Assembly: GCF_002161285.1 (NCBI RefSeq)
Contig: NZ_NFHH01000004.1
Coordinates: 124,001-188,000 of the forward strand
From: Blautia sp. An81
Lineage (GTDB): Bacteria > Bacillota > Clostridia > Lachnospirales > Lachnospiraceae
DNA length: 64,000 nucleotides
Reading direction: 5' to 3'
The position numbers and the translations under genes are program-made. Below are positions 1 through 64,000 of the stretch, piece after piece (within the stretch, counting starts at the first letter, position 1; each line of letters opens with the position of its first letter). The notes under the pieces are model-generated. The model did not search any database. It worked only from the letters and a program-made list of their open reading frames with translations, and was not told the DNA's origin.

Positions 1-108
1 ACAAACCTGCAGACTAAAATATACAAAGGGGAAGTTCCTACGGATTTGTGTGTTTTTTATTCTTAATAAATTAGATAAATATAAAACATATTAGAAAGGA
101 ATAAAATT

Positions 109-1362
109 ATGAAACCAAAACTTTTCCACAGAAATTTTTCTCTTCTCATAGCCGGACAGGCCAGTTCCCTTCTGGGAAACGGGATCCTGGATTTTGCCAT
201 GTCCATGTATGTCCTGGAGAAGACCGGATCGGCGGCGGTATACGCAGGGTTTCTCACAGCTTCTATGATCCCCTCCATTTTATTTTCTCCTCTGGGAGGG
301 ATCCTGGCGGACCGGGGTAACAAACGGAATATTATGGCTGGCCTGGATTTTCTGGCCGGTCTGGGCGTACTGACAGCAGCGGTATTTATGAGAGAAGAAA
401 ACAGTCTTGCCATGATCTGCGGCCTTTTACTTTTTGAATCTGTACTTGGCGCCTTTGAGACCCCTGCAGTCCAGTCCTGTATCCCATTTATGCAGAAAGG
501 AGAAAATCTGGTCAGGGCAAATGCGGTGGTGATCCAGATCAATGCCTTGTCGGCTTTCTTTTCTCCTATACTGGGAAGCCTGGTCTACACGGCTTTTGGT
601 CTGAAACCGGTGCTGTACGCCGGAGTGGTCTGTTTTCTCTTTACCGCATGTTTTGAATGCTTTATAGAGATTCCCGGTCCAAAATATGAAAAACAAGGAC
701 GGGAAAATCCTCTGCTGCTGGTGAAAGAAGATTTTCTGGACAGTCTCCGGCTTATAACCAGGGAGCGGCCGGCCATTCTGAAAATGCTGTTGGTGATCAG
801 TGTGGTCACATGTCTGCTCCAGGGGGTAAGCGCAGTGGGATTCCCCTATATTATCCGTAATGTCCTGGGATTGAGTTCTATTTACTATGGGTTCTCGGAA
901 AGCGCTGTGGGCCTGGCAGCCATAGCAGGAGGAATCCTGGCCGGTCTGGCGGCTTCAAAAATCCACGGGGAAAATATTTACCTGATCATAGGCGCCCTGG
1001 GATTCTTTCTTATCCCGCCGGGAATTTTATTCCTTCTATCAGGGAATCCTTATATCCGATATGGAACCCTGGTGTTGTTTTCTGTGCTGCTCCAGCTGGC
1101 TGCCTGTGGTTTTTCCATTTTTGCCACCTCTCTTATCCAGAGACTGACTCCGGGAAATATGATGGGAAAGGTTTCCGCATATACAAGCGCTTTTACCCAG
1201 TGTATCCAGCCCCTGGGGCAGATCCTGTACGGATTTCTTTTTGACAGTTTTTCCGGAGGCGTTGCCTGGATCCTCATCCTTACCGGAACCATTCTGGGAG
1301 GCTTTGGACTTGCTGTAAAAGGATTCTTCCGGAAAACGGAAAGAGAATTTGCTGAAAATTAA
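109..1362 (+). CDS. MFS transporter, drug or siderophore exporter type
   Basis: A 417-residue integral membrane protein that reads throughout as alternating hydrophobic helices and short polar loops, the usual length for a 12-helix major facilitator. The loop between helices 2 and 3 carries GGILADRGNKR (residues 63-73), the classic MFS motif A. Overall pattern fits the MefA/EntS-like exporter branch, which moves macrolides or siderophores out by proton antiport; the substrate cannot be read from sequence. The ATG follows an AGAAAGGA ribosome site. It stands alone, with about 160 bp before the next gene, so it is probably a single-gene unit. Confidence 0.85.
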   Translation: MKPKLFHRNFSLLIAGQASSLLGNGILDFAMSMYVLEKTGSAAVYAGFLTASMIPSILFSPLGGILADRGNKRNIMAGLDFLAGLGVLTAAVFMREENSLAMICGLLLFESVLGAFETPAVQSCIPFMQKGENLVRANAVVIQINALSAFFSPILGSLVYTAFGLKPVLYAGVVCFLFTACFECFIEIPGPKYEKQGRENPLLLVKEDFLDSLRLITRERPAILKMLLVISVVTCLLQGVSAVGFPYIIRNVLGLSSIYYGFSESAVGLAAIAGGILAGLAASKIHGENIYLIIGALGFFLIPPGILFLLSGNPYIRYGTLVLFSVLLQLAACGFSIFATSLIQRLTPGNMMGKVSAYTSAFTQCIQPLGQILYGFLFDSFSGGVAWILILTGTILGGFGLAVKGFFRKTEREFAEN

Positions 1363-1524
1363 CATTGTACGAGGAATCTATAGAGCAACTAAATATTATC
1401 AGAAAAATAGTATAAATTAACTCTGGTTTTTCTTTGAAAAAATGGTAAATTTTAAGTATGGGGCAGAGGAGAGAGAAATAGTTCTCTGTAGCTCTGCACA
1501 AATTTCAGGAAGGAGCGTGATACT

Positions 1525-2367
1525 ATGAGCGACCCATTTTCCGGGTTTGAGAAAAAAAGAGATTATCTGATCTGCATCGATTCAGACGGCTGTGCCATTG
1601 ACAGTATGGATATTAAACACTTCAGGTGTTTTGGTCCCTGCATGGTAAAAGAGTGGGGGCTGGAGGCTTATGAGAAGGAGCTTCTGGAAAGCTGGAATGA
1701 GGTAAATCTCTATTCCATGACAAGAGGGATCAACCGTTTTAAAGGACTGGTGAAGGCTCTCACGGAAGTACAGGAAAAATACCAGTCGGTAGAAGGACTG
1801 GAAACATTGGTGAAATGGGTGGAAGAATCCGATGAATTGTCCAATCCGGCTTTGGAGAAAGCAGTAGAAGAGACCGGAAATATCTGTCTGAAAAAAGCCC
1901 TGGCCTGGTCTCAGGCGGTAAATGCCTCCATTAAAGAGCTGCCAAAGGAAGAGGTAAAGCCTTTTGAAGGTGTGAAGGAAGGTATAGAAATGCTCCATGA
2001 GAGTTGCGATATTGCCATTGTATCTTCTGCAAATTATGAGGCGGTTAAGGAAGAATGGACCAGATTCGGATTGATCGATCATGTGGATGTGGTTCTGGCT
2101 CAGAATGCAGGCTCAAAGAAGAGCTGTATCGAGAAGCTTCTCACATACGGATATGATAAAAATAAAGTAATGATGACCGGAGATGCGCCGGGAGATATGG
2201 ATGCAGCAGATAAAAACGGAGTATTTTTCTATCCTATTTTGGTAAAAAAGGAAAAAGAAAGCTGGGCCAATATCGGAGAGGCAAAAGACAGGCTCCAGGC
2301 AGGAACTTTTGCAGGAGAATATCAGGATGCATTAAAAGAAAAATTTGTAAAGAATCTTACGAAATAA
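1525..2367 (+). CDS. HAD-superfamily hydrolase
   Basis: A 280-residue soluble protein with all four HAD motifs: motif I IDSDGCAIDS with nucleophile D19 and D21, motif II SSAN (167-170), a lysine near 198, and motif IV GDAPGDMD (219-226). A helical cap of about 120 residues sits between motifs I and II. The family hydrolyses phosphate esters, often sugar phosphates. The stop is 24 bp before the GH3 gene and the GH2 gene follows, so the three probably form one operon and the substrate is plausibly a phosphorylated sugar from those glycosidases (inference). The start follows AGGAAGGAG. Confidence 0.85.
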   Translation: MSDPFSGFEKKRDYLICIDSDGCAIDSMDIKHFRCFGPCMVKEWGLEAYEKELLESWNEVNLYSMTRGINRFKGLVKALTEVQEKYQSVEGLETLVKWVEESDELSNPALEKAVEETGNICLKKALAWSQAVNASIKELPKEEVKPFEGVKEGIEMLHESCDIAIVSSANYEAVKEEWTRFGLIDHVDVVLAQNAGSKKSCIEKLLTYGYDKNKVMMTGDAPGDMDAADKNGVFFYPILVKKEKESWANIGEAKDRLQAGTFAGEYQDALKEKFVKNLTK

Positions 2368-2391
2368 CAGGAATATCAGGAGGAAAGCAAA

Positions 2392-4101
2392 ATGGTGAAT
2401 TTAAGAGAGAAACCTTATTACCTTAACGACGAGCAGATCCAGTGGGTGGAAGATACCATTGCAGGTATGACCATCGAAGAGAAAATCGGTCAGCTGTTTG
2501 TCAACATGGTAGGGAACGCTGAGGAGAGAAAACCGGAGAATATCAAGAAAGTACTGGATACCTATCATCCCGGCGCTATCCGTTATCATAATGCTCCAAA
2601 GGAAGAAATCTGGGCTATGGCAGACTGCCTTCAGAAGACTACCAAGATCCCTCTGCTGATCGCTTCCAACTGTGAGGCCGGCGGAAACGGCGGAACCGGC
2701 GGGGGAACACCTATTGCCAACGGTGCAGCTATGGCAGCCATTGATTCAGAAGAGGCGGTAACGGAAATGGCCACGATCTCTGCCAGAGAAGCTGCAGCGG
2801 TAGGCTGTAACTGGAATTTCGCCCCTATCGTAGACCTGACTTACAACTGGAGAAATACCATTGTCCAGTTAAGAGCTTTTAACGACAATCCTGAGGATGT
2901 TATCCGCTATGCAAAAGCCTTCTTCAAAGGAATGAAAACACAGAATATCGCCACCTGTATGAAACACTTCCCGGGAGACGGTACAGAGGAAAATGACCAG
3001 CATCTGATCATGGGCGTCAATGAATACGACTGTGATAAGTGGGATGCTACATTTGGAAAAGTATATAAAGAACTGATCGATGCAGGAGTTATGACTATTA
3101 TGGCCGGCCACATTGCCCTTCCTGCTTATTCCAAGAAACTGCGTCCAGGAATCAAAGATGAGGATATCCGCCCTGCAACACTGGCTCCGGAACTGATTAC
3201 AGATCTGCTGAAAGGCCAGTTAGGATTTAATGGTCTGGTAGTTACTGACGCTTCCCATATGATCGGTATGTTCGGCGCTACCATTCCGAGAAAAGAGCAG
3301 GTTCCCCAGGCGATTGCTGCAGGCTGCGATATGTATCTGTTCTTTAATGACAGAGAAGAAGACTTTGGCTATATGATGGAAGGCTATAGAAACGGAACTA
3401 TCACAGAGGAACGTCTGAATGATGCCCTTCACAGGATCCTGGGCGTAAAGGCAGCTCTGAACCTCCATATCCTTCAGAAAGAAGGAAAGCTGGTAGCTCC
3501 TAAGGAAAATCTGGCCGTAGTAGGCTGCGAAGAGCATCACAAAGCATCCAGAGAGTTCGCAGACAAATATGTAACTCTGGTAAAAGACCGTCTGAACTAT
3601 CTGCCTATGACCCCGGAAAGATATAAGAGGATCAAACTGATGTACATCGGCTCTGAGGCAGTGGTAATTGCCGGAACCAAGTTTAAATCCAATGATGAAA
3701 ATATTATCAAAGATATTGTGAGCCAGTTAGAGGAAGCAGGATTCGAGGTTGACGCAGAAGTTCCTTCCGCTAAAGGCAAAATGGAAGACTTCAAGAAGAA
3801 ATATGATTGTGTGCTGCTGATCCTTAACGTACAGGGATTTGCACAGTTCAATACTATGAGAGTAAAATGGGACGAGCCTACAAAGCAGCCATGGTATATG
3901 TCTGAACTGCCGACCTTTGTGGTATCCTTAAGCTATACTAACAATCTTATCGATGTTCCTATGGCAAGATGCTACATTAACTCTTACATGGATCACCATG
4001 AAAGCTTTGCAGCCACTCTGGAAAAGATGATGGGCAAGAGCGAATTCAAGGGAAGATATAACGAGAATGTATTCTGCGGAAGATGGGAAACCAGATTCTG
4101 A
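2392..4101 (+). CDS. Glycoside hydrolase family 3, beta-N-acetylhexosaminidase-like
   Basis: A 569-residue protein with no signal peptide, so probably cytoplasmic. The GH3 barrel shows KHFPGDG (191-197) followed by NDQH (201-204), which matches the His/Asp loop of the NagZ-type branch. The nucleophile Asp is in VVTDASHMIGM (D286). A second alpha/beta domain follows, up to about residue 560, so it is longer than single-domain NagZ (about 340 residues). NagZ-type enzymes remove beta-linked N-acetylhexosamines through a glycosyl-enzyme intermediate. It lies between the HAD gene and a GH2 gene with short gaps. Some members of this branch act on glucosides or as phosphorylases, so exact specificity is open. 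Confidence 0.85.
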   Translation: MVNLREKPYYLNDEQIQWVEDTIAGMTIEEKIGQLFVNMVGNAEERKPENIKKVLDTYHPGAIRYHNAPKEEIWAMADCLQKTTKIPLLIASNCEAGGNGGTGGGTPIANGAAMAAIDSEEAVTEMATISAREAAAVGCNWNFAPIVDLTYNWRNTIVQLRAFNDNPEDVIRYAKAFFKGMKTQNIATCMKHFPGDGTEENDQHLIMGVNEYDCDKWDATFGKVYKELIDAGVMTIMAGHIALPAYSKKLRPGIKDEDIRPATLAPELITDLLKGQLGFNGLVVTDASHMIGMFGATIPRKEQVPQAIAAGCDMYLFFNDREEDFGYMMEGYRNGTITEERLNDALHRILGVKAALNLHILQKEGKLVAPKENLAVVGCEEHHKASREFADKYVTLVKDRLNYLPMTPERYKRIKLMYIGSEAVVIAGTKFKSNDENIIKDIVSQLEEAGFEVDAEVPSAKGKMEDFKKKYDCVLLILNVQGFAQFNTMRVKWDEPTKQPWYMSELPTFVVSLSYTNNLIDVPMARCYINSYMDHHESFAATLEKMMGKSEFKGRYNENVFCGRWETRF

Positions 4102-4121
4102 AAAGGAGTTAGATCAAGATT

Positions 4122-6404
4122 ATGAGATTTTATGAATCATTAAATGAGGACTGGAAATTTGCCAAGACTGATCAGGTGCCGGATAAAATGCCCTGTCATG
4201 GAAACGACCAGGACTGGGAGTGGGTAGACCTGCCTCATACCTGGAATAACTGGGACGGCCAGGACGGCGGGGGCGACTACTACAAAGGAAAAGGCATCTA
4301 TTTAAAGACCATTGAAAGACCTGACGTACCTGCAGATTATAAAATCTATCTGGAATTTGAAGGAGTAAATTCTGTCGCAGAGGTTTATCTCAACAACGAA
4401 AAAGTCTGCGAACACAAAGGCGGGTATTCTGCCTTTCGTGTAGACGCAACAGAGGCTCTGAAAGAAGGAAAAGCTTATCTGGCTGTAGTGGCGGACAATA
4501 AGAACCGGACAGACGTATATCCCCAGATGGCGGACTTTACCTTTTATGGAGGCATTTACCGGAATGTGACCATGATCTGTGTGCCTCAGACCCATTTCTG
4601 TCTGGATTATTTCGGATCTGCGGGAGTGGCTTTTGATACCAAACTTCAGAGTGAAGACGCTCTGGTAAATCTTTCTGCCTGGGTAACAGAAGCTCAGGAA
4701 AGCGATATGGTGCAGTTTGAGATCATGGATGAAGATGAGTCTGTGGTTGCAGAAGCTTTCGCTCCCGCTGCCTGGGAGACAAAAGCTACTGCCTGCATAG
4801 AAAAAGCTCATCTATGGCAGGGAGTAAAGGATCCCTATCTGTATACTGTGACGGCCAGAATTGTACGCCACAATGAAGTCCTTGATCAGGTAGAGGCAAG
4901 CCTTGGTGTAAGAGAGTTTTATGTGAATCCGGAAAAAGGATTCTTCCTAAACGGTATTCCAACACCTCTCAGAGGTGTATCCAGACATCAGGACCGTCTG
5001 GGACAGGGAAATGCGCTGACCGAAGAAGATCATTTAGAAGACGCTTATATGATCGCAGAGCTGGGAGCCAACACGGTCCGGCTGGCCCACTATCAGCATA
5101 ACCAGGCATTCTATGATGCCTGCGACGCACTGGGTCTGGTAGTATGGGCGGAGATTCCTTTTATCTCGGTTATGAGCAAAGATCCTAAAGGTCATGACAA
5201 CTGCCGCCAGCAGATGAAGGAACTGATCTATCAGAACTATAATCATCCCTGTATCTGCTTCTGGGGAATCTCTAATGAGATTACCATCGGCGGAGACCGT
5301 CCGGGACTTCAGGAAAATCTGGAAGATCTGAACAAACTGGTGAAAGAGCTGGATTCCACCAGACTGACTACTATGGCACAGGTATCTGCCCTTTCGAAAG
5401 AGTCCAGACACAACCAGATCACAGATGTGCTCAGCTATAACCATTATTTTGGCTGGTACGGCGGGGACTATACCCAGAATGAAAAATGGCTGGATGAATT
5501 CCATCAGATGTATCCGGACAGACCTCTGGGTATTTCCGAATATGGCTGCGAGGGCATTATCAGCTGGCATACAGACGATCCAAAATGCAAGGACTATACA
5601 GAGGAATATCAGGCCGAGTACCATGAACATATGGCAAAAATCATCGATGAGAGACCATATCTTTGGGCTACCCACATCTGGAACATGTTTGACTTCGGCT
5701 GCGATGCCAGAGATGAAGGCGGCGTAAAAGGAAGAAACAATAAGGGACTGGTAACTCTGGACAGAAAGGTGAAAAAAGACGCCTACTACATTTATAAGGC
5801 ATACTGGTCTGAAGAACCCTTCGTTCATATTACCGGAAGAAGATATGCCCTTCGTCCTTATGATCATATGACTGTTAAAGTATATTCCAACCAGAAACAG
5901 GTAACCCTGTATGTGAACGGCAAGAACGCAGGCACACAGGAAGGAAATAAGATTTTCCTGTTCGAGAACATTGCTCTGGATCAGGATATCAATGTGATCA
6001 CTGCCAAAGCAGAGGGCTGCCCTGCAGATACGGTTACCTTCACTAAAGTATCTCAGCCATATGCCGGATACGTAAGACCGGTAGATGAAGAAGATGAGGG
6101 CGCTGGAGTGAAGAACTGGTTTGAAGGAGTGGACGAAAACGGAGAACTTCCGGAAATGACCTTTAACGAGGGTTACTACAGTGTCCGTGATTTTGTCAGT
6201 GAGATCCTGACAAATGAAGAAGCCGCAGAAATCCTGGTAAGCGCCATTAATACCTACGGAACGATGAAGACAAAACGATCCATGCTGGGAATCCTGTCGG
6301 GCGTACCGGTAGAGGATCTGGCGGAGATGTATGCCAGTGACAAAGAAAAGAGAGAACGGCTTCTCAGACTTGCAAATGCAGAACTTCAGAAGGTAAAGAA
6401 ATAG
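4122..6404 (+). CDS. Glycoside hydrolase family 2, beta-galactosidase-like
   Basis: A 760-residue protein without a signal peptide. It shows the GH2 order: N-terminal jelly-roll sugar-binding domain (about 1-165), immunoglobulin-like domain, TIM barrel (about 270-570), then a further beta domain. The acid/base is E386 in FWGISNEIT and the nucleophile E473 in GISEYGCEG. It lacks the NxK motif that marks glucuronidases, so a galactosidase-type substrate is more likely. The last ~110 residues are an acidic helical tail of unknown role. It is the final gene of the HAD-GH3-GH2 operon, with a terminator directly after the stop. GH3 and GH2 exo-enzymes together suggest sequential trimming of an imported oligosaccharide. 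Confidence 0.87.
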   Translation: MRFYESLNEDWKFAKTDQVPDKMPCHGNDQDWEWVDLPHTWNNWDGQDGGGDYYKGKGIYLKTIERPDVPADYKIYLEFEGVNSVAEVYLNNEKVCEHKGGYSAFRVDATEALKEGKAYLAVVADNKNRTDVYPQMADFTFYGGIYRNVTMICVPQTHFCLDYFGSAGVAFDTKLQSEDALVNLSAWVTEAQESDMVQFEIMDEDESVVAEAFAPAAWETKATACIEKAHLWQGVKDPYLYTVTARIVRHNEVLDQVEASLGVREFYVNPEKGFFLNGIPTPLRGVSRHQDRLGQGNALTEEDHLEDAYMIAELGANTVRLAHYQHNQAFYDACDALGLVVWAEIPFISVMSKDPKGHDNCRQQMKELIYQNYNHPCICFWGISNEITIGGDRPGLQENLEDLNKLVKELDSTRLTTMAQVSALSKESRHNQITDVLSYNHYFGWYGGDYTQNEKWLDEFHQMYPDRPLGISEYGCEGIISWHTDDPKCKDYTEEYQAEYHEHMAKIIDERPYLWATHIWNMFDFGCDARDEGGVKGRNNKGLVTLDRKVKKDAYYIYKAYWSEEPFVHITGRRYALRPYDHMTVKVYSNQKQVTLYVNGKNAGTQEGNKIFLFENIALDQDINVITAKAEGCPADTVTFTKVSQPYAGYVRPVDEEDEGAGVKNWFEGVDENGELPEMTFNEGYYSVRDFVSEILTNEEAAEILVSAINTYGTMKTKRSMLGILSGVPVEDLAEMYASDKEKRERLLRLANAELQKVKK

Positions 6405-6413
6405 TTAACAGAG

Positions 6414-6466
6414 AAAAAAGCCCCTCTGCCTTCAGGTTTTTTCTGAAAGGCAGGGGGACTTTTTTC
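6414..6466 (+). terminator. Terminator after the GH2 gene
   Basis: GC-rich hairpin (CCCCTCTGCCTTCAG pairing with CTGAAAGGCAGGGGG) followed by a run of six T. It closes the HAD-GH3-GH2 operon. The A-run at the other foot could make it work on the minus strand too. Confidence 0.85.
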
Positions 6467-6481
6467 CTTTAAAGAAATGAT

Positions 6482-6679
6482 TTACTCTAAAGGAATAATC
6501 CAGTTTTCCGCATCTACGATAACTTCCATATCTACCAGCTCTGTAATATCCCAAAGGGCCTTATTTTCATCAGCGACCATATAACAGTAGTTGCCATCTT
6601 CAGGAATGTCCACCTTGATATCCTCTCCCTGATAATCCAGGATTTTCCAGATTTCACGTTCCCATGTATCTATATCATA
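6482..6679 (-). pseudogene. 5'-truncated gene remnant, acidic protein of unknown family
   Basis: The minus strand is open for 65 codons and ends in TAA at 6484-6482, but a TGA at 6682-6680 bounds it upstream and there is no ATG, GTG or TTG at the front and no ribosome site. The translation reads like real protein, rich in W, D and E: it includes TWEREIWKILDYQGED, then DGNYCYMVADENKALWD, and ends AENWIIPLE. Codon use resembles the neighbouring genes. It is squeezed between two terminators. The likeliest reading is the 3' end of a gene whose start was deleted. I do not recognise the family. Confidence 0.5.
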
Positions 6680-6698
6680 TCATGGAAAACAGAAAAAA

Positions 6699-6766
6699 AG
6701 AAGAGACAGTCTCACAGAAATTCCGGGCTTTCTATATGCCGGATTTCTGTGGGAGCGTCTCTTCTC
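6699..6766. terminator. Bidirectional terminator of the membrane HAD gene
   Basis: Long imperfect hairpin. AGAAGAGAC, CTC, CAGAAAT and CCGG on the left pair in order with CCGG, ATTTCTG, GAG and GTCTCTTCT on the right. Its A-rich left foot gives a U-run on the minus strand, fitting a terminator for the gene whose stop is at 6769. Confidence 0.7.
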
Positions 6767-6768
6767 TC

Positions 6769-7602
6769 TTATTTGACACCGAAATCTGCTAACTGGCGCA
6801 TAGCGCTTTTTCTGCCGGTGAAGTGTACGGCGTGGAGCCCCTGGGCTCTGGCCTCTGCCACATTGTCCAGAAGGTCATCGATAAAGACTGCCTTAGAAGG
6901 CTCAATATCAAAATCTTTTATCAGCTTCTGATAGATCTTTGGATCAGGCTTTAAGCAGTGGATCTGCCAGGACATATAGCCTCCATCCATAAAATCCAGG
7001 AACTTCATTTCTTTCTGACACCGGTCAAAGAGGGGCTTTGAGAAGTTAGACAGGATATAAAGCTTATATCCCCGCTTTTTAAAATATGTCAGCCAGCTCT
7101 TTGTGTAAGAATAAACACGAATGGTCTCTCCCATCCGTTCAAATGTCTCTCGGATCTGTTTTTCATGAGCAGGATCATTATTTATGAAAGCCTGCAAAAG
7201 CTCTTCTTCTGAAAGGATTCCCCGGTCACCCTCTGTCCAGGTGTTACTGAGAAATACAGCTTTTGCCACAGCCTGGGCTGTTTCTTCATCATATTTCAGA
7301 TCCCGCAGTAATTTCTTCCAGTCATAGCGGACAAGAACTTTGCCAATGTCAAAGATCAGCGTATCGATTTCGGAAGTTTCCGCCAGGATCTTTGGAATCA
7401 CTTCATCTTCCGGACGGGTCCACTTGTATACCAGAAGTATAGCGTAGATCAACACTGGTATGATCACCGTTCCGAAGAGAGAAGCCATCAGCATATTGCC
7501 TGCAGCAGAATTATCCGTCAGGGCAAAGATCAATGTAAGGACATACATGCCTGCCAGAAGGATAACTCCTATGAGTGCAAGAAGTCGTTTCAGGTTCTTC
7601 AC
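6769..7602 (-). CDS. Membrane-anchored HAD-IA hydrolase
   Basis: 277 residues. The N-terminus holds two hydrophobic helices (about 5-28 and 36-60), then a short linker and a HAD domain from about residue 82. Motif I is LIFDIGKVLVRYDW, of the FDxGxVL kind seen in YihX-like sugar phosphatases. Motif II is ILSNFS, the lysine is in CLKPDP, and motif IV is VFIDDLLDN. Most relatives are free cytosolic enzymes of about 200 residues, so the membrane anchor is unusual. The domain is predicted to face the cytoplasm (inference from the positive residues before helix 1). The start is GTG, chosen because AAGGGAG lies 8 bp upstream. Monocistronic. Confidence 0.8.
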   Translation of the reverse strand: MKNLKRLLALIGVILLAGMYVLTLIFALTDNSAAGNMLMASLFGTVIIPVLIYAILLVYKWTRPEDEVIPKILAETSEIDTLIFDIGKVLVRYDWKKLLRDLKYDEETAQAVAKAVFLSNTWTEGDRGILSEEELLQAFINNDPAHEKQIRETFERMGETIRVYSYTKSWLTYFKKRGYKLYILSNFSKPLFDRCQKEMKFLDFMDGGYMSWQIHCLKPDPKIYQKLIKDFDIEPSKAVFIDDLLDNVAEARAQGLHAVHFTGRKSAMRQLADFGVK

Positions 7603-7661
7603 TTCTTAATCTCCCTTGTCTAGAATATCTATTATTATAATAATTTTTGAGGTATCCGTCA

Positions 7662-8606
7662 ATGTATAAACAACTTGGCCGCAGATTTTGGGGATATACT
7701 TATCAGGAAATGGAAAAAGACCTGGAAATATTCGCCAGGGCTTTTCCGGAAACTATGAAGTTGAAAACTCTGGGAAAAACGGCAGATAAAAGGGAAATTT
7801 ACTGCTTTATACTGGGACGGGCGGACGCCGGGGAAAAGATTTTCTTATTCGGCGCTATTCACGGAAGAGAATACATGACCAGCCAGCTTCTTATGGAACA
7901 GACTGCCGAATTTCTCACAAAACTGTACCGGGAAGAAACTTATAAGGGCCATTCCTATAAAGAACTGCTAAGGGGGAAGGCTGTCTATGTGGTGCCCATG
8001 GCCAACCCCGACGGGGTTACCATCAGCCAGCAGGGCCCCAGAGGGATTAGAGATCCCGAACTTCAGAAACAGGTATGGAAGATCGGGGAGAGAGAAGGGG
8101 GGAGAATGCCCTGCGGCCCCTATTACAGAAAGTGGAAGGCCAATGCCCGGGGCGTGGATCTGAACCGGAATTTTCAGGCTTTCTGGGAAGAATACCATGA
8201 TCTGAAGGGACAGCCCTCCAGGGAAGGATACAAAGGTCAGGCCCCGGAGGATCAGGAAGAGTCTAAAGCACTGGCAGAGCTTACCAGGCAGGAAAAGTTT
8301 CAAAGGACAGTCAGCTATCATTCCTCTGGAGAAGTCATTTACTGGGATTTCGGACAAAAAGGAGAATTCCGGAGAATATGCCGCAACTTTGGAGAGCGGA
8401 TACAGCGGATCACAGGATACGGCCTGCCGGAAGGCTGGGATTACCTGGACCCGGCAGGCTACAAGGACTGGGCCGTAAAAGAAAGGAAGATCCCCAGCCT
8501 CACCATTGAAATAGGAAAAGCAGAGTCTCCCCTGCCCCCTTCCGCCTTCCGGGAGATCCTCAGAAGGAACCGGGGCGTCTGGGAGGAGACTCTGCTGTCC
8601 CTGTAA
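7662..8606 (+). CDS. M14-family zinc carboxypeptidase
   Basis: 314 residues with no signal peptide. Zinc ligands are visible as H67 and E70 in AIHGRE and H220 in SYHSSGE. The substrate-binding RGVDLNRNF segment is present, and the catalytic glutamate is E283 in LTIEIGKAE. The fold and length match compact bacterial gamma-D-glutamyl-diaminopimelate peptidases of the MpaA type, which trim peptidoglycan peptides, although other cytosolic M14 roles are possible. An in-frame TTG at 7647 exists, but GAGGT at 7649-7653 is correctly spaced for the ATG at 7662, so that start was chosen. It is divergent from the membrane HAD gene and shares its upstream region. Confidence 0.83.
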   Translation: MYKQLGRRFWGYTYQEMEKDLEIFARAFPETMKLKTLGKTADKREIYCFILGRADAGEKIFLFGAIHGREYMTSQLLMEQTAEFLTKLYREETYKGHSYKELLRGKAVYVVPMANPDGVTISQQGPRGIRDPELQKQVWKIGEREGGRMPCGPYYRKWKANARGVDLNRNFQAFWEEYHDLKGQPSREGYKGQAPEDQEESKALAELTRQEKFQRTVSYHSSGEVIYWDFGQKGEFRRICRNFGERIQRITGYGLPEGWDYLDPAGYKDWAVKERKIPSLTIEIGKAESPLPPSAFREILRRNRGVWEETLLSL

Positions 8607-8638
8607 AAAGAGTTTTAATGGTTTCTGCTATGTACGAA

Positions 8639-8689
8639 GGCTGCTGCGGTAAAGGTATCTTACTGCCGTACTCCCTTACCGTGACAGCC
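8639..8689. other. Strong hairpin downstream of the M14 gene
   Basis: GGCTG and CGGTAAAGG on the left pair with CCCTTACCG and CAGCC on the right, with a 17-nt loop and a 3/3 internal loop. No clear T-run follows, so it is either a weak terminator or a structured 3' end. The rest of the 8607-8944 gap holds the 33-bp repeat and no convincing gene. Confidence 0.55.
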
Positions 8690-8841
8690 TTGTTAAAAGG
8701 GGAGGATAAAGTATTTCTACTTTTTCTTTGGTCGTCTGCGGAAAGCGTCACCTCTTTGTGCCATCCCTCCGTGGACTATTTCTAGTATTGCCGGGAGAGA
8801 AAAATCTATACATATTTCAGAAAAATTTTGTGGACTGTTAT

Positions 8842-8930
8842 AAAAATAGCGATTTTGCAGGAAAAACGGAATTTAAAAATAGCGATTCTGTAGGAAAACG
8901 CCTTGATAAAAATAGCGATTTTGGGTAATG
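8842..8930. repeat. Three direct copies of a 33-bp unit
   Basis: AAAAATAGCGATT begins at 8842, 8875 and 8908, exactly 33 bp apart. Units 1 and 2 continue with similar sequence (TTGCAGGAAAAA, CTGTAGGAAAA), and the third is truncated. Because 33 is a multiple of three, the array is also open in frame: an unsupported TTG-initiated ORF (8728-8928) would encode the periodic peptide KNSDFAGKTEF, KNSDSVGKRLD, KNSDFG. There is no good ribosome site, so a DNA-level role or a remnant of a repetitive coding sequence are both possible. Confidence 0.7.
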
Positions 8931-8944
8931 GCAGAGTTCCTTTT

Positions 8945-9772
8945 CTAATTATCAGAAGTTACATAAAATAAGATCTTGGTAATATACTCACTTTCGTCAT
9001 AAGAGGTAATATAGTCATTAATACAGAATTCGTAGGAATCTGAGCAGATCTTCAGGTTATGGCTCCGGCAGTACTCCAGGATCTTTTCATAGGAGCGTCC
9101 AATAGACAGATAATCTCCCACATGATAGATCCCTGCGCATTTCCCCGCGGGAAGCTTACGGATATTTTCGGCTTTGTCGGTTTTCTCTATGGGAAGAAAA
9201 GCGTGGGAAGCCTCTGTATAACGACCTTCCAGGATACGCTCCAAAGGGACGACTACCCCGCATTGAAAAAATACAGGAAGCTGTTTCTGAAAAGAATCGG
9301 AAAAGCACTGTTTGGTGGCAATGCTGATCTCCCGGAGAGTGTAAGGCTCTTCTACAGACTGGACCAGGATGTATTGGGAGCTGATATCTTCCAGAAACAC
9401 AGAGCTTTCTTTTCCCCGGAGCCCCCTGGTTTCTTCCATCTGCTGGCAGCGGTTCACCAGACGGCTCCGGATCATGAACAGTTCCTGGATCCGGCTGTCA
9501 ATGACAGAGAGCTGGTTTTTCATGGCAGCCAGACTGCTGTCAATGGTGTAGTGCTGCATATGCTCTTTGATTTCGCTGAGAGAAAAACCGATTTTCTTCA
9601 TAATGAGAATGGTATCCAGGTAGTCAAGCTGTTTGGCGCTGTAGTACCGGTAGCCGTTGTTGGGATCCACATAATCGGGACAGAACAGGCCGATCTTGTC
9701 ATAGAAGATCAGGGTCTGCTTTGAAATTTTCTGATATCTGGCTACTTCGCCGATGGAAAATAAATTCTCCAT
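8945..9772 (-). CDS. MerR-family transcriptional regulator with effector-binding domain
   Basis: 275 residues. The N-terminus has the MerR winged helix: FSIGEVARYQKISKQTLIFYD and the NNGYRYYSAKQL wing within residues 4-50, then a long dimerisation helix. The C-terminal ~160 residues look like a BmrR/GyrI-type ligand pocket, so a small-molecule effector is likely. The ATG at 9772 was chosen over longer in-frame starts because GGAGGCAGC sits directly before it and the winged helix begins there. It is divergent from the YitT-type gene at 9907. The promoter between them has the stretched spacer typical of MerR targets, so this protein probably activates that gene and may control itself. Confidence 0.85.
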   Translation of the reverse strand: MENLFSIGEVARYQKISKQTLIFYDKIGLFCPDYVDPNNGYRYYSAKQLDYLDTILIMKKIGFSLSEIKEHMQHYTIDSSLAAMKNQLSVIDSRIQELFMIRSRLVNRCQQMEETRGLRGKESSVFLEDISSQYILVQSVEEPYTLREISIATKQCFSDSFQKQLPVFFQCGVVVPLERILEGRYTEASHAFLPIEKTDKAENIRKLPAGKCAGIYHVGDYLSIGRSYEKILEYCRSHNLKICSDSYEFCINDYITSYDESEYITKILFYVTSDN

Positions 9773-9839
9773 GCTGCCTCCTTTGAACAAAATAATCCAG
9801 GATGGAAACACTGACTGTGCAAAATTTATCCAGGATCTC

Positions 9840-9870
9840 TTGACATTATAGTTACTATATCCTTTATTAT
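9840..9870 (+). promoter_or_regulatory. MerR-type promoter with 19-bp spacer and central palindrome
   Basis: TTGACA at 9840-9845 and TATTAT at 9865-9870 are separated by 19 bp rather than 17. The spacer holds the dyad TATAGTTACTATA (9847-9859). This geometry is the hallmark of promoters that MerR proteins twist into an active form. It faces the YitT-type gene and lies upstream of the divergent merR gene. Confidence 0.8.
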
Positions 9871-9906
9871 AAAGTTCCAGAAGAGAAAACACAAGGAGGC
9901 GTTTTT

Positions 9907-10578
9907 GTGAAGACAAACTGGTTGTTGACTATAAGAAATAAGCTCACAGAGGGACTCACCTGGAAAAAAATCCTTTTGATCATACTTGGGGCAGGAATCT
10001 GTACCTTTGGCATACACAATATCCACCAGCGCACGGGGATCACAGAAGGCGGGGTTATCGGTATGATGCTCCTGGTAGAACGGTGGCTGGGGATCTCCCC
10101 TTCGGCTATCACTTCGGTTCTGGATATTTCCTGTTATCTGCTGGCTTTTAAATATCTGGGAGGACAGTTTATCAAGATTTCCATGATCTCTACGTTAAGT
10201 GTATCCCTGTTCTATAAATTCTGGGAGTTGTTTCCTCCTATGCTGCCGGATCTGTCCGAATATCCCCTGGCGGCGGCTGTGGCAGGAGGACTTTTCGTGG
10301 GGATCGGCGTAGGGATCATTGTCCGTCAGGGAGGCTCCAGCGGCGGTGACGACGCCCTGGCCCTGACCATATCCAGAGTGACCCGCTGGCGGCTGTCCCG
10401 GTCCTATCTTTTTACAGACCTGGTAGTCCTGGGACTTTCCCTGACTTATATTCCGGTTTTACGGATTGCTTTTTCACTGATTACAGTTACGATCTCTTCT
10501 TTCCTTATCGATCTGGTACAGAACTTCGGGAAGAACAAGGTATCCGAAACATCCAAGGTCCAGGCTCAGGGAGAGTAG
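9907..10578 (+). CDS. YitT-family membrane protein
   Basis: 223 residues with about five hydrophobic helices and conserved YitT features: TFGIHNIHQRTGITEGGVIG near the front and RQGGSSGGDDALA near residue 140. The family is widespread in Firmicutes, and its transport or sensing role is not settled. The protein lacks the C-terminal DUF2179 domain of full-length YitT (about 280 residues), so it is a short form. The start is GTG, with AAGGAGG 7 bp upstream. Transcription is expected from the MerR-type promoter 40 bp upstream. Confidence 0.8.
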   Translation: MKTNWLLTIRNKLTEGLTWKKILLIILGAGICTFGIHNIHQRTGITEGGVIGMMLLVERWLGISPSAITSVLDISCYLLAFKYLGGQFIKISMISTLSVSLFYKFWELFPPMLPDLSEYPLAAAVAGGLFVGIGVGIIVRQGGSSGGDDALALTISRVTRWRLSRSYLFTDLVVLGLSLTYIPVLRIAFSLITVTISSFLIDLVQNFGKNKVSETSKVQAQGE

Positions 10579-10655
10579 AACAGAAATTTATCCTTAAAAA
10601 TATCTTGCCTTTTCCATGAGAACTCCCATAATAGTAGTTGGAGGAAAAGGAGATT

Positions 10656-11333
10656 ATGAACAAGATTCTGATTTTAGAAGATGACAGAAAATTAAATGAC
10701 GGGATCCGGCTGGCTCTTAGAAGGGAAGACTGTACTTTTCTCCAGTGCCAGACCATAGAAGAGGCCCGGGAACTGCTGAAGAAAGAAAAAGTCCGGCTGA
10801 TTCTTCTGGATCTGAACCTTCCGGACGGAAACGGACTGGATTTTCTTCAGGAGATCCGGGCAAAGAGCGCCGTGCCGGTGATCATCATTACCGCCAATAA
10901 CATGGAAACGGATATTGTTATGGGGCTGGAGCTGGGGGCCAATGACTATATTACCAAGCCTTTCAGCCTGATGGTTTTAAGAGCCAGGGCAGGAGTACAG
11001 TTAAGACAGCAGGATATGTCCGGGCAGACCCTGTATCAGGAAGGCCCTTTTTCCTTTGATTTTCAGCGGCTGGTCTTTCAGGTAAGAGGCAGGGAAGTAG
11101 AGTTCAGCAAGACAGAACAGCGGCTTCTGAGAAAATTGCTGGAGAACAAAGGCGCTACTTTAAAGAGGACCTATCTTATTGATGAAGTATGGAGCGGAGA
11201 TACAGAATTTGTAGATGAACATGCCCTGACAGTGGCTATCAAGCGGCTGAGGGACAAGATCGAGGAAGACAGTAAAAATCCCAGATACATCAAAACGGTA
11301 TACGGGATCGGATATACCTGGGCGGCACAGTGA
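10656..11333 (+). CDS. OmpR-family response regulator
   Basis: 225 residues. The receiver domain (1-115) has the acidic pair ED near residues 8-10, phospho-acceptor D52 in LLDLNLPDG, the threonine in IITAN, and the lysine in YITKPF. The C-terminal winged helix (about 130-225) ends with the usual KRLRDKIEED and VYGIGYTW elements. The ATG at 10656 was preferred over TTG 10638 because AAGGAG lies 6 bp before it. The kinase gene begins 1 bp after the stop. With the ABC/FtsX genes downstream, this is a VraR/BceR-style unit that probably senses envelope stress or a peptide antibiotic. Confidence 0.9.
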   Translation: MNKILILEDDRKLNDGIRLALRREDCTFLQCQTIEEARELLKKEKVRLILLDLNLPDGNGLDFLQEIRAKSAVPVIIITANNMETDIVMGLELGANDYITKPFSLMVLRARAGVQLRQQDMSGQTLYQEGPFSFDFQRLVFQVRGREVEFSKTEQRLLRKLLENKGATLKRTYLIDEVWSGDTEFVDEHALTVAIKRLRDKIEEDSKNPRYIKTVYGIGYTWAAQ

Positions 11334-11334
11334 T

Positions 11335-12264
11335 ATGGAAATGATAATATTTGGAACAGGAATGCTTGTTTTGGCAGCAGGGGTCTGCCTTTATGGAAGA
11401 CAGAAAGAGCGGCGGCTTCTGGAACGGCTGGAGTCTATGCTGGAAAAGGCCAGGAGCGGAAGCTTCCGCCAGGAAGAGATCGACGAGACTATGGTATCCT
11501 CTGTGGAAAATTCCATGGCCCGTTTTCTGGAGGACAGCAGACTGGCAGAAGAAAACATGAATCAGCGCAAAGAGCGAGTACAGACTATGATATCGGATAT
11601 ATCTCATCAGACGGCTATACCTATTTCCAATATCCTGGTATACAGCCAGCTTCTGGAAGAGGACTGTACAGATCCTCAGATGAGAGAATACGGGACGGTG
11701 ATCCGCCAGCAGGGAGAAAAGCTTCAGTTTCTCCTGGATTCCCTGGTGAAGATATCCAGGCTGGAAAACGGGATCATACAGACAGTCCCTCAAAAGGGGG
11801 AGCTGGGTGAACTGGCCTGCCAGGTAAAAAGCCTTATGGAACAGAAAGCCGGAGAGAAACAGATATCCCTTGAGGTAAAGCCAGGGAAAGAGAAAGTCTA
11901 TGCCTGGTTTGACCGGAAGTGGACCAGGGAAGCCCTGATGAATCTGGTGGATAACGCAGTGAAATATACGCCGTCTGGTGGAAAAGTTACCCTGGAAGTG
12001 GTTTCTTACAGCCTGTTTTCCAGGATCGACGTCCGGGATACGGGGATCGGAATAGAAGAGGAAGAACTGCCGGAGATCTTTCAAAGGTTTTACCGGAGCC
12101 GGGACGTCCTTTCAGAGGAAGGGGTAGGACTGGGCCTGTATCTGGCAAGAGAAATTGTCAGAAGCCAGGGAGGATATATCAAGGTTTCTTCAAAGAAAGG
12201 GGAGGGAAGTGTCTTTTCCGTATTTCTTCCCAGTGAAAAAAGAGAAAATGTCTCCAGACTGTGA
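11335..12264 (+). CDS. Sensor histidine kinase with minimal sensor region
   Basis: 309 residues. One N-terminal hydrophobic helix (2-20) is the only membrane segment, so there is no extracellular sensing domain. The H box is SDISHQTAIPISN with H91. The ATPase domain has the N box NLVDNAVKYTP, G1 DTGIGI and G2 GVGLGLYLA. Kinases this bare usually take their signal from a partner transporter, and an ABC/FtsX pair follows directly. Translation is close to coupled with the response regulator (stop and start 1 bp apart). The stop codon lies inside the terminator hairpin. Confidence 0.88.
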   Translation: MEMIIFGTGMLVLAAGVCLYGRQKERRLLERLESMLEKARSGSFRQEEIDETMVSSVENSMARFLEDSRLAEENMNQRKERVQTMISDISHQTAIPISNILVYSQLLEEDCTDPQMREYGTVIRQQGEKLQFLLDSLVKISRLENGIIQTVPQKGELGELACQVKSLMEQKAGEKQISLEVKPGKEKVYAWFDRKWTREALMNLVDNAVKYTPSGGKVTLEVVSYSLFSRIDVRDTGIGIEEEELPEIFQRFYRSRDVLSEEGVGLGLYLAREIVRSQGGYIKVSSKKGEGSVFSVFLPSEKRENVSRL

Positions 12265-12294
12265 TATTTCAGAAACGGTCTGGAGATTTCTTTC
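12251..12294 (+). terminator. Terminator overlapping the kinase stop codon
   Basis: TCTCCAGAC (12251-12259) pairs with GTCTGGAGA (12278-12286), followed by a T-rich run. It separates the two-component genes from the ABC genes, which may therefore have their own regulated promoter in the remaining 70 bp. Confidence 0.7.
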
Positions 12295-12362
12295 TGCTAT
12301 CCTGTCCTTAAAGAAATCCGGGCCTTTGAGTTTGAACAGGATACCGGGGAAAAGGAGGCATT

Positions 12363-13055
12363 ATGAAAATACTGGAAGTAAAAGATCTGAGAAAAATATA
12401 CGGAAAGGGAGAGACTCTGGTGAAAGCCCTGGACGGGGTCAGCTTCTCTGTGGAGAAAGGAGAATTTCTGGCAGTGGTGGGAACCAGCGGCAGCGGAAAG
12501 TCCACCCTTCTCCATATGATGGGAGGGCTGGATATTCCTACCGGCGGAAAGGTACTGATTGATGGAAAAGACCTGTCTTCCATGAAGGAGGAAGAGCTGA
12601 CTATCTTTCGGAGGAGGAATATTGGCTTTGTATTCCAGAGCTATAATCTGGTCCCTATGCTGAACGTTATGGAGAATATCACCCTGCCCCTGGGGCTGGA
12701 CGGCAAAAAGCCGGACAGGGAGTATCTGGAAAATGTGATCCGCATGCTGGGCCTGGAAAAGAAGAAAAACAGTCTTCCCAGCCAGCTTTCCGGAGGGCAG
12801 CAGCAGAGGGTGGCCATTGCCAGGGCTCTGTCGGCAAAGCCGGCCATTTTGCTGGCTGACGAGCCCACAGGGAACCTGGACAGCCGGACCAGCCAGGATG
12901 TGCTGAGTCTGCTGCGGATCACCTGCCAGCAGTTTCACCAGACCATGGTGATGATCACTCATAATGAAGAGATCGCTCAGACAGCGGACCGGATCTTGCG
13001 CATTGAAGACGGAAAACTGGTGAAGGGAAGTGATGACTATGGTATTGGTGAATAG
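12363..13055 (+). CDS. ABC transporter ATP-binding protein (MacB/LolD type)
   Basis: 230 residues with Walker [11 protein letters not shown] loop [10 protein letters not shown], signature LSGGQQQR, Walker [14 protein letters not shown] and the switch histidine in [16 protein letters not shown] is typical of ATPases that pair with FtsX-like permeases (MacB, LolD, BceA, VraF). Its 3' end overlaps the permease start, so the two are translationally coupled. The preceding two-component system probably controls expression (inference). Confidence 0.92.
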
Positions 13056-15555
13056 CAGAAAGACCATCTGGCTTCTGACCAGGCGTTTTCTGAAGATTAA
13101 CCGGGGGAGAAATATCATAGCGGTCCTGGCAGTGATTATGACTGCAGTAATGTTTACCGCTTCTTTTACGGCGGCAGTTTCTGCGCTCCGCTCCACTATG
13201 AATCAGGAGATGCGGACCAGTATGGATTCCAGCCAGATTTCTGTTCAGGACCTTACAGAAGAACAGTTTCGCCAGATCAGCCAGTATGACAAGATCAAAG
13301 AGATGGGCTACACGATTTTTCTGTCGGTGGCGGAAAATGAAGAGCTGCAGACCATCTCCACAGAAATCCGTTATGCAGATGAAAACGGGGCCAGGAGTTA
13401 TCAGTGCCTTCCTACCCAAGGAACACTCCCCCAGGGGGAGAAGGAGGCGGCTGTCAGCACTATTGTTCTGGATCTGCTGGGTGTACCTCATGAGATCGGC
13501 AGTACCGTGACTCTTACCTATAGTGCTTCGGGAAAACAGATTACAGAGGATTTCCGGCTCAGCGGTTTCTGGGAAGGAGATCCCCTGCCAAGGGGCCAGA
13601 TGGTGTGGATTTCCAGAGATTACTGTCTGGCCCATATGAAAACCGCCACAGAGGAGTCCATTGCAATGGGAGATTTTGAGGGGGACTATAATCTGAGCCT
13701 GTGGTTTGACAATATCTTTAAGCTGAACCAGTATAAGGAAGAGATTGAGGAACTTTATCATGTGTCCGATACTCCCGCCAGGATGGATATTCCCCCGGCT
13801 TATGACAGGCTTTTCGGAGAAGACGGTTTTCCTTTTGCCACGGTAGGGGCAGTGGTTTTTCTGGTCTTTCTGTCCGGTTATCTGATCATTTATAACGTGT
13901 TTCAGATCTCGGTAAAAAACGATATCCGGGCCTATGGGCTTCTGAAGAATATCGGGACTACGGGAAGGCAGTTAAAGGGGATTGTTCGAAGGCAGGCACT
14001 GCTCCTGTCCGGAATAGGGATTCCCATTGGCCTGCTCCTTGGGTGGCTGGCCGGCAGGGCCATGGTGCCTTATCTTCTGGAATCGGATCTGGGGGCAGAA
14101 TCCCCGGAAGTTCTGGTCAGCACCAGTCCCTGGATCTTTCTGACTGCCGTTCTTTTCTCCCTGGCTACGGTCTATATTGCCTGTATGCGTCCCTGCCATA
14201 TTGTAGCGAAAGTGTCTCCTGTGGAAGCGGTGCGGATGACGGAAGGGTCTGCCCGGAACCGGGAGAGAAAAGGCCATAAGGTCACTCCGGGGATCATGGC
14301 CCTGGAAAATATGAAAAGGACCTGGAAGAAATCTGTACTGGTGGTGTTCTCCCTGACCCTTCCCATCTTCCTTCTGAACTGTATCTATACAATACAGAAA
14401 GGGTTTGATTTTGACATTTATATAGATACTTATATTTCTTCGGACTTTAAAATCACAGGATCCGGAACTATGGCTCAGTATGCCGATCTGAATGCACTGA
14501 CTCCCGAGATATTGGGGGATATCCGGAGTCAGGAAGGCATAGAAAGCCTGGCCTGTGTCTATGACACAGAGGAACTCCATCTCCTGAGCGAGAAAGAGTA
14601 TAAGATTCTGGAAAATATGATGGATCTTGCAGAAAAAGAAGAAATTTACGACAGTACTTGGGCCCAGGAAGAGAGAAAGCGCCTGGAAAGCAGACAGATA
14701 CCTTCCCATGTACTGGGAATCAACCAGGCGGCCTTTGAGAAAATGGAATTTCTGGACAGCTCCTGTACCTGGCAGGAATTTACACAGGGAGACTATGTGA
14801 TCGTTTCCGCCAGTACCGATGGCTTTGGGGGATATTCAGAACCGGGGGACAGGATCGCCCTTGAGATCGAAGGACAGAAGAGAGAGTTCCAGGTCCTGGG
14901 GGTGGGGGCCGTGCCTTATGATCTGGAGTATCCTTTTGGAGCAGGTACTTATTATGATGTTTCTTTTTACCTTCCGGAAGAGACTTATCTTCAGATGGGA
15001 GGAAATCCGGGGGCTATGACTGTGGGGATCGAGGCAGAGGAAGGAGAGGAGAAAGCACTGGGAAAATGGCTGGAAGACTATCTGACTGATAAGCCTCAGC
15101 TTCTCATGGACTCCCGCATGGAACTGGAGCAGCAGTGCAGCCAGTTTGCCGGAAAATATATGTTGATCCTGGGTCTTTTGTGCGGGGTGCTGTTTGTGAT
15201 CGGCGTACTGAACTTTTTCAATACTTCGGCGGTGTCTGTGATCAGCAGGAAAAAGGAGCTGTCTTTGCTGGAAGCGGTAGGAATGACCAGAAAGCAGGTT
15301 CTGAGAATGCTGTGTACCGAAGGAGGGATCTATTTCCTGGCAGCCCTTGGGCTGGCGGATACGGCAGGGATACCTCTTATGCGAGCAGTGATCGCAAAGA
15401 CCGCAGGCAGGAGTTTCTTCTTTACTTATCACCCTTCCATAGCGGTCAGCCTTCTGGCCATTCCCATTCTGGCCCTCATAGCCTGGGGAGTTCCCAGATA
15501 TCATTACCGGAAAATGTGCCGGGAGACTGTTGTGGAGCGGATCAGGGAAGAGTAG
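13033..15555 (+). CDS. FtsX-like ABC transporter permease
   Basis: About 840 residues. Helix 1 is near residues 20-45, followed by a large extracytoplasmic region of about 200 residues, a three-helix FtsX block (about 270-390), a second extracytoplasmic domain (about 450-690) and a last three-helix block. This two-block layout matches permeases that export or detoxify peptides and lipids. ATGs at 13033 and 13039 are both possible, and the first has AAGGGA at suitable distance. It overlaps the ATPase gene by about 23 bp. With the upstream two-component pair it forms a sensing and detoxification set like BceRS-BceAB, although the arrangement of helices differs from BceB (10 helices, one extracellular domain). 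Confidence 0.85.
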   Translation: MTMVLVNSRKTIWLLTRRFLKINRGRNIIAVLAVIMTAVMFTASFTAAVSALRSTMNQEMRTSMDSSQISVQDLTEEQFRQISQYDKIKEMGYTIFLSVAENEELQTISTEIRYADENGARSYQCLPTQGTLPQGEKEAAVSTIVLDLLGVPHEIGSTVTLTYSASGKQITEDFRLSGFWEGDPLPRGQMVWISRDYCLAHMKTATEESIAMGDFEGDYNLSLWFDNIFKLNQYKEEIEELYHVSDTPARMDIPPAYDRLFGEDGFPFATVGAVVFLVFLSGYLIIYNVFQISVKNDIRAYGLLKNIGTTGRQLKGIVRRQALLLSGIGIPIGLLLGWLAGRAMVPYLLESDLGAESPEVLVSTSPWIFLTAVLFSLATVYIACMRPCHIVAKVSPVEAVRMTEGSARNRERKGHKVTPGIMALENMKRTWKKSVLVVFSLTLPIFLLNCIYTIQKGFDFDIYIDTYISSDFKITGSGTMAQYADLNALTPEILGDIRSQEGIESLACVYDTEELHLLSEKEYKILENMMDLAEKEEIYDSTWAQEERKRLESRQIPSHVLGINQAAFEKMEFLDSSCTWQEFTQGDYVIVSASTDGFGGYSEPGDRIALEIEGQKREFQVLGVGAVPYDLEYPFGAGTYYDVSFYLPEETYLQMGGNPGAMTVGIEAEEGEEKALGKWLEDYLTDKPQLLMDSRMELEQQCSQFAGKYMLILGLLCGVLFVIGVLNFFNTSAVSVISRKKELSLLEAVGMTRKQVLRMLCTEGGIYFLAALGLADTAGIPLMRAVIAKTAGRSFFFTYHPSIAVSLLAIPILALIAWGVPRYHYRKMCRETVVERIREE

Positions 15556-15679
15556 GTCCTGTAGTTTTCCGTGCTTGGCATGTCCTGGATCTTTTGCTAT
15601 ACTTTTATACAGAATGCAGATTTTGCAAAAGTTTTGGCAAAGTATGCTGCAGCAAGGAAAAACAGGAGGAACTTTGAAA

Positions 15680-17029
15680 ATGAAAGAAGACAGTAAAAAC
15701 GACTTATTTGAGAAGGCGCCTATTCCCAGGGCCTATTTCACTTTTGCCCTGCCGGTGGTGTTCAGCATGGTGGTTTCCCTGGTCTATAATATGGTGGATA
15801 CCTTTTTTATCGCTCAGACCGGAAATACAGATCTGGTGGCGGGAGTTTCTTTAAGCGCTCCTGTTTTTACATTGATGATCGCTCTGGGGGATATTTTCGG
15901 ACTGGGGGGAAGCTCGGTGATCTCCCGGCTTTTCGGGCAGAAGTTGGATAAAGACGGGAAGCGTCTCAGTGTGTTTTGCTTTTACGGCGCTATTGCCTGC
16001 GGAATCCTGGTGACTGTGCTTCTTCTGCTATTTAGAGGGCCTGTACTTACTCTTTTAGGGGCGGACAGGGATACCATGACCTATGCCTCCCAGTACTATA
16101 CCTACATTGCCCTGGGCGCTCCCTTTATCATTGTGTCCTATACACCCCTGAACCTTCTGCGGACAGAGGGATTTGCTACTGCTTCCATGGTGGGAAGTAT
16201 CCTGGGAGCTGTGGTGAACATGATTCTGGACCCGGTCTTTATCTTTACCCTGGGGATGGGGGCTGCAGGTGCGGCCATCGCCACAGTGATCGGCAATATT
16301 TGCACAGACCTGTTTTTTCTGTGGTTCCTTCTGAAGAAAAGCAGGCGGCTGTCTGTGGATCCCAGAGGATTTCATATCCAAAAGGGAGAACTGGGACAGA
16401 TCTTTGCCATTGGGATTCCGGCTTCTGTTACAAATTTAATGCAGAGCCTGGGAATGGCCCTTACAAACCGTTTTCTCCTCCCCTATGGAAATGACGCTGT
16501 GGCGGCTATGGGGATCGTGATGAAGGTAAACCTCATCGCAGTGCTGGTACTGGTGGGACTGGCTTTTGGCGTCCAGCCTCTCATTGGCTACAATTACGGA
16601 GCGAAAAACAGCAGTCGGCTGAGGGATATCCTGAAATTCAGCTATGGATTTGAATGCGGGACGGCGGCGGTCCTGGCGCTGCTTCTGTCCGTGGCGGCTC
16701 CGGCACTGATCAGGATCTTTATGCAGGATCCAGGGATTATTGAGCTTGGGGTTCCAATGCTCCGCTTCCAGCAGGCGGGAATGATCTTTATCGCCGTGGT
16801 GCTGGTGACCACAAGTACTTTTCAGTCTGCGGGAAAAGCTCTGGGGGCCTTCCTCCTGTCTGTGAGCAGACAGGGTGTGATCTTCGCTATTGTGATCTTC
16901 CTGGCTTCAAAAACTTTTGGCTACAATGGCGTCCTGGCTTCTCAGGCAGTTTCAGATTGCCTCACTGCCATCCTGGCGGCAGTGCTTCTGTTTCGGTGGA
17001 TACGGGAAGAAAAGGGAAGCGTCTTTTAA
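15680..17029 (+). CDS. MATE-family efflux transporter
   Basis: 449 residues with twelve predicted helices. Two MatE repeats are visible: PIPRAYFTFALPVVFSMVV near the start, and GIPASVTNLMQSLGMA around residue 245. Also typical are MILDPVFIFTLGMGAAGAA and QPLIGYNYGAKN. Such proteins export cationic drugs or metabolites with sodium or proton antiport. The ATG at 15680 was chosen because AGGAGGA sits 9 bp upstream and the longer frame has no family similarity. It lies 124 bp after the FtsX permease and may be read with it. Confidence 0.9.
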   Translation: MKEDSKNDLFEKAPIPRAYFTFALPVVFSMVVSLVYNMVDTFFIAQTGNTDLVAGVSLSAPVFTLMIALGDIFGLGGSSVISRLFGQKLDKDGKRLSVFCFYGAIACGILVTVLLLLFRGPVLTLLGADRDTMTYASQYYTYIALGAPFIIVSYTPLNLLRTEGFATASMVGSILGAVVNMILDPVFIFTLGMGAAGAAIATVIGNICTDLFFLWFLLKKSRRLSVDPRGFHIQKGELGQIFAIGIPASVTNLMQSLGMALTNRFLLPYGNDAVAAMGIVMKVNLIAVLVLVGLAFGVQPLIGYNYGAKNSSRLRDILKFSYGFECGTAAVLALLLSVAAPALIRIFMQDPGIIELGVPMLRFQQAGMIFIAVVLVTTSTFQSAGKALGAFLLSVSRQGVIFAIVIFLASKTFGYNGVLASQAVSDCLTAILAAVLLFRWIREEKGSVF

Positions 17030-17068
17030 AAATAGAAAAGAGATATAGCCATAGAAAAAAATATCTGT

Positions 17069-17171
17069 TATACTTATATTCAGAAAGTAAAATATCCCGC
17101 TGAGAGCGGGAGTCAGGGATTCAGCAAAGGCGCTGACGGAGAGAGAACTCTGTCAGCGCCTTTCAATTTTT
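17069..17171 (+). promoter_or_regulatory. Leader with mutually exclusive hairpins before the KaiC/PEP-synthase hybrid gene
   Basis: A TATACT box (17069-17074) is followed by hairpin CCCGC-TGAGA-GCGGG (17096-17110) and then a strong intrinsic terminator: GGCGCTGAC (17129-17137) with GTCAGCGCC (17152-17160) and a T-rich run. The ribosome site AGGAGG begins only 4 bp after the T-run. GTCAG at 17112-17116 can instead pair with CTGAC at 17132-17136, which would break the terminator. It could be an attenuator or small riboswitch, or merely the terminator of the MATE gene. The -35 box is poor. I recognise no known riboswitch class. Confidence 0.5.
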
Positions 17172-17186
17172 ATCAGGAGGTTATTT

Positions 17187-19757
17187 ATGGGAGCCTTTGA
17201 CAGAGTTTTAAGCGGTATACCAGGTCTGGATGATCTGCTGGATTATATCCGTATGGGAGACAACGTAGTGTGGCAGGTGACAGATCTGGAGGAATTCCGG
17301 TATTTTATGGAGCCTTTTGTAGAGCAGGCCATTGGTGACAGGAGAAATCTGATCTATATGCGGTTTGCAGACCATGAGCCCCTTCTTTCCCCCAGAGAAG
17401 GGCTGAAGATCTTTGAGTTTAATCCGGATAAAGGATTCGAGGCTTTTACTGTAGATATTTATAATCGTATTACTATAGAGGGAAAAGATGCTTTCTATGT
17501 TTTTGACAGCCTGTCTTCTCTCCAGTCTGTCTGGTATACGGATCTGATGATGGGGAACTTTTTCCGGGTGACCTGCCCTTATCTGTTTAAGCTGGATACA
17601 GTAGCCTATTTTCCCCTTCTCAGAGGAAGGCATTCCTTTGACGCTGTGGCCAGGATCCGGGATACCACCCAGCTGCTTTTAGACGTCCACACAGGGGATA
17701 AGCTTTATGTCCATCCCTTAAAGGTGTGGAACCGGTATTCTGCCAAAATGTTCCTTCCTCATTCCTGCAGTATGGATCTGGAAGATTTTAAGGCGGTAGA
17801 CGGAGGCGTGGCTTTAAGCCGGTACTATCAGATCCTGGAAGAGGAAGAGGCCCAGAAGCAGGACCAGAACTTTGACAGCCATGACCGGTTCTTTTCCATG
17901 GCGAAGCTGGAGTATCAGCAGGGAAGGTTCCGGGAAGAGACGGAAAACCAGATTCTGGAAAGTACCATGACCAAGGATAAGCGACTTCAGGAAATGCTGA
18001 AGAAATATTTTAAACCCAAAGATTATTTCAAACTCCGGGATCGGATGATCGGCAGCGGCGCTATTGGAGGAAAGGCTTGCGGTATGCTTCTGGCCAGGAA
18101 GATTGTGAATACCCTTCTGCCGGAATACCGGGCCCACAGGGAGGCCCACGATTCCTATTACATTGGTTCGGATGTATTTTATACCTATATTGTATCCAAT
18201 AACTGCTGGGAGACCAGGATCGCCCAGCGGACAGAAGAAGGCTATTTTGAGAAAGCCGGACAGCTTCAGAAAGCCCTGCTCTCCGGAGAGTTTCCTTCCA
18301 ATATCCGGGAAAAATTCCGCTCGGTACTGGAATATTTCGGACAGAGTCCCATTATCGTCCGTTCTTCCAGCTTCCTGGAAGACGGATTCGGCAACGCCTT
18401 TGCGGGAAAATATGAGTCTGTGTTCTGTGTAAATCAGGGAACACTGGAAGAGCGGCTGAAGGTCTTTGAGGATGCAGTGCGGAGAGTTTACGCCAGTATT
18501 ATGGACATATCTGCCTTGGAGTACAGGAAGCAGAGAGGTCTGGAGCACCAGGACGAACAGATGGCTGTGCTGGTCCAGCGGGTTTCCGGCTCTCACTGGG
18601 GAGATTATTTCTTCCCTGCGGCGGCAGGAGTGGGATACAGTTACAGCGCCTATAAGTGGAGCAAAGACATGGATCAGAGTGCCGGAATGCTCCGGCTGGT
18701 GGCAGGCCTTGGGACCAGGGCCGTAGACCGGACGGAGAACGATTATCCAAGGCTGGTAAATCTGGACCGTCCCGCCGTATCTATGCAGACCAATGTGGCG
18801 GATAAACACCGGTTTTCCCAGAAAAATGTGGATGTGCTGGACACGAAGAAAAACCACCTTCTCACCAAAAGCACAGATTCTCTTATGGAAATCCTGCCCC
18901 TGTGGTATAAAAGGGCGGTAATGGAGAGAGACTATGAGGCAGAAGATGCCCTGAACCGTATGGGACGGTGGCGCCAGGTGTGGTTTGTTACCTGCCAGAA
19001 GCTTTTGGAGAACCGGGAGTTTACCGGACTTATGCAGAAGCTTTTGAAGACCCTGGAACAGGTCTATGGAAATCCGGTGGATATTGAATACACAGTAAAT
19101 ATAGATGAGGAGGGGGACTTTGTGGTGAACCTTCTTCAGTGCCGGCCTCTATTTACGGGAAGCAGAGGGGGAAAAGTGGAAATTCCCAGTCTTTCAGAGG
19201 GAAAGACATTTTTCCATCTGAAGGATTCCTCGGTAGGCAATTCCCTGAAAAAACAGATCCATGTGGTTATACAGATCGAGCCGAAATTATATTATGAATA
19301 TCCTTACGGAAAGAAGCACCAGGTGGCAGAAGCTGTAGGAAGGATTAACCGGTATTATAAAGGATCGGGGAAAAATCTTCTTCTCATGACTCCCGGCAGG
19401 GTAGGAACATCCTCTCCGGAGCTGGGGGTTCCGGTAACCTTTGCGGATATTTCTGCTGTCTCCGGGATCTGCGAGGTCTCTGACAGCCGGGCCGGCTATA
19501 TGCCGGAACTGAGCTACGGAAGCCATATGTTCCAGGACATGGTGGAGGCGGAGATCTTTTACAGTGCCCTTTGGGAAGATAGGAGAAAGCTGTCTTATGA
19601 TCCGGAACTCTTTGCAGAAGAGGAAAATCTTTTCCCACAGATCTGTCCGGATATGGAGGAACTTTTCCCCATGTTCCGGGTTACGGAACTGGAAGACCTC
19701 TATTACTGGAACGATGTTATGTCCGGGGAGACTCTTTGCCAAATTGCCGAAAGTTAG
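17187..19757 (+). CDS. KaiC-like / PEP-pyruvate-binding (PPDK_N) hybrid protein
   Basis: 856 residues in two parts. Residues 1-230 resemble a KaiC/RecA ATPase, starting GIPGLDDLL and with a Walker B-like AFYVFDSLSSL, but the Walker A position (QVTDLEEF) has lost GxxGxGKT. From about residue 285 the protein resembles the ATP-binding half of PEP synthase and pyruvate phosphate dikinase: GSGAIGGKACGM, then SPIIVRSSSFLEDG near 386-399 and NLLQCRPL. The phosphohistidine domain (TCHAA motif) and the PEP/pyruvate barrel are missing, so it cannot run the full PEP synthase cycle. Function unknown; phosphoryl transfer to a partner is possible (inference). The start follows AGGAGG. The next gene encodes a SEC-C protein. 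Confidence 0.75.
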   Translation: MGAFDRVLSGIPGLDDLLDYIRMGDNVVWQVTDLEEFRYFMEPFVEQAIGDRRNLIYMRFADHEPLLSPREGLKIFEFNPDKGFEAFTVDIYNRITIEGKDAFYVFDSLSSLQSVWYTDLMMGNFFRVTCPYLFKLDTVAYFPLLRGRHSFDAVARIRDTTQLLLDVHTGDKLYVHPLKVWNRYSAKMFLPHSCSMDLEDFKAVDGGVALSRYYQILEEEEAQKQDQNFDSHDRFFSMAKLEYQQGRFREETENQILESTMTKDKRLQEMLKKYFKPKDYFKLRDRMIGSGAIGGKACGMLLARKIVNTLLPEYRAHREAHDSYYIGSDVFYTYIVSNNCWETRIAQRTEEGYFEKAGQLQKALLSGEFPSNIREKFRSVLEYFGQSPIIVRSSSFLEDGFGNAFAGKYESVFCVNQGTLEERLKVFEDAVRRVYASIMDISALEYRKQRGLEHQDEQMAVLVQRVSGSHWGDYFFPAAAGVGYSYSAYKWSKDMDQSAGMLRLVAGLGTRAVDRTENDYPRLVNLDRPAVSMQTNVADKHRFSQKNVDVLDTKKNHLLTKSTDSLMEILPLWYKRAVMERDYEAEDALNRMGRWRQVWFVTCQKLLENREFTGLMQKLLKTLEQVYGNPVDIEYTVNIDEEGDFVVNLLQCRPLFTGSRGGKVEIPSLSEGKTFFHLKDSSVGNSLKKQIHVVIQIEPKLYYEYPYGKKHQVAEAVGRINRYYKGSGKNLLLMTPGRVGTSSPELGVPVTFADISAVSGICEVSDSRAGYMPELSYGSHMFQDMVEAEIFYSALWEDRRKLSYDPELFAEEENLFPQICPDMEELFPMFRVTELEDLYYWNDVMSGETLCQIAES

Positions 19758-19759
19758 GA

Positions 19760-19788
19760 TTGAAAAATAATCAGATATCGTATATACT
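19760..19788 (+). promoter_or_regulatory. Sigma-A type promoter of the SEC-C gene
   Basis: TTGAAA (19760-19765), a 17-bp spacer and TATACT (19783-19788), placed 56 bp before the start codon. Confidence 0.65.
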
Positions 19789-19843
19789 GTACCTGTTAAA
19801 TTAAAACAAGAGAAATATAAAAGATAAAAGGCAGGTAAGATAT

Positions 19844-20350
19844 ATGGCGTTATTACAGGAATGGAGAGACAAAGCGTACTCCCAGCAGGCAGACAGAGGC
19901 CAGCTGCAGAAATTCTGGACAGATTATTTTTTGATTGAAAAGGGAATTTATGAACAGCTTCTCAGCAATCCTGACGAAGTGGTAAGAGGTACTGTAAAAG
20001 AGCTTGCAGAAAAATATAACGTAGATGTTATGACAATGGTGGGCTTCCTGGACGGAATCAACGACAGTCTGAAAGTTCCAAATCCTATTGAAGAGATGGA
20101 AGAAGATACAGAGGTAAATCTGGGCTATGATCTGGAGACTCTGTACAAGAACATGGTAGACGCAAAGGCGGACTGGCTGTACGAACTGCCCCAGTGGAAT
20201 AACATTTTCTCTGAAGAGAAGAGAAAAGAATTATACAAGGAGCAGAAGAAATCCGGAACTGTTGTAAAAGGACCGAAAATCGGACGGAATGATCCATGTC
20301 CATGCGGAAGCGGCAAGAAATATAAACACTGCTGCGGCAGAAATAAATAG
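19844..20350 (+). CDS. SEC-C metal-binding motif protein
   Basis: 168 residues. The body (1-145) is helical and acidic without a recognised fold. The C-terminus is a full SEC-C motif, [18 protein letters not shown], which binds zinc and occurs at the end of SecA and of many stand-alone proteins. The length and the N-terminus [13 protein letters not shown] are typical of a clostridial SEC-C protein whose role is unknown. It may act in chaperoning or SecA-linked work (inference). It has its own promoter and is followed by a terminator. Confidence 0.8.
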
Positions 20351-20359
20351 GAAAGAACA

Positions 20360-20399
20360 AAGGAACCTTTTGCCGGATGAGGGCAGAAGGTTCTTTTTT
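20360..20399 (+). terminator. Terminator after the SEC-C gene
   Basis: GAACCTTTTGCC pairs with GGGCAGAAGGTTC, followed by six T. It lies between the SEC-C gene and the DUF218 gene. Confidence 0.8.
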
Positions 20400-20413
20400 C
20401 GGAAAGGAGAGTT

Positions 20414-21184
20414 ATGCCGGAAATCATCTTCCTATGGCTGGGACTTCTGTGCCTGGGCTATTTTGTGGGAATTGCCAGATACGTGGGCTGGACTTCCAAA
20501 TTCCCTATAGTCTGGGCTGGTTTGGGAGCGGGACTGCTGTTGACAGGTATTTTGATCCTTACAGAAAATCTTTCCAAAAAGGCAGAGCTGCTCTGCTGTG
20601 CTATGGGAATCCTGCTTCTGGTTTCCGTGGTGGTGGTAGTGGCTGTGATTGCTTCTGTTATGTTTCTGCCTGTTGAGCCAGACCTGGATTATCTGGTGGT
20701 TCTGGGGGCCCAGGTAATGGGAACTAGGCCCAGCCTGTCCCTGCAGTACAGAATAGACAGTGCCTGTGAATATCTGAAAGAAAACCCCGGAACCAGGGCA
20801 GTGCTTTCCGGGGGAAAGGGACCTGACGAAGGGATCTCAGAGGCCAGGTGCATGTATGAGGAGATGCTCCGCCAGGGAGTGGACCGGGAGCAGCTGATCC
20901 TGGAGGACCGGTCTGCCAGCACCAGCCAGAATATTGAATTTACCCGGAATCTTTTGAAAGAAAAAACAGAAAGAGAAGAGGGGACAGAAGGGAGAGCACG
21001 GCGCCTGAAGGTGGGGATCGTGACCAATGGTTTTCACCTGTTCCGGGGCATGGCCATTGCCAGAAAGAAAACAGACTGGCAGGTCTATGGGATTGGAGCA
21101 AAAAGCAATGCTTTTCTTCTGCCCAATTATCTCTTTCGAGAATTTTTCTGCGTGATAAAAGATAAACTGGTGGGAAATCTGTGA
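20414..21184 (+). CDS. YdcF/SanA-like DUF218 membrane protein
   Basis: 256 residues. Three hydrophobic helices occupy about residues 1-90. The DUF218 domain follows with YLVVLGAQV, then AVLSGGKGPDEGISEA, LEDRSASTSQNIEFT and VGIVTNGFHLFRGMAIA. This is the ElyC/SanA/YdcF group, linked to envelope integrity and possibly to undecaprenyl-phosphate lipid handling. The catalytic function is not established. The start follows GGAAAGGAG. It is convergent with the AraC gene, the stops being 3 bp apart. Confidence 0.82.
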   Translation: MPEIIFLWLGLLCLGYFVGIARYVGWTSKFPIVWAGLGAGLLLTGILILTENLSKKAELLCCAMGILLLVSVVVVVAVIASVMFLPVEPDLDYLVVLGAQVMGTRPSLSLQYRIDSACEYLKENPGTRAVLSGGKGPDEGISEARCMYEEMLRQGVDREQLILEDRSASTSQNIEFTRNLLKEKTEREEGTEGRARRLKVGIVTNGFHLFRGMAIARKKTDWQVYGIGAKSNAFLLPNYLFREFFCVIKDKLVGNL

Positions 21185-21187
21185 TTT

Positions 21188-21994
21188 TTAATTCAGCTTC
21201 CGAAACTGCAGGGGAGTAACTCCAGCGGTGCGTTTGAACATGGTAATAAAATGACTGACGCTGGAGAAACCAGTCAGCCGGGCAATATCCTGTATTTTTA
21301 AGTGCGGGTCTGTGATGAGCAGGCCCTTTGCTTTGTTTATTCGGAAAGAAGTCAGATACTCATAGGTTGAGCAGCCTAAAAAACGTTCAAAAAGCCGGGA
21401 CAGATATTGAGGGGTGATATACACCAGATTGCTGAGCTCTTCCACAGTAAGTTCCAGACTATAGTGATTTTCTATTTCTTTCATTACCGGCTCTACATAT
21501 CGCTTATACAATTCCTCCTTTTCAAGATCATGGGTGTAGCCTCCTTCTACAAATTCCAGAAGAAGGTTATAGCAGCACACAGACAGAGCCTTTTCGTCTG
21601 TAGGAGGATTTTGATATTGGAGGATCGCAGATTGGATAATATGGACAATCCGTTCTCCCTGAGAGGTATCGGTGAAGACAAAGGGGCGTCCCCCAACCAT
21701 TTTCGTAATGCTGTCTTCTGCAGTACCGGTGAAGGTGGCAAAGCAGGTCTGCCAGATTCCTTCCAGTCCTTCATAGGAATGCTCCAAAAACGGAGAGAGC
21801 AGAACGCCTTCTCCCGGATTTAAAATATAAGATTTTCCCTGGATTTTAATCTGCCCCTTTCCAGTCTCTGTCTGAAGATAGTGAAAGAGCGGATATCCTT
21901 TCGGACGGCACATAGGGTCCTGAATCCACTGGTTTCCTATAGAATCAAAAGCAAAAGGCTGCCGCACTGGTGTGCTGCGGAAAAAAATCGACAT
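21188..21994 (-). CDS. AraC-family regulator with cupin sensor domain
   Basis: 268 residues. The N-terminal ~120 residues form an AraC-type cupin (YPLFHYLQTETGKGQIKIQG, LNPGEGVLLSPFLEH). The C-terminus has two helix-turn-helix units: LTVEELSNLVYITPQYLSRLF and IQDIARLTGFSSVSHFITMFK, ending GVTPLQFRKLN. The longer frame starts at 22228, but the ATG at 21994 has AGGTGAT directly upstream and begins shortly before the cupin. A start at 22036 is possible but lacks a ribosome site. It is divergent from the cysteine synthase gene and is a plausible regulator of it, though a sugar effector is more usual for this family. Confidence 0.82.
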   Translation of the reverse strand: MSIFFRSTPVRQPFAFDSIGNQWIQDPMCRPKGYPLFHYLQTETGKGQIKIQGKSYILNPGEGVLLSPFLEHSYEGLEGIWQTCFATFTGTAEDSITKMVGGRPFVFTDTSQGERIVHIIQSAILQYQNPPTDEKALSVCCYNLLLEFVEGGYTHDLEKEELYKRYVEPVMKEIENHYSLELTVEELSNLVYITPQYLSRLFERFLGCSTYEYLTSFRINKAKGLLITDPHLKIQDIARLTGFSSVSHFITMFKRTAGVTPLQFRKLN

Positions 21995-22077
21995 AAGATC
22001 ACCTGTTTCAAAATATGATATTTTTAAGTCTATCATAGGATATCTGCTTCTGTCACTGAAAATTTCGCAAAAATCAG

Positions 22078-22106
22078 TTGAGGCTCTTCCGGTATCGTAA
22101 TATAAT
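22078..22106 (+). promoter_or_regulatory. Promoter of the cysteine synthase gene
   Basis: TTGAGG (22078-22083), 17 bp, TATAAT (22101-22106). It lies in the intergenic region shared with the divergent AraC gene. Confidence 0.65.
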
Positions 22107-22134
22107 AATTGAATGAAATGATTTTCGGAAAGGT

Positions 22135-23076
22135 ATGGAAATAACAGTGATTTATAATAATATTCTTGAGGCAATGGGAAACACGCCGCTGATCCGTCTG
22201 GAGCGGATGACAGAGGCAGGAAGTGCACAGATTCTTGTGAAATTTGAAGGGCTTAATGTAGGCGGCTCTATTAAGACCAGGACTGCCTATAACATGATAC
22301 GTGATGCAGAGGAAAAAGGACTTATTAATGAAGAAACGATTATTGTGGAACCTACCAGCGGCAATCAGGGAATCGGTCTGGCACTGGTAGGGGCAGTCCG
22401 TGGGTATAAAACCAGGATTATCATGCCTGATTCTGTCAGTGAAGAGCGGAGAAAACTGATGAAGCATTATGGTGCGGAAGTAGTTCTGGTACACGATGCA
22501 GGCAATATCGGAGAGTGTATTGAAGAATGTCTGAATACAGCTCTGAAAATGGCAGAGGAAGATCCTCGGGTTTTTGTGCCTCAGCAGTTTGAAAATCCTG
22601 CAAATCCTGCAGTGCACAGAGCCCAGACCGGAATCGAAATCCTGGAGCAGGCGGACTGTCCCATTGACGGCTTCTGTTCTGGAATCGGTACTGGCGGTAC
22701 CATTACGGGAATCGGTGAAGTTCTTAAAGAGAAAAATCCTCATATAGAAATCTGGGCAGCAGAGCCAGAGCATGCGGCAATCCTTTCTGGGGGCTCCATT
22801 GGCACACATCTCCAGATGGGGATCGGGGACGGTCTGATTCCGGCAATCCTGAATACGCAAATTTATGATAATATCTGTATCGTAACAGACGAGGAAGCTA
22901 TCCAGACATCCCGCGACCTGGCATCAAAGGAAGGAATTATGTGTGGAATCTCATCTGGAACCAACGTGGCGGCAGCTATGAAGCTGGCAAAAAAATTGGG
23001 TGAAGGAAAAACGGTAGTGACCATTCTTCCGGATACAGCAGAGAGATATTTCTCCACGCCTTTGTTTGAAGAATAG
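22135..23076 (+). CDS. cysK: Cysteine synthase family (O-acetylserine sulfhydrylase-like) PLP enzyme
   Basis: 313 residues, matching CysK length. The PLP lysine is in GGSIKTRTA near residue 46, the substrate loop is PTSGNQGIG (usual form TSGNTG), and the phosphate-binding glycine loop is GIGTGGTITG. The family makes cysteine from O-acetylserine and sulfide, but close relatives make cystathionine or use O-phosphoserine, and KTR in place of the common KDR is a mild departure. The ATG sits only 1-2 bp after AAAGG; a GTG four codons later is an alternative start. Divergent from an AraC regulator and followed by the T-box of thrS. Confidence 0.82.
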   Translation: MEITVIYNNILEAMGNTPLIRLERMTEAGSAQILVKFEGLNVGGSIKTRTAYNMIRDAEEKGLINEETIIVEPTSGNQGIGLALVGAVRGYKTRIIMPDSVSEERRKLMKHYGAEVVLVHDAGNIGECIEECLNTALKMAEEDPRVFVPQQFENPANPAVHRAQTGIEILEQADCPIDGFCSGIGTGGTITGIGEVLKEKNPHIEIWAAEPEHAAILSGGSIGTHLQMGIGDGLIPAILNTQIYDNICIVTDEEAIQTSRDLASKEGIMCGISSGTNVAAAMKLAKKLGEGKTVVTILPDTAERYFSTPLFEE

Positions 23077-23105
23077 AAACAGACAGGGGACCGGCTAAAA
23101 AACAG

Positions 23106-23133
23106 TTGACAAACCTCTGAGGTAAGATATAAT
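23106..23133 (+). promoter_or_regulatory. Promoter of the thrS T-box transcript
   Basis: TTGACA (23106-23111) and TATAAT (23128-23133) with a 16-bp spacer, just upstream of the T-box leader. Confidence 0.7.
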
Positions 23134-23139
23134 ATGGAA

Positions 23140-23394
23140 CAAGAAAGTCAACACGTTGAAGAGAAGAGTAGGATGTGAAAGGTCCCAGAGAGGGAGGCAT
23201 ATGCTGGAAGTCTCCTGTCGCAGAAGCATTTGAAAACTACCTCGGAGTGGCCCTAATCCGGTCCGGTGATTCCGTTATCATCAAATGAAGTGGTTCCGGC
23301 AGAAATGCCGGTTCAATCAGGGTGGAACCGCGAGAATATATGCCTCGTCCCTTTTGCCAAAAGGCGGAGGGAACGGGGTTTTTCTTTTTGTATA
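23140..23394 (+). promoter_or_regulatory. T-box riboswitch controlling thrS
   Basis: The leader contains the T-box signature AGGGTGGAACCGCG at 23319-23332, followed by a terminator hairpin (about 23343-23378, CCTCGTCCC pairing with GGGAACGGGG) and a T-run. The region before it folds as stem I. GAAAACTACC at 23232-23241 offers ACT and ACC, both threonine codons, as specifier. Uncharged tRNA-Thr is expected to stabilise the antiterminator and switch thrS on. Confidence 0.92.
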
Positions 23395-23458
23395 GAAATT
23401 TCGTTCCCCGGCAATAAAAAGGCAAGAAAATCAGAAAATTAACAGGAGGAATAGAATT

Positions 23459-25387
23459 ATGAAAATTACTTTAAAAGACGGCTCTGTAAAAGAATACGCA
23501 GAAGCAAAATCTGTTATTGAAATTGCAGCAGATATCAGTGAGGGACTGGCCAGAGCTGCTACAGCAGGAGAAATCGACGGAGAGATCGTAGACCTGAGAA
23601 CTCCTGTGGAAAAGGATTGTCAGTTAAATATCCTTACCTTTAATGACGATAAGGGAAAGGGCGCCTTCCGCCATACAGCTTCCCATATCATGGCCCAGGC
23701 TATTAAGAGACTGTATCCGGAGACAAAGCTGGCCATCGGTCCTTCTGTGGCAGACGGTTTTTACTATGATGTAGACAGAGAGACTCCATTTACAGCAGAA
23801 GATCTGGAAAAAATTGAAAAAGAAATGAAAAAGATCGTAAAGGAAAATCTTCCTCTTACCAGATCTGAAAAGCCAAGAAACGAAGCTATCGAATATTTTA
23901 AAGAAAAAGACGAACCCTATAAGGTAGAGCTTATCGAAGACCTGCCGGAAGATGCAGTGATCAGCTTCTATAGCCAGGGAGAGTTTACAGATCTGTGCGC
24001 AGGCCCTCACCTGATGAGCACAAAATATGTAAAAGCTTTTAAGCTCACCAGCCTGGCAGGTGCTTACTGGAGAGGAAATGAAAAGAACAAAATGCTCCAG
24101 AGAATCTACGGAACTGCTTTTCCAAAGAAAGCAGAGCTGGAAGAATATATCCATATGCTGGAGGAAGCGAAAAAACGTGACCACAGAAAGCTTGGAAAAG
24201 AATTGGGACTGTTCATGATGAGAGAAGAAGGTCCTGGATTCCCATTTTTCCTGCCTAATGGAATGGTGCTGAAGAATCAGCTTCTGGACTTCTGGCGTGA
24301 AATACACCGGAAAGCAGGATATGTAGAGATTTCTACACCAATCATGTTAAGCCGTCATCTCTGGGAGACTTCCGGACACTGGGATCACTACAAAGAAAAT
24401 ATGTATACTACAGTTATCGATGATGAGGATTTTGCCATTAAGCCTATGAACTGTCCGGGAGGCATCCTGGTTTATCAGTCAGAGCCACGTTCCTACCGTG
24501 ACCTGCCTATCCGTATGGGAGAACTGGGAATCGTACACCGTCATGAAAAATCAGGACAGATGCACGGACTTATGCGTGTGCGCTGCTTTACCCAGGATGA
24601 TGCCCATATTTTCATGACACCGGAACAGATTAAAGATGAGATCAAAGGCGTGGCAGACCTGATCGACAGTGTGTATAAGCTGTTTGGCTTTAAATATCAT
24701 GTAGAGCTTTCTACCAGACCGGAAGACAGCATGGGAAGTGATGAAGACTGGGAGATGGCTACAGAGGCTCTTCAGGGAGCATTAGACGACCTGGGGCTGC
24801 CCTATGTTGTAAATGAAGGAGACGGAGCTTTCTACGGACCCAAGATCGATTTCCACCTGGAAGATTCTATTGGAAGAACCTGGCAGTGCGGAACTATCCA
24901 GCTTGACTTCCAGCTGCCGCTGCGGTTTGAACTGGAATATACAGGAGCAGATGGAGAGAAGCACAGACCCATCATGATCCACCGTGTGGTATTCGGTTCT
25001 ATCGAGAGATTTATCGGTATCCTTATCGAGCACTTCGCTGGAGCTTTCCCAACCTGGTTGGCTCCGGTACAGGTGAAGGTGCTGCCCATTTCCGACAAAC
25101 ATCTGGAGTATGGACAGAAAGTACTGGAAAAACTGAAAGAGGCAGGAGTTCGGGCTGAAATCGATACAAGAGCAGAGAAGATCGGTTATAAGATCCGGGA
25201 AGCTCAGATGAAAAAGATTCCTTACATGCTGGTAGTGGGAGCAAAAGAGGAAGAGGAAGAAAAAGTATCTGTGAGAAGCCGTTTCCAGGGCGATGAAGGC
25301 CAGAAAGGACTGGAAGAATTTATAAAAGACATCCAGGAAGAGATTGCTTCAAAAGAAATCCGCAAGGCTGAACAGGAAGAAAAGTAA
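23459..25387 (+). CDS. thrS: Threonine--tRNA ligase
   Basis: 642 residues, the standard length. Domains in order: TGS (1-60, starting MKITLKDGSVKEY), the second additional domain with editing motif HTASHIMAQA (near residue 73), the class II catalytic core (about 240-535) with motif 1 ISTPIM, motif 2 HRHEKSGQMHGLMRVR and the zinc cysteine in MNCPGG, and an anticodon-binding domain (about 540-640). It charges tRNA-Thr in the cytoplasm and is controlled by the T-box directly upstream. The start follows AGGAGGAATAG. Confidence 0.97.
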   Translation: MKITLKDGSVKEYAEAKSVIEIAADISEGLARAATAGEIDGEIVDLRTPVEKDCQLNILTFNDDKGKGAFRHTASHIMAQAIKRLYPETKLAIGPSVADGFYYDVDRETPFTAEDLEKIEKEMKKIVKENLPLTRSEKPRNEAIEYFKEKDEPYKVELIEDLPEDAVISFYSQGEFTDLCAGPHLMSTKYVKAFKLTSLAGAYWRGNEKNKMLQRIYGTAFPKKAELEEYIHMLEEAKKRDHRKLGKELGLFMMREEGPGFPFFLPNGMVLKNQLLDFWREIHRKAGYVEISTPIMLSRHLWETSGHWDHYKENMYTTVIDDEDFAIKPMNCPGGILVYQSEPRSYRDLPIRMGELGIVHRHEKSGQMHGLMRVRCFTQDDAHIFMTPEQIKDEIKGVADLIDSVYKLFGFKYHVELSTRPEDSMGSDEDWEMATEALQGALDDLGLPYVVNEGDGAFYGPKIDFHLEDSIGRTWQCGTIQLDFQLPLRFELEYTGADGEKHRPIMIHRVVFGSIERFIGILIEHFAGAFPTWLAPVQVKVLPISDKHLEYGQKVLEKLKEAGVRAEIDTRAEKIGYKIREAQMKKIPYMLVVGAKEEEEEKVSVRSRFQGDEGQKGLEEFIKDIQEEIASKEIRKAEQEEK

Positions 25388-25458
25388 TTTTCCATGTATA
25401 AGAAATAAAGAAATGGCACATATTATCTCTGATAAATCTATTTTAGGAGGTAATATGT

Positions 25459-25776
25459 ATGCCATTATTAAGCTGTACAGCAAGAACCTGTCTGTATAAC
25501 AAGAATGAATACTGTTCTAAAGGGGATATCCAGGTAGACGGACCAAACGCTCAGAGACCGGATGAAACCTGCTGCAAAAGTTTTGTAGAGAAAAAAGAAG
25601 GCGCTATGAACAGTATGGAAACAGGTACAGCCACTCAGACTATCCAGGTGGCCTGTAAAGCCTGTGAGTGTACCTACAACGATCAGGAAAAATGTGACGC
25701 TGCAAAAATCACCATTGCAGGAACAAATGCCTGCAGATGTGATGAGACTATGTGCGGAAGCTTTTACAAAAAGTAA
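25459..25776 (+). CDS. Tandem DUF1540 cysteine-rich protein
   Basis: 105 residues with two copies of the short DUF1540 cysteine module. The first is CTARTCLYNKNEYCSKGDI, ending ETCCKSF (8-42); the second is CKACECTYNDQEKCDAAKI, ending ETMCGSF (65-102). Such modules are small and probably bind metal, but no function is assigned. It is preceded by AGGAGG, sits 71 bp after thrS and is followed by a strong terminator. Confidence 0.82.
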   Translation: MPLLSCTARTCLYNKNEYCSKGDIQVDGPNAQRPDETCCKSFVEKKEGAMNSMETGTATQTIQVACKACECTYNDQEKCDAAKITIAGTNACRCDETMCGSFYKK

Positions 25777-25783
25777 ATGATCA

Positions 25784-25836
25784 AGCCCCGGAAATTATTC
25801 GGATCCCTTTCGGACCAGAAAATTTCCGGGGCTACT
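25784..25836. terminator. Bidirectional terminator between DUF1540 and AraC genes
   Basis: AGCCCCGGAAATT (25784-25796) pairs perfectly with AATTTCCGGGGCT (25821-25833). It separates convergent genes and should serve both. Confidence 0.8.
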
Positions 25837-25846
25837 TTACACTTTT

Positions 25847-27115
25847 CTAACGAGGCGGCGTCTGAGAACCTGCATTTACCTGTTCATCGACATCTTCTGC
25901 TTTTCGGGTGATCAGCTCCCGGTACTTGGTGGGAGTCATTCCCTTTGCCTTTTTAAACAGCTTGGTAAAATAGGTAAGATCCGGAATTCCGCAGAGAATA
26001 GCGATATCCTGGATAGAATCTACCTGAGTATTCAAAAGATATACTGCCCTGTCGATCCTCTTGCTGTTTACATAGGAAGTAAGGGTGGTCCCTGTCTCTT
26101 TCTTGAACATGGCGGAAAGATAGCTGCTGTTCAGAGAAAAAATAGAAGATAGATTCTTCAGTGTGAGATCAGAAGCCAGATTTAAGGCAATATAATTTAA
26201 TACCTTCTGGATAATGGGAGAGAACCCCTTGGTGGAGTAGGTCTTTACTAAAAAGCAGTACTTCCGGACCATTTCCCGCCTGAGAGGATCTACTTGGGAT
26301 ACAGAGGTAATATTCTCAATCTTTGCTGCCATTTTACTGGACAGCTCGTCCAGATAGATAGGATGTACCTTTCCTCTCTGGGCAGCCTTGCGGAAAAGGG
26401 TGTTGCCGATGATCAGATAGTTTTTCTGATCCCGGATAGTGTCTGAGAGCCGCTGCTCCAGATCTGAGAGATAGGAAGGGCGGTACATATAGGTCTCTGC
26501 AGTTTCATAATCTCCCCGGGCAATACATTCCATGATGGCTTCTTCGTTTTCATAGCGGTTTTCCATGCTTTTGATGGTATCCAGACTTGGCTCCGGTTCC
26601 AGAGCTTCGTCAAAATGAAAATCAAAAGAACTTTGATTTTTCAGACGGCGTATCTCATATTTCCCCGGTCCATAGACCTGGTCAGCCAGACATTTTACAT
26701 AGCTTCCCAGGAAGCTTTTGCTTGGAACTTTGGGCAGGGTAGAGAAATACTGCTTGATATAAGTGTGATACGTCCCTGATATTTTCAGCTTTTCGCAAAG
26801 CTCCATGAGATCTCCCACCACAGAAGGCTCAAAGATAAAAGGACCGGCCAGAAAAAGCTGTGAGGGATTCAGGGGAAGTATCAGATAACAGCAGGTAAAT
26901 AAATCCTCGCCGAAGATGATCTCCACTTTATCGCCAAAAAGATTATCGAAATCCAGAAAGGTATCCTTTAAAATATTGCTGGGATCTTTCACAAGAGTTT
27001 TTCTCAGCCCCAGGTCGAACTGGTCATCCCATTGGAAGGGAAGAGTAAGCGTATGTGCAGGAATCCGTAATTCGCTGAACAGTTTCCTCGTAAAATCTAT
27101 AAGAACATTATCCAT
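25847..27115 (-). CDS. AraC-family regulator of the glucuronide unit
   Basis: 422 residues. The N-terminal ~310 residues are a large sensor region with no clear known domain and no membrane helix. The last ~100 are the AraC DNA-binding domain (LTLKNLSSIFSLNSSYLSAM, then IQDIAILCGIPDLTYFTKLF, KGMTPTKYREL). The start at 27115 was chosen because GGAG lies 8 bp upstream; the frame extends to 27184 without another ribosome site. Divergent from the GPH transporter and beta-glucuronidase, it is probably their ligand-responsive activator. That fits the transporter promoter, which has a good -10 but no recognisable -35. Confidence 0.82.
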   Translation of the reverse strand: MDNVLIDFTRKLFSELRIPAHTLTLPFQWDDQFDLGLRKTLVKDPSNILKDTFLDFDNLFGDKVEIIFGEDLFTCCYLILPLNPSQLFLAGPFIFEPSVVGDLMELCEKLKISGTYHTYIKQYFSTLPKVPSKSFLGSYVKCLADQVYGPGKYEIRRLKNQSSFDFHFDEALEPEPSLDTIKSMENRYENEEAIMECIARGDYETAETYMYRPSYLSDLEQRLSDTIRDQKNYLIIGNTLFRKAAQRGKVHPIYLDELSSKMAAKIENITSVSQVDPLRREMVRKYCFLVKTYSTKGFSPIIQKVLNYIALNLASDLTLKNLSSIFSLNSSYLSAMFKKETGTTLTSYVNSKRIDRAVYLLNTQVDSIQDIAILCGIPDLTYFTKLFKKAKGMTPTKYRELITRKAEDVDEQVNAGSQTPPR

Positions 27116-27238
27116 AAACATATCTCCACTGGTAATATTTTTATTTATTATAGTATAATTTTTATGCAATTTCAACCCACACAAAAATTGTACCGAAAAA
27201 CATAAAAAAAGTCTTAACGTTTTTATAGAAAATTAATA

Positions 27239-27244
27239 TATAAT
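27239..27244 (+). promoter_or_regulatory. -10 box of the GPH transporter promoter, weak -35
   Basis: TATAAT lies 47 bp before the start codon, but the matching -35 position is AACGTT, unlike TTGACA. This suggests activator-dependent transcription, probably by the divergent AraC protein. Confidence 0.5.
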
Positions 27245-27290
27245 GAATACTAACGACTTACATATGTAATGTAGAAGGAGGTAATTTTTA

Positions 27291-28685
27291 ATGAGTAACA
27301 CTACGAACAAAGTCCAGCCTTTCGGTATGAGGGACAAACTCGGTTACATGTTCGGTGATTTTGGTAATGACTTTACCTTCATCCTCTCATCAACGTTTCT
27401 GATGAAATTTTACACAGACGTTATGGGTGTGAGCCCCGTCATCGTTGGTATGATGATGATGGTGGCCAGATTTGTGGATGCCTTTACCGATGTAACCATG
27501 GGACAGATCGCTGACCGCAGCCGTCCTACGGCAAAAGGAAAATTCCTTCCCTGGATCAAGAGAATGTGCGGACCTGTGGCCTTGGCATCTTTCCTGATGT
27601 ATGCAGTATGGTTTAAGGATATGCCTATGGCGTTCAAGATCGTATGGATGTTTGCAACCTACTTGCTATGGGGAAGTATCTGCTACACAGGAATCAACAT
27701 TCCTTACGGTTCCATGGCATCTGCAATTTCCGCTGAAGCAAAAGATCGTTCAGAGTTGTCCAGCTGGAGAACTATTGGCGCAACTTTAGCAAGTATGTTC
27801 ATCGGTGTTGTTCTTCCTATGATCGTTTACTATGAAGATGCAGAAGGACATACTTTGATTTCCGGTACAAATATGGCAATCGCAGGAGCAATCTGCTCTG
27901 TTTGTGCTGTTATCTGCTATCTGATCTGCTATAATCTGACTACAGAGCGTGTAAAGATTGAGAAAAAAGAAGAAAAGTTCAGCCTTATCCATCTGCTGAA
28001 AACATTGATTTCCAGCCGTGCTCTGATCGGTATTGTACTGGCAGCTTTGCTTCTCCTTCTGTCACAGCTTACATTAGGCAGTATGGGACAGTACATCTTC
28101 CCGAACTACTTTGGAAGTAAAGAGGGTGTATCAATTTCTGGCTTCTGTGCAAACATCCTGGTTATTGTACTGGCCTTTATTGTACCGACTCTGGCAGCTA
28201 AAGTTGGTAAGAAAGAATTATCTGCTTTCGGCGGGATTTTAGGAGCAGTGGTATTTTTCATTGCTTTTATTCTCCATACAGATAACCTGTATCTGTTTAT
28301 CGCCCTTTATACCATTGGATATCTGGGAATCGGTTTCTTCAATGTAAACTGCTGGGCTATGATCACAGACGTAATTGATGATGCAGAGGTGAGAGAGGGA
28401 GAAAGATCTGACGGTACTTTCTATTCCGTGTATTCCTTTGCACGTAAAATGGGACAGGCTGCTTCTTCAGGACTTTCAGGAGCTCTTCTGGGTATTGTAG
28501 GATATACAGAGGCAACAGCCTTTGATCCAGATGTTTTAAACGGAATTTATGATATTTCTTGTCTGGTTCCTGCAGCAGGCTTCCTGCTGATGGCTCTTGC
28601 CCTGATCTTTGTATATCCGCTGGGCAAGAAGAAAGTTGACAGCAATATCGCAGTGCTGAAAGCAAAAAGAGAAGGAAAGAAATAA
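27291..28685 (+). CDS. GPH-family glycoside/glucuronide:cation symporter
   Basis: 464 residues with twelve helices. It begins with the GPH pattern DKLGYMFGDFGNDFTF, has FVDAFTDVTMGQIADRS (the MelB-type cation-site segment) near residues 60-80 and TDVIDDAEVREGERSDGTFY near 360. Such symporters bring in melibiose, xylosides or glucuronides with Na+ or H+. Glucuronide is favoured because the next gene is a beta-glucuronidase, as with E. coli UidB. The start follows AGAAGGAGG. It is divergent from the AraC regulator and followed by a hairpin that may reduce readthrough. Confidence 0.9.
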   Translation: MSNTTNKVQPFGMRDKLGYMFGDFGNDFTFILSSTFLMKFYTDVMGVSPVIVGMMMMVARFVDAFTDVTMGQIADRSRPTAKGKFLPWIKRMCGPVALASFLMYAVWFKDMPMAFKIVWMFATYLLWGSICYTGINIPYGSMASAISAEAKDRSELSSWRTIGATLASMFIGVVLPMIVYYEDAEGHTLISGTNMAIAGAICSVCAVICYLICYNLTTERVKIEKKEEKFSLIHLLKTLISSRALIGIVLAALLLLLSQLTLGSMGQYIFPNYFGSKEGVSISGFCANILVIVLAFIVPTLAAKVGKKELSAFGGILGAVVFFIAFILHTDNLYLFIALYTIGYLGIGFFNVNCWAMITDVIDDAEVREGERSDGTFYSVYSFARKMGQAASSGLSGALLGIVGYTEATAFDPDVLNGIYDISCLVPAAGFLLMALALIFVYPLGKKKVDSNIAVLKAKREGKK

Positions 28686-28715
28686 GAAAATATAATTTAA
28701 ATAAGCAGTAAGTGT

Positions 28716-28754
28716 ACAGTGCCGGCAGGGGAAACTTTACCGGCACTGTTTCTT
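28716..28754 (+). terminator. Terminator between transporter and beta-glucuronidase
   Basis: ACAGTGCCGG (28716-28725) pairs with CCGGCACTGT (28740-28749), followed by TTCTT. It either ends the transporter transcript or partly limits readthrough into uidA. Confidence 0.75.
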
Positions 28755-28817
28755 AATTAAGCGGTGAAATGGGAATAAAAATTACAGAGCTGTGCTCTGA
28801 GAAAAAGGAGGAATTTT

Positions 28818-30623
28818 ATGTTATACCCAATTTTAACACCATCCAGATTATTAAGCGACTTAAGCGGCGTATGGGACTTCAAGCTGGACAATGGAGAAGG
28901 CTTTGACCAGGAGTGGTACAAGGCTCCCCTGGAAGATCCTATGACTATGCCGGTGCCGGCTTCCTATAATGACCTGAAGGAAGGCATTGACTTCAGAGAT
29001 CATTACGGCTGGGTATTCTATCAGAGGAAGATTTCCATGCCTTCCTTTGTGAAGACCCAGAGAGTCATGCTCCGGTGTGCGGCAGTTACCCACTATGCAA
29101 AAATTTATTTGAACGGAGAACTGATCTGCGAGCATAAGGGCGGCTTCCTTCCTTTTGAAGTGGAGATTACAGAAAAGCTTCAGGACGGAGACAACCTTCT
29201 GACCATTGCCGTAAATAATGTGATCGACTATACCACCCTTCCTATCGGAGGAAAATCCAATATGATGAACGGCATGGGAGGCTTCGGCTCTTCCAGCTCT
29301 GCAAAACCACAGAACAATCCCAACTTCGACTTCTTCAACTACTGTGGAATTACAAGACCTGTAAAAATCTATACGACACCAAAGGACTACATTGAAGATA
29401 TTACTCTGGTTCCTGAGGTGAGCGGAACTACTGCCAGAGTTTCCTACAAGGTAGATACTGTGGGAACAGGAGACTGCAAAGTAGAAGTTTTTGATAAAGA
29501 AGGAAATCTGGTAGCGCAGGGTCAGGGAACCCAGGGCGTTCTGGAAATTGAAAATGTGCATCTGTGGCAGCCTCTGAAAGCATATCTCTATGATGTGAAA
29601 GTGACCTTCGGGGAAGACGTTTACACACTGCCTTACGGTGTAAGAACAGTAAGAGTAGAGGGGACCAAGTTCCTGATCAATGAGAGACCGTTCTATTTCA
29701 AAGGCTATGGAAGACATGAAGATACCTTCCCTAACGGAAGAGGCATGAACCTGCCGATGAACACCAAGGATATGTCTTTGATGAAATGGCAGGGAGCCAA
29801 CAGCTTCCGTACCAGCCATTATCCATACAGCGAGGAAATGATGCGTCTCTGCGACGAAGAAGGCTTTGTAGTCATTGACGAGACCACGGCTGTAGGCGTA
29901 AACCTGGATTTCGGCGGCGGCGCAAACTTCAACGGACAGAAAGTCAGCACCTTTGATAAAGAACATGGTGTACAGACCCAGGAACACCACAAAGACGTGA
30001 TCCGTGACCTGATCTCCAGAGATAAGAACCATGCCTGTGTGGTTATGTGGAGTATTGCCAATGAGCCAGATTCCTACAGTGAAGGTGCTTATGACTACTT
30101 CGCACCTCTTTATGAGCTGGCAAGAGAGCTGGATCCTCAGAAACGTCCCTGCACATTGATCAGTGTACAGATGGCGCCTCCTGAAAAAGACTGCTCTGCA
30201 AAACTCAGCGATGTGATCTGCCTGAACCGCTACTATGGATGGTACTTTGGCGGCCCGGATCTGGAACTGCCGGAACAGGCCCTCAGAAAAGAATTAGACT
30301 ACTGGAAGACCATCGGAAAACCAGTGGTATTTACCGAGTACGGTGCAGATACAGTTATGGGTATGCATGATACCACACCGGTCATGTATACAGAGGAATT
30401 CCAGGTAGAATACTACAAGATGAACAACAAAGTTTTCGATGACTATGATTTTGTAGTAGGCGAGCAGGTATGGAACTTTGCAGACTTCGCTACCAGCCAG
30501 AGCCTGCTGAGAGTCCAGGGAAATAAGAAGGGAATCTTTACCAGAGACAGAAAGCCGAAATTAGTGGCTCATTACTTCAGAGACAGATGGCATAAGATCC
30601 CGGACTTTGAATACAAAAAATAA
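28818..30623 (+). CDS. uidA: Beta-glucuronidase (GH2)
   Basis: 601 residues, the size of E. coli UidA, without a signal peptide. GH2 order: sugar-binding domain, immunoglobulin-like domain, TIM barrel. The acid/base is E416 in WSIANEPDS and the nucleophile E507 in VVFTEYGAD. The NxK motif that recognises the glucuronate carboxylate is present (N569, K571 in GNKKGIF), which separates it from galactosidases. The segment after AVGVNL (about 355-378) is as long as loop 1 of E. coli UidA, a feature linked to small drug glucuronides. An insertion rich in Met, Gly and Ser lies near residues 145-170. It pairs with the upstream GPH transporter and AraC regulator. Confidence 0.93.
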   Translation: MLYPILTPSRLLSDLSGVWDFKLDNGEGFDQEWYKAPLEDPMTMPVPASYNDLKEGIDFRDHYGWVFYQRKISMPSFVKTQRVMLRCAAVTHYAKIYLNGELICEHKGGFLPFEVEITEKLQDGDNLLTIAVNNVIDYTTLPIGGKSNMMNGMGGFGSSSSAKPQNNPNFDFFNYCGITRPVKIYTTPKDYIEDITLVPEVSGTTARVSYKVDTVGTGDCKVEVFDKEGNLVAQGQGTQGVLEIENVHLWQPLKAYLYDVKVTFGEDVYTLPYGVRTVRVEGTKFLINERPFYFKGYGRHEDTFPNGRGMNLPMNTKDMSLMKWQGANSFRTSHYPYSEEMMRLCDEEGFVVIDETTAVGVNLDFGGGANFNGQKVSTFDKEHGVQTQEHHKDVIRDLISRDKNHACVVMWSIANEPDSYSEGAYDYFAPLYELARELDPQKRPCTLISVQMAPPEKDCSAKLSDVICLNRYYGWYFGGPDLELPEQALRKELDYWKTIGKPVVFTEYGADTVMGMHDTTPVMYTEEFQVEYYKMNNKVFDDYDFVVGEQVWNFADFATSQSLLRVQGNKKGIFTRDRKPKLVAHYFRDRWHKIPDFEYKK

Positions 30624-30631
30624 AAATTGAG

Positions 30632-30671
30632 AGACTGCCCTATCGGTATTGGGCCGGTAGGGCAGTCTTTT
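30632..30671. terminator. Terminator after beta-glucuronidase
   Basis: GACTGCCCTATCGG pairs with CCGGTAGGGCAGTC, followed by TTTT. It lies between convergent genes; the A-run at its left foot may serve the minus strand. Confidence 0.8.
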
Positions 30672-30680
30672 ACTGTTTTA

Positions 30681-31943
30681 TCAGAGGAATATTGTAAGGC
30701 GGAACTCTTTCTCAGTGTAAGAGATGTCCAGGGTTCCGCCGTTTTTTTCTATAATTTCCTGAACGGAGGCGATTCCCAGGCCGTGGGAGTGGGGATCTTC
30801 TTTGTCTGTGAGGAAACGTCCTTTTCTTTTCTGTACCTCATTTTCCTTTGTGTTTACAATCTCATAGCTGAAGTATCCCTCTTTTGTATAGCGGGCTTTA
30901 GCGGAAATCTTCCGCTGTTGTCCGGAGGGGATCTTGCTGCAGGCTTCTATGGCGTTGTCTAAAGTGTTAGCAAAGACGGAACACAGGGTAATATCATCCA
31001 GTTTTGTAAAACCGTCAATGCTGATGCTGAAAAAGCAGTCAATGTTTTGCTCAGAAGCCTGGTTATACTTTGCATTCAGAAGAGCGTTTACAACACTGTT
31101 TTTACAAAATGGACGGTTTCCCGTCTCTATGTATCCCATAAGTTTTTCCAGGTATTCCAGAGCTTCTTTTATATTTCTGTCTTTTAACAGACTGTCCACT
31201 ACAGCAAAATGACTGTTCATATCATGGCGGAGCCGTCGTATCTGAAGCTGGTTTTTCTCCAGCTCCTCGTAATAGTCTTTTTGAAGCCGGAGATTTTTCC
31301 GCTCCATGTCTGCCTGGATGGTATCTGCCAGATAAGAGGCCAGATAAATACTGGTAAAGTTGGTGGCGATACAGGCCAGCATACAGGGATAAGCCGCAGG
31401 GGCCAGGTTGGGGGTAAAGCAGACCAGACTGACTACTGCTGTAAGAGAAGCCAGGCAGATCAGGCTGAGAAACAGCCAGGAACGCCGGTCCAGAAGCTGG
31501 CGGGCTTTCAGAAGCCTTCGGTTCATGGACCGGTAAAAAACAAACCAGAAGAGCAGGGGTACAATTTCCGCCAGATTGGAGAACAGCAGATTGGTAAATC
31601 CCATTCCGCCCCAAAAAGTAAAGAAAATCCAGGTCCCGATATTATTCAGGAGAAAATTCAGAGCTGTGGCAATGGGATAGAGGATCATTACAGCAGAAAT
31701 CTTCAAATACCAGGGTCCTTCAAAGAAAAAGGTAGTCCCAAAGAAAAGGCATAATACAACCAGGATATTAACCGGGTCCTGGGCGAAAATAACTACAGAG
31801 GACACCAGGGTACAGAGCATCCAGGCTAGGATCTGTAAAAACCTGGGCTCTCTGGGCTTCAGAAGACAGGATACGGTTTTAAAGAAGAAATATCCCTGTA
31901 CAAAATTACAGGAAGTTCCGATAAGGCTGATGAGATTTTCCAT
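30681..31943 (-). CDS. AgrC/ComD-like (HPK10) sensor histidine kinase
   Basis: 420 residues. Six or seven hydrophobic helices fill about residues 5-205. The kinase core begins LRRLRHDMNSHFAVVDSLL with the phospho-histidine in RHDMNSH. The ATPase part is the GHKL type, with NTLDNAIEAC and HGLGIASVQEI, and lacks a classical HisKA domain. HPK10 kinases often sense secreted peptides; here a Bce-like ABC transporter lies on the other side of the regulator gene. The start at 31943 follows AGGGA. It is 19 bp after the stop of the LytTR regulator and is read with it. Confidence 0.87.
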   Translation of the reverse strand: MENLISLIGTSCNFVQGYFFFKTVSCLLKPREPRFLQILAWMLCTLVSSVVIFAQDPVNILVVLCLFFGTTFFFEGPWYLKISAVMILYPIATALNFLLNNIGTWIFFTFWGGMGFTNLLFSNLAEIVPLLFWFVFYRSMNRRLLKARQLLDRRSWLFLSLICLASLTAVVSLVCFTPNLAPAAYPCMLACIATNFTSIYLASYLADTIQADMERKNLRLQKDYYEELEKNQLQIRRLRHDMNSHFAVVDSLLKDRNIKEALEYLEKLMGYIETGNRPFCKNSVVNALLNAKYNQASEQNIDCFFSISIDGFTKLDDITLCSVFANTLDNAIEACSKIPSGQQRKISAKARYTKEGYFSYEIVNTKENEVQKRKGRFLTDKEDPHSHGLGIASVQEIIEKNGGTLDISYTEKEFRLTIFL

Positions 31944-31962
31944 AGGATCCCTGCTTTCCAAT

Positions 31963-32664
31963 TTAAGAGTGAAGAAGTTTTCTGGCAAAGGCTGCGGCCA
32001 GTTCCTGGCGGCAGGCCCTGCTTACAGGAAGCTGCTCTTCGCCGCACAGGCAGAAGGTGTTTCCGATCCTGGAAACATGGCTCAGGTTTACCAGGTAGCG
32101 GTTATGTATGCGGATAAAGCCTGTTGGGAGTTCTGCCTCAATATCTGAGAGCCTGGCATAAAATACTTCCTGGCCTTTTACGGTGACTGCAGTTACCTTT
32201 TTCCGGTCACTTTTAAAATAGAGGATTTCCTTTAAAGGAAGGCGAAGAAGCTGGCCTTTCTGCTTTATATAATAAAATTGCTCTTCCATCCTGCGGCTTT
32301 CCTCTACGGCCAGTCCCAGAATTTCCCGGATTTTGTCTTCCCGGTAAGGCTTCAGTATATAGCGGAAGGCCCGGACCTCATAGCCCTGAAAGACAAAGTC
32401 CGGATAAGCGGTGATGAAGATAATTACAATATGGGGAGAAATCTTCCGAAGCTGGGTGGCCGTATCTATGCCGTTTAAACCTTTCATTTTGATATCCAGA
32501 AAAAGGATATCCCCGTCTTCCTCTTCTAATCCTTCCAGCAGAGCGTTTCCGGAGTCAAATTCCCGGATCCTGCAGGGGATTCCCTGCAGCTGCAGTTCGG
32601 TTTTTATTATTTTAGAAAGAGACTTCCGCAGCTCTTTTTCGTCATCACAGATACAGATTTCCAT
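31963..32664 (-). CDS. LytTR-family response regulator
   Basis: 233 residues. The receiver (1-120) starts MEICICDDEKELR, with phospho-acceptor Asp in ILFLDIKMKGLNG and the lysine in YILKPY. The LytTR DNA-binding domain follows (about 135-233), with ILYFKSDRKKVTAV and FIRIHNRYLVNLSHV. The ATG at 32664 was chosen over the longer frame because AAGGAGCTGC precedes it and the receiver starts there. It is divergent from the Bce-like ABC genes and probably activates them. Confidence 0.9.
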   Translation of the reverse strand: MEICICDDEKELRKSLSKIIKTELQLQGIPCRIREFDSGNALLEGLEEEDGDILFLDIKMKGLNGIDTATQLRKISPHIVIIFITAYPDFVFQGYEVRAFRYILKPYREDKIREILGLAVEESRRMEEQFYYIKQKGQLLRLPLKEILYFKSDRKKVTAVTVKGQEVFYARLSDIEAELPTGFIRIHNRYLVNLSHVSRIGNTFCLCGEEQLPVSRACRQELAAAFARKLLHS

Positions 32665-32837
32665 GATTTTTGCAGCTCCTTTTGACTGTGATAGTTTGAT
32701 CTGTGACAGCGTCTTTCTTCCTGACGGACAGGCCTGAAAGCCGATATCAATAATATTATATAGGGTTTTCTGAAAATTTGCCAGCAAGAGGGATGATTTT
32801 GCCGAACTTTCCCAAAATTCTGTCAAACTTACCTATT

Positions 32838-32873
32838 TCCTGAATATCCCTTTCAGGAGAGAAAAATTATAAT
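32838..32873 (+). promoter_or_regulatory. Promoter and dyad upstream of the Bce-like ABC operon
   Basis: TATAAT at 32868-32873 is preceded by the inverted repeat TCCTGA-N9-TCAGGA (32838-32843, 32853-32858), which covers the expected -35 position. It is a candidate operator. No TTGACA is present, consistent with activator control. Confidence 0.5.
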
Positions 32874-32918
32874 AATGATTGCCTAAAATTTATACACAGA
32901 AATGGGGAGGTAGACCAG

Positions 32919-33674
32919 ATGTTAAAAGTTGAAAATTTGAGAAAAACCTATAAGACAGGGAACAATTCCTACCTGGTATTGAAAGATTTGTCTTTTCAGG
33001 TGAAGAAAGGAGAATTTGTGGCGGTTATGGGGCCAAGCGGTTCGGGAAAGACGACTCTTTTAAATTGTATTTCCTGTTTTATCCCTCATGACCAGGGAAA
33101 AATCCTGTTAAATGGGAAGGATCTGTCAGGCCTTGGACAGAAAGAGCTTGCAAAAGTCCGGAATCAGCACCTGGGTTTTGTATTCCAGGATTTTATGCTC
33201 CTGGACGGACTGACGGTTTTTGAAAATATTTGTCTTCCTCAGGTCATAGCAGGAAAGCCGGTGGGAAAGATGGAAGAGAAAGCCCGGAAGTTCTGCAAGG
33301 CCTTTGGAATCGAGAAGATACAGGAAAAATATCCCGCAGAGATTTCAGGAGGAGAGAAACAGCGTACAGCAGTGGCCAGATCTATGATGAATTCTCCTTA
33401 TATTTTGCTGGCGGACGAGCCTACAGGAAACCTGGACAGCAGATCCTGCAAAGCAGTCATTGATGCTTTTCTTCAGGCAAAAGAACAGCTTGAGGCTACT
33501 GTTTTCATGGTGACTCATGACAGCTACGCAGCTTCTTTCTGTGACCGTGTCATCGTGCTCCGGGACGGTGCCGTACATACAGAACTGACCCGCCGGGGTT
33601 CCAGAAGAGAATTTATGGATGAACTGCTGGATGTACTCCGGGAACTGGGAGGTGACAGGGATGACCAGGAATAA
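32919..33674 (+). CDS. Bce-like ABC transporter ATP-binding protein
   Basis: 251 residues with Walker A GPSGSGKTT, Q loop FVFQDFMLLDG, signature ISGGEKQRTAVAR, Walker [14 protein letters not shown] and the switch histidine in MVTHDSY. Arrangement and length match BceA/VraD, which with a 10-helix permease removes bacitracin or lantibiotics from their lipid II-cycle targets. It overlaps the permease by 14 bp. A divergent LytTR/HPK10 pair replaces the usual BceRS pair. Confidence 0.92.
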   Translation: MLKVENLRKTYKTGNNSYLVLKDLSFQVKKGEFVAVMGPSGSGKTTLLNCISCFIPHDQGKILLNGKDLSGLGQKELAKVRNQHLGFVFQDFMLLDGLTVFENICLPQVIAGKPVGKMEEKARKFCKAFGIEKIQEKYPAEISGGEKQRTAVARSMMNSPYILLADEPTGNLDSRSCKAVIDAFLQAKEQLEATVFMVTHDSYAASFCDRVIVLRDGAVHTELTRRGSRREFMDELLDVLRELGGDRDDQE

Positions 33675-35778
33675 GATTTTTGCCAAACTCCGGAGAAAGA
33701 ATAAAGGGCAGTATGGGATCCTTGCCTTTTGCATCTTCCTCTCTGTGCTGCTGCTTACAGCCTTTGCCCTGATGTATTTCGGACCTACGGTACAGGAATT
33801 TCTTCCTGAGGGCGGAGATACACGAAAACTGGCTATTCTGCTTTTAGGAGCTACGGCGGTAGGATGTGCTATTTTCACCCTCTATGCTTCCATACTCTTT
33901 TTTCGGTATAAAAGCAGAGAATACGGTATTTTTCTGGCTCTGGGAGAGCAGAAGAAGACCCTGGGGACTATGCTCTTTAAAGAACTGGCTCTGCTTACAG
34001 GGGCGGCTGCAGCCCTGGGATTACTGGGAGCCATACCTCTGTCCTGGCTGATCTGGAAGCTTTTTGAATCCTTTCTGGTTTCTACAGAGGAAATGGAATA
34101 TCACTTTGGAATAGGCGGACTTCTGGTGGGGCTGGTCTTTGCCATTATACTGGCTATTCTTTTAGGAGCTGCCGGAAGGAAATTTGTAAAAAAGACCAAT
34201 GTTATGGATATCCTGCGGACCCAGCACCAGCCGGAAATGGTGAAGAAGATTCCTGCCTGGACATTTGGGGCCGGCATGGGGATGATACTGGGAGGGCTTC
34301 TTCTGGCTATGGGGCTGCCCAGGATCTTTGTCCATGTCTTTCATGTAGGTCCCCCTTCTGTTCTGAACCTTTTTTATTTTCTGGCAGTGGCAGGCATCTA
34401 TCTGGTGCTGCTCAGTATAGTAGGGCAGAACCGGAAAGGAAAAAATAGAAAGAAGTATTACAAAAATCTGGTGTCTGTAAGCCTTATGCGGTTTTCCGCC
34501 AAATCTACCACACGGAATATGTGCGTGGTCGTCCTTCTGCTGTTTGCAGGAATTTTTGCTGTCTATTATGGGCTCCTGTATTCCGACAGTGCCGGATATA
34601 TTGATAACGGGACTACCAGAGACTTTGTTCTCCACTATCCGGCTCAGGAGAAACAGGTGACGAAAGAGGAGATCCGGAAGCTGGCAGGAGAGTATTCTGT
34701 GGAAATCCAGGATTACACAGAGGGGGAAGGAGCCAATCTGGTGATCACCTATAAAATGACAGATTATACAGAGGACAATGAATATGTGACGGTTACCAGA
34801 GAAAAAGGAAAAACGGCTCTTTTTTTCTCCGGAAAAACCTATCAGCAGCTTACGGGAGAAGACCCTGGGGTGGCTCCCGGAACCTATAAGACCATAACGG
34901 AGGCAGGGCATCAGGATAATATCTGGGATTTTACAGACGGTCTGTCAGAAGTTTCCAATCCGGACATAGGGACAGAGACTGGCCTGACTTTTGGAGGAAC
35001 ACTGGAATATAACAGTCTGTCAGATATGTCTGAGCCTTTTGCTTATGTGCTCAATGATAAAGATTATGAGACTCTGACAGAAGGTATCGGACAGGAGTGG
35101 ATGGAGCATCTGGTCTTTTTTGACGCTGCCGACCCGGAAGCCTCTTATCCTTTTACCAGAGCTTTGTATGAGGAATATGTGAGCCGGGCTACAGACCTTT
35201 CTGCTCATATGGGAAATTATGACCGGTGGGAAGAGCTTCAGGCCAAAGCCAATGGGGAAGAATATATGTATGGGGATAAGGTTGAGATGAACCCGGAGGA
35301 TACCCAGCTTCTTGTAAACTGGAGATACGGGCCGCAGTTTCAGATTCTGAACAGCCAGGAATGGATGCAGTTTGTTGGGGTCTATGTGATGCTCTGCCTG
35401 TACATTTTCATCATCACCCTTTCCACAGTGGCTATTATGACTTATGTAAGAGGTGTCTCTGTGGCTGCGGACAACCGGGAAGTTTTTGTAAGTCTGGAGC
35501 GGCTGGGGGCAGACAGTGAGTATCGGAAGAAAGTTTTAAAAGCTCAGCTCAGGAAAATTTTTATTTACCCGACAGTTCTGGGCTGTGGGGTAGGATTGCT
35601 TTTCAGCATAGGAATGAACTATATGAATGACGGAAGACTAACCGCTGCTGAGCTTCGGAGTCTGATGATAGTTCTGGGAATCAGTCTTCTTATCTTTCTG
35701 TTTCTGTGGGCCGTTTACCAGGCAGCCAGGAGAAAGGGAGAAAAAATCCTGGGAATCTTCAGGGAAAAGCAGAGATAG
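33661..35778 (+). CDS. Bce-like FtsX permease
   Basis: 705 residues. Helices 1-4 (about 20-190), further helices to about 310, then one extracytoplasmic domain of about 250 residues (320-570), and the last helices at 575-700. One large domain after about seven helices is the BceB/VraE layout rather than MacB. The ATG at 33661 overlaps the ATPase gene and follows GGAGGTGA. Together with the ATPase it probably confers peptide-antibiotic resistance; the antibiotic cannot be told. Confidence 0.87.
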   Translation: MTRNKIFAKLRRKNKGQYGILAFCIFLSVLLLTAFALMYFGPTVQEFLPEGGDTRKLAILLLGATAVGCAIFTLYASILFFRYKSREYGIFLALGEQKKTLGTMLFKELALLTGAAAALGLLGAIPLSWLIWKLFESFLVSTEEMEYHFGIGGLLVGLVFAIILAILLGAAGRKFVKKTNVMDILRTQHQPEMVKKIPAWTFGAGMGMILGGLLLAMGLPRIFVHVFHVGPPSVLNLFYFLAVAGIYLVLLSIVGQNRKGKNRKKYYKNLVSVSLMRFSAKSTTRNMCVVVLLLFAGIFAVYYGLLYSDSAGYIDNGTTRDFVLHYPAQEKQVTKEEIRKLAGEYSVEIQDYTEGEGANLVITYKMTDYTEDNEYVTVTREKGKTALFFSGKTYQQLTGEDPGVAPGTYKTITEAGHQDNIWDFTDGLSEVSNPDIGTETGLTFGGTLEYNSLSDMSEPFAYVLNDKDYETLTEGIGQEWMEHLVFFDAADPEASYPFTRALYEEYVSRATDLSAHMGNYDRWEELQAKANGEEYMYGDKVEMNPEDTQLLVNWRYGPQFQILNSQEWMQFVGVYVMLCLYIFIITLSTVAIMTYVRGVSVAADNREVFVSLERLGADSEYRKKVLKAQLRKIFIYPTVLGCGVGLLFSIGMNYMNDGRLTAAELRSLMIVLGISLLIFLFLWAVYQAARRKGEKILGIFREKQR

Positions 35779-35939
35779 GTTGTGGAAAAAATAGAAAAGT
35801 AAGAATATTTGCTTGGATAGGTATTTTTTGAAAAATATTCATATCTTTTTATATACAAAAAATGTATTTTTCAGTATAATCTTTGTGGTGAAAATATAAG
35901 GCTTAACAAAGAATAAGCTGAAAAAGAGAGGAAAAAGAG

Positions 35940-36968
35940 ATGAGATTTTCAGAAACAGAAAAGAGACAACTGATCATTTTTGCAGCACTGGCCTATGGGA
36001 TCACTTATGTCCTGGGACTGCTGATGTGGTATGGAAACAGCACAGGAGCAGATCTGAGTGTATTTCCCAACGCCCAGATGCTTTATCCGGCGGCGGGAGT
36101 TATGATGGCTTATCTGCTTACCAGGAAAGGAGACCAGAAGGTGCCCAGGATTTTTTATGTGACCTTCCTTGTGATTACAGTCCTGATGATCCTGTGTGCC
36201 CTGGGTTCTGTATTTCTGCCTCAGAGTATACAGGCAGGACAGATGGAAATGTCAGTATGGATGGTGCTTGTACAGGTGGTATTGATCCTGGGAAGCATTG
36301 TATTTTGGATCACCCTTCTGGTCTCGGGAAAAGAGAGGCGGGAAGCCTGCGGTCTGCGGTGGAGGAACTGGAAAAAGTCGGTTTTGTGTATGCTTTTGTT
36401 TTTTTTGCTTTACAGCCTCCGTATGGGGATTTCCAGTGCTCTGGGAGGACAGATGGGAGAATTTATCCAGCTGTGGGCTTTGCCTTCTACCTGGTTCTAT
36501 CTGGTTACATTGGTCCTGAATTTCTTCCTGGTAGTAGTGGCCTTCTTCGGAGAGGAATACGGATGGCGGTATTATCTCCAGCCTCTCCTGCAGAAAAGAT
36601 TCGGACTGAGAAAGGGCGTACTGCTTTTAGGGGTGATATGGGGACTGTGGCACCTGCCGCTGGATTTCTTCTATTACACCACGCCGGATATGGGCGTGAT
36701 CTATGTGGCGTCCCAGATCGTTACCTGCGTCTTTATAGGAATCTTCCTGGCTTATGTCTATATGAAGACCAGGAACATCTGGGTAGCCGTGGCTGTCCAC
36801 TATATGAATAACAATCTGATCCCTATGTTTGTTGGAAATTATTCTGCAGATGTACTCCAGGGACAGACCATTGCCTGGGGGGACGTACTGGCTTCTCTGA
36901 TTCTGAACCTGGTAATCTTTGGATGGTTTATCTTCCTGAAGCCATTTCGGGAGAAAAAAGAAGCCTGA
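35940..36968 (+). CDS. CPBP (CAAX-like) intramembrane protease
   Basis: 342 residues with about eight helices. The catalytic EExxxR motif is in FFGEEYGWRYYLQPL (near residue 203), the first His region is VIWGLWHLPLD and the second VAVHYMNNN. This is the Abi/CPBP family, related to eukaryotic Rce1. Bacterial members mature peptides or give immunity to bacteriocins, which would suit the Bce-like neighbours (inference). It has its own 160-bp upstream region with a TATAAT-like box and ends near a bidirectional terminator that carries a repeat element. Confidence 0.88.
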   Translation: MRFSETEKRQLIIFAALAYGITYVLGLLMWYGNSTGADLSVFPNAQMLYPAAGVMMAYLLTRKGDQKVPRIFYVTFLVITVLMILCALGSVFLPQSIQAGQMEMSVWMVLVQVVLILGSIVFWITLLVSGKERREACGLRWRNWKKSVLCMLLFFLLYSLRMGISSALGGQMGEFIQLWALPSTWFYLVTLVLNFFLVVVAFFGEEYGWRYYLQPLLQKRFGLRKGVLLLGVIWGLWHLPLDFFYYTTPDMGVIYVASQIVTCVFIGIFLAYVYMKTRNIWVAVAVHYMNNNLIPMFVGNYSADVLQGQTIAWGDVLASLILNLVIFGWFIFLKPFREKKEA

Positions 36969-36996
36969 GAAGATCTCCTGGCCATAGATAACACAG

Positions 36997-37172
36997 AAAA
37001 AAGGACTCTTTTTGGAACTGTCGTAAAACATATGTCAGAAATATTTATACATTTTATGCGAATTTGTCGAGCATAGCTTTGAGACCATAGGCTCAAAGGG
37101 TTGCAGACTGAGCAAGAAAATGTATAAATATTTTCGATTTTGATTTTCGACAGCTCCAGAAGAGTCCTTTTT
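36997..37172. terminator. Bidirectional terminator stem enclosing a palindromic repeat
   Basis: AAAAAGGACTCTT...GGAACTGTCG on the left (to 37023) pairs with CGACAGCTCC...AAGAGTCCTTTTT (37148-37172), almost perfectly, between convergent CPBP and SNF genes. The loop, about 124 nt, holds a repeat element. The outer stem recurs in the terminator at 45142-45204. Confidence 0.75.
37039..37133 (-). repeat. Palindromic repeat element, copy C
   Basis: Arms AAATATTTATACATTTT (37039-37055) and AAAATGTATAAATATTT (37117-37133) are perfect complements. The ~61-nt core on the minus strand reads TTGCTCAGTCTG, then TTTGAGCC, GTCTCAAAGC, TGCTCG and AAATTCGC, matching the cores at 56.3 and 56.5 kb. The arms are unrelated in sequence to those copies. 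Confidence 0.8.
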
Positions 37173-37201
37173 AGTTTCCTAAGGCGGTGAGCCAGGGGAT
37201 G

Positions 37202-38557
37202 TTATACAACGATCCAGCCCATTGTTTCAGAAATCGCAAAGATCAGGATCAGGGCCAGGAAAATGGGAGCGATCCATTTCAGCATGATCCGGTAGAACTT
37301 TTTAATCTTGAAGGGACCGTTAAGTTCCACTTCATCCTCAATAACCTTGGGTCCGATAAAATGCCCCACGCAGATACAGGTGAGAATAGCCACAATAGGC
37401 ATGAGCACACTGTTGCTGATGAAGTCAAAGAAATCCAGCAGTCCCAGTCCCAGAAGCTGGATAAAGCTCAGAGGTCCGAAGCCCAGAGAGACGATGGTTC
37501 CCAGTATCAGGACATAGATGGTGATCAATATCGTGGATTTTTTTCTGCCCCATCCGGTCTTATCCCGCAGAATGGAAACCGCAGTCTCCATCAGGGAGAT
37601 AGAAGAAGTCAGGGCTGCGAAAAGCACCAGCAGGAAGAACACTGCTCCGATCACTCCCCCAAGGGCCATATCGTTGAAGACCTTCGGCAGAGTAATAAAC
37701 ATCAGGGAAGGTCCTTTGCTGAGGGCAGCTTCATCTCCTCCTGAGAAAACAAAGACCGAAGGCACGATCATCAGACCTGCCAGGAAGGCAACTACAGTGT
37801 CAAAGACTTCAATCTGCCGCACAGAAGCTTCCAGACTGCTTTCTTTTTTCATATAAGAGCCGTAAGTGATCATAATTCCCATAGCCAGAGACATAGAATA
37901 GAATAGCTGCCCCATGGCCGCCAGTACAGTGGTAGCGGAAAATTTGGAAAAGTCGGGGAAGAAGTAATATTTTACACCTTCCATAGCGCCAGGCCGTGTA
38001 ACACAGTAAATGCTGATGCCTACGATCATGACGATCAGCAGGGGCATCATAAAGCGGCTGGCTTTCTCAATTCCTTTTTCAACGCCCATGATCACTACAA
38101 TGGCGGTGAGAAGAACATAAATGCAGAACCATACTACCGGGGAAACCGTCTGGCTGGTAAAAGCGGCAAAGTATTCGTCCCCGGAGGCAAGTCCGCCGTC
38201 TCCGGTAAGGAAGGTGACAAAGTATTTGATCACCCAGCCTCCGATAACACAGTAATAAGGGGTGATGATAAAAGGTACGGCGCAGGCCAGATAGCCTACG
38301 AAACCGAAACGCTTATCCAGTGACTGGAAAGCGCCGATGGCGCTGAGTCTGGTCTTTCTGCCGATGGCGATTTCTGTGACCATCAGTGTGAAGCCGAAGG
38401 TCACTGCCAGGATCAGGTAGACCAGCAGAAAAATACCCCCTCCGTATTTTGCAGCCAGGTAAGGGAAACGCCAGATGTTTCCAAGGCCCACAGCCGAACC
38501 TGCAGCAGCCAGAACAAAGCCCATCTTGTTTGTAAAAGATCCTCTTTTTTGTTCCAT
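37202..38557 (-). CDS. Neurotransmitter:sodium symporter (SNF) family transporter
   Basis: 451 residues with about eleven to twelve helices. Helix 1 carries GFVLAAAGSAVGLGNIWRFP, the canonical unwound substrate and sodium site of the LeuT fold. Bacterial members move amino acids such as tryptophan, leucine or tyrosine with Na+. The first ATG of the frame is at 38626, but AAGGAGAAAAAT precedes the ATG at 38557 and the family sequence starts there. Single gene, convergent with CPBP. Confidence 0.92.
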   Translation of the reverse strand: MEQKRGSFTNKMGFVLAAAGSAVGLGNIWRFPYLAAKYGGGIFLLVYLILAVTFGFTLMVTEIAIGRKTRLSAIGAFQSLDKRFGFVGYLACAVPFIITPYYCVIGGWVIKYFVTFLTGDGGLASGDEYFAAFTSQTVSPVVWFCIYVLLTAIVVIMGVEKGIEKASRFMMPLLIVMIVGISIYCVTRPGAMEGVKYYFFPDFSKFSATTVLAAMGQLFYSMSLAMGIMITYGSYMKKESSLEASVRQIEVFDTVVAFLAGLMIVPSVFVFSGGDEAALSKGPSLMFITLPKVFNDMALGGVIGAVFFLLVLFAALTSSISLMETAVSILRDKTGWGRKKSTILITIYVLILGTIVSLGFGPLSFIQLLGLGLLDFFDFISNSVLMPIVAILTCICVGHFIGPKVIEDEVELNGPFKIKKFYRIMLKWIAPIFLALILIFAISETMGWIVV

Positions 38558-38648
38558 ATTTTTCTCCTTTGTATTGTGTGTAAGGTATGTAGGCATAATT
38601 ATGCCATTTCTTATAAGAAAAAACAAGGGATTTTTTATACAAAAAAGC

Positions 38649-38677
38649 TTGACTTTGTGTTTTAGCTATGCTATATT
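38649..38677 (+). promoter_or_regulatory. Promoter of the infC-rpmI-rplT operon
   Basis: TTGACT (38649-38654), 17-bp spacer, TATATT (38672-38677). Confidence 0.75.
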
Positions 38678-38683
38678 ACAAAA

Positions 38684-38946
38684 GTCTGAAGAAGAAAAAG
38701 AAAGCAGAGTATCCACTCTCACCTTAGCACAAATGGGTGACTAACGGTTTATAGAATGCAGTGAAGCGCACAGCGTTTTCATATGGAGATATCAGGTGGA
38801 TAGTGTCTTTTGCTATCCGCTTTTCTTTTGCTCTGTAGATTCTTATTCATGACCATGAAAGCCGGAAGGCTTACGTGTTCTTTTCTTAAAGGAAATGGCC
38901 AAGGGGGCCCAAGAGTGTTTTATCAATATTATGGAGGTGCACGACT
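38684..38946 (+). promoter_or_regulatory. L20-type leader with transcription attenuator
   Basis: A 263-nt leader precedes infC. A terminator hairpin GTGGATAG (38796-38803) / CTATCCGC (38813-38820) is followed by TTTTCTTTT. TATCCAC at 38710-38716 can pair with GTGGATA of the terminator's left arm and so act as antiterminator. This matches the known Firmicute design in which free L20 promotes termination. The position, upstream of infC-rpmI-rplT, also fits. Confidence 0.8.
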
Positions 38947-39453
38947 ATTAGCGATTTAATGATCAACGAACAAATCAGAGACAAAGAAGTACGTCTTATT
39001 GGAGCGGATGGACAGCAGCTGGGAATCATGTCCGCAAGAGAAGCCCAGAAACATGCAGTGGAAGCCGGACTGGATCTGGTAAAGATTGCTCCCACAGCGA
39101 AGCCGCCGGTTTGTAAAATTATTGACTATGGCAAGTATAAGTACGAATTAGCCAGAAAAGAGAAGGAAGCTAAGAAGAAACAGAAAACCATAGAAATCAA
39201 AGAAGTGCGTTTATCCCCTAATATTGAGGAAAACGATTTGAAGACCAAGGTCAACAACGCCAGAAAATTCCTGCAGAAAGGAAACAAAGTGAAGGTGACT
39301 CTGCGTTTCCGGGGAAGGGAAATGGCACATATGCAGAGCAGCAAGCACATCTTAGATGAGTTTGCGCAGATTCTGTCCGACATTGCGGTGATCGAAAAGG
39401 CGCCTAAGGTGGAAGGCAGAAGCATGACTATGTTTTTGACAGAAAAACGTTAA
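38947..39453 (+). CDS. infC: Translation initiation factor IF-3
   Basis: 168 residues if started at ATT 38947. The N-terminal domain begins around LMINEQIRDKEVRLIG, then a lysine-rich linker and the C-terminal ribosome-binding domain (LRFRGREMAH). IF-3 binds the 30S subunit and checks start codons. A strong GGAGG (38933-38937) lies 9 nt before the ATT, while the first ATG (38959) is 21 nt away and too far. AUU is the known autoregulated start of infC in many bacteria, because IF-3 itself rejects AUU. First gene of the operon with rpmI and rplT. Confidence 0.93.
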   Translation: MSDLMINEQIRDKEVRLIGADGQQLGIMSAREAQKHAVEAGLDLVKIAPTAKPPVCKIIDYGKYKYELARKEKEAKKKQKTIEIKEVRLSPNIEENDLKTKVNNARKFLQKGNKVKVTLRFRGREMAHMQSSKHILDEFAQILSDIAVIEKAPKVEGRSMTMFLTEKR

Positions 39454-39483
39454 TAAGAAAAAGAGTTTAAGGAGGACATAAAC

Positions 39484-39681
39484 ATGCCAAAAATGAAAAC
39501 TACCAAAGCTGCTGCAAAGCGCTTCAAAACAACAGGAACAGGTAAATTAAAAAGAAATAAAGCTTACAAGAGCCATATCTTAACAAAGAAATCTCAGAAG
39601 AGAAAAAGAAATCTCAGAAAAGCAACTATCACAGATGCAACAAATGTAAAGAGCATGAAGAAAATCCTGCCTTACATGTAA
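39484..39681 (+). CDS. rpmI: Ribosomal protein L35
   Basis: 65 residues, very basic, the standard L35 length. It begins [20 protein letters not shown] and has the conserved [11 protein letters not shown] and KRKRNLRK stretches. It is part of the 50S subunit. It lies between infC and rplT, 30 bp after infC, with AGGAGG upstream, and is co-regulated by the L20 leader. Confidence 0.97.
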
Positions 39682-39743
39682 TCTGGACAGTCGGCAAAGT
39701 TTCATTGAAAAAAGATTATCTTTAATATAGGAGGAAATTAAGA

Positions 39744-40100
39744 ATGGCAAGAATTAAAGGCGGATTAAACGCTAAGAAGAAACATAACAGAGTATTAAAA
39801 ATGGCTAAGGGCTACAGAGGAGCCCGTTCCAAACAGTATAGAGTAGCAAAACAGTCTGTAATGAGAGCTCTGGCAAGCTCCTATGCAGGAAGAAAACAGA
39901 GAAAACGTCAGTTCAGACAGCTTTGGATCGCTCGTATCAATGCTGCTGCAAGAATGAACGGTTTATCCTACAGCAAATTCATGCACGGCTTAAAGCTGGC
40001 GAACGTTGACCTGAACAGAAAAGTTCTGGCTGACATGGCTATCAACGATGCAGAGGGATTCGCAACTCTGGCAGAACTGGCAAAGAGCAAATTAGCTTAA
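39744..40100 (+). CDS. rplT: Ribosomal protein L20
   Basis: 118 residues, standard length. It begins [19 protein letters not shown] and contains the conserved [23 protein letters not shown] and INDAEGFA. It binds 23S rRNA early in 50S assembly and, in Firmicutes, also its own leader mRNA to attenuate the operon. AGGAGG lies upstream, and a terminator follows at 40111. Confidence 0.97.
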
Positions 40101-40110
40101 TAGATTTTTC

Positions 40111-40168
40111 AAGGGGTTGTTGCATTAGTCATATTTTCGATTTCGACTAATGCGATAGCCCCTTTTCG
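40111..40168 (+). terminator. Terminator of infC-rpmI-rplT
   Basis: AAGGGG and GCATTAGTC pair with GACTAATGC and CCCCTT across an internal loop, followed by TTTT. The antisense RNA promoter starts 4 bp later. Confidence 0.8.
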
Positions 40169-40206
40169 TATTTGACAAATTAGGGCATTTTGACTATAAT
40201 ATACTT

Positions 40207-40318
40207 AACAAGGGAGCCGGAAGGTGACTGCACTTCACCCGACCCGGCGTAATTTAAGATTTAGCTATAAGAGATAGCCGTTCCTAAACTTTGACGAGAG
40301 CAGGACGGCTATTTCTTA
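40207..40318 (+). ncRNA. Antisense RNA of type I toxin locus 1
   Basis: A near-perfect promoter (TTGACA 40172-40177, 17 bp, TATAAT 40195-40200) starts an RNA of about 110 nt. It ends at a hairpin, ATAGCCGTTCCT with AGGACGGCTAT and TTTCTT. The RNA covers the 3' untranslated part and the last few codons of the toxin mRNA on the opposite strand, the RatA/TxpA arrangement. No open frame of note. The same design recurs at 46415. Confidence 0.75.
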
Positions 40319-40392
40319 TGGGTATAATTAAGAATGGCGATAATCAATAAAGCAGCGTTTACGATTAGACTCAATTCTTCATATGTACTCAT
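40309..40392 (-). CDS. Type I toxin peptide 1 (TxpA/holin-like family)
   Basis: 27 residues: MSTYEELSLIV, then a membrane helix (about 8-22) and the tail NYTHKK. The MxTYEE start, single helix and basic tail are those of the Hol_Tox/TxpA/BsrG type I toxins, which depolarise or disrupt the membrane. A strong GGAGGGTGG precedes the ATG. The promoter at 40509-40481 gives a leader of about 80 nt in which CACCC can pair with GGGTG of the ribosome site. It is paralogous to the peptide at 46507. Antisense RNA from the other strand should silence it. Confidence 0.78.
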   Translation of the reverse strand: MSTYEELSLIVNAALLIIAILNYTHKK

Positions 40393-40480
40393 AATAATCA
40401 CCACCCTCCGTAAGGTCTCGGATTGGGTGAGAGCACGTCCCCCAGCTCCCTGGGTAAATATACGATCTTATCTTGAATAC

Positions 40481-40509
40481 AGTATAAATATCTTTTTCCA
40501 GCAAGTCAA
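40481..40509 (-). promoter_or_regulatory. Promoter of toxin 1
   Basis: On the minus strand, TTGACT (40509-40504), 17-bp spacer, TATACT (40486-40481). The spacing is identical to that of toxin 2. Confidence 0.75.
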
Positions 40510-40634
40510 TAACACCGTCTAGGAAGAATATCTATTCCCATCTATCCTAAATTTCATAAAAACTTAAAATCCCGTGTAAAAACCGCAGATGTCCGCATAC
40601 TAATTTTGGCAGCTATTCAGTTCAGATTTTAGAA

Positions 40635-40671
40635 AGTTAATCTTGCGAAATTAACTCCAGTATGTTATGCT
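40635..40671 (+). promoter_or_regulatory. Promoter of the Rnf-like operon with an inverted repeat over the -35
   Basis: TTGCGA (40643-40648), 17 bp, TATGCT (40666-40671). The dyad AGTTAAT-N8-ATTAACT (40635-40641, 40650-40656) brackets the -35 box and is a likely operator. The regulator is unknown. Confidence 0.55.
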
Positions 40672-40721
40672 ATTCGGGCATGTCAATTTATTAACAAACC
40701 TTTAATGGAGGAAAACAAAAT

Positions 40722-42101
40722 ATGCACAGAAATGAGACAAAAGGATTTCCGGGGGGGATTCATCCCACAGACGGTTACGATAAGTCTCTGACTATGGACA
40801 TTCCGGTGCGGGAATACTGGCCGGAAACAGTGACGATTCTGGCAGAACAGTCTTTTCGCGCCCTCTGCGGCCTGAAGGTCAGGCCTTTGGACCATGTGCA
40901 GGAAGGAGAGCGGATCGGGGATCCGGAAGCCTTTATGGCGGCCCCTCTTCATGCCAGCGTCACCGGAGAAGTGATAGGGATCAAAGAGGCAGAGAATCAG
41001 GGGAGGGCTGTGACGGCCTGTGTGATCCGGCGGCTGGAAGACCCAAAGAGAGAGACCATGTCTTATGAAAAAGAGGGCGTCTCCCTGTCTGAAGTTGATT
41101 CGGAGAAGATTTTGGAAGGGCTTCGGGAAGGCGGACTTACCGGCATGGGAGGCGCAGGCTTTCCTGCATTCCGAAAATACGAAACGGATAAGCAGATAGA
41201 TACTTTGCTGATCAATGGTGCGGAGTGCGAGCCTTTTTTGACCTGTGATTATCGTCTGATGCTTGAACAGGGACCTGCTCTGCTTAACGGTGTCCGGCTT
41301 CTTCTGAAAGCTTCCGGCGCTGGCAAGGCTTATGTATGTATTGAAGATAATAAGCCGGAGGCCATTGAGAATCTTCGGAAGATTTTGGAAAAGATGAGAG
41401 AGCAGGGGATTTTAGACCAGGGAGAAGAACTGGAAATAAAAGCTCTTCCTACAAAGTATCCCCAGGGCGGTGAGCGCCAGCTGATACAGAGTGTTTTAGG
41501 GAGAGAAGTTCCTATGGGAGGGCTGCCTGCCGATGCAGGAGTGATTGTTTCCAATGTGGGAACTGCCAAAGCCGCAGCAGATATGGTTCTGGGGAACAGA
41601 CCCCTGACGTCCAGGATCGTTACGGTAACAGGCTGTGTGAAAAATCCGGGGAATTTCCTGGTTCCTATAGGCACTTCCGCCAAAGAACTGGTGGAACTAT
41701 GCGGAGGAGTCACCACAGAAAAGAATCGGATCATTGGGGGAGGCCCTATGACAGGTCCCTGTGTGGCTTCCGACTGGAAGGGGGAAGAAGAGCTGTTTTA
41801 CATTACCAAGAGCACTTCCGGTATCCTGGTCCTTCCGGACAGTCATTACGAAGAGCAGCCCTGTATCCGCTGCGAGGCCTGCAAAAATGTCTGCCCTGCA
41901 GGGCTTACTCCCTACCAGATTGATTTTGCCTTTTTAAAGGAGGACTATGATCTGTGCCAGAAGCTCTATGCCAGCGAGTGTATCGCCTGCGGCTGCTGTT
42001 CCTACATCTGTCCGGCCAAAAGAGAACTGACTCTTCGGAACAGACTGGCGCGAGATTTAGTGAAGCAGCGAATGAGAGAAAAGGCGGTGAAGAAATCATG
42101 A
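40722..42101 (+). CDS. rnfC: RnfC-like electron transport subunit
   Basis: 459 residues. The order is as in RnfC: N-terminal domain, Rossmann-like flavin/NADH part with GLTGMGGAGFPAFRKY and NGAECEPFLTCDY (about 140-190), SLBB region, and two 4Fe-4S motifs at C381-C384-C387-C391 and C420-C423-C426-C430. RnfC is the peripheral cytoplasmic subunit that exchanges electrons with NADH. The promoter is 50 bp upstream and the ribosome site is TGGAGG. Its stop overlaps the rnfD start (ATGA). RnfB, its usual ferredoxin-side partner, is not present in the window. Confidence 0.92.
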   Translation: MHRNETKGFPGGIHPTDGYDKSLTMDIPVREYWPETVTILAEQSFRALCGLKVRPLDHVQEGERIGDPEAFMAAPLHASVTGEVIGIKEAENQGRAVTACVIRRLEDPKRETMSYEKEGVSLSEVDSEKILEGLREGGLTGMGGAGFPAFRKYETDKQIDTLLINGAECEPFLTCDYRLMLEQGPALLNGVRLLLKASGAGKAYVCIEDNKPEAIENLRKILEKMREQGILDQGEELEIKALPTKYPQGGERQLIQSVLGREVPMGGLPADAGVIVSNVGTAKAAADMVLGNRPLTSRIVTVTGCVKNPGNFLVPIGTSAKELVELCGGVTTEKNRIIGGGPMTGPCVASDWKGEEELFYITKSTSGILVLPDSHYEEQPCIRCEACKNVCPAGLTPYQIDFAFLKEDYDLCQKLYASECIACGCCSYICPAKRELTLRNRLARDLVKQRMREKAVKKS

Positions 42102-43045
42102 GTCCCACAAAAGTGATAAACGGTCCTCATCTGAGGACTGCCCAGACCACCAGGAACATCATGCTCCATGTTTCTATTTCCCTGGTTCCTGCTCTTCTGG
42201 GAGCAGTGTATTATTTTGGAATCCGGGCCCTTTATCTGACTGCTTTTTCTGTAGCAGTATGTGTACTGACGGAATTTCTGTGGCAGAAGATAACCAAAAA
42301 GCAGGTAACAGCAGGAGACTTCAGTGCGGTAGTTACCGGAATGCTCCTGGCCTTTAATATGCCTGTGACAGTGCCTGTCTGGGTACTTGGAGCGGCTGCT
42401 GTCTTCAGCATTCTGATCGTAAAGCAGATGTTCGGAGGCATTGGAAGTAATTTTGCCAATCCGGCCCTTATGGGAAGACTGATGGTCATGGTCTTATGGC
42501 CGGGGACAGTTATGGGATATACAGCTCCCAGAACACTGGCAGCAGACGCTGTTTCCCAGGCTACAGTTCTTGGTACGGTAAAAGCAGGAGGAGGGACGGG
42601 ATATTCCTATCTTCAGATGTTTCTGGGAGAAGTTCCCGGCGCTATGGGAGAGACCAGCAAGCTTCTTCTCCTGGCAGGATTTGCCTATATGTGTTACATG
42701 GGGGTGGTGAATGCAGAGGCTGCCCTTACCTATATTGCTACAGTGACAGTCCTTACCTTTATTTTCGGTCCCAGCGGTCTTTTTACCGGAGACATTCTGG
42801 CCAACCTTTTTGGCGGCGGACTGATCATGGGAGGCTGCTATATGCTGACAGATTATGTCTTTGTATCCAGAAGAGGAAAACTTCTGTATGCTCTGGCAGC
42901 AGGTATCATTACGGCTGCCATCCGTATTTTCAGCACATATCCGGAGGGAATCTGCTTCGGGATCCTGACGGCTAACTGCCTGGCAGGAATTCTTGCCCTG
43001 CTTTACCGGCAGCAGGTATATGGAACAAAGAAAAAGGTGATTTAA
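42098..43045 (+). CDS. rnfD: RnfD-like membrane flavoprotein subunit
   Basis: 315 residues with about nine to ten helices, the NqrB/RnfD fold. Recognisable parts are FGGIGSNFANPALMGRL (about 112-128) and the final KLLYALAAGIITAAIRIFS segment. The place where RnfD carries covalent FMN reads DAVSQATVL (D150 to T156): Thr156 is kept, but the usual glycine before Ala-Thr is Gln. The start ATG overlaps the rnfC stop, so translation is coupled. RnfD passes electrons across the membrane to RnfG; ApbE attaches its flavin. Confidence 0.9.
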   Translation: MSPTKVINGPHLRTAQTTRNIMLHVSISLVPALLGAVYYFGIRALYLTAFSVAVCVLTEFLWQKITKKQVTAGDFSAVVTGMLLAFNMPVTVPVWVLGAAAVFSILIVKQMFGGIGSNFANPALMGRLMVMVLWPGTVMGYTAPRTLAADAVSQATVLGTVKAGGGTGYSYLQMFLGEVPGAMGETSKLLLLAGFAYMCYMGVVNAEAALTYIATVTVLTFIFGPSGLFTGDILANLFGGGLIMGGCYMLTDYVFVSRRGKLLYALAAGIITAAIRIFSTYPEGICFGILTANCLAGILALLYRQQVYGTKKKVI

Positions 43046-43056
43046 AGGAGACGAAT

Positions 43057-44352
43057 ATGAAAAATAAAAATGTCAGAGGAATTCTTGCGTTGATCATCGT
43101 AACTGCTCTGTCCTTTGGAGTGATCGCAGGCTCTAAAGCTTTGGCAAAAGACCAGAGTGCGGACCAGGGACAGGACAAGGCCCAGATAACAGAGGAACTG
43201 GATGTGACAGAGACCGAAAATATCCAGTCAGCTGCCAGGACAGAGGATGGCTATCTGGTAACTGTGACAGAAGCCGGATACGGCGGCGATATTGTTCTGG
43301 AGGTATCCTTTGGGGAAGATAAGGCTACTGTGACAAATGTGGCAGTGACAGAACAGAATGAGACAGAAGGCGTTGGCTCCAAGATTACAGAAGAGGAATT
43401 TTTGAGTCAGTTTGCAGGGGCAAAGGCTCCGGTTTATCTGCCAGGTATGACACTGGAAGAAGATGCTGCCTCTGTTCAGGCGGAAGACCTGGAACTTCAG
43501 GACGGAACCTATGAGGCAAAAGCAGAGGCTCCTGACAATAATGGCTATACTGACCAGATGACGATGACTGTGTCTGAGGGAAAGATCACAGAGGCTGTAT
43601 GGGATGCTGTAGACGGAGACGGAAATAAGAAAAGCGAGCTTTCTGAAAACGGTCAGTATGTTATGACCGAGGACGGACCTACCTGGGCGGAACAGTCCAA
43701 GGCTTTAGGGGAAGCGCTGGTTGAAAATCAGTCCCTGGCCTTTCTGACTATGGATAATCAGGGAAAAACAGATGCAGTATCCGGCGTGAGCATTTCTGTA
43801 GGGGGATTTGCCAAGCTGGCTCAGCAGTGTATCGACCAGGCATCCGGAAAAGCAGTCCTGGTGTTACAGGATGGAACCTATGAGGCTAAGACAGAAACTC
43901 CTGACAGCAATGGATACACGGATCAGGTGACCATTACAGTTGCTGACGGAAAGATTACAGAAGCTGTATGGGAATCTGTAGATGCAGATGGAAACAAGAA
44001 AAGTGAGCTTTCTGAAAATGGCCAGTATGTGATGACCGAAGACGGACCTACCTGGGCAGAACAGTCCAAGGCTTTAGGGGCAGCACTGGTAGAAAATCAG
44101 AATCTGGATTTTCTGACTACAGACAATCAGGGAAAGACAGATGCGGTGTCTGGCGTAAGCATTTCTGTAGGCGGATTTGTGAAACTGGCTCAGCAGTGTA
44201 TTGACCAGGCTGGGGGAATGGAAAGCCAGGGAGGATCCGAAGGCCCACAGGAAGGAACAGAGGTAGATGGAGTATCCGGCGCCACCATTTCCTCCACAGC
44301 GGCTGTGAAAGGCATCAATGCAGCTTATGAATTTTTACAGACCATAGATTAA
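43057..44352 (+). CDS. rnfG: RnfG-like FMN protein with two inserted FMN-binding repeats
   Basis: 431 residues. One N-terminal membrane anchor (6-30), the rest outside. Residues 66-130 are the first half of an RnfG FMN domain (EAGYGGDIVLEVSF, TEQNETEGVGSKI). It is interrupted by two tandem copies (148-262 and 271-385) of a PplA/pheromone cAD1-like FMN domain (DGTYEAK, GKITEAVW, TDAVSGVSIS). The RnfG half then resumes with VDGVSGATIS (403-412), the flavinylation motif. The protein could carry three covalent FMNs, at T410 and perhaps at S245 and S368, if the GVS variants are accepted. Ordinary RnfG is about 200 residues. It probably extends electron transfer away from the membrane (inference). 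Confidence 0.85.
   Translation: MKNKNVRGILALIIVTALSFGVIAGSKALAKDQSADQGQDKAQITEELDVTETENIQSAARTEDGYLVTVTEAGYGGDIVLEVSFGEDKATVTNVAVTEQNETEGVGSKITEEEFLSQFAGAKAPVYLPGMTLEEDAASVQAEDLELQDGTYEAKAEAPDNNGYTDQMTMTVSEGKITEAVWDAVDGDGNKKSELSENGQYVMTEDGPTWAEQSKALGEALVENQSLAFLTMDNQGKTDAVSGVSISVGGFAKLAQQCIDQASGKAVLVLQDGTYEAKTETPDSNGYTDQVTITVADGKITEAVWESVDADGNKKSELSENGQYVMTEDGPTWAEQSKALGAALVENQNLDFLTTDNQGKTDAVSGVSISVGGFVKLAQQCIDQAGGMESQGGSEGPQEGTEVDGVSGATISSTAAVKGINAAYEFLQTID
43498..44211 (+). repeat. Tandem duplication inside the RnfG-like gene
   Basis: Two in-frame units start at 43498 and 43867, 369 bp (123 codons) apart. They are nearly identical over long stretches (for example the segment encoding ENGQYVMTEDGPTWAEQSKA in both), suggesting a recent duplication. 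Confidence 0.9.
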
Positions 44353-44370
44353 AGAAACGGGGGAACAGAC

Positions 44371-45141
44371 ATGAAATTAAAATATCCGGCAGAAGCCTTT
44401 GCTCTGGGTATTGTGCTTTTTTCCCGGAATATGAAGGAGGCCTTTGCAGGGGGAGTACTGGTGCTCCTGGCTGTGGTTTTCGCTGAATTTCTGAAGAATC
44501 TTTTAGAAAACTGGATACCTGTCTGGAGCCTCAGACTGTGTGTACTGATGGGCACAGGAGCTGTTACCGCCAGTGCTTTCCTGCTGGGCTTTACAGCCCT
44601 GGGGATCACTGTGGATAATGGTACATGGCTGATGACCGCAGTAATCGGGCTGTTAGCCGGAAAAACCGCTCTTTTCGGAAATCTGGAGGCAGATTACGGA
44701 AATATCTTTTATGAGTCCGGGATCCTCTGGGGATTCTGGATCCTGCTGGGAATCCTCAGGGAGTTCCTGACTCAGGGAACAGTCTTTGGAAACCTTCTTT
44801 TAGAAGAAGCACCTTTCTTTTCCCAGAGCTTTCAGGGAACTGCCCTGGGCTTTCTGGCAGCAGGATTGGCCCTGGCCTTTGCTAATGGAATCCTGAAGAA
44901 AAAATCTTCGGGAACTCAGAGCCTATTACTGGTGATTCCGGTGATCCTTTTTGCAAGGCCTTTTGAGATGGTTACCTTCGGAGGGATCGTTGCCTTTATC
45001 TGGACAGTAGGGGTTTCTGTACTTCTTTACATTTCCGTACAGAAGATTCTGCGGTTTTCCAATCCGGGACCTTATTTCAGAGGACTTCCTCTGGAAATGC
45101 TTTCCATGAGCTTTATTTATTTGATTTTGAGTATTTATTAA
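44371..45141 (+). CDS. Divergent RnfE/RnfA-like membrane protein
   Basis: 256 residues with about six helices. The stretch GILREFLTQGTVFG (127-140) matches the GaiREllG-Gt signature of RnfE/NqrD, and the layout before it fits the same fold. RnfA and RnfE each place conserved cysteines in two helices to hold a membrane 2Fe-2S cluster. This protein has a single cysteine (C57), and the NC-x-LGR position reads KTALFGN, so that cluster cannot form as in true Rnf. It follows the RnfG-like gene by 18 bp with a GGGGG ribosome site and ends the operon. Also longer than RnfE (about 200 residues), with a C-terminal extension. Confidence 0.7.
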   Translation: MKLKYPAEAFALGIVLFSRNMKEAFAGGVLVLLAVVFAEFLKNLLENWIPVWSLRLCVLMGTGAVTASAFLLGFTALGITVDNGTWLMTAVIGLLAGKTALFGNLEADYGNIFYESGILWGFWILLGILREFLTQGTVFGNLLLEEAPFFSQSFQGTALGFLAAGLALAFANGILKKKSSGTQSLLLVIPVILFARPFEMVTFGGIVAFIWTVGVSVLLYISVQKILRFSNPGPYFRGLPLEMLSMSFIYLILSIY

Positions 45142-45204
45142 AAAAGGACTCTTCTGGATACCTTTTGGCATAGATGCCATCTAAGGGACCAGAAGAGTCC
45201 TTTT
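45142..45204. terminator. Bidirectional terminator between the Rnf-like operon and apbE
   Basis: AAAAGGACTCTTCTGG (45142-45157) pairs perfectly with CCAGAAGAGTCCTTTT (45189-45204). The loop holds a second small dyad TGGCATAGATGCCA. The outer stem resembles that at 36997-37172. Confidence 0.85.
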
Positions 45205-45248
45205 ATATTCTATAGGACAGTCCGGAGGACTGTCCTATAGAATATAAA
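45202..45248. repeat. Perfect 22-bp inverted repeat with 3-nt loop
   Basis: The left arm 45202-45223 (TTTATATTCTATAGGACAGT then CC) is exactly complementary to 45227-45248, with GGA between. It overlaps the T-run of the preceding terminator and ends 10 bp before the apbE stop. It may be a second, stronger bidirectional terminator or the trace of a palindromic element. Confidence 0.85.
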
Positions 45249-45257
45249 GCCCTCATA

Positions 45258-46292
45258 CTATTTTGCAAGAGTGATCTCCTTTTCGAAATCTTCGCTGTAG
45301 TGGAGCTGGTAATCCTCTGTGATAAAGACTGCATGTACATCAGGGAGACTGTTGATCAGCTCCATGCCCTTGTCCAGACCCAGAGCAAAACAGGTGGTGC
45401 TCAGACCGTCTCCGTCTACAGACTCATCAGAGATGATAGTGACTGAGACCAGATTATTTTCATAAGGATATCCGGTGGAGGGATTTAAAATGTGGTGATA
45501 CAGCACCCCGTCCTGTTCAAAGTACCGCTCATAAATTCCAGAGGATACCACGGACTTATCGGAAATTTCCATAACAGCCGCTGTTTCGCTTCGGTCTGCG
45601 AAAGGCATCTGGACGCCGATGCGGAAGGGGCTTCCGTCTGGCCGCTGTCCAACGCAAAGTACATTTCCGCCCAGATCGATAATGGCGCTTTCTACTCCCT
45701 CTTCCAGAAGATAATCTTTCATTTTGTCAGCAATATAACCTTTAGCAATGGCTCCAAGGTTGATTCCCATTCCTTCTTTTTCAAAACGGATACGATTGCC
45801 TTCCAGAGTAATATCCTCATAATTGATAAGAGGCAGAGCAGCCTTAATGGCTGAACTATCGGGAACGGTTCCCTCTCCCGAGGTGAAATCCCACAGAGAG
45901 GAAAGAGGCTCTATGGCAATATCAAAGGCTCCCTGGGACAGCTGGCAGTAGGAAAGTCCCCGGGAGATCAAATTGGCAGTTTCTTCCGACAATTCATAAA
46001 ATCCCTCTTCATCCTGGGAAAGTTCGCCGTGATTCAGTCGGTACAGCTCACTGGTTTCTGTGGTAGGGCTAAGAAGATTGTCATATTTCCTGCATAATTC
46101 CAGGGCGCCGTCCAGAATGGATTCGTCCTGAGAGTCATAAAGGGTTACTGTAACAATGGTATTCAGTAAGTAATCGGTTTTGCTTATGGGCTCTGTTTCC
46201 CTCTCTCGATTTTGATATACCAGGGCAAAAGCCAGAAGCACTAAAAACAGAAGAATGACAGCCAGGACTGCCCGCTTGCTTTTTGTATTCAT
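45258..46292 (-). CDS. apbE: FAD:protein FMN transferase ApbE
   Basis: 344 residues. An N-terminal membrane anchor (8-26) puts the enzyme outside. ApbE hallmarks: KTDYLLNTIVTVTLYDS, GINLGAIAKGYIADKM (near residue 175) for FAD binding, ILNPSTGYP and the Mg-site DGDGLSTTCFALG. It moves FMN from FAD to Ser/Thr of SGAT-like motifs, exactly the motifs in the RnfG- and RnfD-like proteins encoded convergently next door, so they are its likely targets. Monocistronic, with AAAGGAGCTT before the ATG. Confidence 0.93.
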   Translation of the reverse strand: MNTKSKRAVLAVILLFLVLLAFALVYQNRERETEPISKTDYLLNTIVTVTLYDSQDESILDGALELCRKYDNLLSPTTETSELYRLNHGELSQDEEGFYELSEETANLISRGLSYCQLSQGAFDIAIEPLSSLWDFTSGEGTVPDSSAIKAALPLINYEDITLEGNRIRFEKEGMGINLGAIAKGYIADKMKDYLLEEGVESAIIDLGGNVLCVGQRPDGSPFRIGVQMPFADRSETAAVMEISDKSVVSSGIYERYFEQDGVLYHHILNPSTGYPYENNLVSVTIISDESVDGDGLSTTCFALGLDKGMELINSLPDVHAVFITEDYQLHYSEDFEKEITLAK

Positions 46293-46414
46293 ATAAGCTC
46301 CTTTAGTAAAAGATTCTGTTGACTTGTATTTACGGGACTTATTTTACGGGAAATGGAGGAAGTGTGTCAAGAATGGAGTTTGACAAACGAATGGCTTTGA
46401 CATATAATATATTT

Positions 46415-46515
46415 AACAAGACAGCCGGAAGATAGAGCACACCTATCCGCCCGGCAAAAAATATCTAGCTTAGTAAGCCGCCTATCTTTTCCAGGGACAG
46501 GGCGGCTTACTTATT
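46415..46515 (+). ncRNA. Antisense RNA of type I toxin locus 2
   Basis: Promoter TTGACA (46380-46385), 17 bp, TATAAT (46403-46408). The RNA ends at AGTAAGCCGCC (46472-46482) / GGCGGCTTACT (46501-46511), followed by TATT. It runs into the toxin 2 gene from its 3' side and shares the terminator region, as at locus 1. ACAAG followed 2 nt later by AGCCGGAAG (ACAAGGGAGCCGGAAG at locus 1, ACAAGACAGCCGGAAG here) is conserved at both 5' ends. Confidence 0.75.
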
Positions 46516-46587
46516 CCTCAAATTCAGGATTGCAACTACAAGTAATGCGAATGTAAGTAAAATCTGCATTTCCTCATATGTATTCAT
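46507..46587 (-). CDS. Type I toxin peptide 2 (TxpA/holin-like family)
   Basis: 26 residues: MNTYEEMQILLTFALLVVAI, then LNLRNK. It has the same MxTYEE start, single helix and basic tail as the peptide at 40309, and the same promoter and antisense layout. AGGAGG precedes the ATG. In the ~65-nt leader, ATCATCC can pair with GGATGAT over the ribosome site, which would hold translation off until processing. Expected to act in the cytoplasmic membrane. Confidence 0.78.
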   Translation of the reverse strand: MNTYEEMQILLTFALLVVAILNLRNK

Positions 46588-46653
46588 AAGCATCATCCTC
46601 CTGTCAAGACTCAGGCGGATGATATGCACGCCCCTCCGGCTGCCTGGGTAAGT

Positions 46654-46682
46654 ATTATAGCATGACAGTATAATATAGACAA
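46654..46682 (-). promoter_or_regulatory. Promoter of toxin 2
   Basis: Minus strand TTGTCT (46682-46677), 17-bp spacer, TATAAT (46659-46654). Confidence 0.75.
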
Positions 46683-46800
46683 GAGAGACTACAAAACGAA
46701 TAAGAGTCCTGGTATAAATATCCTGGAAACACGGGTGACGGAAGAAATCGGAACATAATAAGAGGCAGAGAGGTGATAGCAGAAAATAGGAGTAAGATTT

Positions 46801-48123
46801 ATGGACTTATTTGATTATATGAAGGAACAGAATCTGGAACAGGAGGCCCCCCTGGCCTCCAGGATACGCCCTTCCACTCTGGAAGAAGTGGTGGGACAGG
46901 AGCATATCATCGGAAAGGATAAGCTGCTTTACAGAGCCATCAAGGCAGATAAATTAGGCAGCGTTATTTTTTACGGCCCTCCTGGAACAGGAAAGACCAC
47001 CCTGGCGAAAGTGATCGCCAATACTACCAGTTCCCGGTTCCGGCAGATCAACGCTACAGTAGCCGGGAAAAAGGATATGGAGGAAGTAGTAAAAGAAGCC
47101 CAGAACTATCTGGGAATGTATGGGAAGAAGACCATTCTTTTTATTGATGAGATCCATCGGTTCAATAAGGGGCAGCAGGATTATCTCCTGCCCTTTGTGG
47201 AGGACGGTACTCTGATACTTATCGGGGCTACTACAGAAAATCCTTATTTTGAGGTAAACGGCGCTTTGATCTCCAGGTCCATTATTTTTGAACTGAAGCC
47301 TCTTACAAAGGAGAATATCGAAACCCTTCTGGACCGGGCAGTGACGGACAAGGAAAAGGGAATGGGCAGCTACAATGCAGTTTTGGAAATGGACGCCAGA
47401 GAGTTTCTGGCAGATATTTCCGGAGGAGACGCCAGAGCAGCCCTGAATGCTCTGGAACTGGGAATCCTGACTACAAAAAGAGGGGAAGACGGAAAGATCC
47501 ATATTGACCTTGAAACGGCTTCCCAGTGTATCCAGAAGCGGGTAGTCCGCTATGATAAGACAGGGGACAACCATTATGACACCATCTCTGCCTTTATCAA
47601 GAGCATGAGAGGCTCTGACCCTGACGCCGCAGTATTTTACCTGGCAAAAATGCTCTATGCAGGAGAGGATATTAAGTTTATTGCCAGAAGAATTATGATC
47701 TGCGCCGCAGAAGATGTGGGAAATGCAGACCCTCAGGCTCTGGTAGTGGCTGTAGCGGCAGCTCAGGCAGTAGAACGGCTGGGAATGCCCGAAGCACAGA
47801 TCCCTCTGGCTCAGGCCGTGACTTATGTGGCCAGCGCACCAAAGAGCAATGCTGCCTGTATGGCGGTCTTTGATGCTATGGAAGCAGTGAAGAGCACCAA
47901 GACTACCGTGCCTTCCCATCTTCAGGATGCTCATTATAAAGGCTCAAAGAAGATGGGCCATGGCGTGGGATATCTCTACGCCCACGATTATCCAAATCAT
48001 TACGTGGAGCAGCAGTATATGCCTTCGGAGCTTTTGGGAAAGAAATTCTATCATCCTACAGAGAACGGATATGAAAAGAACATACAGGAATATTTTCGGA
48101 AAATCCATGGGGAAACCGATTGA
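46801..48123 (+). CDS. rarA: Replication-associated recombination protein A (MgsA/WRNIP1 family)
   Basis: 440 residues. It opens MDLFDYMKEQNLEQEAPLAS and RIRPSTLEEVVGQEHI, then Walker A GPPGTGKTTLAK, Walker B ILFIDEIHRFNKGQQD, sensor 1 LIGATTENPYFEV, and the RarA tetramerisation domain (about 260-430) with RSDPDAAVFYLAKML-like sequence. It is an AAA+ clamp-loader relative that works at stalled replication forks. AGGAG precedes the ATG. It is followed at 52 bp by the aminotransferase gene. Confidence 0.95.
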   Translation: MDLFDYMKEQNLEQEAPLASRIRPSTLEEVVGQEHIIGKDKLLYRAIKADKLGSVIFYGPPGTGKTTLAKVIANTTSSRFRQINATVAGKKDMEEVVKEAQNYLGMYGKKTILFIDEIHRFNKGQQDYLLPFVEDGTLILIGATTENPYFEVNGALISRSIIFELKPLTKENIETLLDRAVTDKEKGMGSYNAVLEMDAREFLADISGGDARAALNALELGILTTKRGEDGKIHIDLETASQCIQKRVVRYDKTGDNHYDTISAFIKSMRGSDPDAAVFYLAKMLYAGEDIKFIARRIMICAAEDVGNADPQALVVAVAAAQAVERLGMPEAQIPLAQAVTYVASAPKSNAACMAVFDAMEAVKSTKTTVPSHLQDAHYKGSKKMGHGVGYLYAHDYPNHYVEQQYMPSELLGKKFYHPTENGYEKNIQEYFRKIHGETD

Positions 48124-48174
48124 AGTTAATAGAGTAAAGTGATAAAATCTGTAGTTAAGAATGGGGGTAAAACT

Positions 48175-49389
48175 ATGAGAACCTTTCAGAAATCGTCAAA
48201 GTTAGAGGATGTATGTTATGACGTCCGGGGACCGGTGCTGGACGAGGCCAATCGTATGCAGGAGAGAGGGATCGATGTATTGAAACTGAATCTGGGAAAT
48301 CCTGCGCCTTTTGGTTTTAACGCTCCGGAGGAAGTAATCCTGGATATGATCTATAATCTCCGGGAATCCCAGGGATATTCAGATTCTAAAGGGATTTTTT
48401 CCGCAAGAAAAGCAATTATGCAGTACTGCCAGTTAAAAAAGATCCCAAATGTGACCATTAACGATATTTATACAGGAAACGGAGTCAGTGAACTGATCAG
48501 CATTGTGACCCAGGCCCTTTTGGATACTGGAGATGAGATCCTGGTGCCTTCACCGGATTATCCGCTGTGGACCGGCTGCGTTTCTCTGGCAGGAGGAAAA
48601 CCTGTTCATTATATTTGTGATGAGGAATCAGACTGGTATCCGGATCTAGAGGATATAAAAAGTAAGATTACAGACCGGACCAAAGCCATTGTGATTATCA
48701 ATCCCAATAATCCTACCGGTGCAGTGTATCCGGAAGATGTTCTGCTGAAAATTGCAGATATTGCCAGGGAACATGAACTGATGATATTTTCAGATGAAAT
48801 CTATGACCGGCTGGTGATGGACGGAATCAAGCATACTTCCATCGCAGCCCTGGCTCCGGATCTGTTCTGCATTACCCTGAACGGTCTTTCCAAGTCCCAC
48901 ATGGCTGCAGGATTCCGGGTAGGCTGGATGGTATTGAGCGGGGCCAAGGAGAAGGCGAAAGATTATATAGAAGGGCTGAATATGCTTTCTAATATGCGTC
49001 TGTGCTCGAATGTACCGGCTCAGTCCATTGTCCAGACGGCGCTGGGAGGATACCAGAGCGTAAACGAATATCTGGTGCCGGGAGGCAGGATCTACGAACA
49101 AAGAGAATTTATTTATAAAGCCATTAATGACATTCCGGGGCTTTCAGCAGTAAAGCCTAAAGCAGCTTTTTATATTTTTCCGAAAATTGATGTAAAAAAA
49201 TTTAATATCTATGATGATGAGAAATTTGCCCTGGATTTCCTCAGAGAAAAGAAGGTTCTGGTCACACATGGAAGAGGCTTTAACTGGGGAGCGCCGGACC
49301 ACTTCCGGATCGTATATCTGCCCAGGGTAGAGGAGCTGAAAAAAGCCACGGATAAGCTGGCAGATTTCCTTAAGACCTATCGCCAGTAA
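48175..49389 (+). CDS. alaA: PLP-dependent aminotransferase, AlaA-like
   Basis: 404 residues, fold type I. PLP contacts are visible: NGVSELISI, IINPNNPTGAVY, SDEIYDRLV, and the catalytic lysine in LNGLSKSHMAAGFRVGWM (near residue 243). The sequence resembles E. coli AlaA (glutamate-pyruvate transaminase) closely over its whole length. Aspartate or aromatic acceptors are also possible in this class. The ATG at 48175 was used because the longer frame (from 48139) has no ribosome site; GGGGGT lies 7 bp before it. Confidence 0.85.
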   Translation: MRTFQKSSKLEDVCYDVRGPVLDEANRMQERGIDVLKLNLGNPAPFGFNAPEEVILDMIYNLRESQGYSDSKGIFSARKAIMQYCQLKKIPNVTINDIYTGNGVSELISIVTQALLDTGDEILVPSPDYPLWTGCVSLAGGKPVHYICDEESDWYPDLEDIKSKITDRTKAIVIINPNNPTGAVYPEDVLLKIADIAREHELMIFSDEIYDRLVMDGIKHTSIAALAPDLFCITLNGLSKSHMAAGFRVGWMVLSGAKEKAKDYIEGLNMLSNMRLCSNVPAQSIVQTALGGYQSVNEYLVPGGRIYEQREFIYKAINDIPGLSAVKPKAAFYIFPKIDVKKFNIYDDEKFALDFLREKKVLVTHGRGFNWGAPDHFRIVYLPRVEELKKATDKLADFLKTYRQ

Positions 49390-49415
49390 GAGAAAAGAAA
49401 ACAGGGAGTTGGATC

Positions 49416-50834
49416 ATGCATTTGTTTAAAAATCATCATGAGGACAGAGAAGAAGAACATGATTTTTCCAAGGGAAGTGTGGCAGGGACCATTCTCCGTC
49501 TGGCTCTTCCCTTGATCGTGGCTCAGTTTATTAATGTATTGTATAATATCGTAGACAGAATTTATATCGGAAGGATTCCCGGAGCCAGTTCGGCAGCCCT
49601 TACAGGAGTAGGGGTTGCTTTTCCAATTATAACGGCAATCACGGCCTTTTCCAATTTGATAGGCACCGGTGGTCCGCCTCTGTGCTCCATCGCCAGGGGA
49701 AAAGGCGACGAGGACCGGGCAGAGGGAATCATGGGGACTTCTTTTACCCTTACCCTGATTACCGGGGTACTGCTGATACTGGTGGGAATGGCGGTAAAGG
49801 ATCCCCTTCTTTACGCCCTGGGCGCCAGCGATGCTACCTTTAGATATGCAGATGATTATATCAGCATTTACCTTCTGGGCACTGTTTTTGTTATGATCAG
49901 CCTGAGCATGAACGGCTTTATCAACTGCCAGGGATTTGCCAGGACCGGTATGCTTACGGTGCTGATCGGAGCTGTGATCAATATTGTGCTGGACCCGGTC
50001 TTTATTTTTGTATTTGGCATGGGAGTGAAAGGGGCTGCCGTTGCCACAGTCATATCCCAGGCTGTTTCCGCCATATGGGTGGTAAAGTTCCTTACAGGGA
50101 AACATACCCTCCTTCGTATCCGGTTTTCCAGAATGAAGCCGGATTTCAGATATGTAAAAGAAATCCTGGCTCTTGGCCTTTCCGGATTTATCATGGCGGC
50201 TACCAACTGCGGCGTCCAGATTGTCTGCAATGTGACCCTTCAATCTTTTGGAGGAGACGCTTATGTGGCGGTTATGACCATTGTAAATTCTGTAAGAGAA
50301 GTATTAAGCGTTCCGGTAAGCGGACTGACTCAGGGTTCTCAGCCTGTGATCGGATTTAACTATGGAGCAGGAGAATACAAGAGGGTAAAAGCAGGAATCA
50401 AGGTTATGGCGGCCATTGGCATTGTGTATACCACACTGGCCTGGATCATTACCATGCTGATACCGGGAGTCTTTATTGCTATGTTTAACGGAGGAGAGGA
50501 GCTGATGGAAATTGGAGTTCCCTCCATGAGGATATACTTTTTCGGATTCTGCTTTATGTCCCTGCAGTTTGCGGGGCAGAGCGTATTTACGGGGCTGGGA
50601 AAAGCCAAACATGCAATTTTTTTCTCACTGCTGAGAAAAGCGGTCATCGTGATTCCTCTTACCCTGTGGCTGCCCCATGTGGCAGGGCTGGGTGTAAATG
50701 GAGTTTTCCTTGCAGAACCCATTTCTAATTTTATCGGAGGCACCGCCTGCTTTGTTACCATGCTTTGTGTGATGTGGCCTGCTTTGGCAGAGGAAAAAGA
50801 GCGGGAAATAAAAAGAAAAAAACAGATTGGATAG
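49416..50834 (+). CDS. MATE-family efflux transporter
   Basis: 472 residues with twelve helices. The MatE repeats are clear: GTILRLALPLIVAQFINVLY near residue 30 and LGLSGFIMAATNCGVQIV in the second half, with NIVLDPVFIFVFGMGVKGAA and QPVIGFNYGAGEYKR. It exports drugs or metabolites by cation antiport and is distinct in sequence from the MATE at 15680. It starts 26 bp after the aminotransferase, and the chorismate mutase-shikimate kinase gene begins 9 bp after its stop, so the three may share a transcript. Confidence 0.9.
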   Translation: MHLFKNHHEDREEEHDFSKGSVAGTILRLALPLIVAQFINVLYNIVDRIYIGRIPGASSAALTGVGVAFPIITAITAFSNLIGTGGPPLCSIARGKGDEDRAEGIMGTSFTLTLITGVLLILVGMAVKDPLLYALGASDATFRYADDYISIYLLGTVFVMISLSMNGFINCQGFARTGMLTVLIGAVINIVLDPVFIFVFGMGVKGAAVATVISQAVSAIWVVKFLTGKHTLLRIRFSRMKPDFRYVKEILALGLSGFIMAATNCGVQIVCNVTLQSFGGDAYVAVMTIVNSVREVLSVPVSGLTQGSQPVIGFNYGAGEYKRVKAGIKVMAAIGIVYTTLAWIITMLIPGVFIAMFNGGEELMEIGVPSMRIYFFGFCFMSLQFAGQSVFTGLGKAKHAIFFSLLRKAVIVIPLTLWLPHVAGLGVNGVFLAEPISNFIGGTACFVTMLCVMWPALAEEKEREIKRKKQIG

Positions 50835-50843
50835 GGAGAGATT

Positions 50844-51638
50844 ATGGACCAGTTAGAAAAATACAGAGAAGAACTGATGGCCTGCAATGAGAAAATTCTG
50901 GAGGGACTGCTGGAGAGAAACCAGGTTGTGGAAGAGCTGATGGCCTATAAAGAGAAAAATAAAATGCCTATGCTTCAGCCTGACCAGGAAGAGAGGCAGC
51001 GGGTCTGGCTGGAGAGAAAGCTGGAAGGCCACAGACACAAACAAGAAGTAGAGGATGTTTTTCAGGCAATCCTGAAAAGTAGTAAGAAGATACAGGCCAG
51101 AAAGCTGTTTTCCTACAATATTGTGCTCATCGGATTTATGGGTTCTGGAAAATCTACGATTTCTGAGTATCTTCATACATTGTTTGACATGGAAATCATA
51201 GAAATGGACCAGATGATCGCCAAGAGAGAGGGAATGAGTATTTCTGACATCTTTGAAACAAGGGGAGAAGAATATTTCCGGAACCTGGAGACCAGCCTGC
51301 TTATAGAAATGCAGGAACGGACCAATGTGGTGATCTCCTGCGGCGGCGGCGTTCCCCTGAGAGAGCAGAACGTAGTGGAGATGAAGAAAAACGGAAGGGT
51401 TGTCCTTCTCACAGCCAGTCCTGAGACAATTCTGGAGAGAGTAAAGAACAGTCATGAGCGCCCTCTTCTGGAAAATAATAAAAATACAGAATTTATTGCC
51501 GGACTGATGGAGGAACGCCGGGAAAAATATAAGGCTGCAGCGGACATTATTGTGGCTACAGACGGAAAGTCAGAACTGGAAATCTGTGAGGAACTGGTAA
51601 AGAAGCTGCTGAAATTTGACAAAAACTGTAATTATTGA
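50844..51638 (+). CDS. Chorismate mutase-shikimate kinase fusion
   Basis: 264 residues in two domains. Residues 1-85 form an AroQ-type chorismate mutase: helical, with YREELM, LLERNQVVEELMAYKEK and PDQEER matching the catalytic Arg, Arg, Lys and Asp/Glu positions. Residues 92-262 are a shikimate kinase with P-loop GFMGSGKST, the shikimate-binding Asp (EMDQMI), RGEEYFRNLE, the SCGGGVPLRE loop, and a lid with ERPLLE. The two activities sit at non-adjacent steps of aromatic biosynthesis (shikimate to shikimate-3-phosphate, and chorismate to prephenate), so simple channelling does not explain the fusion. GGGAGA precedes the ATG. A DAHP synthase gene lies 10 kb downstream. Confidence 0.9.
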   Translation: MDQLEKYREELMACNEKILEGLLERNQVVEELMAYKEKNKMPMLQPDQEERQRVWLERKLEGHRHKQEVEDVFQAILKSSKKIQARKLFSYNIVLIGFMGSGKSTISEYLHTLFDMEIIEMDQMIAKREGMSISDIFETRGEEYFRNLETSLLIEMQERTNVVISCGGGVPLREQNVVEMKKNGRVVLLTASPETILERVKNSHERPLLENNKNTEFIAGLMEERREKYKAAADIIVATDGKSELEICEELVKKLLKFDKNCNY

Positions 51639-51650
51639 CAGAAAATCAGC

Positions 51651-51680
51651 ATAGGTCGGTATCAACCGGCCTTTTGTTAT
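51651..51680 (+). terminator. Terminator after the chorismate mutase-shikimate kinase gene
   Basis: AGGTCGGT-ATCA-ACCGGCCT hairpin (one G-T pair) followed by a T-rich stretch. Confidence 0.7.
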
Positions 51681-51690
51681 TTTGCACAAA

Positions 51691-51804
51691 AGTTAGCTGA
51701 CTAATTAAAGTTTTGTGAGTTTTTTATAAAATAATTTTAAAATGGCACAAAAAGGGTTGATAAATTAAGGAAATTGCCATATTATAAGTTAGCCGACTAA
51801 CTAA
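51691..51804 (+). promoter_or_regulatory. MarR promoter with two matching operator boxes
   Basis: TTGATA (51757-51762), 17 bp, TATTAT (51780-51785). Two boxes, AGTTAGCTGACTAATTA (51691-51707) and AGTTAGCCGACTAACTA (51787-51803), differ at two positions and contain an imperfect dyad (GTTAG / CTAAC). One lies just after the -10, the other 50 bp before the -35. They are probable autoregulatory MarR sites. Confidence 0.75.
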
Positions 51805-51821
51805 TGGAAGGAGATGAAAAA

Positions 51822-52292
51822 ATGGAAACAGAGAAAGCAGAGGAAGGGATGCAGAGTCTGTTTATCAAACTGACCCATCTCTATTTTAAGAAAGCCTTTG
51901 CCCTGGTAAAGGACACTGGTATCCATCCGAAGCAGGCTCCTCTTATCGGACTTTTGTCCTGCCGGGAAGGAATCAGTCAGAAAGAAATTTCTCAAACTCT
52001 CAGGATCAGTCCTCCTACAGTGGCTGTCTCTATTAAAAGACTGGAAAAATCCGGAATTATTGAGAGGAGAGATGATGAGAAGGACCAGCGGCTAAGCCGT
52101 ATATACCTTACAGAAGAAGGTAAAGCTGTAACCAGAAGAGTGAAGGACTGCATTAAAGAAAAAGAAGAAGCAGTGTTCCGGGGATTCTCTGAAAGTGAAC
52201 TTTGTCTCCTTCGACGTTTTTTCCTTCAGATGATCCAAAATCTGGAGGATGACGGCAATGAAAATAACATAGAAAGACAAAATAAGGGGTGA
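51822..52292 (+). CDS. MarR-family regulator
   Basis: 156 residues. A winged helix-turn-helix occupies about 45-110: ISQKEISQTLRISPPTVAVS, then IKRLEKSGIIERRDDEKDQR, the typical MarR recognition helix and wing, between dimerisation helices. MarR proteins usually repress a nearby efflux gene until a drug binds. The ATG at 51822 was selected because AAGGAG lies 8 bp before it; the frame could begin at 51804. It is followed within 4 bp by the ABC exporter genes, which it probably controls through the boxes at 51691 and 51787. Confidence 0.9.
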   Translation: METEKAEEGMQSLFIKLTHLYFKKAFALVKDTGIHPKQAPLIGLLSCREGISQKEISQTLRISPPTVAVSIKRLEKSGIIERRDDEKDQRLSRIYLTEEGKAVTRRVKDCIKEKEEAVFRGFSESELCLLRRFFLQMIQNLEDDGNENNIERQNKG

Positions 52293-52296
52293 CAGT

Positions 52297-54465
52297 ATGT
52301 TAAAAATGTTTCGCTACATGAAGGAGAGATGGTATTATCTTATGATGATCCTGCTCCTTTTGTTTGTTCAGGCTTTCTGTGACCTGTCTCTGCCGGACTA
52401 CACATCGGATATCATCAATGTGGGAATCCAGCAGAAAGGCGTGGAAGACGGAGTGCCTGAGACGATCCGTGAAGAATCCATGGAAAAACTTTTCCTGTTT
52501 ATGGATGAAAAGGACCAGACGCAGGTTTTAGACAACTATGATCTGTCAGATGGGATTTATGAATTAAAAGACCTGGATTCTGAAGAAAGGGAAGAGCTGA
52601 ATAGTATTCTGGGAATTCCCGAACTGATCGTAACAGGGCTTTCAGACCAATCTTCTCAGGAAGTGTCTCAGCTCAGAGAACAGATGGGAATCCCTGCAGA
52701 AGCAGATATCTTTCAGGTGCTGGAACAGCTCCCAAAGGAACAGCTCACTCAAATGCTTTCTGGAATGAAAGAACAGTTTGAAGAAATGCCAGACTCGATA
52801 GTAACCCAGTCTGCGGTACTTTATGTTCAGGAAGAGTACAGTGCCCAGGGAAAAGACCTGGATCAGATGCAGATGGAATACATCCTTTTTACCGGAGCAA
52901 AAATGCTGGGCCTGGCCTTTCTGGGAATGGCAGCGGCCATTACCGTTACCTTCCTTTCCGCACAGGTTGCAGCTACACTGGGAAGAAATCTGAGGAACAG
53001 TGTGTACCGGAAAGTAATTACTTTCTCCGGAGCAGAGCTGAATAAATTTTCCACAGCCTCCCTGATCACCAGGAGCACCAACGACGTACAGCAGATCCAG
53101 CTTCTTTTTGCCATGATCTTCCGTATTGTGCTGTATGCCCCAATTCTGGGTATCGGCGGAGTATATAAAGTTTTCCAGACGGACGCTTCTATGACCTGGA
53201 TTCTGGCTCTGGCAGTGGTAGTGATCATGCTTTTTGTAGCCTTACTGTTTAAGATTGCCATGCCGAAATTTACGAAGCTGCAGTATCTCATTGACAATCT
53301 GAACCTGGTTGCCAGGGAAATCCTTACCGGCGTTTATGTAATTCGGGCCTTCAGTACGGAGAAACACGAGGAAGAGCGTTTTGAGGACGCCAACAAAAAA
53401 CTGATGAAAACGAACCTCTTTGTTAACCGGTGTATGACCTTTATGATGCCGGTGATGATGCTGATCATGAATGGCATTACCGTACTTATCGTCTGGAACG
53501 GTTCTCATGCTGTAAATGACGGAACCATGCAGGTTGGGAATATGATGGCCTTTATGCAGTATGCTATGCAGATTATCATGGCATTCCTGATGATCACCAT
53601 GATGTCTATTATGATACCAAGGGCCAGTGTTTCTGCAAAACGTATCAATGAAATTATGGAGACAGAAGTAAGTATTCAGGATGGAGAAAGTCATACAGAG
53701 CCTTCTGCCGACAGAAAGGGTGAAGTGGTCTTCGAGAACGTGGGATTTGCCTATCCGGGAGCAGATGAAGAGACGATTTCAGATATCAGCCTTACAGCGA
53801 AAAAAGGCGAAACGGTAGCCTTCATCGGAAGTACCGGAAGCGGTAAGAGTACGCTGGTCAACCTGATCCCCAGATTTTTTGATGTGACAAGAGGACGGAT
53901 CCTGGTTGACGGGGTGGATATCCGGGAAATGGATCTGCACAGCCTCCGTGAGAGGATTGGTTATGTGCCTCAGAAAGGCGTGCTTTTCTCTGGAACGATA
54001 GATTCCAATATCCGTTATGGAAATGATGAGGCAGCTCCTGAAGAAGTGGAGAGAGCGGCTAAGATTGCTCAGGCCTGGGAGTTTATCCAGGAAAAAGAAG
54101 ACGGACTGGAAGATGCCATTGCTCAGGGCGGAACGAATGTGTCCGGAGGACAGAAGCAGCGTCTGTCCATAGCCAGAGCGATTGCCAAGAATCCGGAAAT
54201 CTATATTTTTGATGACAGCTTTTCAGCTCTTGACTATAAGACCGATGTAGTCTTAAGAAGAGCGTTGAAAAAGGAAACTAAGGATGCAACGACTCTGATC
54301 GTTGCCCAGCGTATCAGCACCATTCTTCATGCAGACAGGATACTGGTACTGGATGAAGGACGTGTGGTTGGTCAGGGAACTCATAAAGAGCTTTTAAAAT
54401 CCTGCGACGTATATCGCCAGATTGCCATGTCACAGTTGTCAGAGGAGGAATTAGCCAATGAGTAA
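52297..54465 (+). CDS. Heterodimeric ABC exporter, subunit with degenerate ATPase site
   Basis: 722 residues. Helix 1 (about 14-35) is followed by an unusual hydrophilic, acidic insertion of about 150 residues (40-195), likely outside the cell, then the other helices to about 450 and the ATPase domain. Walker A is GSTGSGKST and the signature VSGGQKQR. Walker B ends YIFDDS (D639, D640), so the catalytic Glu is Asp, the mark of the degenerate half of TM287/288- or BmrCD-like exporters. It overlaps the partner gene by 8 bp. It probably exports a drug or peptide under MarR control. Confidence 0.92.
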   Translation: MLKMFRYMKERWYYLMMILLLLFVQAFCDLSLPDYTSDIINVGIQQKGVEDGVPETIREESMEKLFLFMDEKDQTQVLDNYDLSDGIYELKDLDSEEREELNSILGIPELIVTGLSDQSSQEVSQLREQMGIPAEADIFQVLEQLPKEQLTQMLSGMKEQFEEMPDSIVTQSAVLYVQEEYSAQGKDLDQMQMEYILFTGAKMLGLAFLGMAAAITVTFLSAQVAATLGRNLRNSVYRKVITFSGAELNKFSTASLITRSTNDVQQIQLLFAMIFRIVLYAPILGIGGVYKVFQTDASMTWILALAVVVIMLFVALLFKIAMPKFTKLQYLIDNLNLVAREILTGVYVIRAFSTEKHEEERFEDANKKLMKTNLFVNRCMTFMMPVMMLIMNGITVLIVWNGSHAVNDGTMQVGNMMAFMQYAMQIIMAFLMITMMSIMIPRASVSAKRINEIMETEVSIQDGESHTEPSADRKGEVVFENVGFAYPGADEETISDISLTAKKGETVAFIGSTGSGKSTLVNLIPRFFDVTRGRILVDGVDIREMDLHSLRERIGYVPQKGVLFSGTIDSNIRYGNDEAAPEEVERAAKIAQAWEFIQEKEDGLEDAIAQGGTNVSGGQKQRLSIARAIAKNPEIYIFDDSFSALDYKTDVVLRRALKKETKDATTLIVAQRISTILHADRILVLDEGRVVGQGTHKELLKSCDVYRQIAMSQLSEEELANE

Positions 54466-56296
54466 TGGAAGACCAAGAGGCCCCATGGGCGGACATGGAA
54501 GAGGAATGTCCGGTGAAAAAGCCAAAAATTTTAAAGGGGCAATGAAAAGACTTTTTATCTATATGGAGAGATACCGTATCCAGCTCTTTGTGATGATGCT
54601 CTTTGCCATAGGAAGTACCGTATTTAACATTATCGGCCCGAAGATTTTGGGTAAGGCCACTACGGAACTTTTCAACGGACTTGTGTCAAAAATCGGAGGC
54701 GGGACAGGAATTGACTTTGAAAAGATTGCACAGATCCTTGCCGGAGCCATGTGTCTGTATGCGGCTAGTGCTGTGTTCTCCTTTGTCCAGGGCTTTATTA
54801 TGTCAGGAATCTCCAATAATGTGACTTATAACCTGAGAAAAGATATCTCTGGAAAGCTGAACCGTCTTCCTCTGAAATATTATGAGAGCAAGACCCATGG
54901 AGAAATCCTTTCCCGTATCACTAATGATGTGGATACTCTTCAGACCAGTATCAACCAGAGTTTTACCCAGCTGATCACCTCTGTGACCACATTGATCGGT
55001 GTCTTTGTGATGATGCTGTCTATCAATGTATGGATGACTCTGGCGGCTCTTTTAATCCTGCCGGTTTCTATGTTCATCATTGGGAATGTAATGAAACATT
55101 CCCAGAAATACTTCCGGGACCAGCAGAAGTATCTGGGTGAGGTAAATGGTCAGGTAGAAGAAATCTACAGCGGCCATAATGTAGTAAAAGCTTTCAACAA
55201 AGAAGACGATGTGGTCCGTGAATTTGAAAAGACCAATGACATGCTTTATACTTCCGCCTGGAGATCCCAGTTTTTCTCCGGTATGATGATGCCTATTATG
55301 CAGTTTGTGGGAAATCTGGGCTATGTGATGGTGGCTCTTTTAGGAGGATATATGGTTATACAGGGAAATGTTGCCGTAGGTGATATCCAGGCATTCTTTC
55401 AGTATATCCGAAACTTTACTCAGCCTATCCAGCAGATCGCTCAGGTAACGAACATGCTCCAGTCCTCAGCGGCTGCCGCAGAGAGAATTTTCGAGTTTCT
55501 GGATGAGGAAGAAGAAGACCAGACTGTGGAGAACCCTGTGGATATCCATACCCTCAGCGGAAATGTAGAAGCTCGTCATGTAGCTTTCGGTTATAATCCG
55601 GATCATATGATCATCCATGATTTTAACACCAAAGTAAAGGAAGGACAGAAAGTAGCCATTGTAGGACCTACTGGTGCAGGAAAGACTACTATGATCAAAC
55701 TGCTGATGCGGTTCTATGACGTAAATTCCGGAGAGATTCTTATTGACGGTCACAATGTGAAAGACTTCAACAGAAGCGAGTTAAGAGAAATGTTCGGAAT
55801 GGTGCTCCAGGATACCTGGCTGTTCCATGGAACTATCATGGAAAATATCCGATACGGACGGCTGGATGCTACTGACGAGGAAGTGATTGCTGCGGCTAAA
55901 GCGGCTCATGTCCATCACTTCATCATGTCCCAGCCGGGAGGCTATCAGATGGTCTTAAATGAAGAGACTAATAATATTTCCCAGGGACAGAAACAGCTTC
56001 TGACTATTGCCAGGGCAATTCTGGCAGACAATAAGATCCTGATCCTGGATGAGGCAACATCCTCTGTAGATACCAGGACCGAGGAACGGATACAAAGTGC
56101 TATGGATAACCTGATGAAGGGAAGGACCAGCTTTGTTATCGCCCATCGTCTGTCTACCATCCGGGATGCAGACCTTATCCTGGTAATGAATGAAGGAGAT
56201 ATTATTGAACAGGGAACCCATGAGGAACTGCTGGCTGCCGGCGGGTTCTATGCAAATCTCTATAACAGCCAGTTTGAAAAGGCGGAGGCGATATAA
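54458..56296 (+). CDS. Heterodimeric ABC exporter, catalytic subunit
   Basis: 612 residues. A Gly/Arg-rich N-terminal tail (MSNGRPRGPMGGHGRG) precedes six helices (about 40-330) and the ATPase domain. Walker A is GPTGAGKTT and Walker B LILDEATSSVD with catalytic E532. The signature is NISQGQKQ in place of LSGGQ, so the second, degenerate site forms from the partner's Walker motifs and this weak signature. This complements the degenerate Walker B of the upstream subunit. Start codon inside the partner's 3' end (ATGAGTAA). Confidence 0.93.
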   Translation: MSNGRPRGPMGGHGRGMSGEKAKNFKGAMKRLFIYMERYRIQLFVMMLFAIGSTVFNIIGPKILGKATTELFNGLVSKIGGGTGIDFEKIAQILAGAMCLYAASAVFSFVQGFIMSGISNNVTYNLRKDISGKLNRLPLKYYESKTHGEILSRITNDVDTLQTSINQSFTQLITSVTTLIGVFVMMLSINVWMTLAALLILPVSMFIIGNVMKHSQKYFRDQQKYLGEVNGQVEEIYSGHNVVKAFNKEDDVVREFEKTNDMLYTSAWRSQFFSGMMMPIMQFVGNLGYVMVALLGGYMVIQGNVAVGDIQAFFQYIRNFTQPIQQIAQVTNMLQSSAAAAERIFEFLDEEEEDQTVENPVDIHTLSGNVEARHVAFGYNPDHMIIHDFNTKVKEGQKVAIVGPTGAGKTTMIKLLMRFYDVNSGEILIDGHNVKDFNRSELREMFGMVLQDTWLFHGTIMENIRYGRLDATDEEVIAAAKAAHVHHFIMSQPGGYQMVLNEETNNISQGQKQLLTIARAILADNKILILDEATSSVDTRTEERIQSAMDNLMKGRTSFVIAHRLSTIRDADLILVMNEGDIIEQGTHEELLAAGGFYANLYNSQFEKAEAI

Positions 56297-56323
56297 GCCT
56301 CTTCCGGGGTGGAAAAGCTCTCA

Positions 56324-56420
56324 GGAATCGCCGTTTGTTTTATTGCTCAGCCTGTGCAGCTTTGAGCCTAAAAGTCTCAAAGCGTGCTCGGCGAATTCGC
56401 ATAAAACAAACGGCGATTCC
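56324..56420 (+). repeat. Palindromic repeat element, copy A
   Basis: Arms 56324-56343 (GGAATCGCCGTTTGTTTTAT) and 56401-56420 are perfect 20-bp complements. The 57-nt core contains TGCTCAGCCTGTGCAGC, TTTGAGCC, GTCTCAAAGC, TGCTCGGC and AATTCGC. It lies after the ABC exporter, convergent with the transglutaminase operon. Confidence 0.85.
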
Positions 56421-56473
56421 TTTAGTGTTTTGGAGCCAGAAGAGTTTATATCGGCAGTAAGAATGAGGGGAGA

Positions 56474-56563
56474 ATCGCTGTTCATTTTATTGCTCAGCCT
56501 GCGCAGCTTTGAGCCTGAAGTCTCAAAGCGTGCTCGGCAAATTCGCATAAAATGAACAGCGGT
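56474..56563 (+). repeat. Palindromic repeat element, copy B
   Basis: CGCTGTTCATTTTAT (56476-56490) and ATAAAATGAACAGCG (56547-56561) are perfect complements, with one further G-T pair and one A-T pair outside. The 56-nt core differs from copy A at few positions. Where the arms differ from copy A (CCGTTTG against CTGTTCA), both sides change together. Confidence 0.85.
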
Positions 56564-56566
56564 AGG

Positions 56567-58906
56567 TCAGAGGAAAAGGCTTATGAGGAGTATGCGGAGT
56601 TTTTCAGGGCCTTTTTTGCCGGACAGGTAGTTTTTTCGCTGGGCCAGATAGAAACGGCGGAGGTTTCGGAGCTTTTTGGGGGTGGTTTTTTCCTGCCCAT
56701 AGGCCAGAGCCTCAGCTTCGGCATAGAGGCTGGTAAAATCTTTTTTCTGAGATTCAGGCAGTTTTTCTGAAAGAAGCCGGAAATATTCACGTTCCAGGGG
56801 ATTTTCAATTTTTATGGAGAATTCCAGCTCCCACAGTTTTATAAGGTTTTTGAAAACAGTCAGGTAGGCCTGTGTGGGATTTCCGGCGTAATATCCCAGA
56901 CGGAAACGGAAGAGCAGACGGTGGATAAACAGCAGAACCAGGAAAATAATACCCAGGAATAAAGCTGAAAAAAGAAGTCCCTTTATAATCTTTGCAGCAG
57001 TGCCAAGAAGGCTGGCATTTTTACTGCCGTTTTCTGCATCAGAGGCCGGTTCTTCCTGATTGTTTTGGGGGGAAGGGCTTTCTTCCGGAGTTTCCTCAGG
57101 CATTGGAGTTGTTTCCGGTGCAGAGAAAGAGGCCCCCGGCGTTACCTCCACAGGAACCCAGCCGGCGTTTTGCGTATAGATCTCCACCCAGGCGTGGGCA
57201 CGGGAATCACGAACTTCTCCGATAAAATTCCCCTGACTATTTTCTGAGAGGCTATCTGGGAGAACTGCATAACCGCTGACATATCTGGCGGGAATTCCGT
57301 ACATTCGGAAAAGCTGGGCGCCTACAGTAGCAAAATGTATACAAAAGCCAGCCCTTTGTTCATATAGAATCTCCTGAGCCAGAGGCGTGTCTGAAGAAAA
57401 AGGCTCCAGCGCCAGGCTATAAGTGGCATGGCTCCAGAGAAAATTCTGAATTTCTTCTGCGGCATTCTGAATATCCTGGTCAGTAGGAGCTTCCGGCATA
57501 GAAGAATAAACAGGAAGCTGGTTCAGCTCTTCCAGCACACTTCCCATTTCATTTTCGTCCCAGGAGGTATAGCGGCTGCGGCAGAAGGATTCATAGGCGT
57601 TCACCAGTCCCCGGCTGCTCTGAGAAAAATTTTCCAGAGATACCATACCCATGGTATCCAGAGTAAGAGGAAAGACTTGACCAGTGACCCGCTGGGAACT
57701 TCTGCCAGACAGGCGGTTGCTTTCGGAGAGAGAAATACTATCTCCCTGGCCTGCCAGGGGCAGATAGGTAAATGCCGGAGCTGAAGGAAAGTCCATAGAA
57801 AGCTCCAGAACGTTTTCAGCAGAAACAGCAAATACAGGAAGGCTGTATATGTCCTGGGCCTGTTGACGAGAGAATCCCATGGATTGGGCATAGGTAAACC
57901 ATTCTTCATCTCCAGGAGGATTCCACTGAAAACTTTCATAGTCTGCACCTACGAATCCTCTCAAATAGAGAGTCTGAGAAACAGTCTCGCTGAGCTCTAT
58001 GGACAGGACTGTCTGGGAAGTATAGACAGGAGGATTGCTGGTAATAGACTGGCTGTCTGTCTGAGGTTCATAGGAAAATCCACTGGTGGTTGTTTCATTT
58101 CCCTGTGCGGAGGATACAGAGGGAGCGGATCCTTCTCCGAATAGAAGCTGGTTTCCCACTGCATTGATCCGGTCAGAGAAAGCTTCGCTGGACTGGAAAA
58201 GCCAGGGAGATACCATAGGGGTAAAGAGCCAGGCTGCTGCCAGGAAAAGAATACCCTGCAGAGGAACCGTAAGAAGCCACAGCCGGGATACGCTCTGGGG
58301 AGAGACCGCACCTCTCCAGAGCAGAAAAGCGCCCAGGGGCAGGGCGAAAAGCATAAGGGGCATATTGACTTCCAGAAGATAGGAACAGAGAATGGGAACT
58401 CCCAGAAGAAGAACAAAAAGTGTACGTTTTTTCCAGAGCATTGTCAGAAAGAGCAGAAGGAGATAAAATGCAGCAAAAAAGAAGCAGAGAATCCATTTAT
58501 CCTTTACTATATCCTGGTATCCGGGAAAGAGGCGGAGACCATAAACAGCATTGACCAGTTTTTCTACAGCCCCTGCGGCACTGAAAAACTGCCGGGAAAA
58601 ATCTTCCCGGAGGAGAAAAAGCGCCAGCAGCAGTATTCCCCATGCTGCCAGAAAGAGCAGGGCAAAAGAGCTGTTCTTTCGAAGGCTGAAAAGGAGAGCT
58701 CCTGAAAGACCAAAGAGTGTACATAGCCCTGCCATGGACGGAAAGGAGAAATCCGGAGAGAAAATGAGACAAAAGTTCAGAAGAAAACTGCCGCAGGCAA
58801 AAAAGAACAGAAGAAAAGAGCAGAAAAATCCAAAAAGATATGCCCTTCTGTTCTGGATGGCGGGGCCAGTCTTTATAGTAAGCTGAAAATGCTGTTCTTT
58901 TTTCAT
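56567..58906 (-). CDS. Membrane transglutaminase-like protein (TgpA type)
   Basis: About 779 residues. Five or six helices at the N-terminus (about 20-220), an external region of about 430 residues with the transglutaminase core, one more helix near 650-675, and a cytoplasmic DUF4129-like tail. The catalytic Cys is C522 in RAGFCIHFATVG and the His H571 in DSRAHAWVEIY; the third position reads VPVEVTPG rather than the usual DPT. The start at 58906 has GGAGG 6 bp upstream; the first ATG at 58912 directly touches it. Last gene of the moxR-DUF58-transglutaminase operon, whose common role is probably envelope or protein maturation. Confidence 0.87.
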   Translation of the reverse strand: MKKEQHFQLTIKTGPAIQNRRAYLFGFFCSFLLFFFACGSFLLNFCLIFSPDFSFPSMAGLCTLFGLSGALLFSLRKNSSFALLFLAAWGILLLALFLLREDFSRQFFSAAGAVEKLVNAVYGLRLFPGYQDIVKDKWILCFFFAAFYLLLLFLTMLWKKRTLFVLLLGVPILCSYLLEVNMPLMLFALPLGAFLLWRGAVSPQSVSRLWLLTVPLQGILFLAAAWLFTPMVSPWLFQSSEAFSDRINAVGNQLLFGEGSAPSVSSAQGNETTTSGFSYEPQTDSQSITSNPPVYTSQTVLSIELSETVSQTLYLRGFVGADYESFQWNPPGDEEWFTYAQSMGFSRQQAQDIYSLPVFAVSAENVLELSMDFPSAPAFTYLPLAGQGDSISLSESNRLSGRSSQRVTGQVFPLTLDTMGMVSLENFSQSSRGLVNAYESFCRSRYTSWDENEMGSVLEELNQLPVYSSMPEAPTDQDIQNAAEEIQNFLWSHATYSLALEPFSSDTPLAQEILYEQRAGFCIHFATVGAQLFRMYGIPARYVSGYAVLPDSLSENSQGNFIGEVRDSRAHAWVEIYTQNAGWVPVEVTPGASFSAPETTPMPEETPEESPSPQNNQEEPASDAENGSKNASLLGTAAKIIKGLLFSALFLGIIFLVLLFIHRLLFRFRLGYYAGNPTQAYLTVFKNLIKLWELEFSIKIENPLEREYFRLLSEKLPESQKKDFTSLYAEAEALAYGQEKTTPKKLRNLRRFYLAQRKNYLSGKKGPEKLRILLISLFL

Positions 58907-58921
58907 ATTCATCCTCCAAAG

Positions 58922-60028
58922 TTATAAAGTGAGTTCTGTCAGCGCCATATCTTCTTTCCATTTATCCTGGCTGGAGGAAACTAACTTTCGGTCCTCCTGC
59001 CAGAGCGTGAGACTGGTGTCCAGTAAAAGCCGGGAAGCCCAGGTATCCGTAGGATATTCCCGAGAATAAAGAGAGAATAGCTCCTTAGAGTCTGGATAAA
59101 AAGCTCCGTGAAGAAGACAGTACAGAGCAAAATTCAGCTCTTCTTCGTTCCGGACAGGAAACCGCCGAAGACACTGCTCTTTCAAGTCAAACCAGATCAT
59201 CAGATGGGCGCATTTCAGCTCCAGCATGCTAAAGGAGAGAGAAGCTGCCCATTGGAAAAATGCACTGATCTGTCCCACAGAATCTGCAGGACCGGGGGTT
59301 TTTAATTCCAGAAACAACAGGACAGAAAATCCTTCCCCGGAGGCGGGAAAACGCACCAACAGTTCGTCAGTTCTGGCGCTAAGCTTCCAGTGCACCAGCC
59401 CAAGACGGTCTCCCGGCTGATAGCTGTGAATATCATCCTGGAGACTTCCGGCAGCAGAAGCAGCCAAAAAAGGCGTTTCCAGAGACTCTTCTCCTTCTGG
59501 AGCGAAATACCGGGTCTTTTCACTGATCTTAAGGGGAACAGGAAAAGGCTGGGGAAAGAAGACAGCTTCCCCCATCAGGCGGGTTTTTACAGGCAGCCAT
59601 GCAAGAGATAAGAAGCTGTAAAGCCGGAGACTTTTTAATTGTATCTGGAATCTTCCACAATAGGGAGAAGAAAAAGTCAGAGAATATTTTCGACGGCTTT
59701 TGGGCCCAAGAGAGAGGAAAATCTTTTTCTCTTCTGCCTTATTGCCATTCTGATCCAGCAGCAAAAGCCGGAGCCGAATTCCAGATACAGGGAGGACTCC
59801 CTGATTTTTTATAGTGAAGGTAAAAACAGCCTGACTTTCTTTTGCACCAGTGTGAGCAGAAAAAGGGAAATCCACCTGAACCTTTTTTCGGCTGTACAAA
59901 AGCTGGAACACCGAGGCAGCAGCCCAGAAAAGGAAAAGCAGGCACAGAGCCAGGGATGAGCTGCTTTTATACAGCACGGACATATAGAGCAGAAAAAGGA
60001 AGAGTAAAAGAAAAAATGGACTTATCAT
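58922..60028 (-). CDS. DUF58 protein
   Basis: 368 residues. Two N-terminal helices (about 2-20 and 25-45), then a beta-rich region, and the DUF58 signature DIHSYQPGDRLGLVHWKLSA (near residue 200) inside a VWA-like fold. It is always found with MoxR ATPases and often with transglutaminases; the exact biochemical role is unknown. GTG at 60037 is possible, but AGGTGA sits 6 bp before the ATG at 60028. The moxR stop lies about 10 bp upstream, so coupling is likely. Confidence 0.87.
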   Translation of the reverse strand: MISPFFLLLFLFLLYMSVLYKSSSSLALCLLFLFWAAASVFQLLYSRKKVQVDFPFSAHTGAKESQAVFTFTIKNQGVLPVSGIRLRLLLLDQNGNKAEEKKIFLSLGPKSRRKYSLTFSSPYCGRFQIQLKSLRLYSFLSLAWLPVKTRLMGEAVFFPQPFPVPLKISEKTRYFAPEGEESLETPFLAASAAGSLQDDIHSYQPGDRLGLVHWKLSARTDELLVRFPASGEGFSVLLFLELKTPGPADSVGQISAFFQWAASLSFSMLELKCAHLMIWFDLKEQCLRRFPVRNEEELNFALYCLLHGAFYPDSKELFSLYSREYPTDTWASRLLLDTSLTLWQEDRKLVSSSQDKWKEDMALTELTL

Positions 60029-60038
60029 AAATCTCACC

Positions 60039-60995
60039 TCAGGATCTGCGAAGAGAAGGTCCGGGAACTGTTTTCAGGATTTCTTCTAAAACAGCGGCAG
60101 GAGTCAGATGGCTGATTCTGGCTTTTCCATTCAGAAGGATACGGTGGCCGCATACATCCATGAATATCTCCCGAATATCATCAGGGGTAACATAGGTTTT
60201 ACCGCGGAGATAGGAGCTGGCCTGAGCCATTCTGGCAAGTGCCAGAGAGCCTCTGGGGCTGACGCCCAGCTCTATCATAGGATGACTCCTGGTAGCCTGG
60301 ACCAGATTTCCAATATACCGGTAGATACGGTCATGGATAAAGACTCCACGGACTTCTTCCTGCATCTGCAGCAGGCAGGGCCCGTCTGCTGCAGACCGGA
60401 CCTGTTCAATGGTATTTTGGGCAATGCGGCCTTTGAGGATAGCGATCTCCTCATCCATATCCGGATATCCCATGGTGAGACAGACAGTGAAACGGTCAAG
60501 CTGAGACTGGGGGAGAAGTTGTGTTCCGGCAGAGCCGGCAGGGTTCTGAGTAGCAATAACAATAAAAGGTTTTGGGAGCGGATGGGTCACACCGTCTACA
60601 CTCACTTGTCCTTCTTCCATAACTTCCAGAAGAGCAGACTGAGTTCTGGGGGAAGTACGGTTGATCTCGTCCCCCAGGAAAAGGTTGCACATAACTGCTC
60701 CCGGCTGATAGTAGAACTTTCCAGTTTCTTTTCTGTACATGGTGAATCCTGTAAGATCCGCAGGCAGGACGTCGGGGGTAAAGGTAAGGCGGTTTTCTTT
60801 AAGGTTCAGGGCTTTGGAAAAAGCCAGGGCCATGGTTGTTTTTCCAACACCTGGGATATCCTCCAGAAGTATATGCCCGGAACTTAAAATCGCCATCATC
60901 ACTTTCCGGATACATTCGTCCTTTCCAAACACTGCTTTCTGTACTTCACGGATTACCTGATGAGCCTGTTGGTTGTGGGATTCTTGGCCGTTCAT
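60039..60995 (-). CDS. MoxR-family AAA+ ATPase
   Basis: 318 residues. Walker A is DIPGVGKTTMA and Walker B NLFLGDEINRTSPRTQSALL with the MoxR hallmark EMEEGQVSVDG-like loop; sensor 1 is VIATQNPAGSAGTQLLPQSQ. A C-terminal lid has GVSPRGSLALARMAQA. MoxR proteins act as chaperones or metal inserters for VWA-domain partners, here probably the DUF58 protein next in the operon. The ATG at 60995 follows AAGGAGATCC; longer frames lack a ribosome site. Confidence 0.92.
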   Translation of the reverse strand: MNGQESHNQQAHQVIREVQKAVFGKDECIRKVMMAILSSGHILLEDIPGVGKTTMALAFSKALNLKENRLTFTPDVLPADLTGFTMYRKETGKFYYQPGAVMCNLFLGDEINRTSPRTQSALLEVMEEGQVSVDGVTHPLPKPFIVIATQNPAGSAGTQLLPQSQLDRFTVCLTMGYPDMDEEIAILKGRIAQNTIEQVRSAADGPCLLQMQEEVRGVFIHDRIYRYIGNLVQATRSHPMIELGVSPRGSLALARMAQASSYLRGKTYVTPDDIREIFMDVCGHRILLNGKARISHLTPAAVLEEILKTVPGPSLRRS

Positions 60996-61047
60996 GATGG
61001 GATCTCCTTTATAATTAAAATAAAAAGACAATACATATTCTAAATTT

Positions 61048-61076
61048 ATTATAAAAGACATGTCAGAGACTGACAA
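61048..61076 (-). promoter_or_regulatory. moxR promoter with palindrome over -35
   Basis: Minus strand TTGTCA (61076-61071), 17 bp, TATAAT (61053-61048). TGTCAGAGACTGACA (61061-61075), a dyad with 6-bp arms, covers the -35 and is a candidate operator. Confidence 0.65.
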
Positions 61077-61139
61077 TTCTTTTTTTGTTAATCTTGATTA
61101 AGAATTCACTGCTTTACTTTAAATTGCTAAAATTTATCG

Positions 61140-61168
61140 TTGACAAAAAAGGATTCTCAGGATATTAT
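61140..61168 (+). promoter_or_regulatory. Promoter of the DAHP synthase leader
   Basis: TTGACA (61140-61145), 17 bp, TATTAT (61163-61168). The transcript start is expected near 61175, about 35 nt before the leader peptide ATG. Confidence 0.75.
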
Positions 61169-61209
61169 AAACATAACCTAAAAGAAAACAGAAAGGCTGG
61201 TACAGTGAA

Positions 61210-61311
61210 ATGACGCAGCAGAATCTCAGTGGAAATAAAAATTTTTATTTTTATTACTGCTTCCTGGGCTTTTATAGCGCAGGCTCTTTTTGCTGCAGAA
61301 TAGTTTCCTGA
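61210..61311 (+). CDS. Phe/Tyr-rich leader peptide of DAHP synthase
   Basis: 33 codons, MTQQNLSGNK then NFYFYYCFLGFYSAGSF and CCRIVS. Five Phe and four Tyr fall within 16 residues (12-27), the hallmark of an attenuation peptide for aromatic amino acids. GAAAGG lies 13 bp before the ATG, a long but usable spacing. The codons for the last Cys-Cys-Arg hold TGCTGCAGA (61291-61299), which is exactly complementary to TCTGCAGCA (61345-61353) in the terminator. A ribosome stalled at the Phe/Tyr codons should leave this segment free to pair and prevent termination. Confidence 0.78.
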   Translation: MTQQNLSGNKNFYFYYCFLGFYSAGSFCCRIVS

Positions 61312-61335
61312 GGGAAAAGTGCTGTCCATAGAGAT

Positions 61336-61368
61336 AAGCCGGTGTCTGCAGCAGACACCGGCTTTTTC
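61336..61368 (+). terminator. Attenuator terminator of DAHP synthase
   Basis: AAGCCGGTGTCTG (61336-61348) pairs perfectly with CAGACACCGGCTT (61352-61364), with a 3-nt loop and a T-run. It lies between the leader peptide and aroF, 20 bp before the start codon. Confidence 0.9.
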
Positions 61369-61388
61369 AATTATAGGGAGGAAAAAAT

Positions 61389-62399
61389 ATGATTCTTGTA
61401 TTAAAAAACAACGCAGACCAGAAAAAAGTAGAGGAACTGAAAAAACAACTGACAGATATGGGACTGAAACTTCATCTTTCTGAGGGGATGAATACATCGC
61501 TCATTGGGCTTATCGGAGACACCACAGAGGTAGATGAAGAGTGGCTGGGAGCTTTAGAAGTTGTTGAATCTGTAAAAAGAATCAATGAGCCTTATAAAAA
61601 GGCAAATAAAGCCATGCATCCTAAAGATACTGTGGTAGAAGCTGGAGGGGAAAAAATAGGAGGAGGATATTTTCAGGTAATTGCAGGGCCTTGTTCTGTG
61701 GAAACCAGAGAACAGATGACAGAAGTTGCCTTAGATGTACAGAAGGCTGGAGCAGGGCTCTTAAGAGGCGGCGCCTTTAAGCCAAGAACTTCCCCCTATT
61801 CTTTTCAGGGCCTGGGCAGCGAAGGACTGAAAATGCTTCTGGAGGCCAAGAAGACTACGGGACTTCCCATTGTGACCGAGATCATGAGCGCAGAACATCT
61901 GCCCCTTTTTGAAGAGGTGGACGTGATCCAGGTGGGAACCAGGAATATGCAGAATTTTGAGCTTCTTAAAGAGCTGGGGAAAATCCGTAAGCCCATTCTT
62001 CTAAAGAGAGGCATGGCAAATACCCTGGAAGAGCTTCTCATGAGTGCAGAATATATCATGGCAGGAGGAAATGAGCAGGTGATCCTCTGCGAAAGGGGTA
62101 TCCGCACCTTTGAGACTTCTATGAGGAATACCCTGGATATATCTGCCATTCCCATGCTGAAGTCTAAGACACACCTTCCGGTGATCGTAGACCCCAGCCA
62201 TGCGGCAGGCATCCGTTTCATGGTAGAGCCTCTTACCATGGCAGCTATTGCCGCAGGAGCAGACGGGGTCATGATCGAAGTACACAACAATCCGGAAAAA
62301 GCCCTCTGTGACGGAAAACAGTCCCTGACACCACAAAGCTTTACTGACCTGATGGAAAAGGTAAAGAAGACAGCGGGATTTTTTGGCAAGATTATGTAA
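61389..62399 (+). CDS. aroF: 3-deoxy-7-phosphoheptulonate synthase (DAHP synthase)
   Basis: 336 residues. The N-terminal ~70 residues form a ferredoxin-like regulatory domain (MILVLKNNADQKKVEELKKQ), as in Thermotoga-type enzymes that bind Tyr or Phe. The barrel follows with AGPCSVETREQM, GAGLLRGGAFKPRTSPYSFQ, metal Cys/His/Glu sites and DPSHAAGIR. It condenses PEP with erythrose-4-phosphate, the first step of aromatic synthesis. Regulation is probably double: allosteric through the N-domain, and by the leader-peptide attenuator upstream. GGGAGG lies before the ATG. Single gene. Confidence 0.95.
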   Translation: MILVLKNNADQKKVEELKKQLTDMGLKLHLSEGMNTSLIGLIGDTTEVDEEWLGALEVVESVKRINEPYKKANKAMHPKDTVVEAGGEKIGGGYFQVIAGPCSVETREQMTEVALDVQKAGAGLLRGGAFKPRTSPYSFQGLGSEGLKMLLEAKKTTGLPIVTEIMSAEHLPLFEEVDVIQVGTRNMQNFELLKELGKIRKPILLKRGMANTLEELLMSAEYIMAGGNEQVILCERGIRTFETSMRNTLDISAIPMLKSKTHLPVIVDPSHAAGIRFMVEPLTMAAIAAGADGVMIEVHNNPEKALCDGKQSLTPQSFTDLMEKVKKTAGFFGKIM

Positions 62400-62410
62400 A
62401 AATCAGTCTG

Positions 62411-62758
62411 TCAGCCGGTAAACCAGAAACCAATGTAGTCATACTTGAATACCCGGTACCACCAGGTATCTCCAGTTCCCTTCAGAGTCTGAATGATTTG
62501 GTTATTTTGGTCCAGCTCCACGGCAGTGAAGGCGCTCCCGCTGTCTATGAGCAGAGTATTGTTCAGCTCCTGGACAGAGCTGACATAGCCGGAGTATGTT
62601 ACAGGAATCCTTTCTATGAGCTGGTAGGTACCCTTTTCTTCATTTACAAGGTACTTGACATAGTAGGATTCCGACCCTTCGGTGCCGCTGTAAGTCCCGG
62701 TATAATTTTCGTCCTGTGAATAATCGTAATCCCTTTTTTGAGCCTTTTGTGAAAATCT
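62411..62758 (-). pseudogene. 5'-truncated gene remnant, possibly arylsulfotransferase C-terminus
   Basis: The minus strand is open for 115 codons up to TGA at 62413-62411, bounded upstream by a stop at 62761-62759, with no usable start codon or ribosome site. The translation looks like the end of an extracellular beta-propeller: YYVKYLVNEEKGTYQLIERI, PVTYSGYVSSVQELNNTLLI, then DSGSAF and YRVFKYDYIGFWF. From memory this resembles the C-terminal end of clostridial arylsulfate sulfotransferases, which I could not check. The 5' part must have been lost; the topB promoter region now abuts the break. Confidence 0.5.
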
Positions 62759-62859
62759 TCAAACTACGAAAAGGTTGATATAGAGGTTCACGGTATAGGC
62801 AGACCTATGTTATAATCAGCTATGACGACAAGAAATTTTTGAGAAATGGAGAGAAATAT

Positions 62860-64000
62860 ATGAAATCTCTGGTTTTAGCAGAAAAACCTTCGGTAGCCCG
62901 GGATATTGCCCGGGTATTAAAATGTGGAAAAAAGCTGAACGGAGCCCTGGAAGGAGAAAAATATGTGGTAACCTGGGCCCTGGGTCACCTGGTGACTTTG
63001 GCGGACCCGGAAGAATATGACAAGAAATATAAAGAATGGAAAATGGAAGACCTGCCCATGATGCCGAAAAAAATGGAGCTGGTGGTGATCAAACAGACAG
63101 CAAAACAGTACCAGGCTGTCAAGACCCAGCTTTTTCGAAAGGATGTCAGTGAGATCATTATTGCCACTGACGCAGGCCGTGAAGGAGAGCTGGTAGCCAG
63201 ATGGATTTTGGAGAAAGCCCACTGTACGAAGCCAGTGAAAAGACTCTGGATTTCTTCTGTTACAGACAAGGCCATCCGGGAGGGATTCGCGCATCTGAGA
63301 GACGGAAAGGACTATGAGCCCTTATATGACGCCGCTGTGTCCAGAGCCGAGGCTGACTGGCTGGTAGGTATTAATGCTACCAGAGCTCTCACCTGTAAAT
63401 ATAATGCCCAGCTTTCCTGCGGACGGGTCCAGACCCCTACTCTGGCGATGATCGCAGCAAGGGAAGAGGAAATCCGGCAGTTTACCCCCCGGGAATACTA
63501 TGGACTGACTCTTTTGGCCGGAGGAATCCGCTTTGCATGGCAGGAAGAAAAAAGCGGAAGCCGCCGTTCCTTTTCAAAAGAACGGATCGAAGAGATAAAG
63601 GCAAGAGTTGGAAATGGTCTGCTGGAGGTTACAGAAGTGGAAAAATCCGGAAAAAAGACTTATGCTCCCGGCCTCTATGACCTGACAGAACTTCAGAGAG
63701 ATGCCAATAAAAAATTCGGATTTTCTGCCAAAGAGACCCTGAATATTATGCAGCGGCTCTATGAGAATCATAAGGTACTGACTTATCCCAGAACGGATTC
63801 CAGATACATCGGCAGCGATATCGTACCGACTATCAGAGAACGTCTGAAAGCCTGTGCTGTAGGGCCCTATAGAAAAATTGCCGGTTCTCTGTCCATGAAG
63901 CCGGTAAAGGCAAATAAGTCTTTTGTAGATGACAAAAAAGTCAGCGACCACCATGCTATTATCCCTACAGAGCAGTTTGTCCAGCTTGACCATATGACAA
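62860..64000 (+). CDS. topB: DNA topoisomerase III (partial, cut by window end)
   Basis: At least 380 codons, open to the window edge. It begins MKSLVLAEKPSVARDIARVL (Toprim domain), followed by TDAGREGELVARWI, the Toprim DxD-type acidic motif, and SRAEADWLVGINATRALT. LSCGRVQTPTLAMI and MQRLYENHKVLTYPRTDSRY, with the active-site Tyr in TYPRTDSRY, mark a type IA topoisomerase. The DNA gate and zinc or basic tail lie beyond the edge. It relaxes and decatenates DNA. GGAGAG precedes the ATG. Confidence 0.95.
   Translation, partial: MKSLVLAEKPSVARDIARVLKCGKKLNGALEGEKYVVTWALGHLVTLADPEEYDKKYKEWKMEDLPMMPKKMELVVIKQTAKQYQAVKTQLFRKDVSEIIIATDAGREGELVARWILEKAHCTKPVKRLWISSVTDKAIREGFAHLRDGKDYEPLYDAAVSRAEADWLVGINATRALTCKYNAQLSCGRVQTPTLAMIAAREEEIRQFTPREYYGLTLLAGGIRFAWQEEKSGSRRSFSKERIEEIKARVGNGLLEVTEVEKSGKKTYAPGLYDLTELQRDANKKFGFSAKETLNIMQRLYENHKVLTYPRTDSRYIGSDIVPTIRERLKACAVGPYRKIAGSLSMKPVKANKSFVDDKKVSDHHAIIPTEQFVQLDHMT

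Follow-up and report, generated by a model that had tools for sequence, protein, structure and literature searches.

We analysed a 64,000-nucleotide stretch of a Blautia sp. An81 contig (the window), in which a run of four plus-strand genes, here called rnfC2, rnfD2, rnfG2 and X, lies downstream of the L20 gene. The first, rnfC2 (40722..42101), encodes a 459-residue RnfC homologue with an NADH/FMN module and two 4Fe–4S clusters (TIGR01945, 7zc6_C). It overlaps by ATGA the RnfD homologue rnfD2 (42098..43045, from a deduced start; gene calls began at 42095 or 41954). These are followed by rnfG2 (43057..44352), which starts with ATG and encodes a 431-residue nested multi-FMN subunit, and by X (44371..45141), which encodes a 256-residue membrane protein. 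Beyond X, on the opposite strand and convergent to it, lies apbE (45258..46292, minus strand), which encodes an FAD:protein FMN transferase (PF02424, 7.5e-87) and which an earlier reading, made from the sequence alone, had correctly placed next to rnfG2. We found none of rnfA, rnfB and rnfE in the window's rnfC–rnfD–rnfG–X cluster.

We gathered related clusters with two peptide patterns taken from the repeats of RnfG2, and obtained 57 loci, which became 50 distinct clusters after merging identical X sequences. Near-identical strains remain among these, so that counts are not independent; insert-free clusters are under-counted by this procedure, the only one (L059) having come from a separate search, and the genome collections are samples. 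The full run rnfC2–rnfD2–rnfG2–X was present in 44 of the 50 clusters, including one in which RnfC2 and RnfD2 are fused into a protein of 886 residues (L052, 9677–12337). In the other six (L131, L138, L155, L162, L168 and L175) the cluster stands at the start of the locus, where the record ends. For 33 of the 50 clusters we found apbE no more than 6 kb away, and several of the remaining 17 have short flanks. RnfB-type matches were detected in three of 50 loci. In L044 the match lies with an rnfA about 6 kb away and belongs to a complete operon (L193); those in L123 and L124 are weak (22–23 bits), and the L123 one, which we scanned, is a ferredoxin-like ORF. A 252-residue ORF upstream of rnfC2 in L123 (13109–13867) and L124 (3838–4596), found also in L134 and L136, could be an added electron carrier.

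Named carriers of the cluster include Blautia hansenii, B. caecimuris, Mediterraneibacter glycyrrhizinilyticus, Herbinix hemicellulosilytica and Lachnoclostridium sp. An131, An138 and An196. Full-length matches to X numbered seven among 392 genomes of the order; among 398 genomes of the phylum the window's own was the only one. Weak partial matches (at most 40 bits) in 84 order and 59 phylum genomes are of the kind that RnfE or RnfA gives. One cluster (L177) comes from a contig recorded under Anaerolineaceae (Chloroflexota), with an RnfD2 that is sister to a Lachnospiraceae one; it is probably a misplaced contig or a recent transfer.

Nested FMN domains in RnfG2

The sequence-only reading had proposed that the two halves of an RnfG domain are separated in this protein by two near-identical PplA-like FMN repeats, and had suggested a PF04205 search to place the domain borders. 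We cut RnfG2 into pieces and scanned each alone against domain models (PF04205 cut-off, 22 bits). Residues 45–134 (43189..43458) matched positions 1–36 of PF04205 with 31.9 bits, and residues 399–431 (44251..44349), which carry VDGVSGATIS, matched positions 53–77 with 30.0 bits. Between these halves stand two repeats of about 117 residues with 87% mutual identity, each covering PF04205 positions 1–76: repeat 1 (residues 146–264; 43492..43848) scored 20.5 bits, just below the cut-off, and repeat 2 (residues 269–388; 43861..44220) scored 23.5 bits, above it. By model, RnfG2 has three FMN_bind domains, one of them just below the cut-off. The RnfG model TIGR01947 was split alike, with positions 78–143 on the N-terminal half and 158–186 on the C-terminal half. 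Comparison with solved chains, by a profile built from 38 sequences (that of the window among them), agreed: RnfG of C. tetanomorphum (7zc6_G) was matched in two stretches (profile 31–122 with RnfG 45–139, and 400–434 with 148–182), and about 277 profile positions stand where 7zc6_G has eight residues. The borders thus bear out the proposed halves and their insert. The N-terminal segment, first given as residues 66–130, is RnfG-like as claimed, although it begins closer to residue 47 than to 66.

The inserted repeats are of the domain type seen in the lipoprotein PplA and in PDB 2kzx, their closest solved domain (E=1.1e-18 for repeat 1). With the PplA model NF041941, repeat 1 scored 54.9, repeat 2 scored 54.5 and the whole of RnfG2 98 bits, all far below the cut-off of 325. 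Unlike PplA, the repeats are nested in another protein, and by eye we saw no lipoprotein cysteine at the RnfG2 N terminus. RnfG2 has the N-terminal membrane helix (read by eye) and the FMN_bind domain with an SGAT threonine that define an RnfG. TIGR01947 gave 54.1 bits on the whole protein, below its cut-off of 102; the insert-free relative L059 also scored low (52.1), and the canonical RnfG of the window's genome scored 114. We conclude that, as judged by these models, the layout of RnfG2 is confirmed: two complete FMN domains of the PplA type interrupt an RnfG FMN domain, and the break falls just before the loop that bears the predicted flavin threonine.

Three other accounts of this layout were rejected. 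An arrangement of three whole domains as beads on a string is ruled out, the N- and C-terminal parts covering complementary stretches of one model. A split gene or an assembly error in repeats is ruled out as well: many assemblies share the layout, repeat numbers differ and the repeats are mostly diverged, those of L149 and L154 being identical within the protein. A single Pfam stretch over residues 74–259 proved to be a chimeric alignment that joins the N-terminal RnfG half to the end of repeat 1. Nor is the nested layout due to chance, because it is found in tens of genomes with differing insert numbers.

The layout had been thought to be without a described precedent, which was too strong a claim. 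Meheust et al. (2021) described RNF clusters with multi-flavinylated RnfG, RnfG subunits that resemble RnfG2 in having extra FMN-binding domains, and proposed a route to external acceptors (PMC8238504; here and below, published papers are cited from excerpts). In the excerpts of that paper we found no statement on the nesting of RnfG domains. Closer in layout is the 'circularly permuted' multi-FMN-bind1 of Huang et al. (2024), in which the first FMN domain is completed by a C-terminal helix that follows another FMN domain, the same nesting as in RnfG2 (PMC11334425). Their figure shows a double-flavinylated protein, and in the excerpts we found no tie to Rnf or to a series of inserts; their sequence set and the nested RnfG2 family may overlap in members. 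Nested FMN proteins and multi-flavinylated RnfG are thus already known, and the more interesting part is the setting in half of an Rnf.

Predicted flavin sites and insert number

ApbE is known to act on [S/T]GA[S/T], usually in the form SGAT. When aligned, 48 of 48 RnfG cores have Thr and 75 of 75 repeats have Ser at the attachment position, which predicts FMN on T410, S245 and S368 of the window's RnfG2, in keeping with the 'up to three covalent flavins' of the sequence-only reading. We infer the FMNs on S245 and S368, two of the three, from residue invariance, because the repeats carry [STAN]GVS and not [S/T]GA[S/T]. We know of no test of flavinylation of the [S/A/T/N]GVS form. The Val that stands where known ApbE sites have Ala, and the score of repeat 1 below the PF04205 cut-off, would suit inserted domains that bear few covalent flavins, if any, and give the RnfG FMN a spacer or a docking arm. 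We regard such an arm as unlikely: not one of 75 repeats departs from the Asp, Gly and Val of the motif or from its attachment Ser, the matching place in 2kzx is occupied by DAISGAT, and apbE is near in the majority of loci counted above.

The number of inserts at this one site varies from zero to three in the Rnf-like clusters, and reaches four or seven in some proteins elsewhere. Writing N and C for the RnfG halves and R for a repeat, RnfG2 was readable in 48 of 50 clusters as N-R-R-C (26), N-R-C (18), N-R-R-R-C (one, L151) and N-C (one, L059); the remaining two (L168 and L175), close to contig starts, read R-C. In L131 and L155 the gene is cut at the record end, and in L162, counted among the 26, the N-terminal half is divided between two ORFs. 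L059 probably lost its insert, because it is placed among one-insert members in the RnfD2 tree. The nested layout also occurs in 13 single genes outside such clusters, with no insert in three, one in three, two in four, four in two (one gene fetched twice) and seven in one; apbE was in the fetched stretch for seven of the 13. The seven-repeat protein (L048, 7392–10535; 1,047 residues) adjoins apbE, and its fetched stretch has no rnfC2, rnfD2 or X. Three further loci (L045, 8107–10401; L047; L053) encode multi-FMN proteins with PplA-type repeats before or after other FMN-type segments, in which we saw no nesting.

In the 26 two-repeat proteins, identity between the repeats of one protein averages 88%. 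Across species it averages 69% between first repeats and 68% between a first and a second repeat. The repeats look as if they were homogenized or re-duplicated in separate lineages, because identity within a protein exceeds that across species.

RnfC2, RnfD2 and the membrane protein X

RnfC2 scored 390.9 bits with TIGR01945 (cut-off 245.95) and matched PF01512, and its best PDB match was 7zc6_C; RnfD2 scored 228.8 bits with TIGR01946 (cut-off 207.05). In solved Rnf, the residues of interest are T156, N123 and D249 of RnfD, C25 and C113 of RnfA, and C25 and C108 of RnfE (PMC11889175). Truncated genes were left out of our residue counts, which cover 44 of 50 clusters for RnfC2, 45 of 50 for RnfD2 and 49 of 50 for X. 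All eight cluster cysteines of RnfC2 are kept in 44 of 44 relatives. The FMN-linking Thr and the flavin-binding Asp of RnfD2 are each kept in 45 of 45, and the Asn in 44 of 45, the exception being a gap. To judge from these alignments, RnfC2 and RnfD2 keep the cofactor-binding residues that we checked.

In a tree of RnfD sequences, 43 RnfD2 rows form one clade apart from 25 canonical-type rows (support 100/99), with the caution that the tree has long branches; 21 of the 25 rows labelled canonical come from genomes that bear the cluster. The earliest branch of the RnfD2 clade is L044, the next fork being supported at 94/71 only. The most extreme long branch is the RnfD of L181, which is called canonical by its score and yet adjoins a nested RnfG. 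In that locus (5876–8789), an N-terminal half and one repeat, cut by the contig end, stand next to an RnfC and this near-canonical-scoring RnfD. L181 is either a divergent cluster of the window's type or a genuine Rnf whose RnfG is nested, which would agree with Meheust et al. (PMC8238504).

X alone had no match in Pfam or NCBIfam, and its kinship emerged from profile matches only. Against solved chains, an X profile found RnfE (7zc6_E, 4.2e-6) and NqrD (5.5e-4); its match to the end of RnfA (9eri_A, 0.014) was weak. Profile–profile comparison gave RnfE over approximately residues 25–183 (6e-7) and RnfA over approximately residues 169–249 (9.8e-5), and the tail of the L044 X matched an NqrE model (0.0019). 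By these profiles X is RnfE-like in its body, with an RnfA-like tail.

The intramembrane [2Fe–2S] cluster of Rnf is held by two cysteines of RnfA and two of RnfE (PMC11889175). Both RnfE cysteine columns are filled in 24 of 24 canonical RnfE sequences; in X, the C111 column holds no cysteine (0 of 49), and at C28 all 49 sequences are gapped. At this distance the alignment of X with RnfE is unsure by a few residues, and we also sought cysteines near both places. They occur within residues 8–24 in three of 49 sequences (L044, L052 and L178) and within residues 90–103 in 19 of 49, with both only in L044. Near the RnfE ligand places the cysteine pair is thus absent from 48 of 49 X sequences, and L044 may keep it. 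The window's X has a single cysteine, at residue 57. Cysteines elsewhere in X (residue 57 in 41 of 49, 66 in 22, 96 in 16 and 179 in 18) are none of them invariant.

The X of L044 (6769–7551) has its cysteines at residues 19 and 102, each no more than about one residue away from the respective RnfE ligand place. As read from its sequence, this protein may be an evolutionary intermediate, a stage before cysteine loss.

A proposed outward route for NADH electrons

The known role of Rnf is that of a reversible ferredoxin:NAD pump. Electrons pass between ferredoxin and NAD+ in solved Rnf by way of RnfB, the RnfA/RnfE cluster, RnfG, RnfD and RnfC (PMC11889175; PMC12174285). The window's cluster shares the RnfC, RnfD and RnfG core of canonical Rnf (7zc6, 9eri), the RnfD threonine included. 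It differs from it in that RnfG is split by inserts, RnfB and the four-cysteine RnfA/RnfE pair are missing, and, on the gene content and alignments above, RnfA and RnfE are replaced by the single X, which in the window is without the cluster cysteines. Without RnfB and the RnfA/RnfE cluster, the path from NADH through RnfC and RnfD to RnfG remains, and it ends outside. On balance we lean towards the view that the operon is a one-way, Rnf-derived exporter of NADH electrons. RnfC2 would oxidize NADH in the cytosol, and electrons would pass through its 4Fe–4S clusters to the RnfD2 flavins and to the FMN on T410 of RnfG2. From there they would move to the inserted domains, with FMN on S245 and S368, and finally to an acceptor located in the cell wall or outside it. 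The FMNs would be attached by ApbE, and how far RnfG2 reaches, or how much flavin it bears, would depend on the number of inserts. X would most likely only hold RnfG2 in place, with no Na+ pumping by an RnfA/RnfE redox switch; it could still move ions.

A three-flavin protein, SaFMN3, has a single potential of −184 mV (PMC10339131), which, if RnfG2 is comparable, is downhill from NADH. Near-identical potentials would be expected of near-identical repeats, and together with the high average identity within repeat pairs the single potential of SaFMN3 would also suit a flavin store, a capacitor that buffers electrons at the membrane, in place of a wire to a distant acceptor. We consider such a store very improbable, in that equal potentials suit hopping too, and inserts numbering up to three in clusters and four and seven outside them fit reach at least as well. 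For the exporter, FAD would be needed outside the cell. In Listeria, EetB has a part in exporting FAD for flavinylation outside the cytosol (PMC9973259). Of the 50 clusters, 13 have an EetB-type gene (PF07456) within 6 kb, 11 have a NusG_II-type gene and 11 have both; these neighbours were grouped by BLAST, the family being checked on one member of each, and by analogy with Listeria they fit such a need. Among the 443 neighbour ORFs of the 50 loci, few of which were family-searched, we recognized no terminal reductase in groups of at least four loci.

The sequence-only reading had taken the multi-FMN wire to be built inside an Rnf subunit, a placement that, for an ordinary Rnf, our results do not support. 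The window's genome encodes a complete rnfCDGEAB on another contig (L035, 5032–10038; G000:C23) with an ordinary RnfG of 202 residues, and the cluster studied here is without rnfA, rnfB and rnfE. RnfB is above the cut-off in 20 of 25 genome entries that carry the cluster, the window's genome included, which makes subunit mixing possible there. RnfG2 could then be an alternative RnfG of the complete Rnf, receiving ferredoxin electrons through RnfB and the RnfA/RnfE cluster and diverting a share of them to the outside, which is what Meheust et al. suggested for multi-flavinylated RnfG (PMC8238504); the nested RnfG beside a near-canonical RnfD in L181, where the contig ends, could be read in the same way. 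Such a role is improbable in our estimation. Dedicated RnfC2, RnfD2 and X are encoded together with RnfG2, and RnfD2 forms a separate clade. Among 20 complete operons that we fetched, RnfG is 189–230 residues long, hence insert-free, in 19, and none was detected in the other (L190).

Some genomes with the cluster gave no RnfB. In a further entry (G090), RnfB scored 62.2 against a cut-off of 68.7; this genome has Rnf, because it has two good RnfA/RnfE genes. Three distinct genomes that we searched have the cluster and no RnfB above the cut-off or confirmable RnfA/RnfE: An138 (entered twice, as G223 and G1029), An131 (G1031) and Candidatus Egerieimonas intestinavium (G1033). The last gave no RnfA/RnfE match. 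An138 and An131 each gave one partial match of 24–25 bits, nominally above the cut-off of 23.8, which we rejected: the matches lie inside ORFs of 486 and 495 residues that we read by eye as cell-wall proteins of the FtsW/RodA type (SEDS-like), and that of An138 adjoins a penicillin-binding-like ORF. Absence is weaker for An131 and Egerieimonas, a completeness figure being at hand only for G223 (97%). These genomes argue against an alternative RnfG and are consistent with the exporter.

Of known systems, the nearest in proposed function are the two-subunit NQR/RNF-like systems, for which a one-way passage of electrons has been proposed, starting at NAD(P)H and ending at a flavin subunit outside the cytosol (PMC8238504; PMC11334425). 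In these, occurring primarily in Actinobacteria and CPR, an NqrB/RnfD domain is joined to an NqrF-type NAD domain and is without the RnfD flavinylation site. The Blautia cluster instead has a separate RnfC entry and keeps the RnfD FMN threonine, and RnfD2 matches PF03116 alone, with no fused PF00175. The rules given in PMC8238504 called RNF from rnfB and the NQR/RNF-like group from PF03116 with PF00175; as excerpted, they would include the cluster in neither group. Among the titles, abstract openings and excerpts that a literature search covered, we found no rnfC–rnfD–rnfG cluster without rnfA, rnfB and rnfE.

We give even chances to a broader proposal, drawn from the sequence comparisons. This would be a Lachnospiraceae respiratory module, a 'half-Rnf', made from Rnf minus its ferredoxin arm and redox-driven pump, with the NADH arm turned into an extracellular exporter, the outward subunit lengthened by near-identical flavin domains inside its own fold, and L044 as a halfway stage. 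If this is true, an NADH-only, outward Rnf derivative would let gut Blautia and relatives unload electrons from NADH onto acceptors outside the cell. It would also be a living parallel to the loss of rnfB proposed for the origin of NQR (PMC4014512). The series of zero, one, two and three inserts at one site (four and seven outside clusters) is a natural test of flavin number against electron transfer, and named isolates carry the cluster, two of them (An138 and An131) with no RnfB found.

Three minor observations concern the other Rnf-related and flavin genes of these genomes. In the window's genome, it is the complete rnf operon that has a NusG_II and PF07456 (EetB-type) gene pair nearby, about 2 kb downstream. 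The canonical RnfE of these genomes (L035, 7933–8637, and relatives) has a Cys-rich C-terminal tail, in which three cysteine columns are filled in 23 of 24 sequences and which might bind metal. On a third contig of the window's genome (L036, 6626–9682; G000:C16), a protein of 1,018 residues is another candidate extracellular flavoprotein: it matches FMN_bind once, its long linkers are acidic and rich in proline, and its tail is hydrophobic.
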